Below, piece by piece: positions 1 to 45,832 of a stretch of DNA of 45,832 nucleotides; the first letter of the stretch is position 1; every line of letters begins with the position of its first letter. Made by a program: the position numbers and the translations under genes. The stretch lies in IMG/VR virus record IMGVR_UViG_3300048593_000261, positions 1 through 45,832 of that record. One strand, 5' to 3'. The stretch comes from a virus. Under the pieces are notes generated by a model. It was given only the letters and a program-made list of their open reading frames with translations. It did no database searches and was not told where the DNA came from.

Positions 1-3000
1 GCGGTAAATATTGTTTCACCCGAAGGATCTGTATCGCTTAAAAGTAAATCCGCTGAAGTTTGAGAGCAATTATAAGTAAATTTATTTACGTATTCAGCAT
101 TTACATTTAATCTTGGATCTTTCTTGTAAAATTTTAAACCTATATTTTTAGGAAAACTAAAGCTAGAAGATTCAATAGTTAATGTTATTACGGCTTTTGT
201 ATTAACAGTGTTTCCACTGTTTTTTGGTATGGAAAGAAAAAATACAGGAGTTGTGAATTGTACCTCCCCGCCATCACTGCCATAAGCCGTTGCTATAGTG
301 CTTGATTCGTTGTATTTGTACAGGCTACCATACTTAGTATGATAAAAGTTGCAGGACTCATTTAAAAGCCCGCGATTGTAATTAGCATAAAAAATTTCGT
401 CGAATTTGAAATACGGTTGACAATCAGTTATTTGGTCGTCAGAATATGCACTGACATACTGTAACTCCGGGCTTCTTCTAAAAATAGAATAGCTTGACGG
501 GTCTTTGATCATAACTCTATCGTCTAACACTGCAAAAGATCTAGTTAGGTCGTAATCCCAAGTTTTAGAAGCAAACTGGCTGTTTTCGTAGTTGTAATTA
601 CCTAAGTCCCGTAGATATTCATTATTGCAATTAATAGAATTGTAGCTATATTTACTATTTGCCGAATTGAAAGATGCCGATAATTTTGATATGTAAGTCC
701 ATTCATTTTTTACATTATCGTACAGATGTAAATAATCAGACATTAACCTCGGGTCATTTTCAAATGTTTCGTAATCACTGTGATTTATGTTTAGTTCGTT
801 CTTCCAGTCTAAAGAGTTTGCACATAAGATTTTATCATTAAGTTCAAAACAGTCGCCAAACCTATCGGACGGAAAAACTATACATTCAAGATCTACTGTG
901 TTAGTAGATTCTACGGCGGAACCATTAATGTATGTATATTTATACAAACGCTTGTTTGGTGTTAAATTCGCTCCCGATAAAATACATTCTTTTACATTAG
1001 GATGCTCATAGTTTTTAATGTTTTCGGGCCTACCGATATTGAAATCGTAAAATCTCGCATCATTATTCTGATTTACTATTTCCTTTTGTAAAGAAAACGA
1101 ATTGTCCGAAATACTATAAATAAATATCTTTGACTTGTCGTTATATGAGGATGGGTAAAAATAAGAAGATCCTACAGGTTGTCCTCTAAGTCTTTGGCTT
1201 CTTTTATCATAAAACTCAGAAGAACGAGAAGACCCAAAATAAAGTTTATTGCCGTTGAATTTAATATTTTTCGCATATCTTTCGCATTTGTCTATAATTG
1301 TGTCAATTCCGCCGCTAATACTATTTTGCGAAACATGACTTATTTTTCCTAACTTGTTTAATGTGCCGGATTCTAAAGTATATAAATGAACATAACCGCA
1401 GTCTAGATTTGAATATGTAGAATCACTAATCGATGTTGATAAATCCGGTCGTTTTCTGTTGTCAGATCCGCCTACATTATATACTGGCTCTAAGAGGGTT
1501 TTTGTCCTTGATGAAGTAGCTATGTATATTTTTTGTCCTTCTATACTGATCGCAACGGACTTCCCGAAGCTATCGGAGTAGGGGTAAAACTGATTCGGAA
1601 ATCCAAGAACTTTAATGTCTGACCAAGGATTTTCAGGATCATTTTCAAATTTGAATATAGGAATTCCGAAGTTTGAAAAATATGTAGAAGCGAATGGTCT
1701 TCCGCCGTTAGCATCTTTGTCATATATAAACGCCCCCGGAGATAGGTCATCGAAAGATAATTTATGTTCGTAATTTTTTAAGCTGTAAAGTAATGATCCG
1801 TACCAATAATTGTTGTATAAAAAAGAATCAGAGTTAGTATTCTTGAACGCAGAAAACTGACTGTAATTAATTATATTGTTATTAGTTTCATAAAAACTTT
1901 GATATATTACATTACCCAGCTTGCTAATAGGCTCGGGTTTAGATATAGACGTATCGCTATCGAACGAGTTAATAGTTCTAACGTATGTATCCGATATGGT
2001 ATTACTAACTATGTCAAGTTTTAATATGTGTACTTTGCCGTAAGGCCCGTGATGCGGATATAAAAACGGCGAGTATTTAGGTTTTAATCCGAAAGTTATT
2101 AATTCTGTGGTATTTTGGGGAGCATCAGAACCACGCTCGCCCACAGCTAAATAGTAAGACCCGTCAGAAGCCATTTTAAGGTCGATATCACTACCAAAGC
2201 GGCATCCTTTTACGAAGGTTGACTCAGATGCCCAAAGAGTGTCTAGGGATGATATATAAGGGCTTCTTGTAAAAACAAAGCTACTGCCCGCAGGATTAGT
2301 GTTAGATAGCACACTTCTAAAATTATCAGGAATGTCTTCATTAAGATTTATACCATAAATATCATATAGAAGTAAAAAATAGTAATCGTTAATTATGCCC
2401 GCAGGTATTTTTTTAATCGGTACTTGGGTTTTCTGCTTATTTTGATCAGCTACAAAATACACAGTTCCTTCGTCAAGACTAAATCTAGGATCGAGATATC
2501 CGTTTCGACCAGTAGGAGAAGTAAGTGTTTTTACATACTGCCACCCATCGGGCAAAGTTTCGTTATAAACATTACCAACAGCAATCCAATCTGCGTCGGG
2601 ATTATTGCCGTTTACGGTAAAAGTTTTCTTAGTCATTTCGGAGTCGTCATAAAGATCCAGTGTATTATCATCTACAATTTGGACATACTTGACACCGTTT
2701 AAATCCAAGTTTTTGCCGTTAGCGTTTCGGGCACCATTAATTCTTATAATGTTTCCGTCTTTAAGTCCGTGAAGATTAGATGTCACGCGACCATTACTGC
2801 TTACCGATGTAATTCTTCCGGATAATTTTTTGTATAAATCAATTCGCCCACATTCTACTACGGGTGTATATTTAACAAATGTTGCAAATTTACATCCCAA
2901 AAAAGAATATTTTATCGCTGACGGAGCATAGCCGTATTGATTTGATATTTGTGTAGTTATCGCCGGAAGCTTCCTGATTTCTTCGGCTGTATCGGGCTTG

Positions 3001-3698
3001 ATAAGTCTTAAATCCGTGTTGGAATTTCCTATGCTTGTATTTACTGTTTCTCCGTATGCAGAATACCTACTGTATAAAACGGGATAATCAATACCGTCCA
3101 AAAATGCATAACTACCTTTAATTCCAGAAACAGAGGAATCGTATTCGAATATCTCTACTTCGCCATCTAAACTAGGCTCATAAGAAGTTAAGCCCGTCGA
3201 GGGATTAGTTATGTACCCATCATATTGAATTATTATAAAAAGTGATTTTAAGTTTACTGACTTATGATTTAAAATTCCGCCGTTTGATCCAGACTGAAAG
3301 AAAATATCACAATTTTTTTTATTCAATCTGGGCAATATAAACGGAGTTATACGTTTTGCTCCGTATGAGTCGTAAGAAGAAAAAGACGAATCAAGTGCAG
3401 AGTACAAGCCCGATGACTGATTTTGTATAACAAATTTATTCATATCAGTATATTCGGGATATGCAACTACTGCTATATCTTTAGATACTAATATTTTTTT
3501 AGCACTCCACTCATGCGATAAAACTTTATTACCAAAGTCAGATTCAAATCTTTCAGTATTTGAACACTGCATCGAATTGGAGGTATAATCCCAATCTGAT
3601 ACAGTTTTTATGCCTTCGGCGATAGATTTTAAATATAACGGCAGGTTTCTTTCGTTCCTGCCATTTTGCATGAATAGTCCTACAGATTCTTTTTTCAT
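1..3698 (-). CDS. Very large virion structural protein with FG-GAP-like propeller repeats (3' end outside window)
   Basis: Reading leftward from the ATG at 3698 the frame stays open to the window edge, giving at least 1232 codons with no stop; the C-terminus is missing because the window ends. The start lies 2 nt after the tape measure stop, with AGGA about 10 nt upstream inside the end of that gene, so the two are probably coupled. At least three blade-like segments contain an RFG or FG turn followed by a beta strand and a small-residue end (about residues 500-525, 700-715 and 940-960), for example FGKSVAIS and RFGDCFELND. These resemble FG-GAP/integrin-type propeller repeats. The position after the tape measure gene suggests a tail-tip, baseplate or host-recognition protein. 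The family assignment is by eye. Confidence 0.8.
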   Translation of the reverse strand, partial: MKKESVGLFMQNGRNERNLPLYLKSIAEGIKTVSDWDYTSNSMQCSNTERFESDFGNKVLSHEWSAKKILVSKDIAVVAYPEYTDMNKFVIQNQSSGLYSALDSSFSSYDSYGAKRITPFILPRLNKKNCDIFFQSGSNGGILNHKSVNLKSLFIIIQYDGYITNPSTGLTSYEPSLDGEVEIFEYDSSVSGIKGSYAFLDGIDYPVLYSRYSAYGETVNTSIGNSNTDLRLIKPDTAEEIRKLPAITTQISNQYGYAPSAIKYSFLGCKFATFVKYTPVVECGRIDLYKKLSGRITSVSSNGRVTSNLHGLKDGNIIRINGARNANGKNLDLNGVKYVQIVDDNTLDLYDDSEMTKKTFTVNGNNPDADWIAVGNVYNETLPDGWQYVKTLTSPTGRNGYLDPRFSLDEGTVYFVADQNKQKTQVPIKKIPAGIINDYYFLLLYDIYGINLNEDIPDNFRSVLSNTNPAGSSFVFTRSPYISSLDTLWASESTFVKGCRFGSDIDLKMASDGSYYLAVGERGSDAPQNTTELITFGLKPKYSPFLYPHHGPYGKVHILKLDIVSNTISDTYVRTINSFDSDTSISKPEPISKLGNVIYQSFYETNNNIINYSQFSAFKNTNSDSFLYNNYWYGSLLYSLKNYEHKLSFDDLSPGAFIYDKDANGGRPFASTYFSNFGIPIFKFENDPENPWSDIKVLGFPNQFYPYSDSFGKSVAISIEGQKIYIATSSRTKTLLEPVYNVGGSDNRKRPDLSTSISDSTYSNLDCGYVHLYTLESGTLNKLGKISHVSQNSISGGIDTIIDKCERYAKNIKFNGNKLYFGSSRSSEFYDKRSQRLRGQPVGSSYFYPSSYNDKSKIFIYSISDNSFSLQKEIVNQNNDARFYDFNIGRPENIKNYEHPNVKECILSGANLTPNKRLYKYTYINGSAVESTNTVDLECIVFPSDRFGDCFELNDKILCANSLDWKNELNINHSDYETFENDPRLMSDYLHLYDNVKNEWTYISKLSASFNSANSKYSYNSINCNNEYLRDLGNYNYENSQFASKTWDYDLTRSFAVLDDRVMIKDPSSYSIFRRSPELQYVSAYSDDQITDCQPYFKFDEIFYANYNRGLLNESCNFYHTKYGSLYKYNESSTIATAYGSDGGEVQFTTPVFFLSIPKNSGNTVNTKAVITLTIESSSFSFPKNIGLKFYKKDPRLNVNAEYVNKFTYNCSQTSADLLLSDTDPSGETIFT

Positions 3699-3700
3699 TT

Positions 3701-6700
3701 CTATGCTGTCCTAAAACTTGAGTTACGTTTGCTAAATTCTTCCGTAACTATTTGTCCGATGTATTCCCCGAGCGAATCTCTTAGCTGTGTAGCTATGCTA
3801 TCAGTATTTACACCAGCGATATTGATTTGCCCATCTATGTTTAAAGTGTGAGTCATTGTCATATTAGAGAATGAATCAGATATTTTTTGCAATGTATCCG
3901 TGAAGCTTCTCATGCTAGTTATAACAGGCTCGAACGATGGTGCGGCCTGTGCCACCGCATTACCCGGAACTGCCACTGCGTTTTGAGGCTGAAATATCGG
4001 AACAGCGTTAGGTGCCATAACCGGGGCGTTAGGAACTGCCTGAGGCTGTTGTTGTCCGCCAGCAGCCGGATTCACAAAACCTTGCTTAATAACGTTAACC
4101 ATTTCTAAGTAGGACTTCGTGACATCTCTTTGAGCATCTATTAATGCCTGTTGAGCAATTAATTCTTGTTTATTTATATCAGCAAGTTCTTGCTTGAGTT
4201 TCTTTTCAGCAGCAATGTCGTTACCTTGAATAACATCAATAGCAGCCTGAGCATCTTGCTTATTTAAAAAGCCCATAGCCTGTTGTTGTTTGATGGCATC
4301 AACTTGAATTTTTCTGAACATTTGACCGACAGCACCTTCCGGATTTGCTTCGGCTAATTGTTTCATAAAATCTGACACTTGCCCCTTAAGATCGTCAGGC
4401 AAGATATTAAAATTGCCAGTACGCATAACTTGTTGTAGGCCAGCAGCTTGTTCTGCCATAGCAAATTTTTGCTCGGTAGTTCCAAATGCAAAAGACTCCA
4501 CTCTGTTTTTAACAAGTTCTTTTTGTACCTGAATTCTAGATATTTGCTCCATTTTGTCAGAAGCTCTATCGCTCTGATCGGTCAAACGGCCCAGAACAGT
4601 AGTTAATGCATTTGCTTGTGATTCAAGACCTTGATTTGCGAGATTTAAATTTGCTCTCTTTTTAACATCAAGATTTGGGTCAGATAGTTGTTGTTTATTT
4701 GCCTGTATTTGAGCATTAATTCCCGTTAGGCTTTGCCCTAATTGGCCAGCACTTCCGCTTCTGATACCGACATCTCCAAGCATTTGAGCATCTTTTGCCT
4801 GTCTAAATGCTTCTCTATTAGCTTCAAGCTGAGTTTTTTGTGAAGGCATTAATGTGCTAACAGAAGCCATTCGCTCCATTCCGCGAGAACGTATGTCTAT
4901 AGATCCAGATCTTAACTGAATTAGCTTATTTTGTTCTTCTATAAGGGCTGCATTAACGCCCCTGAGTTGTTCTACGAAATTATTTGCATTTTCGCCCGCA
5001 GCAATTAATACATCAGCAAATTTCTGTCCGGAATCAGAAATAACCTTACCGATATCGGCAATTTGACTTAATTCTAGATTGCCTTCGGATAGATTTTCGT
5101 ATAACTTATTTATTACTTGGTCTTGTATGACTGTATCAAGAGAAGAAAACTCAGGTATATTTTTAGATATCTCGTTAGAAATATCCGTTCTGGTCTTAGA
5201 TGCATCCACTCCGGGCTTAATAACTTTTCTTAACTCGTTTAAACCTGTGAATAAACCACTTGTGGTCGTGAGATTTCTAAATTGGTCTGATGCAGATCCA
5301 GCAGTTGTAGCCTTTTGAGCTAACGCAGCACCGCCCGGAACAAGTGACGCTAGAGAGTTAGCGGTATTTTTAAATGCACCGATATCGCCTACTTGAGATA
5401 TGTCTCTTAGTCTGTCAGTATTAAATCCACCTCCCGACTCTCCACGCAGTACAGACACTTTAGACTGGGCATCTTGCATACTAAGTGTTTGCGATGTAAC
5501 GGACTTCATCGCATTATTAAATTGTTGCATTAATGTAATTTCAGCAGTACGAACTGCTATAGCAGTTTCTATTTTATCTATTTCAAACTGTCTTGCATCT
5601 ACACTTCTTTGTGCAGCAGCTTGTCTAGCGGCCCTATCTTCGGATGCTGCTATTTGAGCTTTAGCACGATCAGGTTCATCAGAAGCGGCTGCTGTTGCAA
5701 CCTCAAGTGCGTCAAGCATATTTATAAATGTTCTGTCTTGACCTTCGCCGCTTATTGACTTTATTAAATTATCAATTTCCGAACTTGTAGATGCCTTGCT
5801 TAATCTTTCGGCAAGGTTGGCATTAAATTGATCTGCCTGTGTAGATCTTGCTTGTTTTGCAACTTCTCTACTTTGAGCTAAAGCCTCTTCCGATTTTGAT
5901 ACCCTTTCCCTAAAAGCATCAATGTCTTTAGTGCTAGTCCATAACCAGCCAGCAAAAGTAGATGTTTGATCTTCGGCATCCTTTAGGGCTACGTTTGCAG
6001 TCATAGCCGCTGCTCTAGTTTGGTCTAATGACTTCGCGGCATCTATAGCTCCCTGAGAAGCTAATTTATTAGCATCTTCGGTCTTAAGAGTTCCACTTCT
6101 TAATTTGTCTATAGTTTTACCGAAATTATAAGAAGATTTTGCAGCAACATATTGAGCCTTAACGCTTGCGTCGATAGATTTCTCATCAAGTGTTGGTTGT
6201 TTATACATATAATCCGATGCAGCAGACCCTACGCCTGCACCGACAGCACCACCTAGAATTGCACCCGCAGCACCACCGATGGCACCACCAACAGCAGTAC
6301 CTAACACCGGAACAACAGATCCTAGTGCAGCACCGGCAGTAGCACCGGCATAAGCACCGCCAATACCAGTCGGCAGACCAGAAAAGAAGCCCATAGATCT
6401 TCCTCTATTGGCTTTATCTTGAAGTCCGTAAGCTTCTCTTGATCTTTTTTGTAATTCTTCAAGGCTTATATTTCCCCCTACAGAAACTTTTTCTAAATCT
6501 TTAGATATAAGCCCCTGCTTCTTTTGTGCTTCTTGAGTTTTTTGACTTGCTAAAAAATTACTTGTACCGGCAGCAGCAGCCCCTGCTAATGCTAAATTGC
6601 CAAAAGTTAACCCCTTACTTGCTGCAAATCTTGCGCCGCGAGCAATCTTGCCTTTTATTCCTTTAGCTTGAACTTTTGTTGCTTTTCCGTCAGGGCCTTC

Positions 6701-9700
6701 AATTTCTACAGCCTTACCATCGTCTCCAAGTATATTACCTTGGGCATCTATTTTTGGTACGGACGACTTCATTATAGAGTTAAGCTGTTGGAAGGTAAAA
6801 TAAAACGCAGTCATAGCAGCTATAGAATCTTGTATGGATTTTACTTGCTGATCACTTGCTCCCGTGATTGATTTTAAGGCTCCTGTGAATAGCTCGCTAT
6901 TCGTTACCAGCATACCTATAACTAAAGGTAGAGGCCCCATAGCACTACCAAATCCAGAAGCTTTATCAGCAGCTTCATCTAAGCCGTTAGCTAAGTTTTT
7001 AGCTGAATTATTTGGATCGTTAGGCCCGCCAGAAGCTCCGCCTACTCCACCACCAGCATCATTACCACTGCCTCCCCTGCCAAAACCGAGTCCGGTGTAT
7101 TTTAAATATTTTGTAGCAGGAAACTTAGACGCGACTTTGCCAAAAAAACTTTTATTTTTATATTCTATTTCAGCCTGAGCTTTTTCTTTCATAGCCGCTG
7201 CTTGTTTGGGATCTATACTAGATTGAGCATAAGATCCGGAAATTTTAGTTGAAAATTTTTCTGCTTTATAATCACCCTTGCGTTTATTTATTTCTTCACT
7301 AACAGCCTTTTTACCTTCTTCACTTCCAAACCACTTATTAATATCTTGCTGGCTGCTTCCTTGTGAAAGCATTTTATTAGCCATTTCTGATCTAATTTCT
7401 TTTCCAAGATTTCTTTTTGGAGAAACAATATCAGACGTTTGTGCTTGACCTTCAAGCCATGACATCTGTGGAGAAGACTGCTTCATAGCTTGATATTGAG
7501 ACGGAACTGTAGCAGCAGTAGCATTGCTGGCGGCAGCAATAGGAGCATTAGATCTTATGTCTTTAGACGTAAGACCGCCTAAACCAGATACAGTTTTCCC
7601 CTGTTTTTCTGCTTGTTCTAGAATTTTTGCAAGTTCTTCCATTCCTTTTGCGGAATCGGTAATATTTCCGAGTAACTTCCTAACTTCAGGAGTTGTATTC
7701 GCAAATAAATCCGCAATAATTTCTTCATTTTTTAATCTATACTGCATCACTTGAGCAGATGCGCCCTGAGATTTTAATACAGATTCCAAAAGAGGTTTCA
7801 TTTTTTCAGCCATGTTTGTCTGAAATGTGCCTGATTGCGTGCTAGCGGCCTGCTTTCCTCCGCCTGCTTTATAATCTACAGCATGACCGAATTCATGCAA
7901 TACATCGCTTTCAGTTGCTTTTCCTGCTTGTAATGTTATTTTTCCGTCTTTTGTATAATATCCTCTAACAGAACCAGAAGCTACGGATTCATAAGTAGAT
8001 TTATTTCTTTTTAAAGCATCTATTCTTTTCTGTATTTCGGACTGTTTATCTGGTTTTGCTTTTTTCAGCAAAGCTTCTTGTTTTTTAATACTATCTTCTA
8101 ATTCAGCGACTTTTTTTGCTCCTGTCGCCATGAAGTTTTCTTTAGATTGTACAGTAGGAACTATCGGTAAACCAGTTTCGCTAGAAAGATCTTTCGCTAT
8201 TTTTGCAGCTTGAGATTTATCTTGTATTACAGCTCCTTTTTGTCTCGAAAAATCTGATTCTATTGGCTTAACTTCTCTCGTAAGTCCGGCAGTATATGAT
8301 AAAGCTGAAAACGGATCATTCTTTAGCTCCTGCAATTTTCCGCCAGAAGATTTTGTCATCGCGGACACATTTTTAGCTTGCTGTTTTTGTTTAGCAAGAT
8401 CAATAGAAGGTGTTGCAGGTATAAGTTTTTGAGAAGAACTCGGTCTGTATCCACCCAGCATAATAGAGGGAATTACAGGTATGCGTTTTTGTTCAGACTC
8501 AGCTTTTGAGGCAGCTTCCGCTACAGGAGGTACTGTTTCTTCGGCACCACCAGATTTCTTCTTGCGTCTCTTGCTAGACTTTTTCTTTCCACCATCTTCG
8601 GGAGTTGTTTTTCCTGACGAGGATGGTGGTGGCGTAGGAGGAACACCAGAACCACCGCTTGAAGGCCCGACAGGAACTTCTACGGTACTAGCAGCTTCTT
8701 CTCTAGCTTTTGCTTCTGCTTGAGCTTTTGCTTCTTGTTCTTGTTGAGCTAGAACATTAGCTCTAGCAGTATCCATCAGCGTTGTCCAACCCGGATAATT
8801 TTCAGGTATTTCCCCTTTTTTATTTCTAGGGAAAGTTTCTGTGATTCTAGATGCTTCAGCAGCAATTTTGTCTTTTAAATCTTGCTGTTCTTTAGGTAGC
8901 GGAGATTTAACATTTCTTTTTTGCGATTCAGGAGTTTGTGTTGTAGCAGCAGATTGTCCTTCTGCTTCCGCTTTTGCTTCTGCACGTAGTTTTTCCATTA
9001 AAGCATCTTCTTCCTGTGATGCTTTATGTTTTTCTATACGCGAACGTTCACGATCTTCTAAAAGTTTATTTTCGCGTTCAAGTGTCCCGCTAGGTTTTAG
9101 GTTTATTTTTCTCATTGGGGCTTGACTGGCCGCACCATCTTGAAAATCGGGAGTATTCTGAATAGCTTTAGCTATTTCTTCTTCGGAAAAACCAGCACTT
9201 TTACCTTGTCCTTGTATAATTCTTTTTGCGTTTTCTCTAATATTTGCATCACTCTTGATTTGTCCGCCTAAACGACTGCCTGTTACTAGGTTTATAATAT
9301 CCTGTAATTTTTTAGGTGTAGCAGAAGATACTTGAGCCTCTTTAGATGTCTTGGCGTTGGCAGAAGCAGTTTTTGGTTCTTCAATTTTCTTTTCTGGCGT
9401 TTTATCAATAGGTGTCTTTACTGTTTCGGCAGTATTTTTGGCTATTTCTTCTAATACTTTAGTATTTTCTTGTACAGCCTGAGTTGTTTGAACTGAGGCG
9501 GAAGTTTGAGCAACATCGATAGCACCAACAGCAGGAGCATTTTTAGATTCTATTTGTGCTCTAGATATATTAGACTCTCTAGTATTAATGTCTTGTAATA
9601 CATATTCAGACATTCCTTTATCACCCTTTGGCGACTGCTTGAATCCTAATTTACCTTCTCCTAATCTTCCGAATTGCGATAATACTGTTTTAGTAATTTT

Positions 9701-12310
9701 TATTTCAGGAAAAAGCTTTTTAAAAGCATCTCCAACTTCACCAATATTACCAGCCGCTCTAGCTATTCTTGTCATTAATTCAAGAACTGCTTTATTGGAT
9801 TCTGCTTCTATTCCCGATTGAGATTTTTTGACTAAATCATCTACGCTAAGATCTTGGTATTCTCTATACCTTTGAGTTTTGTTATTATACCTAAGAGGGT
9901 TTTGATTTGGAGTTCCATCTGCCAGCATAGAGATAGAACCTCTATTCATAGCATTAAATACGTCATATCCAACATTTTGAGCAGCCCGTTTATTAACAAC
10001 AACTTCTCCCGGTTCAAGTAATGCGGGTATCTTATCTCCGCTACCGCTTCCGGGAACTATTCCTCCGGTATTAAATCTTAATGCGGTATCATAAAATGTT
10101 GTTTCGGGAATTCCGATAACATCTCTTTGTTTGTTTTTATAGCCACTTTTAGGATTAGCAAATCTAGCCAAAGCAATAAGAGCCTTGCCAATCATTGTGT
10201 GGGGACTCATTCTTGTGCTAGTAGCTTTGATTTCGGCAAACTTTCCATCGGTACTAATCATATCCATACCGAAAGCATTCGGAAGTTTTTGATAACTAGG
10301 ATTAGCTTTTTGGAATATCTTTTCAGCTATAGCACCCTGAACAGACGTAAATAATTTAAATATGTCTCCGGAGCTAGAGAATGTTTTATTGCTTACCTTA
10401 TCGACGTACCCGCCAAGATCTATAGAAGATAAAAAGTTGTTAGCGGCCTTTGGTCCACTCTTGCTGAATTCTGCTGCGGCCTGTTTAGTGATTCCGCCTG
10501 CTTGCATTTTTAAGTCGTCGTAACGTACTTTAGAACCATCGGCATATCTTAGCGGGGTTCTATTTATCGCCGGTGCTATAAACATGTCAGCGGGATTATC
10601 TATATCATACAGGGACTCTAAGCTTTTAAGTTTAGTTTTTTGGAGTATTTGTGCTACTGTTCCGGTATAGCCTTTTTGGGGCGATGTTCTATTACTAAAA
10701 GATGCCTTGCGTTGTGTAGCTATATCAACAGTCTTTAAAAGACCTTGATTCATCATGTTTAAAGTGTTAACACCAATAGTTTCTACGGCCTTCTTGCGTA
10801 AAACATATTCTCCGGGCTGTAATATAGCTTTTAGTGAATCTCTATCGGACTTTTGACTACCATTTCTAGATGTTACGTGACCTCCAGATTGCATACCTTT
10901 AGCACCAAAAAAGCCTTCCGATGGAATTGGATTGCTTATAGGAACTTTTGTTGATAATGGCTTGGACATACCAGCCCAAGACTGAAATGCATATTGAGCC
11001 GCACGGCCACCAAGTAATGCGAAGAACGTTTTAAATAAAGGCAGGTTGTCTTTTAGCGTATTTCCGACATTTAATAAAGCATCGGCGATTTCCATAAAAA
11101 TCCCGGTAAACTCTTTAAATGTGGAAGTTTTTGTTATTTCAAGAACTAGATTATTAAATCTTTGTGCTAATTTATCTATTTGGAATCCCAAACTTTGTTG
11201 TTGTTTAGCAACGTCTCTATTGATGTCCCCACCGGCAGTTAAAGCATCATTTAAAGCCTCTTGGGAAAGTTTAGCTTCCTGAATCAAGGTTATGAATCTA
11301 CCGATTTGATAAACACCACCAAGCTCTTTTACTATATTTGCGAATCTAATACTTTTGGGATCTAAACCTTTTAATCCTTCGGATAGTCTTTGTACGGCAC
11401 TAAAAACGCCGACGAAGTTTCCTTTTGTGTCTTCGAGTTGAATTCCCAGTTTTTGCAGTGCCTTAACATTATCAGTGTCTTGCAGTCTTACGGCAATAGT
11501 TTTTAAACCGTTAGCAATAACATCTGCGGATTCACGAGTTGTAGCACGAACAGAAGTTAGAATTGCGATGAATTCTTCAAGCGAACCACCCGCAGTAGCA
11601 AAAACACCCCCGGCTTTTTTAACCGCATCAATTATGTCGCCCGACTCAACTGCATATTTCTTGGAAACACGGCTAATGGAGTCATAAGCTTTTTCAAGAA
11701 ATTCTATTTCTTTTCCACTTTTAGCAGCTTCTTTACCGAACTGCTGCATAATAGCAATCATACCTTCAACGTTTTCACTAATTCCGCCGAATGTGCCCGT
11801 AAGATCGGCTTTAGCTAAAAGTTTAATAGCACCTTGGGTTTGTTTTGCCGAAAAACCCGCTTGTGCTAAAATCCTACTATATTTAGCCAATTCAACGCCC
11901 GATGCACCATAAGTTTCACCAACATTCATAATGGTTTTTCTTAAGGTTTCGGTTGAATTAACAGCATTATCGGTAGCCTGTGCCACCTTAATCATTTCAC
12001 GCTCAAAAGTAATAGCTTCGCCGACCGAATTTTTAATTCCACGGGCTAATCCCAAAAATGTTCCCGTAGCAACTGAAATACCACCGAATCGCCGTGCCGC
12101 AGTACCAACAACATTACCTAATTCTTCAATGCCACTACGAACTCTACGTACATTTTTATACATTTGGAGATATTCAGCATTTGCACCAGCTAAAGCAGTT
12201 CTCCCTATATCTACCCTCGGGGCAGAAAAACGATCTACCTGCTTTTGCATTTTATCTAAGTCTTTTGCTTGAAATTTAATTGTTGCATTAAGATCGAATG
12301 GCGACGGCAT
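3701..12310 (-). CDS. Tail tape measure protein with embedded zincin-like motif
   Basis: A protein of 2869 residues. The N-terminal 100-350 residues match the TP901-type tape measure core (long helices, with a GETYGASGVELAKYSRILAQ-type segment). Two related LxPGExVxxKxA repeats lie near residues 495 and 766. Between them, D683, E693, I694 and K695 form a D-x9-E-I-K pattern like a PD-(D/E)XK nuclease core. Residues 1472-1476 read HEFGH, an HExxH zinc-protease signature. A Gly/Ala-rich zipper-like hydrophobic segment and long coiled helices follow. In tape measures the protein sets tail length, lines the tube and is ejected with the DNA. The extra motifs may act on the cell wall or periplasm, but this is inferred. 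Only a weak GGA precedes the ATG, after a terminator. Confidence 0.95.
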   Translation of the reverse strand: MPSPFDLNATIKFQAKDLDKMQKQVDRFSAPRVDIGRTALAGANAEYLQMYKNVRRVRSGIEELGNVVGTAARRFGGISVATGTFLGLARGIKNSVGEAITFEREMIKVAQATDNAVNSTETLRKTIMNVGETYGASGVELAKYSRILAQAGFSAKQTQGAIKLLAKADLTGTFGGISENVEGMIAIMQQFGKEAAKSGKEIEFLEKAYDSISRVSKKYAVESGDIIDAVKKAGGVFATAGGSLEEFIAILTSVRATTRESADVIANGLKTIAVRLQDTDNVKALQKLGIQLEDTKGNFVGVFSAVQRLSEGLKGLDPKSIRFANIVKELGGVYQIGRFITLIQEAKLSQEALNDALTAGGDINRDVAKQQQSLGFQIDKLAQRFNNLVLEITKTSTFKEFTGIFMEIADALLNVGNTLKDNLPLFKTFFALLGGRAAQYAFQSWAGMSKPLSTKVPISNPIPSEGFFGAKGMQSGGHVTSRNGSQKSDRDSLKAILQPGEYVLRKKAVETIGVNTLNMMNQGLLKTVDIATQRKASFSNRTSPQKGYTGTVAQILQKTKLKSLESLYDIDNPADMFIAPAINRTPLRYADGSKVRYDDLKMQAGGITKQAAAEFSKSGPKAANNFLSSIDLGGYVDKVSNKTFSSSGDIFKLFTSVQGAIAEKIFQKANPSYQKLPNAFGMDMISTDGKFAEIKATSTRMSPHTMIGKALIALARFANPKSGYKNKQRDVIGIPETTFYDTALRFNTGGIVPGSGSGDKIPALLEPGEVVVNKRAAQNVGYDVFNAMNRGSISMLADGTPNQNPLRYNNKTQRYREYQDLSVDDLVKKSQSGIEAESNKAVLELMTRIARAAGNIGEVGDAFKKLFPEIKITKTVLSQFGRLGEGKLGFKQSPKGDKGMSEYVLQDINTRESNISRAQIESKNAPAVGAIDVAQTSASVQTTQAVQENTKVLEEIAKNTAETVKTPIDKTPEKKIEEPKTASANAKTSKEAQVSSATPKKLQDIINLVTGSRLGGQIKSDANIRENAKRIIQGQGKSAGFSEEEIAKAIQNTPDFQDGAASQAPMRKINLKPSGTLERENKLLEDRERSRIEKHKASQEEDALMEKLRAEAKAEAEGQSAATTQTPESQKRNVKSPLPKEQQDLKDKIAAEASRITETFPRNKKGEIPENYPGWTTLMDTARANVLAQQEQEAKAQAEAKAREEAASTVEVPVGPSSGGSGVPPTPPPSSSGKTTPEDGGKKKSSKRRKKKSGGAEETVPPVAEAASKAESEQKRIPVIPSIMLGGYRPSSSQKLIPATPSIDLAKQKQQAKNVSAMTKSSGGKLQELKNDPFSALSYTAGLTREVKPIESDFSRQKGAVIQDKSQAAKIAKDLSSETGLPIVPTVQSKENFMATGAKKVAELEDSIKKQEALLKKAKPDKQSEIQKRIDALKRNKSTYESVASGSVRGYYTKDGKITLQAGKATESDVLHEFGHAVDYKAGGGKQAASTQSGTFQTNMAEKMKPLLESVLKSQGASAQVMQYRLKNEEIIADLFANTTPEVRKLLGNITDSAKGMEELAKILEQAEKQGKTVSGLGGLTSKDIRSNAPIAAASNATAATVPSQYQAMKQSSPQMSWLEGQAQTSDIVSPKRNLGKEIRSEMANKMLSQGSSQQDINKWFGSEEGKKAVSEEINKRKGDYKAEKFSTKISGSYAQSSIDPKQAAAMKEKAQAEIEYKNKSFFGKVASKFPATKYLKYTGLGFGRGGSGNDAGGGVGGASGGPNDPNNSAKNLANGLDEAADKASGFGSAMGPLPLVIGMLVTNSELFTGALKSITGASDQQVKSIQDSIAAMTAFYFTFQQLNSIMKSSVPKIDAQGNILGDDGKAVEIEGPDGKATKVQAKGIKGKIARGARFAASKGLTFGNLALAGAAAAGTSNFLASQKTQEAQKKQGLISKDLEKVSVGGNISLEELQKRSREAYGLQDKANRGRSMGFFSGLPTGIGGAYAGATAGAALGSVVPVLGTAVGGAIGGAAGAILGGAVGAGVGSAASDYMYKQPTLDEKSIDASVKAQYVAAKSSYNFGKTIDKLRSGTLKTEDANKLASQGAIDAAKSLDQTRAAAMTANVALKDAEDQTSTFAGWLWTSTKDIDAFRERVSKSEEALAQSREVAKQARSTQADQFNANLAERLSKASTSSEIDNLIKSISGEGQDRTFINMLDALEVATAAASDEPDRAKAQIAASEDRAARQAAAQRSVDARQFEIDKIETAIAVRTAEITLMQQFNNAMKSVTSQTLSMQDAQSKVSVLRGESGGGFNTDRLRDISQVGDIGAFKNTANSLASLVPGGAALAQKATTAGSASDQFRNLTTTSGLFTGLNELRKVIKPGVDASKTRTDISNEISKNIPEFSSLDTVIQDQVINKLYENLSEGNLELSQIADIGKVISDSGQKFADVLIAAGENANNFVEQLRGVNAALIEEQNKLIQLRSGSIDIRSRGMERMASVSTLMPSQKTQLEANREAFRQAKDAQMLGDVGIRSGSAGQLGQSLTGINAQIQANKQQLSDPNLDVKKRANLNLANQGLESQANALTTVLGRLTDQSDRASDKMEQISRIQVQKELVKNRVESFAFGTTEQKFAMAEQAAGLQQVMRTGNFNILPDDLKGQVSDFMKQLAEANPEGAVGQMFRKIQVDAIKQQQAMGFLNKQDAQAAIDVIQGNDIAAEKKLKQELADINKQELIAQQALIDAQRDVTKSYLEMVNVIKQGFVNPAAGGQQQPQAVPNAPVMAPNAVPIFQPQNAVAVPGNAVAQAAPSFEPVITSMRSFTDTLQKISDSFSNMTMTHTLNIDGQINIAGVNTDSIATQLRDSLGEYIGQIVTEEFSKRNSSFRTA

Positions 12311-12330
12311 TTTTTATGTCCAGTATAATA

Positions 12331-12355
12331 AGAAAAAGGGCAGTATAAACTGCCC
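12331..12355 (-). terminator. Intrinsic terminator before the tape measure gene
   Basis: On the minus strand a 7-bp stem GGGCAGT/ACTGCCC with loop TTAT is followed by TTTTTCTT. It lies between the 266-residue gene and the tape measure start and would lower downstream transcription unless read through. Confidence 0.8.
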
Positions 12356-12391
12356 GTGTGATCCCAAAATTATATACCCAATTACTTATTT

Positions 12392-13192
12392 TTATACTTC
12401 TACAGGATTGCCTTCGTCGTCTAAAAATGGCTGGAATTCTACTTTTACGTTGTTATTTTCGTCAAGTTCTTTTCCGTCTAAAGTAATTCTAACTTTCTTT
12501 CCGTCTACATATTTAACATAGTAGCCTTCTTCGTCAATTAGCCTTCCTTCTTCATCGATTAGGTGTCCATCCTTGTTAATGAGATTAAGATCTTTGTCGG
12601 CGAATTTATAATTTACCAAGAACTTGTTTTCAGGCAGGTTCTTTTCGTAATCGGGATCTAAGCCATAAAGCATGTTTGCAAGCTTGGAAGCGGCTTCTAC
12701 GGCCCAAGGTTCGAAAGAATTCTTGTCGTAGTCATCTAAATTTTTCCAAGTCTGTGTCTTGTCAGGATTAAATGTACAAGAAACGACAAGCTGGTTAAAC
12801 CTAACATTATCCGCAAGAGCCTCAGCACAATTAGAATCGTAAGAATTTCTTTCTGAAATAAGAGATTGAAATTGATCGCGAACTTCTTTTAGTTTTAGTG
12901 CTACATCTTTGGCTTCCACAAGTTTAATACCGCCCTTGAGTAAAGCAGCTTCGTAAGAACGAATATCCTCTACATGCTTTTTGTATTGAGATTCCTTCTT
13001 GTCGTCCCAAACTCCTTGCTGTCTAACGTAATCGGCTAATTTAGCACGAAGCATTGCTCCAGACTCTAAAGCGTCTCGTAATCCTTTGTTGTACGCAACT
13101 TGTGCGTCTCGATATTCTTTAACTCCGGGCTTTTTAACAAAACGAACAACATCTTGACCGTTCGTATCTTTTGACTTAACTTCTAATTCCAT
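12392..13192 (-). CDS. Putative tail assembly protein, 266 aa
   Basis: Unrecognised by sequence. It is charged and mainly helical in residues 20-125, with an acidic C-terminus built of short repeats of the form GxLIDEEG (about residues 208-230). It sits immediately upstream of the tape measure gene, the usual place of tail assembly chaperones, and starts by a TAATG overlap with the previous stop, preceded by AAGGA. I saw no convincing slippery heptamer linking it to the previous frame, so the usual programmed frameshift is not supported. A tail chaperone is the best contextual guess; a minor tail component is the alternative. Confidence 0.75.
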   Translation of the reverse strand: MELEVKSKDTNGQDVVRFVKKPGVKEYRDAQVAYNKGLRDALESGAMLRAKLADYVRQQGVWDDKKESQYKKHVEDIRSYEAALLKGGIKLVEAKDVALKLKEVRDQFQSLISERNSYDSNCAEALADNVRFNQLVVSCTFNPDKTQTWKNLDDYDKNSFEPWAVEAASKLANMLYGLDPDYEKNLPENKFLVNYKFADKDLNLINKDGHLIDEEGRLIDEEGYYVKYVDGKKVRITLDGKELDENNNVKVEFQPFLDDEGNPVEV

Positions 13193-13494
13193 TATTGTCC
13201 TTTCCTTTTAACTGGTAAATATATAGTATTTAAATTACTGTTTTTTTGATTTATGTCATAATCATACAAGTCGTTTTCAAGATTCCTTATTTGATTATTT
13301 CCTCTATCTAGAATTGATGACCGTAATTCTTGAAAAAGTTCGGGGTTATCTTTTACTGCGTCCGGAAATAAAGATTCTATATCAGATATGGCCCCAATCA
13401 TAGTGGTCCTGATTTTTGTGGAACATAAAGAAAATAGCTTTTCTCTAGATTTCCTCAATCTAATATCTTCTCTGTTTTTGTTAAAGTTATCCAT
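13192..13494 (-). CDS. Small tail-region protein, 100 aa
   Basis: Unrecognised. It is a mostly helical, charged protein of 100 residues with N-terminal basic and Asn-rich character and ends in VKRKGQ. It is linked to both neighbours by 1-nt TAATG overlaps, with AGGAAG as ribosome binding site in the end of the upstream gene, so it is almost certainly translated as part of the tail operon. Size and place between tail tube and tape measure genes fit an assembly factor, by context only. Confidence 0.75.
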   Translation of the reverse strand: MDNFNKNREDIRLRKSREKLFSLCSTKIRTTMIGAISDIESLFPDAVKDNPELFQELRSSILDRGNNQIRNLENDLYDYDINQKNSNLNTIYLPVKRKGQ

Positions 13495-14528
13495 TATTTC
13501 TTCCTAAGATGATCGGACAGCATTTGTTGCGATCTTATACTGTTCTCAAGTTTTATATCTGCAAAATCCGTGTCCTGAACTCGCCCTTTTTCGTTAATTA
13601 CGTCTTCTCTCTGTTTTATTATACTCCTAGCCATCATATCATTCATGTTTTGTATAGCTTCTGCATCTTTATTGTTGTCGGCCATTATAAAGACTTCTTT
13701 CGCACTCTTAATCTTCGGGTTCTTGATTAAATCATCTGTTTGTCTTTGCTTCTTGTTTTTCTCGGATTTACGTTTTTGAGTTATAAACCATCCGTCCAAA
13801 CAATCGTCGTCATTTACAACTTTTTCGTCGGGCGATTCGGGATGCTCAAAAACGTTATCGTACATTCCACTGTACGAACAAAGCGATAATTGATCGCGAC
13901 TGTAATCCTGCGGGTCTCTATCGAATAATTTGCCGCCGTGATTTTTATTTAGTGACCATACTATTCGCCAATTATCATATCTGGCTAATTCTCTTATTTC
14001 TGGAACATCTATTGAAGAAGCTACATATAAATTATACAGTTTTGTAATATCAAAATCCTGATCATTTATTTTTTTTCCATTAAGTCTTGTGGAATGTAAA
14101 AGTAACCACTGCATTCTTGAGTTTTCGGCTACATACTTACACGACAAATGATCAAGTGAAGTTTTTTTAGAATATAGCCCGGCAAGCTTTTTATATATTA
14201 CAGATATTTGTAGTTTACAACCACGCAATTCTTTAGTTTTAAAGCATGACTCATAAGCTTGAACTTTTATATCTTCTAGTTCTTTTTTTAGTTTATCAAT
14301 TTCTTGGTCATTTAGCGGATTCCATATATCGTAATCTACTAAAATATTTTTTATTTCTTCATCGTTGTACAAACCGTGCATATATGCTTGCTCATAAGTT
14401 TCTTCATATATTTCATACGATTTTGCTATGAGTTTATGCTTTGGTTCATAAACGTATAAAAAAAGGCCGCACATTTTTAATTTTGTACGGCCTGATATTA
14501 TTTTATATAATTTAGTGTCCTTCGTCAT
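13494..14528 (-). CDS. Tail-region protein, 344 aa, with terminator inside its 5' end
   Basis: Unrecognised. Residues about 1-60 are rich in Tyr and charged residues, a middle helical part follows, residues 175-195 include YDNWRIVWSLNK, and the C-terminal third is strongly charged. The ATG lies 2 nt after the tail tube stop, and the only SD-like AAGG abuts it, so initiation would depend on coupling. Residues about 12-24 of this reading frame are encoded by a GC-rich hairpin followed by seven T on the minus strand. Transcription ending there would stop the mRNA of this gene, or the true start lies downstream (for example M19 or M50). Placement suggests tail assembly or a tail completion role. 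Confidence 0.7.
   Translation of the reverse strand: MTKDTKLYKIISGRTKLKMCGLFLYVYEPKHKLIAKSYEIYEETYEQAYMHGLYNDEEIKNILVDYDIWNPLNDQEIDKLKKELEDIKVQAYESCFKTKELRGCKLQISVIYKKLAGLYSKKTSLDHLSCKYVAENSRMQWLLLHSTRLNGKKINDQDFDITKLYNLYVASSIDVPEIRELARYDNWRIVWSLNKNHGGKLFDRDPQDYSRDQLSLCSYSGMYDNVFEHPESPDEKVVNDDDCLDGWFITQKRKSEKNKKQRQTDDLIKNPKIKSAKEVFIMADNNKDAEAIQNMNDMMARSIIKQREDVINEKGRVQDTDFADIKLENSIRSQQMLSDHLRKK
14458..14492 (-). terminator. Intrinsic terminator after the tail tube gene
   Basis: Minus strand: stem GGCCGTAC/GTGCGGCC (8 bp, one U-G pair), 12-nt loop, then TTTTTTT. On plus-strand RNA the same position would be a C-A mismatch, so the hairpin favours leftward transcripts. It lies about 40 nt after the tail tube stop and inside the next reading frame. 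Confidence 0.75.
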
Positions 14529-14530
14529 CC

Positions 14531-15547
14531 TTAAGTCCAGTAAGCACCACCACCATTAACAGTGAATGCATTGTAACCAGAGTATGAAAATGTAATTGTA
14601 GCATTTCCACCGCCGGTATCACCACCACTATAGTTAACAGATGTTAGTCTGTTTCTGGTTCCGCAATCGATTACAGTACCAGCAGTGTCTTTAAGAGTAA
14701 TCGCACGGGTGGTAGTTGCAGTACCGACACCAGAAACGTTGATTAAGTCACCATTAGTAGCAATAACTTCGAATTCTGTAGTAACTTCTATAGGGTAGGT
14801 AGCAGTCTTGTTATAAGGCCCGAAACGTCCTAATTCGAATTGATCTTCTCGTCCGAAGTCAACACTAACCGAAACAGACTGAATACCGCTAGAACCCGGA
14901 ACGTTATTAGCTTGAGATAAAACTTCCGCAGGCAAAGTGGAACCATAAAGATCGAACCTGTGTCTACGAACAACGCTTGAAGCAGGAACATCTGTTCCGT
15001 CTAGTGAATTAACGCCAGTCGCGGGAGTACCGAACAAAGATGTTGGGCTTGCGCTTAAAATGCCTGCTGTAGTATTATCCCAAAACTTATTGTTGCCAAC
15101 AAGACTAACTGATTCGGTAGCATTTCCGTCTACAGAATAGTTATAACTTACAGAGGATATAAACATACCAGAACACATAACAACGTGATCTCTGGTTTGG
15201 CCCGCAACGAATCTAACGCTATCGGGGAATATACCTAAATAAACGTCACACTGTTTATTAGAAGCATCAACAATGTTGGTTTTACCAGCCTCTCCAACAG
15301 ATTGAAGATATAGTAACTTTTCGCCATCGATAACTTTTTCTAAAGTAACTTCGACTTCGGCGACATTTTCTTCGTTAGCATAAATTTCAAGCTGTCCTAG
15401 CTCGAAAATTTGTTCTAGAGTAATATTGGTAGAAATACCAACGCTCTGAACACCCCTCATCATCGCGAATTCAGGGTTTTGAGTTGAATTATGCCCGGTT
15501 TTAGCAATACCAACTGCTTGACAGGCATAAAATATTCTATTTGACAT
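14531..15547 (-). CDS. Probable major tail tube protein
   Basis: 338 residues, rich in Val, Thr, Ser and Gly with alternating beta-strand pattern. The N-terminal MRGVQSVGISTNI and ELGQLEIYANEENV segments are of the kind seen in phage tail tube proteins, and the second half contains Ig-like Gly/Thr-rich strands (about residues 240-330). GGAG lies 10 nt before the ATG, a strong site fitting high expression. It is followed by an intrinsic terminator, as is common after abundant structural genes. No sheath gene accompanies it, so a siphovirus-type tail is inferred. A different beta-rich virion protein is possible. Confidence 0.75.
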   Translation of the reverse strand: MSNRIFYACQAVGIAKTGHNSTQNPEFAMMRGVQSVGISTNITLEQIFELGQLEIYANEENVAEVEVTLEKVIDGEKLLYLQSVGEAGKTNIVDASNKQCDVYLGIFPDSVRFVAGQTRDHVVMCSGMFISSVSYNYSVDGNATESVSLVGNNKFWDNTTAGILSASPTSLFGTPATGVNSLDGTDVPASSVVRRHRFDLYGSTLPAEVLSQANNVPGSSGIQSVSVSVDFGREDQFELGRFGPYNKTATYPIEVTTEFEVIATNGDLINVSGVGTATTTRAITLKDTAGTVIDCGTRNRLTSVNYSGGDTGGGNATITFSYSGYNAFTVNGGGAYWT

Positions 15548-15572
15548 TTATTTTTTCTCCGTTAATAATGGG

Positions 15573-16508
15573 TTAATTACCCCTAACTTCTGTTGTGCAT
15601 TTTATTGTACCTAAAACTAAATCTGAATTTAATTCTGTTAGTTCTGGGTTCCCGGTATTAAATATATAACAATCTCTATATTTAAAATTCGAAACTAATT
15701 GTGGATACATGCCACTTGGCAAAGCCTGTGGACGTAAGTAATTAGAAGCATCAAATGGATATACACCAGAAGATAATGCTGTGTTTGGATTGAATAGATT
15801 AATACTTAGGTCGTCCTGCTCAGCAATAATATCTAAAATATTTCTAACCTCCCAAGCATTTTTAGCCATTACATAAAACATAATATTGTTATGCATCCAT
15901 TTTCCGCCGCCTAGTTGATATGGTTTAGTGTCATGCACAGGTAATACATCAATAGCTACTGCGGGTAACTGAACTCTTTTTTCTGCGAAAATTGCCCAAT
16001 CGCCAGAACCTCGCATGGTGAACTGGACATTATCGGATCTATCTGAAAGCCTTTGTATATTTTTAAAGAAGCCTAAATCATTAGCGGGAAATACCTGTAT
16101 GTATTTATGCGAGTAAGCAATTCTTACGTTAGAGCTAACAGCTACAGGATTATCAAAAACAACTCTTCCGTTTTTATAATCTATATTGTATCCAGAGGAT
16201 GCAGGAACATTGTTGACGTATACACCCGTGGGCGATATGGGTGTTCCTTTTGATACTCCTGTTTCCCAAACCCAGTTAGATCTATTCGATTGCCAAACTT
16301 TTCCGTCTGTAAAATTAGGATCTTTAACAGGAGCCAGTTTAGATTTATCACTTTGGTATATTCCAGACGTAGGAATATTTATGTTGTAATAACCGCCCTT
16401 GTTTATAAAGCCCCAATCATACCGCATGACAAAATTTTCAAGCAAGATATTGGTTAAGCCCAAATCTTGAGTATTTTGAAAACCTTCTAAATTAGTAGTG
16501 TCTGCCAT
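15573..16508 (-). CDS. Virion structural protein, tail/connector region, 311 aa
   Basis: Not assigned to a family. Aromatic-rich and mostly beta, with the N-terminal DLGLTNILLENFVMRYDWGF, a central SGYNIDYKNGRVVFDNP strand-turn-strand, and a C-terminal part that ends in GTIKCTTEVRGN. The start codon overlaps the end of the HK97-gp10-like gene by 22 nt, with only a weak AGG upstream, which points to coupled translation. Between connector genes and the tail tube gene, a tail terminator, neck or tail-completion role is likely, but I cannot choose. Confidence 0.75.
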   Translation of the reverse strand: MADTTNLEGFQNTQDLGLTNILLENFVMRYDWGFINKGGYYNINIPTSGIYQSDKSKLAPVKDPNFTDGKVWQSNRSNWVWETGVSKGTPISPTGVYVNNVPASSGYNIDYKNGRVVFDNPVAVSSNVRIAYSHKYIQVFPANDLGFFKNIQRLSDRSDNVQFTMRGSGDWAIFAEKRVQLPAVAIDVLPVHDTKPYQLGGGKWMHNNIMFYVMAKNAWEVRNILDIIAEQDDLSINLFNPNTALSSGVYPFDASNYLRPQALPSGMYPQLVSNFKYRDCYIFNTGNPELTELNSDLVLGTIKCTTEVRGN

Positions 16509-17077
16509 GCTGCCTGCTGAATTTTTTGAGCGTTTTTGTTTAAAGCTCTAGATATAAAGTTATCACCGCTAACTCCTGCGAAAGCGGGGTCTATCATAAA
16601 TGGAGTTACGTTTTTAACAGTAATGGCTCCATCAGTACGCCCGGCTCCTTCTTTATATAATACCCCAAAGTCAGCCATGATTACCTTCGTGCCGTTAGTT
16701 AATAGCCATTCCAACCAAGGAACTTTTTTGCCGTTTTCCGATATAAAAACAGATTGTGGTAGATCCAGTAGGTTTTCGTATCTCCCCGGCTGTATGGAAA
16801 TAGAAAAATTAAATATGTATTGATTAGAGTATGCGTACTGTAATTTCATTGTGTCTGCCACGGACCAAGAAATTAAAAGTGTGGGATCGGCTTTTACTCC
16901 TAAGTCATAACGTAACTTGCCCGAGCGAAGAGATTCCATTTCCGGGCAGTCATAAATTGCATCAACGATAACGGGCTTTACGGCCCTTCTTATCTTAGAG
17001 TAATTCCTTTGAACTAAAGATTTGGCACGCTCTCTCAATTCATTGATTACGTTTTTTTTAAAACGTTCAAAACTCAT
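16487..17077 (-). CDS. HK97 gp10-like head-tail/tail completion protein (probable)
   Basis: 196 residues. Residues 1-45 form a basic amphipathic helix with a region like the N-terminal helix of HK97 gp10-type proteins, followed by strands and the segment GRTDGAITVKNVTPFMIDPAF near the C-terminus, where these proteins usually have a tail-directed beta region. ATGA overlap with the upstream gene indicates coupling. Family proteins sit at the head-tail junction and help complete or attach the tail. Assignment by size, order and pattern. Confidence 0.65.
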   Translation of the reverse strand: MSFERFKKNVINELRERAKSLVQRNYSKIRRAVKPVIVDAIYDCPEMESLRSGKLRYDLGVKADPTLLISWSVADTMKLQYAYSNQYIFNFSISIQPGRYENLLDLPQSVFISENGKKVPWLEWLLTNGTKVIMADFGVLYKEGAGRTDGAITVKNVTPFMIDPAFAGVSGDNFISRALNKNAQKIQQAAWQTLLI

Positions 17078-17577
17078 CTGTTTTTAGTCCAAAGGCATGA
17101 TATATACTTAACGGGGTTTATAACAAAGCTAACTGACTCGGGCTGTCCATCTAATTGATATAATTCGTTTGTGTAATTGTATATCTCAGTTGCTGGTATC
17201 ATATATTTTGCCTGCATTATTTTTGAAAAAAATTGAAGCCTGCAAATAAAAAGAATAGCCCCTTCTGGAATATTTACATTCTTTACTTTTAGATATGGTT
17301 TTTCGGAGGTATATATTCTTCCGGGGATATTTTCTGTTTTTTCAATCATTTTATGCCCTTCGCCGTTGCAATATGGGCATGGCATACCTTGATCAAAAGG
17401 AATCGGGCCTCCCTGCTTATATTTGCCAGAACTTTTAGATATTCCGACAAAAGTATCCAGTGTGCAATTAAGACATTCCTGCTTGATTTCTGGATAAATT
17501 AATTTTATATCTTCCTCTAGATGGTCAGTGACCATATTATTGAAATCGGTAAAATATGAATCGTATTTTTTTACCAT
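17074..17577 (-). CDS. Head-tail junction protein with paired Cys motifs
   Basis: 167 residues. Two CxxC pairs are visible, C-LN-C near residue 35 and C-PY-C-NGEG near residue 68, the latter resembling a DnaJ-type zinc knuckle; together they could bind one zinc ion. The remainder has beta-strand pattern and ends in an aromatic stretch. It overlaps the upstream gene by 7 nt and the downstream gene by 4 nt. Place in the order (after the adaptor, before the gp10-like gene) suggests the head closure or stopper protein. Function by context; the zinc site by motif. Confidence 0.7.
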   Translation of the reverse strand: MVKKYDSYFTDFNNMVTDHLEEDIKLIYPEIKQECLNCTLDTFVGISKSSGKYKQGGPIPFDQGMPCPYCNGEGHKMIEKTENIPGRIYTSEKPYLKVKNVNIPEGAILFICRLQFFSKIMQAKYMIPATEIYNYTNELYQLDGQPESVSFVINPVKYISCLWTKNR

Positions 17578-18095
17578 GAGTTAGATCTATTTCTAGGTTC
17601 GTTTCTAGTCCAGTTCATTAAGAAACTACCGGGAGAATAAGGCCCGAGAATAGCTTCTCCAGTACCGGAATAACCTGAGGGATTATTGCTTCCGCATAAT
17701 TGGTATGTAGTAAGCAACTGCTCGTAATTTTGACACATTTCTTTCATTAGTTGTAGGGTGTTTTTACCGCCCTCGGTATTATCTAATGATGACGGGCCAT
17801 CTTTAATTACTACCGCACCGCCGCCTTTTACACGAGATTCGCCTGTGAGTATTATGCAGCAAGCCCGAAGAACTGTTAGAAGTGAAAAATCATAATCATT
17901 GGTTTCTACCGGGTCGGGACTAATTGATATGTCAGAAGTGTTTATGGTGTAGCCATTGGTGAATTTAGCTCTTTGGTTTACCGAGTATGCCGCATAAGTT
18001 AAAATTTGACGAAGTCTAGAATCGCTATAAGAATCTTCTTCAAAATCGCCTATTTCGGCCCGAAGCATATTTACCAAATCTATATCCCACGACAT
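17571..18095 (-). CDS. Head-tail adaptor/connector protein
   Basis: 174 residues. The N-terminus WDIDLVNMLRAEIGD followed by SDSRLRQILTYAAYSVNQ is the typical helical start of gp6/gp15-type adaptor proteins that dock on the portal, with the usual Gly-rich loop (SRVKGGGAVVIKDGP) and a later helix (LQLMKEMCQNYEQLL). AGGTGA precedes the ATG. It is the first connector gene after the fibre genes in transcription order. Confidence 0.7.
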   Translation of the reverse strand: MSWDIDLVNMLRAEIGDFEEDSYSDSRLRQILTYAAYSVNQRAKFTNGYTINTSDISISPDPVETNDYDFSLLTVLRACCIILTGESRVKGGGAVVIKDGPSSLDNTEGGKNTLQLMKEMCQNYEQLLTTYQLCGSNNPSGYSGTGEAILGPYSPGSFLMNWTRNEPRNRSNSW

Positions 18096-18102
18096 ATTTC
18101 AC

Positions 18103-20526
18103 CTATGATTTTGGAGCATATGAGACTTCTGCAAAACCGTGACTTAATACTGTATCACCGCCCGTAAGATCCCGTAGTGCCCATAAATATGTACCCACAT
18201 TTGCAGTAACTTCTGTAGAAATTCTTACTGATACGCCCGTAGAACTCTTTGCAATATTTCCGCTGGGTATCACAACCAAGTTGGTCTTATTTTTTGTTTC
18301 TATAACAAACTCAAGAGTTTTTCCGGTTACGTCAATCGGGCCGTTTTCGTCTTCTAGCGTTATAAATATATCGGTTGATTCATTATAAAATAACGATATT
18401 GTTTCAGACTCAATACGTTTACGCATATAAGACTGTATAGGTAATATGTTAGCATTTACAGTGACATTTCCGCCACCGCCGCCACTACCAGCGGGAGCTA
18501 GACTTAAAGCACTAGCTGTCCATTTCACCAAGCCAGTTCCGGTTCCTTGAATCATTGCTATAAGATCCTGAAACATGTTTGCAACACCGGCGGTTATCCT
18601 AGACGTTAACGTGTTAACACCTGATAGTATGGATTGAGAAGTTGTTTCTAAGGCTAGGCCACTTCGTATTTCATCAACGGCACTTGTTGCCAAAACATCT
18701 GATGTTATAACATTAGTTCCTATGCTACTAACTCCAACAAAGTTGGTTATAGATGTAACAGTTGGTATTGTAACGCCGGTTTGTGTTGGTTGTAGTAAAA
18801 CTTTTCCGTCTATATTTATATTTAGAGATGAAAAGTTTGTTGGGAATGCCTGACTCAGAGTATATCCAGTTTTATCCAATACTGCTACAGCGGTAGTATC
18901 TAATCTGCCGGCGGTAGTAAATACCATTTGATCGGTTTTGGCTTTAATAGATCCAATCTCCGTATCTATATATCCAGCGATAGTTGATAACTGAGAATCA
19001 AGATTAGCCGATGCAAGACCTATGGAAGACCTGATACCGCTGGCAGTTATCATGTCTGTATTTGTAGTAGTAGTATCTACTAATGTAACGCGAGATATAT
19101 TTCCGGAAGCATTTATTCCCAATGATGCAAAATTTGTAGGAAATGCCTGTGTTAGACTGTAGCCAGTTTTATCACCAACGATTTCTGCGTTTGCTACTAT
19201 GCGGCCACCTATTAAAGATGCCGGTATTCTAGATTGTATATTTTGGGTATCTACTTCAATTGCATCGGTTACGCTATCAACTATAACAACTAAATCTCTT
19301 ATCGTATCTAAAATTCCAGAAGATGGATCTACTGGAGATGTTCCGCTAGTAGGTATACCAAAAATCGCCCTGATAGCCGCTCTTTCATCTGTGGTCCAGT
19401 CCGTAGCAGTTGGGGCTAATTCAAGAGCGTTGGTTGTAAATCTATAAACCGAGCCGTCTAATTCTAAAGCTGTATCTAGTTTATCTACAACAGTTTTTAT
19501 AGAAGATATTTCAGTATCTATAAATCCACTTATGTTTGATAGTTGCGTATCTAAATTATTACTTGCAAGCCCGATAGCATCTCTAATTCCCGCAGACGTT
19601 AAAGTGCTTAAGCCTGATTGGATTTCTGTTATAGCACTAGCGGCCAAAGCATTATTTGTTATTGTGTTGTTCTGCATTGCATGAACGTCAGCACTAATAT
19701 GATTTGATCCCGTAACTTGCACTTCCCGGTTATTATTAACACCAATTACCCATCTATCACCAAATGAACCGCTTACCCATCCACCGTTAGGCATGGCATT
19801 CATAACAGCATCACGATTCTGATTGGCTGTTGGAATACTTGCCACCGCTGCATTTAAATTGTCGGCAATCAACTTACCTACACTTCCAACTGTTGTTAAT
19901 GTACTGGTAAGTACAGCAAATATATCTGAAATACCGCCGCTGGATAAACTATAGCCAGTTTTATCGTTATTTGTCCCAACTGTAACACTGCCTGACGGCA
20001 TTCTAGATGATATTGTTATATCTAAATTGTTCAATCGACTATCAGTAGTCAACAATGGATTAATTGGAATTGCATTAACACTGGTCTGTGTTGATCTACT
20101 AGCAACCGTGGTTTCATTTGCTACACTCGCCGGGAACGCCACCGGAGTAGCAGCACTAGCGGTCTGGCCTGCGATTCTTGTGACGTTAGCATCGACGTTT
20201 CGATTTTCAATCGAAAATGTCCGAAGGATTGTTCGAGTCAGGTTTTTGCTGTCAACTATACCTGCGGTGAACACAATGTCGTAATCTTTGCCGACTTCGT
20301 ACACGGAGTCGGAAGTGTCGATAACCAATTCATGGAATCCAGCCTTACCGTCAAAGTCTACACTAGGTTGCGTTACTCCGGTTGTAAACTCAGTTGCCGA
20401 GTCTTTATATATTGCAACCGTTGGGTTTACTGAGGGAGTAGCAGGCAAAATAGCCTGACTGAACGTGTTAAACTTAACACGAATCACTTGGCCTTTTTTG
20501 AAGTCTCCAAGGTATTTGTCGGACAT
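18103..20526 (-). CDS. Repetitive fibre-like structural protein, 807 aa
   Basis: The N-terminus (FKKGQVIRVKFNTF, VAIYKDSATEFTTGV, VDFDGKAGFHELVIDTS) is a beta-sandwich module often seen at the start of phage fibre or decoration proteins. The centre holds several related units in which a DKTGYSLS or DKTGYTLSQAFPTNF segment is followed by Ser/Thr/Ile-rich stretches and IRSG or IRSSIGLAS helices; a TxxALxLAP segment occurs at least twice. The C-terminus (about residue 700 on) resembles a BppU-type N-terminal domain in pattern (ETISLFYNESTDIFITLED). The stop of the preceding gene abuts its start, with AGGG upstream. Role likely virion fibre; exact location on the particle unknown. Confidence 0.75.
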   Translation of the reverse strand: MSDKYLGDFKKGQVIRVKFNTFSQAILPATPSVNPTVAIYKDSATEFTTGVTQPSVDFDGKAGFHELVIDTSDSVYEVGKDYDIVFTAGIVDSKNLTRTILRTFSIENRNVDANVTRIAGQTASAATPVAFPASVANETTVASRSTQTSVNAIPINPLLTTDSRLNNLDITISSRMPSGSVTVGTNNDKTGYSLSSGGISDIFAVLTSTLTTVGSVGKLIADNLNAAVASIPTANQNRDAVMNAMPNGGWVSGSFGDRWVIGVNNNREVQVTGSNHISADVHAMQNNTITNNALAASAITEIQSGLSTLTSAGIRDAIGLASNNLDTQLSNISGFIDTEISSIKTVVDKLDTALELDGSVYRFTTNALELAPTATDWTTDERAAIRAIFGIPTSGTSPVDPSSGILDTIRDLVVIVDSVTDAIEVDTQNIQSRIPASLIGGRIVANAEIVGDKTGYSLTQAFPTNFASLGINASGNISRVTLVDTTTTNTDMITASGIRSSIGLASANLDSQLSTIAGYIDTEIGSIKAKTDQMVFTTAGRLDTTAVAVLDKTGYTLSQAFPTNFSSLNINIDGKVLLQPTQTGVTIPTVTSITNFVGVSSIGTNVITSDVLATSAVDEIRSGLALETTSQSILSGVNTLTSRITAGVANMFQDLIAMIQGTGTGLVKWTASALSLAPAGSGGGGGNVTVNANILPIQSYMRKRIESETISLFYNESTDIFITLEDENGPIDVTGKTLEFVIETKNKTNLVVIPSGNIAKSSTGVSVRISTEVTANVGTYLWALRDLTGGDTVLSHGFAEVSYAPKS

Positions 20527-20528
20527 AT

Positions 20529-21953
20529 TTACCCTATCAAAATGTTGTCGATTGGAGAGTAAGAACCACCACCGCCACCTGATCCGTAAACACCTTGTAG
20601 TGGTCCGATGTCGGAGGCTAGGACTTGGCTAGGCAACTTTAGTCCACCATTTCTTAAAACAGCCCCGCCACCAGCTACATTGTTAAGCCGATAATCGCCG
20701 TTTGCTGAATCGATAAATGGATCGGCTGTAAGAATAAAATGGGAGTCGGTAAGCCAAGGGGTTAATGTCCCGGTATCCCCTGATGTTGGAGGAAGGATGT
20801 TTGCTTGTCCACAATTAAATGTCGCACAATCTATGTTATAACCTTTGCCTAAGTCCCAGCCTCTACCAGAACACCCTGCGGCAATACATTCTAAAAATAG
20901 AGGGGGATCAAATGATGCAACTGGGTTGGTGAAGCCAGTAACTCCCCCGACTGCTAAGCAATTACTAACCAAGTTTGCAAAAGCTACAGAAAAACCAGTG
21001 GTGCAGTTTTTGGCTACACATCGCCTTAAACTTCTTGTTGTTCTGTTAGTAAGCGGCCTAGAGAACCCAGTTGTGCAAGAAATAGCTTCGCAGTACATTG
21101 CTTCTAAGTTGAGTATCCCAGTTGTGCAAGAAATAGCTTGGCAAGCGATAATCATCACACCTTCCGTACTGGGACTACCATCAAACCCAGTCGTACAATT
21201 ACGAACAACGCAGTCTCGTACAAAGCTCGACCCAGCATTTGCATTAGCCCCGGTCACATGAGACACACCACGAGAACCAGATTGATTAGCACCGTCTATT
21301 TCTAAGTTAGATATGTTTGACCCAAGAGCTTGATAATTGGAAAGAGCTATCAGAGTACCAGTAATGCCGCTAGTCGATTGTATTAACGGTCTTATTCCAG
21401 TCCGATCTCCACGAATTGTATCATATCCTACAAGCAATCCAGAGCTGTACCCAGAGCCAGAATGTAGGCTGATTTTCCCCCCGCTTATATTTGCGGTGTT
21501 TGAAGTGATTTGGTAAGTCCCTTTTTGGAGCCACCCTATCATACCTTCTCCCGGCTGCTGTGAAAACATATGACCAAAAGTACCGGGGGTGGCTAAAGCT
21601 CCTCCTATGTTAAGGGTTGCTCCAGTCGTTGCTACGGCTGATGGTGGAAATGCTCTAGTATCTACGGTTATTGTTGTGGAATTCACACGTGCCGTAATTT
21701 GCCACCACCTTGGAATCGCATTACCTGAGCCACCAGCGAAATAGCAAATGTTACCAACAACATCTGTGCCAAAATTTGCCGTAGCAGATGTGATATTAAA
21801 CCCAGTTCCAGAATGTACAGCATCGGTCACAGCGTACTGTGGAGAGTTCTGTCGGCTATAATTTACTCCAGTTCCTCCGGGAGCGAAACCACCGCCATTG
21901 GTATCTGAACCGGTTGTGCGAATTTCAAATTCGACAAATCTTGTAAATGTCAT
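20529..21953 (-). CDS. Right-handed beta-helix fibre/receptor-binding protein
   Basis: 474 residues. N-terminal module with GSDTNGGGF (residues 15-23) and an Ala/Thr/Gly-rich beta region. Residues about 190-400 are a parallel beta-helix pattern with a repeated C-x-A-x-x-C-T-T-G-F/I turn at C253, C276, C293 and C317 and a degenerate VTG near 338, spaced 17-24 residues, as expected for successive coils. The C-terminus is Gly-rich and short. Such proteins bind or degrade surface polysaccharides; no catalytic residues can be assigned by eye. GGAG lies upstream of the ATG. The fibre cluster sits between capsid and connector genes, so a head or neck fibre is as likely as a tail spike. Confidence 0.8.
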   Translation of the reverse strand: MTFTRFVEFEIRTTGSDTNGGGFAPGGTGVNYSRQNSPQYAVTDAVHSGTGFNITSATANFGTDVVGNICYFAGGSGNAIPRWWQITARVNSTTITVDTRAFPPSAVATTGATLNIGGALATPGTFGHMFSQQPGEGMIGWLQKGTYQITSNTANISGGKISLHSGSGYSSGLLVGYDTIRGDRTGIRPLIQSTSGITGTLIALSNYQALGSNISNLEIDGANQSGSRGVSHVTGANANAGSSFVRDCVVRNCTTGFDGSPSTEGVMIIACQAISCTTGILNLEAMYCEAISCTTGFSRPLTNRTTRSLRRCVAKNCTTGFSVAFANLVSNCLAVGGVTGFTNPVASFDPPLFLECIAAGCSGRGWDLGKGYNIDCATFNCGQANILPPTSGDTGTLTPWLTDSHFILTADPFIDSANGDYRLNNVAGGGAVLRNGGLKLPSQVLASDIGPLQGVYGSGGGGGSYSPIDNILIG

Positions 21954-21956
21954 TTT

Positions 21957-22466
21957 TTACAACTCCGGTTCTCGGCCAATACCGTCATAATTGGTCAAAG
22001 CAATTTTATAGGCTTGGAACCTGTCCCATGCCTGTTCTTCTAAAATATTTTTTAAATAATTTAATCTTAATTCATTTAAAGATAAATCAATTTCTTCTAA
22101 GGAAGGATTAGTTAATTCATTCTGTTCTAACAAATTAATATTTCGTTTAACAGTTAATGCCAGTAAAGACATTCCGGGAACGCCTATTGAATGCAAATAA
22201 TAGAGTGCATTCTGAACGTCGTCTTTGCTTAAATTAATTCCTTTTCCTCCAAGTTGATGAATGGCCCAACCCATTCCTCCATCATTTAACGCCAACCTTA
22301 ATGCTTCCGCGCCTTGGTTTCCCACTAATTCTGCTATTCCGGCCCATGTCCAAAAACTATCGTCTATATATTGTATGTTTTTTTCATTAAGTTTATCGTA
22401 AACCTCTTGAGTTGATAAATTTTTATAATCTAAATCTTGAATTAAATCTTTTAATATTTTTTTCAT
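21957..22466 (-). CDS. Conserved phage protein of unknown function, 169 aa
   Basis: Helical protein with a central WTWAGIAELVGNQGAEALRLAL segment, then GGMGWAIHQLGGKGINLS. I have the impression of a family that accompanies phage fibre genes, without known function. No convincing Shine-Dalgarno is visible and the ATG lies 2 nt after the upstream stop, so initiation is probably coupled. It may assist folding or attachment of the neighbouring beta-helix protein, which is inference from adjacency only. Confidence 0.7.
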   Translation of the reverse strand: MKKILKDLIQDLDYKNLSTQEVYDKLNEKNIQYIDDSFWTWAGIAELVGNQGAEALRLALNDGGMGWAIHQLGGKGINLSKDDVQNALYYLHSIGVPGMSLLALTVKRNINLLEQNELTNPSLEEIDLSLNELRLNYLKNILEEQAWDRFQAYKIALTNYDGIGREPEL

Positions 22467-22468
22467 GA

Positions 22469-22939
22469 TTATCTATATATTAAATTTAAAACAACTTCAT
22501 TTGCGGAAGGAGCAACGTTATCGCTATCGGTAACGCCGGTAGTAGCTCTAACCGAAATGCCTATGGAGAAAAAAAGTAATGGCTGGTTCTCGGGCCAAGT
22601 AATAGTTTGACCTGCTGGAATAGCTATTGTTATAACGGGCGTATCAGATACAGTAGCTGCAACAGCGGTATTATATATTTTTAAATATCTTACCGCATTA
22701 GCAGTATTGGTTACGCTTAAGCCGTAAATGCTTCCGGGCCTACTTTTAACAACTTGTCCGACATTGAGCAAACTTATGTTTCTATAATTAGTTGGATGTG
22801 GTAATAGCTGTTCTGTAATGCCTATATTAACATCTGTGTTTTCGCCCAATACTTTTTGTGAAACACCTGTGGGCATTGCACTCATTACGACATTTCCTGC
22901 ACGATATGGATTTGCCGGTATAATCTTTTGATATGTCAT
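22469..22939 (-). CDS. Beta-rich head decoration or fibre protein
   Basis: 156 residues, nearly all beta strand. The segments YGLSVTNTANAVRYLKIYN, DTPVITIAIPAGQTI, GISVRATTGVTDSDN and the end VVLNLIYR form a small beta-sandwich pattern common in phage decoration and fibre-tip proteins. AGGAG lies 7 nt before the ATG. It begins a new segment after the bidirectional terminator that follows the capsid gene, and a candidate phage promoter motif (about 22957-22970) lies just upstream. Confidence 0.7.
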   Translation of the reverse strand: MTYQKIIPANPYRAGNVVMSAMPTGVSQKVLGENTDVNIGITEQLLPHPTNYRNISLLNVGQVVKSRPGSIYGLSVTNTANAVRYLKIYNTAVAATVSDTPVITIAIPAGQTITWPENQPLLFFSIGISVRATTGVTDSDNVAPSANEVVLNLIYR

Positions 22940-22982
22940 TGCTTTCTCCTAATAGGATATACTCATTAGCAAAAAAAAGACC

Positions 22983-23012
22983 AAAAAAAAACGGGCCGAA
23001 GCCCGTTTTTTT
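22983..23012. terminator. Bidirectional intrinsic terminator after the capsid gene
   Basis: ACGGGC-CGAA-GCCCGT hairpin flanked by a run of A on the left and T on the right, so it ends transcripts in either direction. It lies 19 nt after the major capsid stop. Confidence 0.85.
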
Positions 23013-23030
23013 ATAGTCCCAACGTATTCA

Positions 23031-24023
23031 CTAGAATGACCCGGCAATGACTCGTCGCCCGTCAAGAACGCCGAATCCGAGTTCCGCCCAAGCATAATAG
23101 CCTTGTCGCTGTGATCGGTGAAGAGTTTCGTCTTCGAAGACCTGAACAGGTAACTTAACAGGCATTATAAAAGAGTCATTAGCGGCCTGATCGACACCGA
23201 TAACAAGTTCAGTATCTCCAGAAGCTAAGCTGCCACCAAGATCGGAAACGAAGTAGTCTTGGTATTCTTGGCCGTCACCAAGCTCAAAAAGATCGTGAAG
23301 AGTAACACCATAAATTCTGGTGAGCGGTGCTCCACTATCTGCTGCTTGATAAACTTCTCTACGGGAAGTATCATCGAGTTGATCAATACCCCAGTTACGA
23401 ATATCTTCAACACCTTCAATTGAAGTGTAAAGATCGGTTAGCCTTCCACGGCTTGAGACGCTGTTACCGCCAGCATTTCTACGCATAACAGTCTTTAACA
23501 GAGAAACTAATCTCTTGGTTAATTGTCCGTTAGCAGCATCTGCGTCATAAACTAAAATGTTTCGGTCAGCAGCAGCGGCAAGTACAGTGTGCCAAGCATC
23601 ATCATTCATTTTCTTTACGAAAGAATCTTCAAGAACACTCATGGCTCGACCAAGAATATCCCAGTTAGCTTTTCTAGCGTAAGATAAGAGGAAGTCGATT
23701 GAAGAAGAAACGCTGTAGGTAGCAATTCTTACATAATCACTTTCAACTGATCTTTGAGGAATATATCCATGACCGGGATTGGTGTACGCAACGTGTTGAG
23801 TTTCGGTTCCCGGTGCTAAAAGATCGAGAGGAAATTCATCAGTTCCGTCAGTTGAAGGCGTAAACAAATTAATGTCGCCAGCCATAATTCCTTGACGAAG
23901 AGGTAACTCTAAAGCCTTGGCTATTTCTCGCTGAGCGGCAATAGCAAGTGTCTTGTCAGGATCGCCGGAACGTGCATAAAGTTCCAACATTTCAGGTGAA
24001 GGGGCTTGTCTAGCTTTTCCCAT
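23031..24023 (-). CDS. Major capsid protein
   Basis: 330 residues, directly after the decoration-like gene and before a terminator, as expected for the most abundant protein. It has a short N-terminal helix, an SSIDFLLSYARKANWDILG helix like the HK97 spine region, FVKKMNDDAWHTVLAAA, and a beta-rich C-terminus (FIMPVKLPVQVFED, WAELGFGVLDGRRVIAG) typical of the P and A domains of HK97-fold capsids. CTGGAG precedes the ATG by 9 nt. No long N-terminal scaffold domain is present; scaffolding is supplied by the gene upstream. Confidence 0.88.
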   Translation of the reverse strand: MGKARQAPSPEMLELYARSGDPDKTLAIAAQREIAKALELPLRQGIMAGDINLFTPSTDGTDEFPLDLLAPGTETQHVAYTNPGHGYIPQRSVESDYVRIATYSVSSSIDFLLSYARKANWDILGRAMSVLEDSFVKKMNDDAWHTVLAAAADRNILVYDADAANGQLTKRLVSLLKTVMRRNAGGNSVSSRGRLTDLYTSIEGVEDIRNWGIDQLDDTSRREVYQAADSGAPLTRIYGVTLHDLFELGDGQEYQDYFVSDLGGSLASGDTELVIGVDQAANDSFIMPVKLPVQVFEDETLHRSQRQGYYAWAELGFGVLDGRRVIAGSF

Positions 24024-24056
24024 GTTTATTATCTCCAGTTATTTATTAATTAATTA

Positions 24057-24530
24057 TTATCTTCGGGTTACAGGTAAATTAACTTCGACTTTAGCATAAC
24101 CGTCTTGATCGACAGTTCCAAGCCAAGTTCCACAAACAGATTGAGTGCCAGCACCAACAAGATCGCTAGCAGCTAAGTTTCCGCTGTGAGCAACGAAAAC
24201 ATTTCCGCCTGCTGTTGGGGCAGTGCCTTGAATTCTGTTAGTAACAACCCACCCCTTACGAAGAATGGTAACTTTGCTACCACGCTGAACTTCGTTTTTG
24301 TATGGATTAAGTTTTTGTCTTGTTAAATCGATGTTAACAACATCATTTAAAAGAATGCCCATTGGAACTTTGCCAGAGCCGGTAGCTGCATACTCAACTA
24401 AAGCCTGCCCTTGATCCATAGCCGCACCAGAACCTCCAGTGACAAGTGAAACCATGCCACCACGCTCTGCAACCTGATTCATGAAGTATGAAATATCAGT
24501 TTGTAATTCGTATCTATCTGCTTTTAACAT
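24057..24530 (-). CDS. Head decoration/stabilisation protein
   Basis: 157 residues, beta-rich, with GKVPMGILLNDVVNIDLT and GSKVTILRKGWVVTNRI strand pairs resembling lambda gpD-like or other capsid-cementing proteins. GGAG lies upstream of the ATG. It lies between protease/scaffold and capsid genes, the standard place of decoration proteins. Confidence 0.72.
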   Translation of the reverse strand: MLKADRYELQTDISYFMNQVAERGGMVSLVTGGSGAAMDQGQALVEYAATGSGKVPMGILLNDVVNIDLTRQKLNPYKNEVQRGSKVTILRKGWVVTNRIQGTAPTAGGNVFVAHSGNLAASDLVGAGTQSVCGTWLGTVDQDGYAKVEVNLPVTRR

Positions 24531-24545
24531 TTTATTTCTCCGTTA

Positions 24546-25118
24546 TTAAGATTTTAAAGTTTTGAGAACGTTTTGATTGAACCAGTCGCCAACGCTTTGA
24601 CGTAAATTAGTTTCATTTCCAGAATCAGTTACTGAATTAACAGACGCTTTGGTTTTTTCTGGTTCAACTACTACCTGAATAGTTTCTTGGTTTTCTTCGG
24701 AAGCCTTGCTCTTATCTTCTTCAGGCATTTTCTTAGCAGCTTTCTTCTTCATCATTGCTGCGATTGTTTCAAAAGCTTCGTCTTCTAGAGATTCTGTAGA
24801 TGCTAAGGTACTCTCTAAATCTTCGGATTCTAAACCGGCATCAACTAAAGCAGCCTTTCGCTTGGCCATTTTTTGTTCTTTCTTCATTTTATTCATTTCT
24901 GATTCCATATCTTGCTTTTGCTTCATGGCCTCAGTTAATTCTAAACCTGCTTTAGCAAGTTCGTCTTTTAATGTTTGTAGATCATTTTTTAATTGAGCTA
25001 CTGAACCCTCTAATGTTTCAGCCTGACTTTTGAAACCATCTAAACTCTTTATGGTTTCTCTAGCTTGAGCCAGTTCCGCTTTAACATTCTCAAGTTCTTG
25101 AGTTAAATCTAAAGACAT
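24546..25118 (-). CDS. Nested scaffold protein, internal start in protease gene
   Basis: In-frame ATG at 25118 (residue 270 of the fusion), preceded by AGGAG with an 8-nt spacer. Product 190 residues: coiled coil, Lys/Ala-rich segment and C-terminal tail. The arrangement matches lambda C/Nu3, where scaffold is made in excess from within the protease gene. The translation signal is seen; production of the protein is inferred. Confidence 0.7.
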   Translation of the reverse strand: MSLDLTQELENVKAELAQARETIKSLDGFKSQAETLEGSVAQLKNDLQTLKDELAKAGLELTEAMKQKQDMESEMNKMKKEQKMAKRKAALVDAGLESEDLESTLASTESLEDEAFETIAAMMKKKAAKKMPEEDKSKASEENQETIQVVVEPEKTKASVNSVTDSGNETNLRQSVGDWFNQNVLKTLKS

Positions 25119-25925
25119 TGTATTTTCTCCTGAAATTGATTTTTCTTCTGTGGCTATAACTTCTTGGGTAGTAGCCTGTTCGTCATTTGTGATAATTTTT
25201 GTTATAACGCTTTTTGGGTTAGCCGGTTTATTAACAAGACCCATTCCCGAAAACGTAATATTTCTTAAAACTCTACCAACGCTATAACCTTGGTATACTC
25301 CATCTCCGCCATATGCTCTTAAATACTTAGATAAATAAGCAGTTGCTTCACTTCTTGATATAAGTTTTTTTTCTCCTGCTTGAGACTTTAATTCGTAATC
25401 AAAATTAGGAAATAAACATTCCATTGAAACAAACCACTTGCCTTCTTTTATACCTTCTATAAGATCTTTAGCTCTTTGTGCCAACTTTTGATCTGACCAG
25501 CTTGTATAAATTACTGACCCAACATGTATATTAAAATCTTTAGGAACTTGATCCGGGAACATAGAATCGTAAGGAACTTCATTTCCCTCGCCATCAAGAA
25601 TGTAATTTCCGGTTATATGACCAAATATATCTTTTTCATCATGCATGAAATTAAATTGCTTATCTTCTGCTGTAGATCTAGCAGGCCACAATTCTTCTGG
25701 ATAAAAAATATCGTCATTGTTATTCCATCCAGTGCTGACTAAGATGCTTTCCATATAGAAAAGATCTATTTGATTTAAATTAGCAGATGCTGAACTAGCC
25801 TCAAATGGTCTTTTTATTTTTGTTCTATTAGACTCTCTAGCTAAAGATAAATAAGCTATGGAATTATTGTTGGCAATAATTTCACCTAAGCCGTCAGATA
25901 TTTCTTGTGCATATACTTTTATCAT
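24546..25925 (-). CDS. Prohead protease fused to scaffold
   Basis: 459 residues. The first 240 resemble a prohead protease: NNDDIFYPEELW, H95 in FNFMHDEKDIFGH, and S167 in GKWFVSMEC are candidate catalytic His and Ser. A flexible linker follows, and residues 270-360 form a long coiled coil rich in Leu, Lys, Glu and Gln typical of capsid scaffolds, with a C-terminal conserved tail (VGDWFNQNVLKTL) that could contact capsid protein. The protease would remove scaffold during maturation. An internal ATG (25118) with a perfect Shine-Dalgarno suggests a separate scaffold product. Confidence 0.8.
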   Translation of the reverse strand: MIKVYAQEISDGLGEIIANNNSIAYLSLARESNRTKIKRPFEASSASANLNQIDLFYMESILVSTGWNNNDDIFYPEELWPARSTAEDKQFNFMHDEKDIFGHITGNYILDGEGNEVPYDSMFPDQVPKDFNIHVGSVIYTSWSDQKLAQRAKDLIEGIKEGKWFVSMECLFPNFDYELKSQAGEKKLISRSEATAYLSKYLRAYGGDGVYQGYSVGRVLRNITFSGMGLVNKPANPKSVITKIITNDEQATTQEVIATEEKSISGENTMSLDLTQELENVKAELAQARETIKSLDGFKSQAETLEGSVAQLKNDLQTLKDELAKAGLELTEAMKQKQDMESEMNKMKKEQKMAKRKAALVDAGLESEDLESTLASTESLEDEAFETIAAMMKKKAAKKMPEEDKSKASEENQETIQVVVEPEKTKASVNSVTDSGNETNLRQSVGDWFNQNVLKTLKS

Positions 25926-25950
25926 AATAATTCCAATTTTTAATACGCAA

Positions 25951-27993
25951 TTAACTTCTTTGTGCGAAAATTATAGCATATATACTTCTTAATTCGTCTA
26001 TAGTCGGTTTACGATTAGCTTTTGCTGCGAATGAATATATTTGTTTTGATACATCATTTAAAAAGTCTTGGCTGGGCATGGTTTCTTTAGAAATAAGTTG
26101 CTTTATAGATGCTTCTGTTATTTCTTGAAAAGGTTCGTGACCAACAAAAACAGATAATTTTAACTGTTCGAGTTTCGCAAATTGCTCCTTAGGAAGACTT
26201 CTCACATTCTTAGTCTCAGATATGGAAAGAAAAATTGGTGTTAGTATTTCTGAAATCTGATTCTGAGCATTCATGCCCCATAAAAACAAGTTAGCATCAT
26301 AGCCTTTTGCTTTAGGTAAAACTCTTTTAGTTTTTCTTTTGCTAATATCTTTACGTGCTAAAGGACGGCCAGCGTTGGGGTTTTTAGGTTTCTTTGCGGG
26401 CGAAACACCTGAATTACCCGGAGCACTCAGCACTGGCGGTTTTTGATATGGTAATCCTATTTCTTCAAAATACTCTTTGCCTAATACTTGTGATTGTAAT
26501 GCTATTTTAGCAATATCTTCTTTATGGTTAGCCTGATGAAAAGGACTAGCTTTTCTTGGAACATCCATATCTTTAGATCTTCTTCTGCTTTCGCGTTTAA
26601 GTCTTGATTGTTCAATATCGGGCATCTCCTTGAATCTTTCAAGTAGTGTTTCTTCTGACATAATTGATCTGTCTACAAGACTAATTAATTGAGTCTTAAT
26701 AGCTGCTTCATCGGCTAATATGATTGCGTCAAAATGTATGCGGGCCGGTTCTTTAAATTTCATGGCCTTTTGGACTATTCTAAATTCGTTGTCCCAAAAT
26801 TTCTTAACAGCTTTACGGCCATATTCAAGACGTTCTATTAAAACTTTGATAGATACATAGTTATTGGTATAACTTGCATTTCCGCTAGAACCTGTTACTG
26901 CGGCAGAAATACCTAGTCCTTGATAGATACTGTTGAGTACGGGCTTGTATTTTTCTTCACCTAAAAATTTATATACTTGACTATTGCTTTCTTGAAACTT
27001 TAGATCTGGACCCCAAACTAAATCGAAAGTACCACCGCCCGTATTGCTTGCTATAATATTTCTAAGTTTATTAATAACGCCTTCTCTTGGCACTATTTTA
27101 TGATCTAAACTACCAATTGTCCAGAGTCTAATATTAGATATAGCCCCATCTAATGCTGCCAAATCAGCCATTCTCATTTTATTTAGCATGGATATATCAT
27201 CTAGGATCGGGTGAACCATAGGATTTGCCCATACCAACCAATCATCTTTTTTGTAATGAAATATGCTAATCTTAGAAGAATCTAGCTCGGCTTCCTTTTT
27301 CCCGTCTTTAATTTGCGAGAGTAAATAATCTGGTAGATAATCCAAGTTGTCTGCGGCCTTTTTATCTCCCAAAAATTTTTCGTTAACTTTAATGAAGTAT
27401 TTTTTATCTCCATTAATAGTTTTTATATCTATTTTTATAGGATTTATAAATTCGTAAGACCAAGGTATTTCGCGTCTGTATATAGGCATTTCAGATATAA
27501 TGCTGTCAGCAGCCGCTGTTGATTGTTTAAACTCTGTTTCTTTTACCTTTGTAATTTTTGCAGTGTTTCTATGAACTACAACATTACCAATTCTATAAAA
27601 ATAATTTAAAAAACGTTCAGTTCTTTCATCGCCGTCAACTTGTTTATAAAAGGCCCGATAGAAATTTTGTATCTTAGGATCAGGATGAACAATTGTAACT
27701 CCTTGAGAAGAAAAGTCCGCCATCAAGTCTACGATATTTTTAATAATACCCAGATTTTCGTAAGCATTATTGCATTCACCCATAACCCGCTTTTGTTTTA
27801 TAGCGGTGGCTTCTCCGGGCCGAAAAGCTTCGTAGTCACGCCTGTCAAAAGAGGGCCTGACAGATATGCCCGGTTCTACATTTAGATACTCACGGTTATT
27901 ATATGCAGTTGATTTACTGAGTCCGCAGTAAGCATTAAGATCGTTTTCGTCAAAATCTTGATAATATTCGCAGTTATTGTATATTTTTTTCAT
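25951..27993 (-). CDS. Portal protein
   Basis: 680 residues, between terminase and protease genes. Features typical of portals include a helix-rich N-terminal wing (NAYENLGIIKNIVDLMADF), the beta segment EIPWSYEFINPIKIDI, the stem and tunnel region with LAALDGAISNIRLWTIGS, and a basic C-terminal part with AGRPLARKDISKRKTKR. It forms the 12-subunit DNA channel at one vertex. AGG precedes the ATG. A candidate promoter-like motif (TATACTCAATTA on the plus strand) overlaps the terminase stop just upstream. Confidence 0.87.
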   Translation of the reverse strand: MKKIYNNCEYYQDFDENDLNAYCGLSKSTAYNNREYLNVEPGISVRPSFDRRDYEAFRPGEATAIKQKRVMGECNNAYENLGIIKNIVDLMADFSSQGVTIVHPDPKIQNFYRAFYKQVDGDERTERFLNYFYRIGNVVVHRNTAKITKVKETEFKQSTAAADSIISEMPIYRREIPWSYEFINPIKIDIKTINGDKKYFIKVNEKFLGDKKAADNLDYLPDYLLSQIKDGKKEAELDSSKISIFHYKKDDWLVWANPMVHPILDDISMLNKMRMADLAALDGAISNIRLWTIGSLDHKIVPREGVINKLRNIIASNTGGGTFDLVWGPDLKFQESNSQVYKFLGEEKYKPVLNSIYQGLGISAAVTGSSGNASYTNNYVSIKVLIERLEYGRKAVKKFWDNEFRIVQKAMKFKEPARIHFDAIILADEAAIKTQLISLVDRSIMSEETLLERFKEMPDIEQSRLKRESRRRSKDMDVPRKASPFHQANHKEDIAKIALQSQVLGKEYFEEIGLPYQKPPVLSAPGNSGVSPAKKPKNPNAGRPLARKDISKRKTKRVLPKAKGYDANLFLWGMNAQNQISEILTPIFLSISETKNVRSLPKEQFAKLEQLKLSVFVGHEPFQEITEASIKQLISKETMPSQDFLNDVSKQIYSFAAKANRKPTIDELRSIYAIIFAQRS

Positions 27994-28045
27994 TCTAAAC
28001 CTAATCGTATTGATAATTGATTGCCGTACAATTAGGTATACTCAA

Positions 28046-30031
28046 TTACATGTAGTACCCGGAATTGTTTTCACCATTACTTTTAAACCATTCTGGTGCA
28101 TCGTAATCATCACCAGTACCCAATTTTTCTCTTTCTATAGGCTGGGCAAATCCGCCGTACTGTTTATATGCGTCTAAGAAATTTTCTTTAGGTTTAGTGC
28201 GTGCAGACATATTTGCCATAACAAGTGCGGAATAACGGTCTTTTCTTAGTCTGCCCTTTTTACCTGTCCCGATGATGTATTCGGGAGTATCCCATCTTTC
28301 TCGTCCGGATGGTGTTTGCATTACATTGATCATGGACAGTTCGTTTTTTAGATTTTCTATATTAAATATGCAGTCTTCGAGGGTATCGTATATTCTCCCG
28401 TTGATATTGTCATATTCTATAGCCATTTCTATGCTAACGGGATCATAATATGGAAACAATAAAACTTTATCTTCAAAATCTTTTCTAAGCCCGTGATTTG
28501 CTTCTGCTGTCCAATCCGCTTTGGCAAAATTACAAAGCTTGAGAATATGCAGGCCCGCATAATCATCAGTGTCCTCGGGCTTTTCCGGGTCTATAACGGG
28601 CCATATGGCGAGTTCTCCTTCGGCTAGACGGCCTTTATCATGTAATGCTTCTGCAATCGTTCTACCGCCACCCTGAGAGTCCATAGCGATTTCTTTACAA
28701 GGGAATATCCTGAGAAGATCTCTAATTTTTCTAGCACAATAAGAATAAAAATCTGTTTCGGTAGTAAGCTTTGAATTTAACTTCTCTTTATGCTGTTGCC
28801 TGTTGGTTGTCCAAGAATAAACTATCCTTCTATGGTCGGGACGAATTTCTAAAATTACTATACTGAAATTATCGACTTCCGATGCAGGATCGATACCGTA
28901 AACATAATAACAGTCTTTATTAGCGTATAATGCCGGTTCGAACAGTACAGGCCCGCTAGGAAGGTTTACTTCGTTAGAATGAGATACAACACAAGATTCT
29001 ATAAGAGTTCGCTTAAAAAATCCTTGAGAATCAGAAGAAAAAATAGCACCATATTCCATGTCGAATATACCCGCATGAACTGTAGCTTTTGCTCTAGCTA
29101 TCATACCTTCATCCATAAGACCGTCAGGTAATGAGCTTACGGGAATTCTTATGATTGAATAATGACTAGCCTTAAGAGCAGAGTGATTTTTATCTCCTAG
29201 CAACTCAGTCATTTTTTCGGGATCGCCCTTTGTGCTTATACGGGCATGATAATCTTTCCAGTATTTAGCAAAATGATTAAACTCATAATATGCAGTACCG
29301 GCTAATACAATCTGGTTCCCAACACTTGAAGGATCAAATTCTTCCTCGGGTGGAGTCATTCCTAATTTTTGTCTTCTTTTATGCTTTACTTTTTCGTTAG
29401 GAGAAGACGAGACGTTGGCAAAACCTGCTACAACTGTTTCAAAAATTTCGATAGGTATTGAAGCAAATTCGTCGGAGAGAATATCATTTGCTCTAGCCCC
29501 TCTAATTTTATCACCAGTTCCTAGCGGTAAACAGGTAATAGTGCTATTATTTATTTTAAATATTAATCTATCAGGATCTTTGTACGGGCCGCTTTCTTTA
29601 GTGCATAAACTTCTTAATATGGGTGCATTATTCCATATTTCTTCCATGTAAGAAAAAAGAACTTTACTTTGCCTGAATGCAGAGCCTACGATAATAATTT
29701 TGCGTTTAGGAAGAAATAATGCTCTGAGTAATGCATAAACAGACATAGTCCAAGATTTAGAAGCTCCGCGAGAAGCTATAATCATTGGATATTTTTTAGT
29801 CCATAATTCTTTAAGTATTACCATTTGAAATGGTAAAATATCTATGTTTAGAATAAATCTAGTTGCGAACCTAAAATAGTCCGGATTAGACATAATATAA
29901 AAAAGCCTCTTCATTGTTATTTCAGGATCTGGATCTTGAAAAACATAATCGAGAGGATTATATATGTACTTATCTGGCCTTTCTAGTCCAAGCCATTCAT
30001 TATCAAAATCATACCCTAGAATTTTTTTCAT
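28046..30031 (-). CDS. Terminase large subunit
   Basis: 661 residues. ATPase: P-loop-like SRGASKS at residues 87-93 and Walker B ILSDEFA with D187/E188, followed by the C-motif region (QIVLAGTAYYEF). Nuclease: YGIDPAS near residue 378, IAMDSQGGGRTIAEAL, and a third acidic segment around EDCIFNIENLKNELS. The enzyme drives DNA into the prohead and cuts the concatemer. The start overlaps the upstream nuclease gene by 23 nt. Confidence 0.93.
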   Translation of the reverse strand: MKKILGYDFDNEWLGLERPDKYIYNPLDYVFQDPDPEITMKRLFYIMSNPDYFRFATRFILNIDILPFQMVILKELWTKKYPMIIASRGASKSWTMSVYALLRALFLPKRKIIIVGSAFRQSKVLFSYMEEIWNNAPILRSLCTKESGPYKDPDRLIFKINNSTITCLPLGTGDKIRGARANDILSDEFASIPIEIFETVVAGFANVSSSPNEKVKHKRRQKLGMTPPEEEFDPSSVGNQIVLAGTAYYEFNHFAKYWKDYHARISTKGDPEKMTELLGDKNHSALKASHYSIIRIPVSSLPDGLMDEGMIARAKATVHAGIFDMEYGAIFSSDSQGFFKRTLIESCVVSHSNEVNLPSGPVLFEPALYANKDCYYVYGIDPASEVDNFSIVILEIRPDHRRIVYSWTTNRQQHKEKLNSKLTTETDFYSYCARKIRDLLRIFPCKEIAMDSQGGGRTIAEALHDKGRLAEGELAIWPVIDPEKPEDTDDYAGLHILKLCNFAKADWTAEANHGLRKDFEDKVLLFPYYDPVSIEMAIEYDNINGRIYDTLEDCIFNIENLKNELSMINVMQTPSGRERWDTPEYIIGTGKKGRLRKDRYSALVMANMSARTKPKENFLDAYKQYGGFAQPIEREKLGTGDDYDAPEWFKSNGENNSGYYM

Positions 30032-30482
30032 AAACTCTTTTTAATATTGAAGCGGCTGTTATGAATGCGTTGTTAGGATTGTCGCAAAACAGAAGCTGAA
30101 AACCATATTCTTGCTGTAATTCTAAAAGTACACGTATTAAATATTTTCCATTTACTTTTATGTTCTTTTTTACTGATGGTGGTATATCCGCATTACTTGG
30201 ATAACTAACAACATCGCTCATACTGAATTCACATATGATGTATTTATGTGGGAACGGTCGCATTCTTTCCAGTTCACGCTCGAATCTTTCTCGTTCTTTT
30301 ACGATGTTACCGGCTATTTCTATGACAGATGCCTTTCTTTCAATGCAAACAACATCGGGCATTTCTTTAATTGCGTAATCACCAGTTTTTAAGGTGCCGA
30401 CTTCCATGCCTATGCATTGTTGATACGGATGAAAGCTCCATCCTTGTTGTTCTCTTGTGTCTCTAATTACTGTGTATGTCAT
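30009..30482 (-). CDS. ERCC4/XPF-type nuclease domain protein
   Basis: 157 residues. D8-TREQ, GDYA (34-37), and IERK (residues 47-50) followed by RFEREL (66-71) are the core of the ERCC4 nuclease fold; D8, D35, E48 and K50 are the expected catalytic residues. In the canonical GDX(n)ERKX3D motif an Asp follows ERK by three residues, but here that position is Ile, with Glu next, so metal binding may differ. It may process branched DNA during packaging or recombination. It overlaps both neighbours by a few bases. Confidence 0.85.
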   Translation of the reverse strand: MTYTVIRDTREQQGWSFHPYQQCIGMEVGTLKTGDYAIKEMPDVVCIERKASVIEIAGNIVKERERFERELERMRPFPHKYIICEFSMSDVVSYPSNADIPPSVKKNIKVNGKYLIRVLLELQQEYGFQLLFCDNPNNAFITAASILKRVYEKNSRV

Positions 30483-31102
30483 AACGTGGCCTTATATTTA
30501 TTAAATGCTTGCGGCGTGTATATATCGTCTGCAAGCCCGTGAGATACAGCTTCTTGTGCCGACAACCACCAGTCGATTTTCGAAGAAACTTTCTGCTTGA
30601 TGTATTTTTTTATCAACGAATCTTTTTGATCTTTAAATTGTTCTGACTTTCTGAAAGATTGGACAAATATATTATAAAAATTATTTATTACGGATTGGTG
30701 AAAATCCATATATGATTTAACAACTTTTTGATTGTCCTCAATAGAAGCATATCCTTCATGTAGCAACCAAGAACAGTTGGGCATAGTAAGTATATAACCT
30801 TTATTTAATACGGCTTGAGGTATAATGGTTCCCATAGATGCTGAAAGTCCGTATGTAATAAAAATAAAATTACACGGAGAATTTTTAATTGCATCATACA
30901 TAGCCATGCCCGAATTTATATCTCCGCCACTGCTTAACTGATGTATTATTATTGGGTCTTTTTTCTTTTCTAGAATTCGCAATCCTTTAAGAAAATTCTT
31001 AGCGACTTCATGATCAATAAAGTCATTAAATAAATAGATATCTCTTTTTTCTATATTTATATCTATATCGATATCATCAATTATCTGGTTTTTTGCGGCC
31101 AT
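30479..31102 (-). CDS. ClpP-like serine protease
   Basis: 207 residues. SSGGDINSGMAMYDAI and GLSASMGT place the nucleophile at S89; CSWLLHEG gives H115; DWWLSAQEAVSHGLADDI gives the third residue (D177). All three catalytic residues and the ClpP fold motifs are present. It lies in the packaging module, where ClpP-like proteins often act as head maturation proteases, but a separate protease-scaffold fusion is also encoded, so this enzyme may have another target. Confidence 0.88.
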   Translation of the reverse strand: MAAKNQIIDDIDIDINIEKRDIYLFNDFIDHEVAKNFLKGLRILEKKKDPIIIHQLSSGGDINSGMAMYDAIKNSPCNFIFITYGLSASMGTIIPQAVLNKGYILTMPNCSWLLHEGYASIEDNQKVVKSYMDFHQSVINNFYNIFVQSFRKSEQFKDQKDSLIKKYIKQKVSSKIDWWLSAQEAVSHGLADDIYTPQAFNKYKATL

Positions 31103-31364
31103 TTTTAATTATCTCTAAAAAATGATAAGCGTAAGAGCTTTCTTTGTTTTTGATTGATTTGTGACATTTTTTACAAAGGCAAATTAAATTATTTTCATCG
31201 AATCTTAAGCCGGGAGAATCAGACCATCTAAAAATATGATGTATTTCTATTCCGCTTGCCCTTTTCTTTTTTTTGCAAAGCTGGCAAGTGTGATTATCTC
31301 TTTCTCTAACTCGCCTATTTAAGTCCAAATCTCTGTCTCTAGTAATTTTTCGGGGATTTGTCAT
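31077..31364 (-). CDS. HNH endonuclease
   Basis: 95 residues with the complete HNH pattern: C27-x2-C30, IHH at 41-43, NN at 58-59 and C64-x2-C67-H68. The Cys pairs bind structural zinc and H42/H43 with the second-half residues form the active site. Small HNH proteins beside terminase genes take part in cos cleavage and packaging in many phages; a free-standing homing enzyme is the alternative. It overlaps the ClpP-like gene by 26 nt and the dehydratase gene by 26 nt. Confidence 0.9.
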   Translation of the reverse strand: MTNPRKITRDRDLDLNRRVRERDNHTCQLCKKKKRASGIEIHHIFRWSDSPGLRFDENNLICLCKKCHKSIKNKESSYAYHFLEIIKNGRKKPDN

Positions 31365-32439
31365 GTTCTACCATCTCCCTAACTATATCATCTATTGTTC
31401 GAGAAGGTTTCCACCCCAGCTCTCTCTGTACTAGAGACGAATCACCATGAAGATAATCTACTTCCGATGGTCTTTTTAATGATTCATCTAATTTAATATA
31501 GCTTGCGTAATCCTCGATACCGGCATATTTAAATGCTTTTACTAAAAAGTCTAATACGGATATAGAAGTCCCGGTAGAAATTACATAATCCTTATTTTTC
31601 CCTTCTGTAAACATTTTATATATGCACTGCATGTAATCTTCTGCGTGCCCCCAATCTCTAAATGCACAAAGATTTCCGAGTCTCAGTTTGGGAAACTTCG
31701 TCTCGGAATCTATAGAAGAAAAAATATCAGTATCATTAAATTCAACAGACTTACACTGTCCAACCGGAGACCGTAAGAATTCCCCGATCCACTTTGTAAT
31801 TTTACGTGTTACGAATTTTTCTCCACGCCTCGGGCTTTCCATGTTAAAAAATATAGCTGAACAAACATTCATGCCGTAAGATTCTCTATAGTTACGGACT
31901 AAATGATGACCGGCCAATTTAGCAATTGCATACGGGCTTTGTGGAACCATAGGGGTGTTTTCGTCTTGATATTTTACTTCGTATTCAAACTCGGGTTCTT
32001 TACCGCTAAAGTCTCTAGCGGGAATCATTCTTGTGCTGTAGTTCTTGCCAAACATTTCACTGGATGAAAATTGCACAAGTTTAATATTCTTATCTGTTGT
32101 TCGTATGGCCTCTAGAATATTAAGTACCCCGAGTGCAGTAGCATTCCATGTAAATGCAGGCTGATCAAAAGATGTTGCTACGTGAGATTGTGCTGCGGCA
32201 TTTGCAATGTATGCGGGCCTTACTTTATTAACTATATCCGTTACGGAAAAAGAATCTGTAATATCTCCTTCCACGAGGGTAAAATTAGTATTAGCCAGAC
32301 AAGTTGTAAGTCTACTTACATTTGAATTGCTGGTACGTCTTGCAATTCCGTAGACCTTATAGCCTTCTTTTAGAAATATCTCCGAAAGATAAGATCCTGC
32401 TTGGCCCGTAACGCCCGATATCAATACATTTTTATTCAT
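31339..32439 (-). CDS. gmd: GDP-mannose 4,6-dehydratase
   Basis: 366 residues. Extended SDR family: GVTGQAG (9-15) for NADP, SSSEMFG (125-131) and YxxxK (Y170, K174) at the active site, plus the enzyme-specific SPRRGEKFVTRKI and RDWGHAEDY. It converts GDP-D-mannose to GDP-4-dehydro-6-deoxy-D-mannose, the precursor of fucose and rhamnose-type sugars. Presence amid packaging genes is unusual. It may supply sugars for virion or host surface modification; the next enzyme of the pathway is not in this window. Confidence 0.92.
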   Translation of the reverse strand: MNKNVLISGVTGQAGSYLSEIFLKEGYKVYGIARRTSNSNVSRLTTCLANTNFTLVEGDITDSFSVTDIVNKVRPAYIANAAAQSHVATSFDQPAFTWNATALGVLNILEAIRTTDKNIKLVQFSSSEMFGKNYSTRMIPARDFSGKEPEFEYEVKYQDENTPMVPQSPYAIAKLAGHHLVRNYRESYGMNVCSAIFFNMESPRRGEKFVTRKITKWIGEFLRSPVGQCKSVEFNDTDIFSSIDSETKFPKLRLGNLCAFRDWGHAEDYMQCIYKMFTEGKNKDYVISTGTSISVLDFLVKAFKYAGIEDYASYIKLDESLKRPSEVDYLHGDSSLVQRELGWKPSRTIDDIVREMVEHDKSPKNY

Positions 32440-33231
32440 TTAAATAGTCTCCGAATTTAATAACGGTTTATCAACAATTCCGTTATTATAAACAATTTCC
32501 TGTGATAATCTATTATATTCTTCTTCCATTGCAAGCCTGTATTTTTCTATTTCTATACCGGCTTCTTTTCTGAAATCCTTGTCTTCAATAAGGGCCGACA
32601 CAAATTCGGTCCAAGTTTTTTTTGTATCTTCTATATTTTTAACACGCTGGTCCCGAGTACCTTTAATATCCTTTAAGGCCGAAGCCTTACGGCTCATTAA
32701 ATCTCGATACTCGTCCGACATGCTCTTGAGGGATATTTGAAGTGCCGAAATTTGTCTTTCGTTTAAGCTTATAAAATTAACATCCCATCCGGACTTGTCG
32801 CCCTGTTTTGCCATAGATATATCATATTCTAGCTCCTCTATTTTTCTGCGGGAATCACCTTGAGATTTTAGAATTCTTTCGCATAAAACTTCGAGCTTGC
32901 ATATATCTAATATCTGCATTTCTTCTGTGTGAAAAACATCGTCCTTGAACTGGGCATACATTTTTCTGTAATGATAATCCAGTAGTTTTAGTTCTTCGTC
33001 TGTAAACTGTTTCTGTAGGTGCCCGTAGAATGGCCTGCCCCTCAACTGATACTTTGCCTCAAGATCTACCTTCTGTACGGAGGTTACTCCAATGTTGTTG
33101 TGGACGTAATCCGCTATAACCGCAGTACGTCTATTAAGTGCCGAGGCAATTTCTTCTATTGTCATTTTGTCCTTTTGGGACACTATGAAATTAATTTCTT
33201 CCGATGTAAGCTTACCTGTTTTTTTCGACAT
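32440..33231 (-). CDS. Probable terminase small subunit
   Basis: 263 residues. N-terminal helix-turn-helix (MTIEEIASALNRRTAVIADYV, about 22-45) for DNA recognition, then a long charged coiled-coil region (110-250) with EELEYDISMAKQ and EIEKYRLAMEEEYNRL. This architecture, HTH plus oligomerisation helices, and position upstream of the large subunit cluster fit the small terminase. It overlaps the sigma-like gene by 20 nt. A transcription regulator is the alternative. Confidence 0.65.
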   Translation of the reverse strand: MSKKTGKLTSEEINFIVSQKDKMTIEEIASALNRRTAVIADYVHNNIGVTSVQKVDLEAKYQLRGRPFYGHLQKQFTDEELKLLDYHYRKMYAQFKDDVFHTEEMQILDICKLEVLCERILKSQGDSRRKIEELEYDISMAKQGDKSGWDVNFISLNERQISALQISLKSMSDEYRDLMSRKASALKDIKGTRDQRVKNIEDTKKTWTEFVSALIEDKDFRKEAGIEIEKYRLAMEEEYNRLSQEIVYNNGIVDKPLLNSETI

Positions 33232-33679
33232 ATTCTTTGAGTATATTCATTATTTTTGTTTTGGCCGAGGCACTAATCTTTACGCCAGAACGTAGTTTTA
33301 AATAGGCTTTTCTATATTCTGCCGGTATTATATCATCTAATTCATTCCAGTTAAACATGTTATTATATTCAACTTTTTTTATATCAAACGTGAGAGGTTC
33401 CGGTTGCACTAGATTTTTCTTGCACTCCTGAGCCTTTGTTATATCTTTATTGCCGTTAGGTCTAAAGTATTTGTCCCGTTTGAAAGTTTTTAAACGGTTA
33501 GATATGTGTGTGGATACAAAATTCTCGAAAGGTCTTTTGCCATCCCATCTCTTATGTGCATCCATGCCCATAAGTATCGCCTCTTGTATTAAGTCCTCAG
33601 AAGTGTAATGGGCAAATTTGTACTTAGGAGCTATTGCTTTAGCAACTTTTATTATTAGGTCTATTTGTTCTTGTGACAT
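33212..33679 (-). CDS. Sigma-factor-like protein (region 2)
   Basis: 155 residues. YTSEDLIQEAILMGMDAHKRWDG...PFENFVSTHISNRLKTFKRD (about 25-70) matches sigma-70 region 2, the part that binds core polymerase and melts the -10 element; the DLIQE and F-x-x-F/V-x-x-x-I-x-N-x-L patterns are clear. The C-terminal half has no recognisable region 4. This resembles T4 gp55-type late sigma factors, which lack region 4. Being the first gene of the leftward virion operon, it is a candidate driver of late transcription. A TATAATAATA sequence lies just before the ATG. Confidence 0.72.
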   Translation of the reverse strand: MSQEQIDLIIKVAKAIAPKYKFAHYTSEDLIQEAILMGMDAHKRWDGKRPFENFVSTHISNRLKTFKRDKYFRPNGNKDITKAQECKKNLVQPEPLTFDIKKVEYNNMFNWNELDDIIPAEYRKAYLKLRSGVKISASAKTKIMNILKEYVEKNR

Positions 33680-33926
33680 AGTATATTATTATAGCTTCTG
33701 TAGAAGTAGATTGCGGGAGTCCTTGTAACTCCGGTGTGCCTGTAGGCATTTAAAAATGGAGAATGCTTACTCCTTGTAAGTCGGGTGATTCATATTGGGG
33801 ATGAGGGGAAGATTGTGCGTAGACCACCCTCGATTTTATGAGGATCTAAAGTAGTTTTCATTATGGCAGAAAATCCCCCCTAGTGGGGGGTATGTAAAAA
33901 TTTTTCAAAAAAGAGTGAATATAGGC
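33680..33926. other. Divergent intergenic region with hairpins and repeated loop
   Basis: No supported gene. On the minus strand two hairpin-forming segments, GGAGT-TACAAGG-ACTCC and CTTAC-AAGGA-GTAAG, place AAGG-type sequences in the loop; they come from an imperfect 19-nt direct repeat near 33717 and 33769. A perfect C6-TAGT-G6 hairpin (33875-33890) separates the two modules but has no proper T-run. Several very short ATG frames exist on the minus strand (for example a 23-codon one near 33863), without strong support. Confidence 0.5.
33875..33890. other. GC-rich hairpin at the module boundary
   Basis: CCCCCC-TAGT-GGGGGG, followed on plus by TATGTAAAAATTTTT and on minus by ATTTTC. It may be a weak bidirectional terminator or insulator between the divergent modules. 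Confidence 0.5.
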
Positions 33927-33987
33927 TTGCAATATGTTCGATATATGTTAGCATGGTTTGTGTTGATTCAACGCTGTTGTTGAGTCA
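33927..33987 (+). promoter_or_regulatory. Promoter of first early gene, with leader hairpin
   Basis: TTGCAA (33927-33932), 16 nt, TAGCAT (33949-33954). No palindrome upstream. A 9-bp leader hairpin TGATTCAAC/GTTGAGTCA (33964-33987, loop GCTGTT) begins about 9 nt after the -10 box. Confidence 0.55.
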
Positions 33988-34018
33988 GTTGTTTGGTTCC
34001 TTGTTAGGAGTGTTTGAG

Positions 34019-34270
34019 ATGTTGTATATGATTATTGTTGTAAGTCATGGCGGTCATGTTCGACGTTACGAAGAAAGTACGTTAAGCGGTGTCAAGTCAA
34101 TCGTGGACGGTGTTAACTGTACTACCCATGTCTACAGAAAGGGTGAGTTGATTTACGAACGTAAAAGAAACTATTCTTCTGATAAGCCGCTTAACATAGC
34201 TGGGTATGGCGAACGTGCCCAACTTCATACAACAGCGATGCGAAAACGTAGCTTTCTCAAGTTGAGCTAG
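34019..34270 (+). CDS. Small early protein, 83 aa
   Basis: Unrecognised; MLYMIIVVSHGG start, then charged and Ser/Thr-rich, ending in a basic RKRSFLKLS tail. The ATG at 34019 is chosen because TTAGGAG lies 8 nt upstream; a longer frame from 33953 would begin within the -10 box and cannot be translated from this promoter. First gene of the rightward module; presumably expressed immediately after infection and host-directed, inferred from promoter and place. Confidence 0.7.
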   Translation: MLYMIIVVSHGGHVRRYEESTLSGVKSIVDGVNCTTHVYRKGELIYERKRNYSSDKPLNIAGYGERAQLHTTAMRKRSFLKLS

Positions 34271-34290
34271 GCTAGAAAATTGAAACTGAT

Positions 34291-34314
34291 CGATCCCCCC
34301 GAAAGGGGGGATCG
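34291..34314 (+). terminator. GAAA-loop hairpin after first early gene
   Basis: CGATCCCCCC-GAAA-GGGGGGATCG, a 10-bp stem capped by GAAA. Unlike its relatives in later cassettes, it lacks a following T-run, so it may be a weak terminator or an RNA 3' end protector. Confidence 0.6.
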
Positions 34315-34347
34315 TGTGGAGAGGAAAAAAGTTCAGTGGGGCGGAAT

Positions 34348-34368
34348 GGGCCGACATTGTCGGTCTCG
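34348..34368 (+). repeat. Cassette palindrome 1
   Basis: GGGCCGAC-ATT-GTCGGTCTCG, class I. Gap to the -35 box 22 nt. Confidence 0.9.
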
Positions 34369-34390
34369 TGGCTAAATGTTCAAGTTGTTG

Positions 34391-34445
34391 TTGACTTATG
34401 ACGATAAATGTAGTAGATTGATTGTGTCGGCTTGGGGGTTCCAAG
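34391..34445 (+). promoter_or_regulatory. Promoter 1 with leader hairpin
   Basis: TTGACT (34391), 17 nt, TAGATT (34414). Leader hairpin CTTGG-GGGTT-CCAAG at 34431-34445. Confidence 0.75.
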
Positions 34446-34477
34446 CGGCAAAGGCTCCTTTTCTAAGGAACTTGATG

Positions 34478-34720
34478 ATGGCAAATTTGGTCGTTGTTAG
34501 AAAAGTTTGGATTGAAGCAGAGGATCTCGTGCTGGCTACTTTAGCATTAAATGGATGCGGTACGAAAATGCTGAAAGGCACTCATCCTTACGACATGTAC
34601 TGCTTCGAGAAGGAAATCGGTTTTAATATCACCGAATTAAATCGGTTATATAAGAATTTTCCGCGAACCATCGTGGCATATCCAGACGGAGATGATTTTA
34701 TTAGGAATCCGTTGGTATAG
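34478..34720 (+). CDS. Small early protein, 80 aa
   Basis: Unrecognised; MANLVVVRKVWIEAED start, a single C-x-x-x-x motif region around GCGTKMLKG, then acidic-aromatic stretch and PDGDDFIRNPLV end. AAGGA lies 7 nt before ATG 34478 (an adjacent ATG at 34475 would add one Met). A longer frame from 34376 starts before the promoter and is rejected. Single-gene cassette with its own promoter. Confidence 0.7.
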   Translation: MANLVVVRKVWIEAEDLVLATLALNGCGTKMLKGTHPYDMYCFEKEIGFNITELNRLYKNFPRTIVAYPDGDDFIRNPLV

Positions 34721-34764
34721 CATTCAGTCAGCAAAAAGAAAAAAGTCGGTTCATCTGTAGGGGT

Positions 34765-34785
34765 GGGCCGACTTTGTCGGTCTCG
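34765..34785 (+). repeat. Cassette palindrome 2
   Basis: GGGCCGAC-TTT-GTCGGTCTCG. A GTCGG about 20 nt upstream could pair with the left arm instead. Gap to -35 22 nt. Confidence 0.9.
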
Positions 34786-34807
34786 GCTAGATATGTTAAA
34801 GGATCTC

Positions 34808-34859
34808 TTGCATTGTGCCGATATATATAGTACGATGTTAGTAGTCCGGTAGTTCCGGA
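34808..34859 (+). promoter_or_regulatory. Promoter 2 with leader hairpin
   Basis: TTGCAT (34808), 17 nt, TACGAT (34831). Leader hairpin TCCGG-TAGTT-CCGGA at 34845-34859. Confidence 0.7.
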
Positions 34860-34890
34860 AGTTAGTTTCTAGTCAGAAAGGATTCTGATC

Positions 34891-35022
34891 ATGCGTTTGG
34901 TTATGTTGCTAGTGTTAGTATCGATTACAGGATGCCATGCAGTAGAAAAGGTAGCTCTCAAGGCTATACCTAAGGATCATGGCCGATACGAATTCGCGTT
35001 AGAGTTTACGCCTAAGCGATAA
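34891..35022 (+). CDS. Small lipoprotein, 43 aa
   Basis: ATG at 34891 follows AAAGGA (spacing about 7). The product begins MRLVMLLVLVSITGC: a short basic n-region, a hydrophobic core and a lipobox I-T-G-C with Cys15 as the expected lipidated residue; the mature peptide would be 29 residues with charged residues and the end FALEFTPKR. Small phage lipoproteins act in superinfection exclusion (as T5 Llp) or in lysis (outer-membrane spanin). Its place among early genes favours exclusion or envelope remodelling. Export and function are inferred from the signal sequence. Confidence 0.78.
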   Translation: MRLVMLLVLVSITGCHAVEKVALKAIPKDHGRYEFALEFTPKR

Positions 35023-35062
35023 TAGTTAACAATCGATAAAAGGTCGGTCTATCCGGGAGGGT

Positions 35063-35083
35063 GGGCCGACTTTGTCGGTCTCG
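35063..35083 (+). repeat. Cassette palindrome 3
   Basis: GGGCCGAC-TTT-GTCGGTCTCG. An upstream GTCGGTCT (about 35043) repeats the right arm and offers an alternative pairing. Gap to -35 22 nt. Confidence 0.9.
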
Positions 35084-35105
35084 TGACGAAATGTTGTAGT
35101 TACTA

Positions 35106-35163
35106 TTGCATTATGTCGATAATATGATAGACTGGTTTGTGTTGGGTTTGGGAGTTCCAAGCC
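35106..35163 (+). promoter_or_regulatory. Promoter 3 with leader hairpin
   Basis: TTGCAT (35106), 16 nt, TAGACT (35128). Leader hairpin GGTTTGG-GAGTT-CCAAGCC at 35145-35163, extendable past a bulged G to 35141/35166. Confidence 0.72.
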
Positions 35164-35192
35164 AACAAAAGTTTTTCGAAAGGGTTTTGATT

Positions 35193-35516
35193 ATGTCGAG
35201 AGAATATGTAGCAATGGCATCATTGGCAAATACACTTGCAAAGATGGTTGCAACACTTGAGCCTGAACAAATGGTGGAAGCATTCCTGCTTTCGCAGGGT
35301 GTACACAATTGCATCGAGTACGATTTCGCAGAAACCGGGGTTGAACTTCACAGCAAGATGCGATGGGTTCTTTCGGAACTCGGAGATAATCCCGGAGTTT
35401 TCGATCCTAGTATCTGGAACTCGATTAACGAAGAAGAAGTTTTGAGAGCTTGTCAAAAGATTCATGAACAGCATCGGCAGAAGCATGAGATGACCAAGCT
35501 TGCGGAAATTCTGTAG
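35193..35516 (+). CDS. Small early protein, 107 aa
   Basis: Unrecognised, helical. MSREYVAMASLANTLAKMVATLE followed by EQMVEAFLLSQGVHNCIEYDF, then an acidic helix and a C-terminal QKIHEQHRQKHEMTKLAEIL helix. AAAGGG precedes the ATG at 35193 by 8 nt; the longer frame begins within the promoter. It is followed by a strong terminator, so it is a monocistronic unit. Confidence 0.75.
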   Translation: MSREYVAMASLANTLAKMVATLEPEQMVEAFLLSQGVHNCIEYDFAETGVELHSKMRWVLSELGDNPGVFDPSIWNSINEEEVLRACQKIHEQHRQKHEMTKLAEIL

Positions 35517-35531
35517 TAACGAAAACGAATT

Positions 35532-35562
35532 CCGGCCCCGCTTTTGCGGGGTCGGTTTTTTT
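35532..35562 (+). terminator. Intrinsic terminator
   Basis: CCGGCCCCGC-TTTT-GCGGGGTCGG (10 bp, one G-U) followed by TTTTTTT; a clear rho-independent terminator of the 107-residue gene. Confidence 0.9.
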
Positions 35563-35590
35563 ATGCCTTGATATTGATAGCGTGAGAATA

Positions 35591-35610
35591 GGCCGACATT
35601 GTCGGTCTCG
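35591..35610 (+). repeat. Cassette palindrome 4
   Basis: GGCCGAC-ATT-GTCGGTCTCG. Gap to -35 23 nt. Confidence 0.9.
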
Positions 35611-35633
35611 TCCTTGAGTCAAAGTGTAAAGAA

Positions 35634-35662
35634 TTGACAAACTATTTAAGGTGTGGTATAAT
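35634..35662 (+). promoter_or_regulatory. Consensus promoter 4
   Basis: Perfect TTGACA-N17-TATAAT. No gene of normal size follows before the next palindrome. Confidence 0.85.
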
Positions 35663-35762
35663 AGACGGATCATAGGTAATGTAGGTATAATCGTTAGAAT
35701 AGGTATAATCGTTAAGATGAGTAAGATTGTTAAGTTCGTTATGGTTGGCGGGTCGGTGAGAA
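35663..35762 (+). other. Vacant cassette or small RNA with direct repeat
   Basis: About 100 nt between promoter 4 and palindrome 5 hold no supported gene. A TAGGTATAATCGTTA segment is repeated in tandem, then an ATG (35718) opens a short frame without Shine-Dalgarno that runs through the next palindrome. It is either a decayed cassette or a short untranslated RNA from a perfect promoter. Confidence 0.5.
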
Positions 35763-35783
35763 GGGCCGACTTTGTCGGTCTCG
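35763..35783 (+). repeat. Cassette palindrome 5
   Basis: GGGCCGAC-TTT-GTCGGTCTCG. GTCGG at about 35753 can pair with its left arm. Gap to -35 only 11 nt. Confidence 0.9.
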
Positions 35784-35794
35784 TCCCAAAATGC

Positions 35795-35850
35795 TTGACA
35801 TTTGATTTAAATATGCTCTAATGGTTTTATCGCTGGTCAACGTGATCGGC
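35795..35850 (+). promoter_or_regulatory. Promoter 5 with leader hairpin
   Basis: TTGACA (35795), 16 nt, TCTAAT (35817). Leader hairpin GCTGGTCA-ACG-TGATCGGC (two G-U pairs) at 35832-35850; it has no AGTT loop. Confidence 0.72.
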
Positions 35851-35881
35851 AAACAAGGGTTTTAGTTTAAGGGTTACAGTT

Positions 35882-36310
35882 ATGAAAATGTCGCAAGTGT
35901 TGGCAATTCCTCATAAGATTCTAAACTCGGTTACACCAGAATCTTTTGCAAAAGACACCGGAGCTTGTTTGGTGGTCGGCAAAAGACTGATCAGGGATTC
36001 CGCCGTGGAATCGGGATTCGTAGAAACCGAAAAAATCATGCCGGTTCTGTCACTGATTCCAAAACAGAAAAAACGGAAGCAAACCGAATCTTCGGTCAAA
36101 TTTGATACGACAGCAGAACGGCGGATCATCGACGGCGATTCCGAAAGAGCAAAACGAATCGAACGATACCGAGTAATGGCTGAACAAGGCCCGATTGAGG
36201 ATCGATTCGAAGAGAATGAACGTGAATTGATGAAGAAACAAATTACTTTCTGCGATCTGGCTCTCAAGGCCGGATGGATGCAGGAAGATGAATTCGAAGA
36301 CGACGAATAA
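35882..36310 (+). CDS. Early protein, 142 aa, paralogue of the 36949 gene
   Basis: Residues 11-60 contain ILNSVTPESFAKD and VLSLIPKQKKRK, which match LGSVTVESFAID and SIIRPKRKKAK in the gene at 36949, so the two are paralogues with diverged C-termini. The C-terminus here is highly charged (RRIIDGDSERAKRIERYR, then FEDDE-type acidic end). AAGGG lies 8 nt before the ATG. The basic block followed by an acidic tail could bind nucleic acid or a basic partner; function unknown. Ends at a GAAA-loop terminator. Confidence 0.78.
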   Translation: MKMSQVLAIPHKILNSVTPESFAKDTGACLVVGKRLIRDSAVESGFVETEKIMPVLSLIPKQKKRKQTESSVKFDTTAERRIIDGDSERAKRIERYRVMAEQGPIEDRFEENERELMKKQITFCDLALKAGWMQEDEFEDDE

Positions 36311-36327
36311 TCAGTAGGTTCGAATCG

Positions 36328-36350
36328 CCCCCCGAAAGGGGGGTTTTTTT
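36328..36350 (+). terminator. GAAA-loop terminator
   Basis: CCCCCC-GAAA-GGGGGG then TTTTTTT. Confidence 0.9.
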
Positions 36351-36380
36351 ATGGAAAGAAAAAATATCCCTCGGGAGAAT

Positions 36381-36401
36381 GGGCCGACATTGTCGGTCTC
36401 G
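36381..36401 (+). repeat. Cassette palindrome 6
   Basis: GGGCCGAC-ATT-GTCGGTCTCG. Gap to -35 11 nt. Confidence 0.9.
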
Positions 36402-36412
36402 CGATAAATGTA

Positions 36413-36467
36413 TTGACATTAGAATTCTGTCGTATATACTGTATTGAGTGGTCAGGGAGTTCCTGAC
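36413..36467 (+). promoter_or_regulatory. Promoter 6 with leader hairpin
   Basis: TTGACA (36413), 16 nt, TATACT (36435). Leader hairpin GTCAGG-GAGTT-CCTGAC at 36451-36467, perfect 6 bp. Confidence 0.85.
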
Positions 36468-36499
36468 AAGAAAAAGGTTTTTAGTTCAAGGGTTATATG

Positions 36500-36757
36500 A
36501 TGAAGAAATATTACAGCGTTCTTATTAATGGGGTTTACACGCACGTAAAATCGCTTGCTCAAGCAAAGAAGCTAATTCAAAAGCAAGATGATTGGGAAGT
36601 GGCGCACTACATAAAAGGAGATGATAAAAAACTGAAATGCGTCGGACTGGCGTGGAAAGAATACTACGACCTAAAAAGAAAGCATCGTTGGGATAACATG
36701 ATCGGATCATCGGATAAGTTGTGTCTAGCTCTTTGCAAGTCTCGCATTGCAAAGTAA
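36500..36757 (+). CDS. Early protein, 85 aa, paralogue of the 37873 gene
   Basis: MKKYYSVLINGVYTHVKSL at the N-terminus and a C-terminal LCLALCKSRIAK match MKYYRVQVNGGSWVNCTTL and FMQRVMKARIK in the gene at 37873, including the overall length, so these are paralogues. Basic, mixed alpha/beta. ATG 36500 is 7 nt from AAGGG; ATG 36497 is an alternative adding one Met. Terminated by a GAAA-loop terminator. Function unknown. Confidence 0.75.
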   Translation: MKKYYSVLINGVYTHVKSLAQAKKLIQKQDDWEVAHYIKGDDKKLKCVGLAWKEYYDLKRKHRWDNMIGSSDKLCLALCKSRIAK

Positions 36758-36772
36758 CTGACGAGGCAAAGA

Positions 36773-36796
36773 CCCCCTCGAAAGAGGGGGTTTTTT
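36773..36796 (+). terminator. GAAA-loop terminator
   Basis: CCCCCTC-GAAA-GAGGGGG followed by TTTTTT. Confidence 0.9.
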
Positions 36797-36826
36797 GTTG
36801 CTCTTACAATCCGTTCGGGTTGGATA

Positions 36827-36846
36827 GGCCGACATTGTCGGTCTCG
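36827..36846 (+). repeat. Cassette palindrome 7
   Basis: GGCCGAC-ATT-GTCGGTCTCG. Gap to -35 22 nt. Confidence 0.9.
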
Positions 36847-36868
36847 TCGCGATCTGAATACTTTTCTG

Positions 36869-36922
36869 TTGACTTTAAAAATTGATATGGTAAGATGTAT
36901 TTGTGGTCGGAAAGTTTCCGAT
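36869..36922 (+). promoter_or_regulatory. Promoter 7 with leader hairpin
   Basis: TTGACT (36869), 16 nt, TAAGAT (36891). Leader hairpin GTCGGA-AAGTT-TCCGAT at 36906-36922. Confidence 0.78.
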
Positions 36923-36948
36923 ACGAAAAACCTTTTTTGGAGTTAGTT

Positions 36949-37299
36949 ATGAGAGCTAGTGAATTGTTGGCCCGCGAACATGCTATTCTAGGTAGTGTCA
37001 CCGTTGAATCATTCGCAATTGATTGCAAAATCGGCATTGTCACAGGAACAGTCAATATCGATGGTCAAGAATTTGAGAAAACCACAACGGCGATCTCAAT
37101 CATTCGTCCAAAGCGTAAAAAAGCGAAGCCGGTTGATACTTCCAAGGCAATCAAAGCCCGTAACATTGGAATTTATCAGTCGCAAGCTGATAATGCTGCG
37201 GAACTACCGTTTGTCGGCGGGCAAGTCGATGAAATGGCTCAGCTTGGAGCATACATGACGTTCCTGAATGCGATGCTTGCGGGCGTTCATGGGAACTAG
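36949..37299 (+). CDS. Early protein, 116 aa, paralogue of the 35882 gene
   Basis: Shares the ILxSVTxESFAxD and (I)xPKxKKxK blocks with the 142-residue protein at 35882. Its C-terminal half is different: Ala/Gln/Met-rich helices with QADNAAELPFVGGQVDEMAQLG. TTTTTTGGAGTTAGTT precedes the ATG and is nearly identical to the leader of the gene at 37873, so leaders as well as coding parts have been copied between cassettes. The longer frame from 36895 overlaps the -10 box. Function unknown. Confidence 0.78.
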   Translation: MRASELLAREHAILGSVTVESFAIDCKIGIVTGTVNIDGQEFEKTTTAISIIRPKRKKAKPVDTSKAIKARNIGIYQSQADNAAELPFVGGQVDEMAQLGAYMTFLNAMLAGVHGN

Positions 37300-37316
37300 A
37301 CCTTGGTTGATTGAGA

Positions 37317-37341
37317 CCCCCCGAAAGGGGGGTTGTTTTTT
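37317..37341 (+). terminator. GAAA-loop terminator
   Basis: CCCCCC-GAAA-GGGGGG, then TTGTTTTTT. Confidence 0.85.
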
Positions 37342-37369
37342 GACATATATTTTTGCTTGAGTTTGAATA

Positions 37370-37389
37370 GGCCGACATTGTCGGTCTCG
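37370..37389 (+). repeat. Cassette palindrome 8
   Basis: GGCCGAC-ATT-GTCGGTCTCG. Gap to -35 22 nt. Confidence 0.9.
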
Positions 37390-37411
37390 GCCATAAGCTT
37401 TAATCAATCTC

Positions 37412-37468
37412 TTGACATTCTGTATATTTCATATATAATGGTTCTATCGGGTTCAGTAGTGTTTGAAC
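37412..37468 (+). promoter_or_regulatory. Promoter 8 with leader hairpin
   Basis: TTGACA (37412), 16 nt, TATAAT (37434). Leader hairpin GTTCAG-TAGTGT-TTGAAC at 37451-37468 (inner G-U). Confidence 0.85.
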
Positions 37469-37489
37469 TATATTCTACAGGAATTTATC

Positions 37490-37684
37490 ATGATCAAGGT
37501 TGAGAAAAAATTTGTAGGAAATGGATTTTTCAGGTGGACTTTTACGTGTTGGTGTGCAGAGGAAAATCACCCATTGTGCGAAATGTCTTTCATCGCAAAA
37601 AGTCCAAAGCAATGCCGTGATAGCATCAATTCTTATTTCGGAAAGATATTAGAGATAAAATCTCTCAGGCTATTTGTTGATTAA
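37490..37684 (+). CDS. Small early protein, 64 aa
   Basis: Unrecognised; MIKVEKKFVGNGFFRWTFTCW start, then CAEENHPLCEMSF, and a helix KQCRDSINSYFGKILE. Four Cys residues (two near 20-22, two later) are not in a classical zinc spacing. CAGGA is 7 nt before the ATG at 37490. Followed by a GAAA-loop terminator. The C-terminal half (SPKQCRDSINSYF) weakly recalls the paralogous pair at 36500/37873 in layout, but I do not claim homology. Confidence 0.7.
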   Translation: MIKVEKKFVGNGFFRWTFTCWCAEENHPLCEMSFIAKSPKQCRDSINSYFGKILEIKSLRLFVD

Positions 37685-37704
37685 ATAGCACATGTCTCGC
37701 GATG

Positions 37705-37727
37705 CCCCTCGAAAGAGGGGTTTTTTT
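37705..37727 (+). terminator. GAAA-loop terminator
   Basis: CCCCTC-GAAA-GAGGGG then TTTTTTT. Confidence 0.9.
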
Positions 37728-37747
37728 ATACATAGAAATGCGTGGGT

Positions 37748-37768
37748 GGGCCGACTTTGTCGGTCTCG
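37748..37768 (+). repeat. Cassette palindrome 9
   Basis: GGGCCGAC-TTT-GTCGGTCTCG. Gap to -35 22 nt. Confidence 0.9.
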
Positions 37769-37790
37769 TCAGGAATGTTTGATCAATCGC

Positions 37791-37845
37791 TTGACATTGG
37801 ATTTTTATATGCTAGAATGATTACGTTGTCAGCGAGTGACTGACA
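37791..37845 (+). promoter_or_regulatory. Promoter 9 with leader hairpin
   Basis: TTGACA (37791), 16 nt, TAGAAT (37813). Leader hairpin TGTCAG-CGAGTGA-CTGACA at 37827-37845. Confidence 0.82.
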
Positions 37846-37872
37846 GCAAGAAACCTTTTTGGAGTTAGTGCT

Positions 37873-38127
37873 ATGAAGTATTACCGAGTACAGGTAAACG
37901 GCGGATCTTGGGTTAATTGCACAACGCTTTCAAGCGTAAAGCAGGTAATCAAAGGGGCGAATCAAATCGCCATAGTTGAAAGAATCATCATCGACAAAGG
38001 AGATGAAAAAACTGGAATCGTCATCACAAAAACACTGACTCAGTTGAAAAAAGATTCTTGGTTTTCGGAGGCTTTTAAAGACGATGTCAAGTTCATGCAA
38101 AGGGTCATGAAAGCCCGCATCAAATAA
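37873..38127 (+). CDS. Early protein, 84 aa, paralogue of the 36500 gene
   Basis: MKYYRVQVNGGSWVN start, a central charged IIIDKGDEKTGIVITK segment and C-terminal FKDDVKFMQRVMKARIK; the ends match the gene at 36500. GGAG lies 8 nt before the ATG. Two tandem GAAA-loop hairpins follow it. The conserved N-terminal strand and C-terminal basic helix suggest a shared fold with a variable middle, consistent with diversification of host-targeted proteins. Function unknown. Confidence 0.78.
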   Translation: MKYYRVQVNGGSWVNCTTLSSVKQVIKGANQIAIVERIIIDKGDEKTGIVITKTLTQLKKDSWFSEAFKDDVKFMQRVMKARIK

Positions 38128-38138
38128 TCCAAAAAGGT

Positions 38139-38176
38139 GCTCGAAAGAGCGTCCCCCCGAAAGGGGGGATTTTTTT
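38139..38176 (+). terminator. Tandem GAAA-loop terminators
   Basis: GCTC-GAAA-GAGC (38139-38150) directly before TCCCCCC-GAAA-GGGGGGA (38152-38169) and TTTTTTT. Confidence 0.88.
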
Positions 38177-38206
38177 GTGTCCATTCTGCGTAGAAATGCT
38201 GGAATA

Positions 38207-38226
38207 GGCCGACTTTGTCGGTCTCG
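38207..38226 (+). repeat. Cassette palindrome 10 (transitional)
   Basis: GGCCGAC-TTT-GTCGGTCTCG: class I arm sequence but class II promoter spacing (47 nt) and an inverted TGTCAA 5 nt downstream. Confidence 0.9.
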
Positions 38227-38231
38227 TTTGT

Positions 38232-38301
38232 TGTCAATAACCAAAATTAAACTTTTTTTATCTCTATATTTGCTTGACAGGCTCGAATGCTATGTTATAA
38301 T
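38232..38301 (+). promoter_or_regulatory. Promoter 10, first with inverted -35 copy
   Basis: TGTCAA (38232-38237), A/T-rich tract, TTGACA (38274), 16 nt, TATAAT (38296). No leader hairpin. Confidence 0.85.
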
Positions 38302-38339
38302 ATAGGCGTAGGGTCGAAACAATAACTTTAGAGGGCATC

Positions 38340-38522
38340 ATGAAAGTTTGTGAAAAATGCGGTGATGAAATTTTTACCAAAGACGGTGAAAATCGTTGCA
38401 AAGATTGCGAGAAGAAAAAACGCAAGAAAAACACTTTGACAGCGGCTCAGAAGCGTGGTATAATGGCATCGCTTGGTCTGGAGCGTGTCGTTGGGGCTAG
38501 AGGCGGCGTTTATTACGAATAG
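38340..38522 (+). CDS. Zinc-ribbon protein, 60 aa
   Basis: C4-x2-C7 and C20-x2-C23 form a compact zinc ribbon, followed by a Lys-rich KKKRKKN stretch and a C-terminal TAAQKRGIMASLGLERV segment that ends GGVYYE. Small proteins with this zinc-ribbon plus GGxYYE end occur in many phages. GAGGG lies before the ATG. Likely nucleic-acid or RNA polymerase binding, inferred from the fold and basic linker. Confidence 0.82.
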   Translation: MKVCEKCGDEIFTKDGENRCKDCEKKKRKKNTLTAAQKRGIMASLGLERVVGARGGVYYE

Positions 38523-38541
38523 CCGTAACGTTTTGAATTAA

Positions 38542-38565
38542 GGCCCATCCTAGCTAGGGTGGGCC
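38542..38565 (+). other. Hairpin overlapping palindrome 11
   Basis: GGCCCATCCTA and TAGGGTGGGCC form an 11-bp inverted repeat (one T-G) whose right half includes the GGGCC of the next palindrome, so only one of the two structures can form at a time. Confidence 0.7.
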
Positions 38566-38581
38566 GACTTTGTCGGCCTCG
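38561..38581 (+). repeat. Cassette palindrome 11
   Basis: GGGCCGAC-TTT-GTCGGCCTCG, the first copy with a fully complementary GGCC/GGCC end. Gap to -35 45 nt. Confidence 0.9.
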
Positions 38582-38585
38582 CGTG

Positions 38586-38654
38586 TGTCAAGTAAAATCT
38601 TTATATTTTTTTCTTTCTATAATCGCTTGACATGCGAAAATCTCAGTGTATAAT
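38586..38654 (+). promoter_or_regulatory. Promoter 11, class II
   Basis: TGTCAAGT (38586), A/T tract, TTGACA (38627), 16 nt, TATAAT (38649). Confidence 0.88.
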
Positions 38655-38692
38655 GTATGCATCGCCCCAAGGAACTCTCAAGGAGAATAGTC

Positions 38693-38950
38693 ATGCAAGC
38701 TGATTTAAGCGATTTCGATACTCAATTGCAAGTCGAGGATACTGAGGAATACCAAGATTTCTTGGATTCTCAGGAATCGGCACAGCAACATCAAATCGAC
38801 GGGGATAATGCACTCACAACCATCATTGAGGATATTCAGTATCTTCAACGTAGGATCAACAAGTTCCAAGAAAAATTCGGAACGTCGTCGGCTATGCAAG
38901 GTGCTGTAGCGGCTCTCACAACGATCAAAAGCAAAATCGCTGAGCGATAG
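38693..38950 (+). CDS. Acidic helical protein, 85 aa
   Basis: Unrecognised. Acidic N-terminus (DLSDFDTQLQVEDTEEYQDF), then a coiled-coil-like IIEDIQYLQRRINKFQEKFG and a short C-terminal helix. AAGGAGAAT precedes the ATG at 38693. Such small acidic proteins in phage early regions often mimic DNA or block host proteins; here this is only a possibility. Confidence 0.72.
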   Translation: MQADLSDFDTQLQVEDTEEYQDFLDSQESAQQHQIDGDNALTTIIEDIQYLQRRINKFQEKFGTSSAMQGAVAALTTIKSKIAER

Positions 38951-39112
38951 AAAGGTTGAAACAGTGGTAAAAGCTAGACCACCGCCCTAACGGGTAAATT
39001 AGTAAAATCTTTAAATTAAATTTTTTTTGCAAGCCGATACCAAATGCAATCGCCATACCTTGCCTCTTCAAGGTTCGGAGAGTTAGAGAAAGGATCTTTG
39101 GTATAGAAGGAA
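38951..39112 (+). other. Decayed cassette remnant
   Basis: No gene. An AGTAAAATCTTTAAATT segment near 38990 matches the A/T tract downstream of TGTCAAGT in cassette 11 and is followed by TTGCAA, but no palindrome or -10 box remains. CCTTG-CCTCTT-CAAGG could be a relic leader hairpin. Confidence 0.5.
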
Positions 39113-39146
39113 GCTCGCCCCATAAGATAACGTTATGCGGGCGGGC
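39113..39146 (+). other. Hairpin overlapping palindrome 12
   Basis: GCTCGCCCCATAA pairs with TTATG-(C bulge)-CGGGCGGGC, 13 bp, and includes the GGGC of palindrome 12. Alternative to the palindrome hairpin. Confidence 0.65.
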
Positions 39147-39163
39147 CGACTTCGTCGGCCTCG
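39143..39163 (+). repeat. Cassette palindrome 12
   Basis: GGGCCGAC-TTC-GTCGGCCTCG; first TTC loop. Gap to -35 47 nt. Confidence 0.9.
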
Positions 39164-39168
39164 GTGCG

Positions 39169-39238
39169 TGTCAAGTGAAATGTTTATATTTTTATTTTTA
39201 GTGCAAATGCTTGACATAGCGATTTAATCATGTATAAT
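39169..39238 (+). promoter_or_regulatory. Promoter 12, class II
   Basis: TGTCAAGT (39169), A/T tract, TTGACA (39211), 16 nt, TATAAT (39233). A 5-bp AAGTT-GAT-AACTT hairpin lies in the leader at 39250-39262. Confidence 0.88.
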
Positions 39239-39275
39239 ATATGCATGACAAGTTGATAACTTTCGGGAGTGAATC

Positions 39276-39614
39276 ATGGATACGTTTACTAAGTCTTATA
39301 TCGGAACTGCTTTGTGGTCATCTACCGATTCTTCGGATCATCCATTGGATTGCAATTATGACACCGACGACATTTCGCCGGAATGCATGAAGCAAATGAT
39401 TGAAGATTGCAGGGCATTTCAGAAGACTGTTGGCGATATGATCGTCGGGAATGAAGAACGTGCAGGACACGACTTCTGGCTCACACGTAACGGTCACGGT
39501 GCCGGATTTTGGGATGGTGATTGGATTCAGCACGGAGACAAGCTCACCGGGATTTCCAAAACGTACGGATCAGTTGATTTGTATGTTGGTGATGATGGGA
39601 AAATCTATTGTTAG
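39276..39614 (+). CDS. Conserved phage protein, 112 aa
   Basis: Contains TALWSSTD, PLDCNYDTDDISPECM, GHDFWLTRNGHGAGFWD and the end LYVGDDGKIYC, which I recognise as a widespread phage family without a known function; the DFWLTRNGHGAGFWD block is its hallmark. GGGAG lies 7 nt before the ATG. It shares its transcript with a second gene 16 nt downstream. Confidence 0.85.
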   Translation: MDTFTKSYIGTALWSSTDSSDHPLDCNYDTDDISPECMKQMIEDCRAFQKTVGDMIVGNEERAGHDFWLTRNGHGAGFWDGDWIQHGDKLTGISKTYGSVDLYVGDDGKIYC

Positions 39615-39630
39615 CTATGGAGATAAAAAA

Positions 39631-39819
39631 ATGAAAACTTCAAAAGAAAATATCGGTCCAGATCACCAATTGTTCAATAGGAATTTTCCCGGATGGACCC
39701 AAGTTATTGTAAGAGCGGAAAAACAAGATGGTTGGCATATTGTGGCACAATTTTATGGGCCGCAAGCTAAAATACTTTCGTCGATATTTACTCACTCCTT
39801 GGAGCAAGTTGAATATTAA
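39631..39819 (+). CDS. Small protein, 62 aa, second gene of cassette 12
   Basis: Unrecognised; IGPDHQLFNRNFPGWTQVIV then aromatic and short, ending in ILSSIFTHSLEQVEY. ATG 39631 has GGAG 8 nt upstream. The longer frame in this phase from 39451 overlaps the preceding gene and has no ribosome binding site there. Probably coexpressed with the 112-residue protein. Confidence 0.65.
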   Translation: MKTSKENIGPDHQLFNRNFPGWTQVIVRAEKQDGWHIVAQFYGPQAKILSSIFTHSLEQVEY

Positions 39820-39840
39820 CTATGACAGACAAGGTCGGCT

Positions 39841-39861
39841 GGGCCGACTTCGTCGGCCTCG
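39841..39861 (+). repeat. Cassette palindrome 13
   Basis: GGGCCGAC-TTC-GTCGGCCTCG. GTCGG-CTGGG-CCGAC (39834-39848) can form a competing hairpin. Gap to -35 46 nt. Confidence 0.9.
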
Positions 39862-39865
39862 ATTG

Positions 39866-39935
39866 TGTCAACTGAAATAATAAAATATATTTTGTTGGCA
39901 TGAATGCTTGACATAGCCGAAAGCCAGTGTATAAT
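39866..39935 (+). promoter_or_regulatory. Promoter 13, class II
   Basis: TGTCAACT (39866), A/T tract, TTGACA (39908), 16 nt, TATAAT (39930). Confidence 0.88.
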
Positions 39936-39975
39936 TGATGCATAACGCCAAACAACTCTTTTGAAAGGTAGAATT

Positions 39976-40305
39976 ATGAGCAATCCAAAGTATCATTCAA
40001 TGAATTTTTGCGGTGTTCCTATTTTCGTAGAAAATAGGCAAACGTACAAAAATACATTTGTTCGTGCGACCATCGGCGGCGAGAAACAGGAAGTTTTCGA
40101 AGAAAATGAATGCTCGGAAATGCATCTGTACAAAGTGCTGCTGCCCGACGATACGACGAAGTTCGTTCTTGCGTGCGATGAATCAAGTGCAATCGGTCAA
40201 GCAACTTGCGGACTCCCACACGAAAATCGGCAGGAGTTTGAAAAACGATGCCTTGCCTTGCGGGTGCCTTTGAGAATTCAGGGCTGGGGCACCGAGGAAG
40301 TGTAG
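39976..40305 (+). CDS. Small early protein, 109 aa
   Basis: Unrecognised; MSNPKYHSMNFCGVPIFVENRQ start, beta-rich middle (YKVLLPDDTTKFVLACDESSA), and LALRVPLRIQGWGTEEV end. ATG 39976 follows GAAAGGTAG; an upstream TTG (39961) would add five residues but overlaps this ribosome binding site. Single-gene cassette. Confidence 0.75.
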   Translation: MSNPKYHSMNFCGVPIFVENRQTYKNTFVRATIGGEKQEVFEENECSEMHLYKVLLPDDTTKFVLACDESSAIGQATCGLPHENRQEFEKRCLALRVPLRIQGWGTEEV

Positions 40306-40319
40306 CGATCAGATGTCAA

Positions 40320-40345
40320 GCCCACCCCTAGCTAATGGGGTGGGC
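40320..40345 (+). other. Hairpin overlapping palindrome 14
   Basis: GCCCACCCC and GGGGTGGGC form a 9-bp stem with an 8-nt loop; the right arm includes the GGGC of palindrome 14. Confidence 0.7.
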
Positions 40346-40362
40346 CGACTTCGTCGGCCTCG
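40342..40362 (+). repeat. Cassette palindrome 14
   Basis: GGGCCGAC-TTC-GTCGGCCTCG. Gap to -35 45 nt. Confidence 0.9.
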
Positions 40363-40366
40363 AAAC

Positions 40367-40435
40367 TGTCAAGTGTAATAAAAATATTTTTTTGTTTGTG
40401 CATTTACTTGACATGGCAAAACCCTATGGTAAAAT
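40367..40435 (+). promoter_or_regulatory. Promoter 14, class II
   Basis: TGTCAAGT (40367-40374) and ACTTGACA (40406-40413) are perfect 8-bp inverted copies around an AAAATATTTTTTT tract; then 16 nt and TAAAAT (40430). Confidence 0.88.
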
Positions 40436-40475
40436 ATTGGCATGTAAGTTAGTCAATTACTTCATGGAGTTTGAA

Positions 40476-40931
40476 ATGGTTACTTTTGCATCGCTTCAAA
40501 AAAAATCCACGCTTTGCAGGTCCGGTTGTTATACGATTTTTATGAAAATCGGTAAAGTTGGAGTAAAGCTGTTCCAACGGGAAGACGACCGTGATGTAGC
40601 ATTCAATGAACAATGCAAGGCTCACAACTGCGGTTTGGGACCGAAAGCCATCAAGAAATTTCATTTTTTCGATGCAGACACCAATGAATTTTGGTATGCT
40701 TACGCAACAGAAGTCGTGAAAACTTTCAAAAGAGGCCGCATTCGTGGAAAGGCGGAATTTAGGATAGACATCATGATTGATGAGCTTAAGGAGAAGCTGC
40801 TAAAAGAAAACCTAGATATTGACGATCTGCATTATTACAATGTGGGCGTTTCTAAGGGAAAGCTGGTACGAATAGATTTCGGACCAACAAGCAGCGGGCA
40901 GCTTCCCATGTGTATGCAACGTTGGGATTAA
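40476..40931 (+). CDS. Minimal protein-kinase-like protein, 151 aa
   Basis: Key kinase-like residues are in order: K31 in VGVKLF (beta-3 Lys), E45 (helix C Glu), D117-L-H-x-x-N122 (catalytic loop, ABC1/RIO or aminoglycoside-phosphotransferase style) and D134-F-G136 (metal-binding DFG). Length is only 151 residues, lacking most of the C-lobe. It may phosphorylate a host protein or act as a pseudokinase. ATG 40476 has GGAG 6 nt upstream; the longer frame from 40335 begins inside the palindrome and before the promoter. The fold is inferred from motif order. Confidence 0.68.
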   Translation: MVTFASLQKKSTLCRSGCYTIFMKIGKVGVKLFQREDDRDVAFNEQCKAHNCGLGPKAIKKFHFFDADTNEFWYAYATEVVKTFKRGRIRGKAEFRIDIMIDELKEKLLKENLDIDDLHYYNVGVSKGKLVRIDFGPTSSGQLPMCMQRWD

Positions 40932-40961
40932 ACAGTCGGCGAAGTTGGCCAGCGATTGGGT

Positions 40962-40982
40962 GGGCCGACTTCGTCGGCCTCG
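40962..40982 (+). repeat. Cassette palindrome 15
   Basis: GGGCCGAC-TTC-GTCGGCCTCG. GTCGG at about 40935 can compete for its left arm. Gap to -35 68 nt, the longest. Confidence 0.9.
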
Positions 40983-40988
40983 CCGGAA

Positions 40989-41111
40989 TGTCAAGAACAA
41001 AATCCAAATAATCCCGAAAAAAGTAAAATCTAAAAATATCCCTCGATTGCTTGACATAGGGAAACAATATGGTAAAATAATTGCATAAGAGCGAATGACA
41101 GTCAAACGCTC
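40989..41111 (+). promoter_or_regulatory. Promoter 15 with weak leader hairpin
   Basis: TGTCAAG (40989), extended A-rich tract, TTGACA (41051), 16 nt, TAAAAT (41073). GAGCG/CGCTC (41089-41111, 13-nt loop) may form in the leader. Confidence 0.82.
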
Positions 41112-41147
41112 AAAGTTGAAACGGTTTTTGATTCAAAGGGGCAAATT

Positions 41148-42350
41148 ATGCCAGTTACTAATCTTTCGAAGTTGGACGCTACCGGCATGGGCAACAAAGG
41201 TGAATTCGTAAAAACACTGGAAGGGCAGGTCGGCGTAGGATTCGCGGACGGATTCCATGCTCACAAGGACTGGATGGCCAAGACAATTGACTACGATACG
41301 GCGTTGGAAAAAATCAGCAAGGCCGAGCAGGAACGGCACGATTATATCCTCGATGCGGACCAAGTCAAGTTCGTTGTCACCGAAAGCGACAAATTCGCGG
41401 TCGAAATTGACGGGAAACAATATTCCCCCACAGAACACAGTTTCCCGCAAATGTCACAGAAAATCCTTGTTATGTCGTCGTCGATCCTTCGCGAGATGGC
41501 TGCATCTGAACCGGATAGGCAAGATGCCGAAACAATGGTTTCACTTGCTCGAAATTCGCTACGGCATGTCAAGACAGGAACCAAGTTTTTCGTCCGAACA
41601 TACACGGATGGGACTTTGCGGGCTTGGTTCTCGGATAAGTATGCCCCGGTCGATAACCGATGGTATTTGGAAACCCTCAGGGAACTCCTGCCAAGTGCCC
41701 GATTGTCTCACTGGAAATCCACCGAAGATACACTTTGGGGCAACTTGCTACTTCCGGACAGCATGAAAAACGTGCCAGACGATCAAGATTCCGATTTTGG
41801 CTGTATGCTCAGTGTGGCCAATTGCGAAATCGGCAAACGTCGGCTCAACTTGCTCCCCTCGATTTTTCGGTCGATTTGTCTCAATGGTAATATTTGGGAT
41901 CAAAAACACGGCGTAGCAATCCGTCGCAAGCATATGGGCAACATTGACCTTGCAACGCTCAAGACCGAAATTGGCGAGTCGATCAAGGCACAATTGCCTA
42001 TCGCGACGGAAGCAATCGATAAATTCCTTGCAACCCGAAAGCTTGAAATTTCAACGAATGCCCGCGATGTTCTGGCGGTTATTGCGATGGATGAAAAACT
42101 CACAGCGGCGGAAGCATATCGGGCCTATAAAGCTCACGACTTGTTCGAGTCCGAAAGCAACAATTTGTTCGGAATTGTCAATGCAATCACTCGTATGGGG
42201 CAATCGTTCAACGCTGAAACCAACTATTCGATGGATGTACTCGGCGGAAAACTTTCTCAAATGACATCCGGCGGTTGGGATAGGATTGTTTCCAAGTCCC
42301 GCAGTATCAACGCTGATGATATCATGAGTGTTTATGGGGTGGCCGTCTAG
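41148..42350 (+). CDS. DUF932-like phage/plasmid protein, 400 aa
   Basis: Largest gene of the rightward module. The middle and C-terminal parts, including the segment with FGCMLSVANCEIGKRRLNLLPSIFRSICLNGNIW and the segment ATRKLEISTNARDVL, resemble the DUF932 family common in phages and plasmids. Function of the family is unsettled. AAAGGGG precedes the ATG. Its bases appear more GC-rich than those of neighbours, which could indicate separate origin; I have not computed this. Sole large gene of cassette 15. Confidence 0.72.
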   Translation: MPVTNLSKLDATGMGNKGEFVKTLEGQVGVGFADGFHAHKDWMAKTIDYDTALEKISKAEQERHDYILDADQVKFVVTESDKFAVEIDGKQYSPTEHSFPQMSQKILVMSSSILREMAASEPDRQDAETMVSLARNSLRHVKTGTKFFVRTYTDGTLRAWFSDKYAPVDNRWYLETLRELLPSARLSHWKSTEDTLWGNLLLPDSMKNVPDDQDSDFGCMLSVANCEIGKRRLNLLPSIFRSICLNGNIWDQKHGVAIRRKHMGNIDLATLKTEIGESIKAQLPIATEAIDKFLATRKLEISTNARDVLAVIAMDEKLTAAEAYRAYKAHDLFESESNNLFGIVNAITRMGQSFNAETNYSMDVLGGKLSQMTSGGWDRIVSKSRSINADDIMSVYGVAV

Positions 42351-42406
42351 TGATTATTGTAATAATCGCAGTTATACTACTCGTCATTGAATGCAATGGC
42401 AAGTAG
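42350..42406 (+). CDS. Possible 18-aa membrane micropeptide
   Basis: GTG overlapping the TAG of the DUF932-like gene (TAGTG) opens an 18-codon frame whose first 13 residues are all hydrophobic, then ECNGK. GGGGTGG lies 9 nt upstream. Too short to be sure; could be a chance frame. Confidence 0.25.
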   Translation: MIIVIIAVILLVIECNGK

Positions 42407-42431
42407 TTCGGAAAAAGTGAAAATTTTTATC

Positions 42432-42457
42432 GGCCTGCCCTTGACATAGGGTGGGCC
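42432..42457 (+). other. Hairpin overlapping palindrome 16
   Basis: GGCCTGCCCT and AGGGTGGGCC (10 bp, two G-U) with loop TGACAT; its right arm shares GGGCC with palindrome 16. Confidence 0.65.
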
Positions 42458-42473
42458 GACTTCGTCGGCCTCG
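42453..42473 (+). repeat. Cassette palindrome 16
   Basis: GGGCCGAC-TTC-GTCGGCCTCG. Gap to -35 46 nt. Precedes the noncoding RNA unit. Confidence 0.9.
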
Positions 42474-42477
42474 CCAG

Positions 42478-42547
42478 AGTCAAGTACAATTTAAATATTT
42501 TTTTCTTTTACGCAATCGCTTGACAATGCGAATTCATGGGTTATAAT
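42478..42547 (+). promoter_or_regulatory. Promoter 16 of the large noncoding RNA
   Basis: AGTCAAGT (42478), A/T tract, TTGACA (42520), 16 nt, TATAAT (42542). Confidence 0.88.
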
Positions 42548-42553
42548 AAGGGA

Positions 42554-43114
42554 GTAAGCAAGAGACACCGAACAGCAGTCAAGCAACTGATCGGTAAGGG
42601 AATTGCGAGACCTTAGGGTATTAAAGCTAACGTGACGTAAACCGTCTACATGGATTGTTGAATCCTGATGCGTGAATATTAATGCCCGAAAACTCTAGCT
42701 TACCGTGCTATGCATCATGATACCGAAAACTACGGTGTATAGCTAGCGAAAGGCAGAAAGATAACGGTGAGCTTGTGGGTTTGTCATGTTTGTTACCCAC
42801 TATGCAATACATAAACAGATATGGGTCGCCAGTTCCTTAATGGGGTAGTAGGGGTAGTTGCGGTTGTACTCTCAACCATAGGAGAGATAGAACTTGCTGG
42901 TTTAAAATATTTCACAGGCATGTTACGTAGAATTTTGCACCATAAACAAAATAAAAGAAAGCCATGCAGCCGGAAGGCTTTAAATTCAGGCGATTAACTT
43001 AATTGGCTTATAATCAATTGAGAATCTTAAAAATTACGGATACCGCAAGTAAGTCGTAAGCCTAATATATTTTTTTGGCCGGTGATGGAGTTTTTTCTGT
43101 CACCGGCTTTTTTT
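42554..43114 (+). ncRNA. Large structured noncoding RNA, about 560 nt
   Basis: Start estimated 7 nt after a consensus -10 box; end set by the strong terminator at 43078-43114. No coding frame with a ribosome binding site spans it. Visible helices: ACCGA/TCGGT enclosing CAGT-CAAGCA-ACTG (42567-42594); a long arm with CTAGCT and ACCGT pairing to ACGGT and AGCTAG (about 42694-42747); GTGGGT/ACCCAC (42775-42800); GGTTG-TACTCT-CAACC (42862-42877); AAAGCC/GGCTTT (42958-42981); CTTAATTG/CAATTGAG (42998-43022); TTACG/CGTAA (43034-43059). I found no RNase P, tmRNA or group I core. Ornate large RNAs such as GOLLD and ROOL occur in phages, often near tRNA genes; membership is untested. Confidence 0.7.
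43078..43114 (+). terminator. Strong terminator of the noncoding RNA
   Basis: GCCGGTGA/TCACCGGC 8-bp stem with a 14-nt loop, followed by TTTTTTT. The next promoter starts 13 nt later. Confidence 0.92.
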
Positions 43115-43127
43115 ATTTATTTTTTAC

Positions 43128-43155
43128 TTGACAACGATAAAATCCCGTGTATAAT
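43128..43155 (+). promoter_or_regulatory. Promoter without palindrome
   Basis: TTGACA-N16-TATAAT directly after the RNA terminator; the only strong promoter of class II lacking the palindrome, perhaps because the terminator stands in its place. Confidence 0.87.
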
Positions 43156-43183
43156 TTGGGTATCGCTAACCAAGGAGAAAATC

Positions 43184-43738
43184 ATGCGATATAAAGTTCA
43201 GAATGTTACGATGAATATTGACGTTGCCGACGGAGAATTTGCAGGAGACTGTATGTTCTACGTTCCGCTAAATCATGTAAGGTTTATGACTCAGTATTGT
43301 GGATTTACTCTTAACGTAAAAAATGCTTATGGCATAACGTTTGAGCATAACTACGGCGAGCTAACAATGGATCTAGCCGCAAGGAACTACAGCAGCAGCA
43401 GTACGGACCTGCTTATTATGTATCTTTCATGGCTGCTAGAGCAAGACGGCGAGCAAGAAATAGAAGTAGTATACTCGAATCCGTTTTGGGCTATCCATGA
43501 TTTTGAACACGCACTGAATGATGAATCCGGCTGTACTATCTATGTTGATGAGCATATCGAGTATCAAAGGATTGAAGATACTTTTAGACTCATGAAAGAG
43601 CACGGGCATGAAATCACTTGGGAAATTTTAGAAGAAGTAACCGAAGCATATAATGGACGCTTCGGACTTACTGGTTCAAAGGCGAAATCTTTTGAGCATC
43701 ACTTCGAATTCGAAGAAGAAGAAGAAGCCTACGCTTAG
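43184..43738 (+). CDS. Early protein, 184 aa, with acidic C-terminus
   Basis: Unrecognised. MRYKVQNVTMNIDVADGEFAGD start, beta-rich first half, helices in the second, and a Glu-rich end (EFEEEEEAYA). AAGGAG lies 7 nt before ATG 43184; a longer frame from 43082 begins inside the terminator. The acidic tail is common in phage proteins that bind host nucleic-acid enzymes, but nothing more specific is supported. Confidence 0.75.
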   Translation: MRYKVQNVTMNIDVADGEFAGDCMFYVPLNHVRFMTQYCGFTLNVKNAYGITFEHNYGELTMDLAARNYSSSSTDLLIMYLSWLLEQDGEQEIEVVYSNPFWAIHDFEHALNDESGCTIYVDEHIEYQRIEDTFRLMKEHGHEITWEILEEVTEAYNGRFGLTGSKAKSFEHHFEFEEEEEAYA

Positions 43739-43762
43739 CGATAGAAGTCCGCCTTATAAAAT

Positions 43763-43783
43763 GGGCCGACTTCGTCGGCCTCG
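43763..43783 (+). repeat. Cassette palindrome 17
   Basis: GGGCCGAC-TTC-GTCGGCCTCG. Gap to -35 46 nt. Confidence 0.9.
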
Positions 43784-43787
43784 CCGG

Positions 43788-43857
43788 AGTCAAGTGGAAT
43801 CTTTCTTTTTTTTATTTCGACACATTCGCTTGACATTGGCCGTTCATATGTTAAAAT
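43788..43857 (+). promoter_or_regulatory. Promoter 17 of the tRNA operon
   Basis: AGTCAAGT (43788), A/T tract, TTGACA (43830), 16 nt, TAAAAT (43852). The transcript has an untranslated leader of about 95 nt before the tRNA-like element, containing GTGACGTAAA, a 10-mer also in the large noncoding RNA. Confidence 0.82.
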
Positions 43858-43959
43858 AATTGCATGAGCGAGGACGAGAGTAATTAACTAAGAATCGCTT
43901 TGGGTAGCCCACAGTAAGAACGTGAACTGTCTAAAAGTGACGTAAAAATCTAATTTTTG

Positions 43960-44032
43960 GCATTTAATAGTGTGTCGGACATGCACGGCTGGTGTTTGCC
44001 AGTTAGGGTTGGTTCAAATCCAACGTAAATGC
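43960..44032 (+). tRNA. Degenerate tRNA-like element (possibly former tRNA-His)
   Basis: 73 nt placed 3 nt before a real tRNA. It has an extended acceptor stem GCATTTA/TAAATGC, T8 and A9, a D arm GTGT/GCAC with a GG-containing loop, and a perfect T arm GTTGG-TTCAAAT-CCAAC. The extra G-1:C73-type pair is the tRNA-His signature. However the anticodon arm is abnormal: GCTGG-TGTTTG-CCAGT leaves a 6-nt loop without T33, and the last acceptor position is an A-G mismatch. Likely a decayed tRNA or one with non-decoding function. Confidence 0.5.
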
Positions 44033-44035
44033 TTC

Positions 44036-44109
44036 GGGACTGTAGCTCAATTGGTTAGAGCAGGAAACTCATAATTTCTCGGTTCTCGGTTCAAGTCCGG
44101 GCAGTCCCA
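44036..44109 (+). tRNA. tRNA with CAT anticodon (Met or lysidine-Ile)
   Basis: 74 nt cloverleaf: acceptor GGGACTG/CAGTCCC, D arm GCTC/GAGC, anticodon stem GGAAA/TTTCT with loop CTCATAA, T arm CTCGG-TTCAAGT-CCGGG, discriminator A. CCA is not encoded. CAT can be elongator or initiator Met, or Ile2 after lysidine modification; I cannot separate these by eye. Confidence 0.94.
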
Positions 44110-44132
44110 CTTTTATTAATAAGGATAAAACT

Positions 44133-44483
44133 ATGGCTAGCTGGAAAAACATTCGCGGCAAACTACACGCCGAAATTTCAGAACTATCGGTCGAGTGCCG
44201 AGATTTAGTTTCAGGGCTAGTTAGCGAGCAAGATTGCGAGCTAACAATTGAGTTTTTGTCATCGGGTTATTATATGCCCGCAAAAACCTATGGTCCGCCC
44301 GAAGATTGCTACCCCGAAGAAGGTGACGAAGAACGTATTTTTGATTGTGCTACCATTAATGGTAGAGCAATTCCTCAAGAAATCGGGAAAAAACTTTTCG
44401 ATCTGTTGACAAATGAAATCGATGATGTAGAATTAGAGCATGAAGACTCAAGAGAATTCGAAGGAGAACAATATGTCGATTAA
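44133..44483 (+). CDS. Acidic protein, 116 aa
   Basis: Unrecognised. Helical start, central YYMPAKTYGPPEDCYPEEGDEERIF-type acidic, Pro-rich segment and a strongly acidic C-terminus (DVELEHEDSREFEGEQ). AAGGA lies 8 nt before ATG 44133. First coding gene after the tRNA on the same transcript; overlaps the next gene by 11 nt. It has the composition of DNA-mimic or inhibitor proteins, which is only suggestive. Confidence 0.75.
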   Translation: MASWKNIRGKLHAEISELSVECRDLVSGLVSEQDCELTIEFLSSGYYMPAKTYGPPEDCYPEEGDEERIFDCATINGRAIPQEIGKKLFDLLTNEIDDVELEHEDSREFEGEQYVD

Positions 44484-44727
44484 ACTTACAATGGATCAAC
44501 TGCAATCACTTGTTTTCGACGATGAAGGAAACAATCGATATCCAGAATGTTACCTAATGAATGGTAGCCAAGTTCTGGAAACTGTGGTATTGTTTTCGGT
44601 TGATATCCGTGGTAAATTTTGTCATGGCTACCTAAAACCGGAAAAGGAAATTCGAAGCTTCTGGATTGTATTTGATATTTACATTGAGAATAATAAACTA
44701 TTCGCAACTTCTTACGGAAGGATGTAG
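44473..44727 (+). CDS. Small protein, 84 aa
   Basis: Unrecognised; MSIKLTMDQLQSLVFDDEGN start and beta-strand-rich remainder (VLETVVLFSVDIRGKFCHG, FWIVFDIYIENNKLFATSYG). AAGGAG lies 7 nt before ATG 44473; the longer frame from 44440 is inside the previous gene without a site. Coupled to its neighbour by overlap. Confidence 0.72.
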   Translation: MSIKLTMDQLQSLVFDDEGNNRYPECYLMNGSQVLETVVLFSVDIRGKFCHGYLKPEKEIRSFWIVFDIYIENNKLFATSYGRM

Positions 44728-44736
44728 GTAATTATC

Positions 44737-44931
44737 ATGGATCGAAAAACTATGCTTCAAATGTACGGCATTATTGGACTGCTTGGTTCTGGAGTTGATT
44801 TTACTTCGGGTAGTTGTGGAGAGCCACCAATTAGTGTTAGACCATGTATTAACTGCGGAAAAGAAAAACAACACAACAATGCATTTTGCTCTAGCGAATG
44901 TAGTAAGGAACATAAAAAAAAGAAAGTTTAA
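44737..44931 (+). CDS. Putative zinc-binding protein, 64 aa
   Basis: A PCINCGKEKQHNNAFCSSECSKEH segment gives C-x2-C ... C-x3-C spacing of a small zinc finger, followed by a basic KKKK tail. The N-terminal 30 residues are Gly-rich and uncharged. TAGG lies upstream of the ATG in the tail of the previous gene. DNA or RNA binding is plausible from the finger and tail. Confidence 0.72.
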   Translation: MDRKTMLQMYGIIGLLGSGVDFTSGSCGEPPISVRPCINCGKEKQHNNAFCSSECSKEHKKKKV

Positions 44932-44934
44932 ATC

Positions 44935-45168
44935 ATGTCGTTAAAATTACCACAAATAGGTGAAGAAGCTGGAGTTACATATATTCTTTGCGAAAAAAGC
45001 TTCTATTCTCCGGACTATACAGTTTGGAGATACAGAAGATGCAATGTTGAAACAGGTACAATTGAAATTGCGTACGTTGCAATACTTGGCGGAAATTCCA
45101 ATGCTAATTTCATTAAACTTCTGACTTGTTGGAACCGCACGACAAGATGGGTTTACGGTCCTGTATAA
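44935..45168 (+). CDS. Small protein, 77 aa
   Basis: Unrecognised; MSLKLPQIGEEAGVTYILCEKSF start, aromatic and beta-rich, ending in NRTTRWVYGPV. Starts 3 nt after the previous stop, with a weak AAAGAAAG site, and ends with TAATG overlap to the next gene, so it is part of a coupled run. Confidence 0.68.
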   Translation: MSLKLPQIGEEAGVTYILCEKSFYSPDYTVWRYRRCNVETGTIEIAYVAILGGNSNANFIKLLTCWNRTTRWVYGPV

Positions 45169-45374
45169 TGAAAATTTCAAAAATTAAAATCGACTATGAC
45201 AACTGGTATATGTACCAATCGCTATACCAAATTACAGAATACAAAAACGGTGCAGTCTACAAAACAAAAATGTTAGGATATGTCAAAAAAGGATATGCTA
45301 CACTCGAAAATCAACAACTAAGTCCTCTTTCGACATCTCTGTTGGGTAAAGAAATTTCAATTCTTTCAGAATAA
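45168..45374 (+). CDS. Small basic protein, 68 aa
   Basis: Unrecognised; MKISKIKIDYDNWYMYQSLY, Tyr- and Lys-rich beta-like, ending in STSLLGKEISILSE. Its ATG overlaps the upstream TAA (TAATG), which fixes the start at 45168 although a longer frame is open. Last gene of the rightward run before palindrome 18. Confidence 0.7.
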   Translation: MKISKIKIDYDNWYMYQSLYQITEYKNGAVYKTKMLGYVKKGYATLENQQLSPLSTSLLGKEISILSE

Positions 45375-45394
45375 TCCACTTGACAAATGCGGGC

Positions 45395-45415
45395 GGGCCG
45401 ACAAAGTCGGCCTCG
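45395..45415 (+). repeat. Cassette palindrome 18, with AAA loop
   Basis: GGGCCGAC-AAA-GTCGGCCTCG; the flanks match plus-oriented copies but the centre is inverted. ACTTGACA precedes it at 45378. No promoter follows; it closes the array. Confidence 0.88.
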
Positions 45416-45446
45416 CAACGTACATCCTATTCTCGCTTTCTAGTTC

Positions 45447-45511
45447 TAATCGGTGGCTGTCAATTCAGCTTTCCGTTAGGAATGTTTATCCATTGGGATA
45501 ATCACCGATTA
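45447..45511. ncRNA. Four-way cloverleaf structure
   Basis: A 9-bp closing stem TAATCGGTG/CACCGATTA encloses three hairpins: GCTG-TCAATT-CAGC, TTCC-GTTA-GGAA and TTATCC-ATTG-GGATAA, leaving only about five unpaired nucleotides at the junction. It is not a tRNA. It lies between convergent genes and could be a 3' UTR structure, a small RNA or a DNA cruciform site; the strand is undecided. Confidence 0.55.
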
Positions 45512-45526
45512 AACTATTCTTTAGCG

Positions 45527-45733
45527 TTACCTACCTACAACTAGATTATCTAGAGTATGTAGTTCGCCAAACTCATTACTGCCTCTATATGGGCTATAGC
45601 TATAGCATATGATATTGAGGTCGCCCATATCTTTCCAAACCTTCATTCGACGACCCGTACTAACGATAGTAACCGGGGTATCCTTAGCGATAAGTTGTCG
45701 TTGGGTTCGTTCTTGAGTAGCGTTTTCCGACAT
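45527..45733 (-). CDS. Small protein, 68 aa, on the opposite strand
   Basis: MSENATQERTQRQLIAKDTPV start, a TIVSTGRRMKVWKDMGDLN middle and C-terminal ELHTLDNLVVGR. AAGGA lies 7 nt before the ATG and a consensus promoter precedes it on the minus strand. It converges on the cloverleaf and the end of the rightward run. Unrecognised; the SH3-like beta pattern around VTIVSTGRRMKVWKDMGDL is only an impression. Confidence 0.75.
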   Translation of the reverse strand: MSENATQERTQRQLIAKDTPVTIVSTGRRMKVWKDMGDLNIICYSYSPYRGSNEFGELHTLDNLVVGR

Positions 45734-45795
45734 GATAAATCCTTTGGGCTTCGCCCTGTAGAAGAAAAAAAATAACAGTTGTTCGTTACGCCTTT

Positions 45796-45823
45796 ATTAT
45801 ACTACTGTTTGCGGGCTTGTCAA
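45796..45823 (-). promoter_or_regulatory. Minus-strand promoter
   Basis: On the minus strand TTGACA, 16 nt, TATAAT: perfect boxes, reading into the 68-residue gene; no palindrome is visible within the window beside it. The leader holds a GGGC-GAA-GCCC hairpin near the ribosome binding site. Confidence 0.85.
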
Positions 45824-45832
45824 TCAAATTCC

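Follow-up and report, generated by a model that had tools for sequence, protein, structure and literature searches.

We describe here a region of phage DNA (positions 42554-43114 of the 45,832-nt stretch analysed, hereafter the window) that is almost certainly a structured RNA gene. Our overall reading, to which we give a probability of about 0.6, is that it encodes a stand-alone large noncoding RNA of a new family, carried as an accessory phage cassette, and that it most likely works as a folded RNA in trans. It probably adds a new member to the ornate folded RNAs of phages, and comparison with covariance models places it detectably in none of the known Rfam families. The lineage that carries it is assigned to the uncultivated tailed phages, its contigs being members of a large group of these (in IMG/VR, 333 stretches encoding a relative of the terminase were found, of which 80 were kept).

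A promoter-to-terminator unit and its homologues

The transcription unit comprises the following features:

42520-42547, + strand: promoter of the RNA, TTGACA-16 bp-TATAAT, sigma-70-type, matching the consensus at 12 of 12 positions
about 42554, + strand: transcript start expected from the promoter position
42554-43114, + strand: noncoding structured RNA of ~560 nt, called from the fold z, the three-sequence alifold z and the absence of codon-position bias
43077-43108, + strand: intrinsic terminator of the RNA, 14 pairs followed by a T-run

The original prediction was of a consensus promoter and a strong terminator bracketing 560 nt with many helices and no credible gene, and the analysis agrees with it on each of these points: the promoter is perfect, the terminator strong, and the helices and the coding signal are dealt with below. 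It had also called for homologues and a covariation test. In fact, homologous promoter-to-terminator RNAs of 540-577 nt were found in four other uncultivated phage contigs, which represent three further distinct sequences, and their helices are kept by compensatory changes. The neighbouring DUF932-like protein, used as query, led to three related contigs, and the RNA is present in L003 and L004 with 80% identity to the window. A distant copy lies at ~8672-9237 of L007, an 88-kb phage contig reached through its homologue of the 184-aa protein gene that follows the RNA in the window, and it too has a perfect promoter before it and a terminator at its end. The most distant homologue, in a phage record of 117,750 bp (the L037 record), was detected solely by a covariance model of the P9 module (R2, built from three sequences), with P9 alone matching at an E of 8.9e-9; this match adjoins the terminator of a ~540-nt interval with a perfect promoter, in which each of the three frames is closed by stops. 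Promoters matching the consensus at 12 of 12 positions were also located upstream of the homologues in L003 (12030), L007 (8641) and L120 (3926, minus strand), the homologous RNAs likewise terminate in strong terminator hairpins, and promoter and terminator are co-oriented in all four RNAs.

No further member came from a covariance model of the 5' hairpin, from the refined P9 model run over 50 related records, from blastn against cultured phages and plasmids, or from two pattern scans of ~85,000 prokaryote genomes. DNA-pattern scans of IMG/VR with the 5' hairpin, its linker, the P4 loop and the P9 module returned the same three contigs again; other matches to the P4 pattern in IMG/VR were inspected and discarded as chance.

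As perfect promoters are common in this region (nine on the + strand of the window), an unusual abundance of the RNA is not implied. Promoter and terminator are conserved as sequences; the expression of the RNA, its timing and its abundance are inferred, and its placement in an early module would follow from the layout of small single-promoter cassettes.

Substitutions between the window and L003 are spread evenly over the codon positions of the RNA (44/38/44), whereas the flanking genes are third-position biased (20/14/41 for the 184-aa gene, 60/29/163 for the DUF932-like gene). The longest + strand open reading frame within the RNA has 58 aa (42821-42997), and the RNA could be regarded as the mRNA of this small protein, the more so as a 63-aa frame begins at the same place in L003. 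This is extremely unlikely: between window and L003 the frame is shifted and has substitutions of 12/8/12 by codon position, L007 has no equivalent start, and no ribosome-binding site is visible in the window. The small-protein reading was rejected on the codon-position counts. An equivalent of the frame was sought in the L007 and L037-record RNAs and none was found, every forward frame of both containing stops; no conserved coding frame, which would have spoken against the original prediction, emerged from the homologues.

Predicted fold and its conservation

The window RNA (561 nt) folds at -161.9 kcal/mol, compared with -139.4 +/- 6.8 for dinucleotide shuffles (z -3.33), and the homologues give z values of -3.6 (L007), -1.9 (L003) and -1.7 (L037 record, marginal). 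Against column shuffles, RNAalifold gave z values of -3.8 with two sequences and -5.9 with three, where no shuffle was as good, while the neighbouring coding genes gave -1.4 and -2.0. Each of the four RNAs folds better as + strand than as - strand, with alifold z values of -5.5 and -3.2, respectively, and compensatory changes on the + strand are seen in P1, P2, P3, P4, P6, P7 and P9. The region therefore shows what is expected of a large structured noncoding RNA, namely no coding signal and compensated helices. The elements of the fold are predicted as follows:

42554-42564, + strand: P1, 5' strand (GUAAGC-A-AGAG), pairing with 42693-42703 in the window and L003
42693-42703, + strand: P1, 3' strand, with a conserved AAAA just before it
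42567-42595, + strand: P2 hairpin, its 11-nt loop CAGUCAAGCAA identical in the window, L003 and L007, with two compensatory pairs
42597-42612, + strand: core pairing, 5' strand (AGGGAAUUG...GACC), partner 42824-42838
42824-42838, + strand: core pairing, 3' strand (GGUC...CAGUUCCUU), partner 42597-42612
42616-42687, + strand: P3 domain, with 42616-42624 paired with 42679-42687
42707-42743, + strand: P4 hairpin, with conserved loop AUGAUACCGAAAACU, then GAAAGGCA
42932-42952, + strand: P6 hairpin (AUUUUG/CAAAAU), six of six pairs in the window, L003 and L007
42968-42979, + strand: P7 hairpin (AGCC-GGAA-GGCU), four of four pairs in three sequences, with one compensatory change
43026-43066, + strand: P9 module (UUACGG-A-UAC-loop-GUA-AG-UCGUAA), flanked by UUAAAAA and CCUAA

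According to this layout, P1 and P2 would form the 5' end, followed by a variable P3, the core pairing over a long distance, and a 3' part that is conserved and in which P9 precedes the terminator. The helices were matched by hand among the homologues. Covariation support is strong in the case of P6 and P9 and moderate in that of P2 and P3, but the core pairing has little of it because its sequence hardly varies. As there are only four distinct sequences, they provide only a weak test of the long-range helices, namely the core pairing and P1 versus the helix that competes with it.

The P9 module is paired in 36 of 36 cells over the four sequences with double-sided changes in five of its nine pairs, a score that only 1-4 of 500 shuffles attained, and the pairing is lost when the partners are slid against each other. 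Nearly all letters of P6 have changed, with double-sided changes in five pairs over three sequences. The sequence of the P3 domain is almost wholly replaced among homologues, its pairs being nine of nine in the window and eight of nine in L003 (two double-sided changes), and in L007 this position is taken by another 5-bp helix. P4 has 10 of 10 pairs in both the window and L003, with one double-sided and two single-sided changes, and its loop motif is also found in L007. The core pairing has a pair probability of 0.96-0.97 in the window and both of its strands are nearly invariant in the window, L003 and L007. At the place of P1, L007 has GACAG/CUGUC with one double-sided change; in the window sequence an alternative helix is predicted that contests the 3' strand of P1, and this competition may be a switch or a mis-prediction. 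As for P2, the L037 record has, by eye, a similar stem with another loop (UCUAGAG), which contains a 6-nt palindrome, whereas the loop of the other three members is not self-complementary, and no sign of oligomerisation was seen; a conserved partner for this loop within the RNA was sought by eye and none was found. A helix present in the window only (42858-42864/43042-43048, UUGCGGU/ACCGCAA) was discarded, as it is broken in L003.

An exchangeable cassette and its neighbours

The RNA shares a unit with the 184-aa gene, bounded as follows:

42454-42470, strand not assigned: inter-cassette palindrome GGCCGACTTCGTCGGCC (repeat family D1, 11 copies), left bound of the unit of RNA and 184-aa gene
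43128-43155, + strand: separate perfect promoter of the 184-aa gene, 3' of the RNA terminator
43184-43738, + strand: 184-aa protein gene, in the same exchangeable unit as the RNA in the window and L003
43764-43780, strand not assigned: inter-cassette palindrome, right bound of the unit, single copy in L002

The upstream part of these genomes consists of small cassettes strung together, with copies of GGCCGACTTCGTCGGCC between them, and in the window 11 copies of it or close variants lie between cassettes at 37361-45415. These palindromes are apparently recombination points for the gain and loss of cassettes. In L002, a 168.8-kb record that is 96% identical over the neighbouring gene, the RNA and the 184-aa gene are both missing: there is one palindrome where the window has two, the junction falls within the inter-cassette palindrome, and neither the RNA nor the gene was found elsewhere in that record. 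Because it is cleanly absent from so close a relative, the unit is regarded as accessory, and recombination between repeats would explain its coming and going.

Searched against Pfam, PHROGs, NCBIfam and PADLOC, the 184-aa protein gave nothing that passed the cut-offs, and its structure model (pLDDT 41) is too poor for use. Its identity to the window protein is 86% in L003 and 63% in L007, the latter value being above that of the terminase (53%), and as a search anchor it returned the same contigs only, with none in 50 related phage records. RNA and gene are adjacent in the window and L003, and one gene lies between them in L007. In the L037 record the RNA is present and a homologue of the 184-aa protein is not detectable, so that the RNA is not strictly tied to this gene; other genes follow the RNA in both L007 and the L037 record.

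There are tRNA or tRNA-like genes within ~1.5 kb of the RNA in the window, L003, L007 and the L037 record. The original prediction that every other cassette of the region is coding proved inexact, as the next-but-one cassette (43830-44110) is a tRNA cassette. The 10-mer GTGACGTAAA that it had reported in both the RNA and this cassette is indeed present at 42632-42641 and 43937-43946, but it is not conserved in the L003 homologue. Because of this absence the recurrence is probably due to chance, and the link between the RNA and the tRNA cassette was dropped.

Relation to known large RNAs and possible modes of action

All 4227 Rfam families were scanned, with the window searched at the gathering score and the four distinct RNA regions then searched at E<=10. 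Only tRNA exceeded the threshold. Even with permissive filters, neither GOLLD nor ROOL matched any of the four RNAs (window, L003, L007, L037 record) at E<=10, and the search for GOLLD, ROOL, OLE, HEARO and group I introns that had been proposed came back empty. The OLE, HEARO, group I intron, tmRNA, RNase P and 6S models gave no covariance match. Weak matches at permissive thresholds, mostly to terminator-containing families, were set aside as chance. The GOLLD model (conserved 3' region) matched neither the four distinct RNAs nor five records, and the ROOL model had no match over five whole records, a search in which no control genome matched either and which is therefore weak taken alone.

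The likeness to GOLLD and ROOL that had been suggested thus stands for size, phage setting and tRNA neighbourhood, features of both families (PMC12286853), but not for membership. ROOL (Rfam RF03087, model of 574 positions) is also a large phage or prophage noncoding RNA with its own transcription unit, often near tRNAs, and a tRNA-Met lies 0.9 kb downstream of the window RNA; it differs in that its covariance model does not match at E<=10. GOLLD (Rfam RF02032) is a phage RNA near tRNAs with a conserved 3' part, a variable 5' part and occasional tRNAs in its linker (PMC12286853), and a weak tRNA-like stretch lies inside the L037-record RNA; it differs in having no model match and in that many GOLLD RNAs exceed 800 nt and the RNA here is shorter. 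ROOL forms an octameric and GOLLD a 14-mer RNA cage.

The raiA motif RNA is bacterial and is not known as a phage accessory cassette. It is likewise large and structured, and differs in that its Rfam family does not match the RNA here. This bacterial RNA has been resolved as a monomer (PMC12286853). OLE RNA shares a length of ~600 nt, an intricate fold and highly conserved stretches, but it is a bacterial membrane-associated RNP RNA (PMC10898510, PMC9723947), and its Rfam model finds no match here.

That the region is a DNA element, such as a replication origin, would agree with its many inverted repeats, but the strand-specific G-U pairs, the better folding of the + strand and the common orientation of promoter and terminator in all four cases make this extremely improbable. 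A role as long 5' leader or attenuator of the 184-aa gene, which its position directly upstream and its terminal hairpin might suggest, is also very unlikely, since that gene has its own perfect promoter 3' of the terminator and the RNA is followed by other genes in the L007 and L037-record cases. A partnership of the RNA with the 184-aa protein, as an RNP or a toxin-antitoxin-like system, would fit their proximity in the window, L003 and L007 and their joint absence from L002; we consider it rather unlikely given the L037 record, the intervening gene of L007 and the separate promoter.

A regulatory or decoy RNA, pairing with or mimicking a host RNA through the P2 loop, would account for the identity of this loop in three sequences although its stem changes, but the loop of the L037 record differs, the RNA is far larger than usual for such regulators and no target was found, so this too seems unlikely. 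Quite improbable as well is a highly diverged GOLLD or ROOL out of reach of the Rfam models. The length (574 positions in the ROOL model), the phage setting, the tRNA neighbourhood, the conserved 3' and variable 5' parts as in GOLLD (PMC12286853) and the sub-threshold stretch of 15.6 bits in the L037-record RNA speak for it, and against it stands the lack of matches at E<=10 in four RNAs and in five whole records (for ROOL, in a search that had no positive control). Of the modes considered, a folded RNA that acts in trans as a particle or scaffold, much as has been proposed for ROOL and GOLLD, is tentatively the likeliest single one, ahead of the P2-loop decoy, the RNP with the 184-aa protein and the diverged ROOL or GOLLD. 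As the setting is tRNA-rich, its target would perhaps be the translation machinery. The host-directed or structural role put forward in the original prediction is likewise conjectural. More speculatively, the RNA could be a further independent class of large ornate RNA, confined to a lineage of uncultivated phages, that self-assembles into a particle by which components of host translation are sequestered or remodelled.

Phages have so far yielded few large structured RNAs. A further, apparently unrelated family that resembles them in size and genomic setting would point to repeated acquisition by phages, which makes a common function more likely. Furthermore, a new family would be an independent case in which to compare cage formation, binding to ribosomes or tRNAs, and the consequences for infection, and the natural presence or absence of the cassette in near-identical phages is a ready genetic comparison.

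Several unusual genes were also observed in these phages. The tRNA-like structures at 43960-44033 of the window and ~13737-13930 of L003, the latter with an apparent large insertion, lack a normal anticodon loop and have a promoter of their own. In L120 (minus strand), the stretch at 3697-3765 inside the L037-record RNA is a degenerate tRNA-like sequence with a good T arm (15.6 bits, sub-threshold), and a tRNA gene at 4426-4607 (Rfam tRNA 36.6 bits, missed by ARAGORN) carries an insertion of ~110 nt between the anticodon arm and the T arm that resembles a giant variable arm. Finally, the terminase large subunit of the L002 phage (L025 1498-4392, minus strand) contains a long in-frame, intein-like insertion that the terminase of the window does not have.
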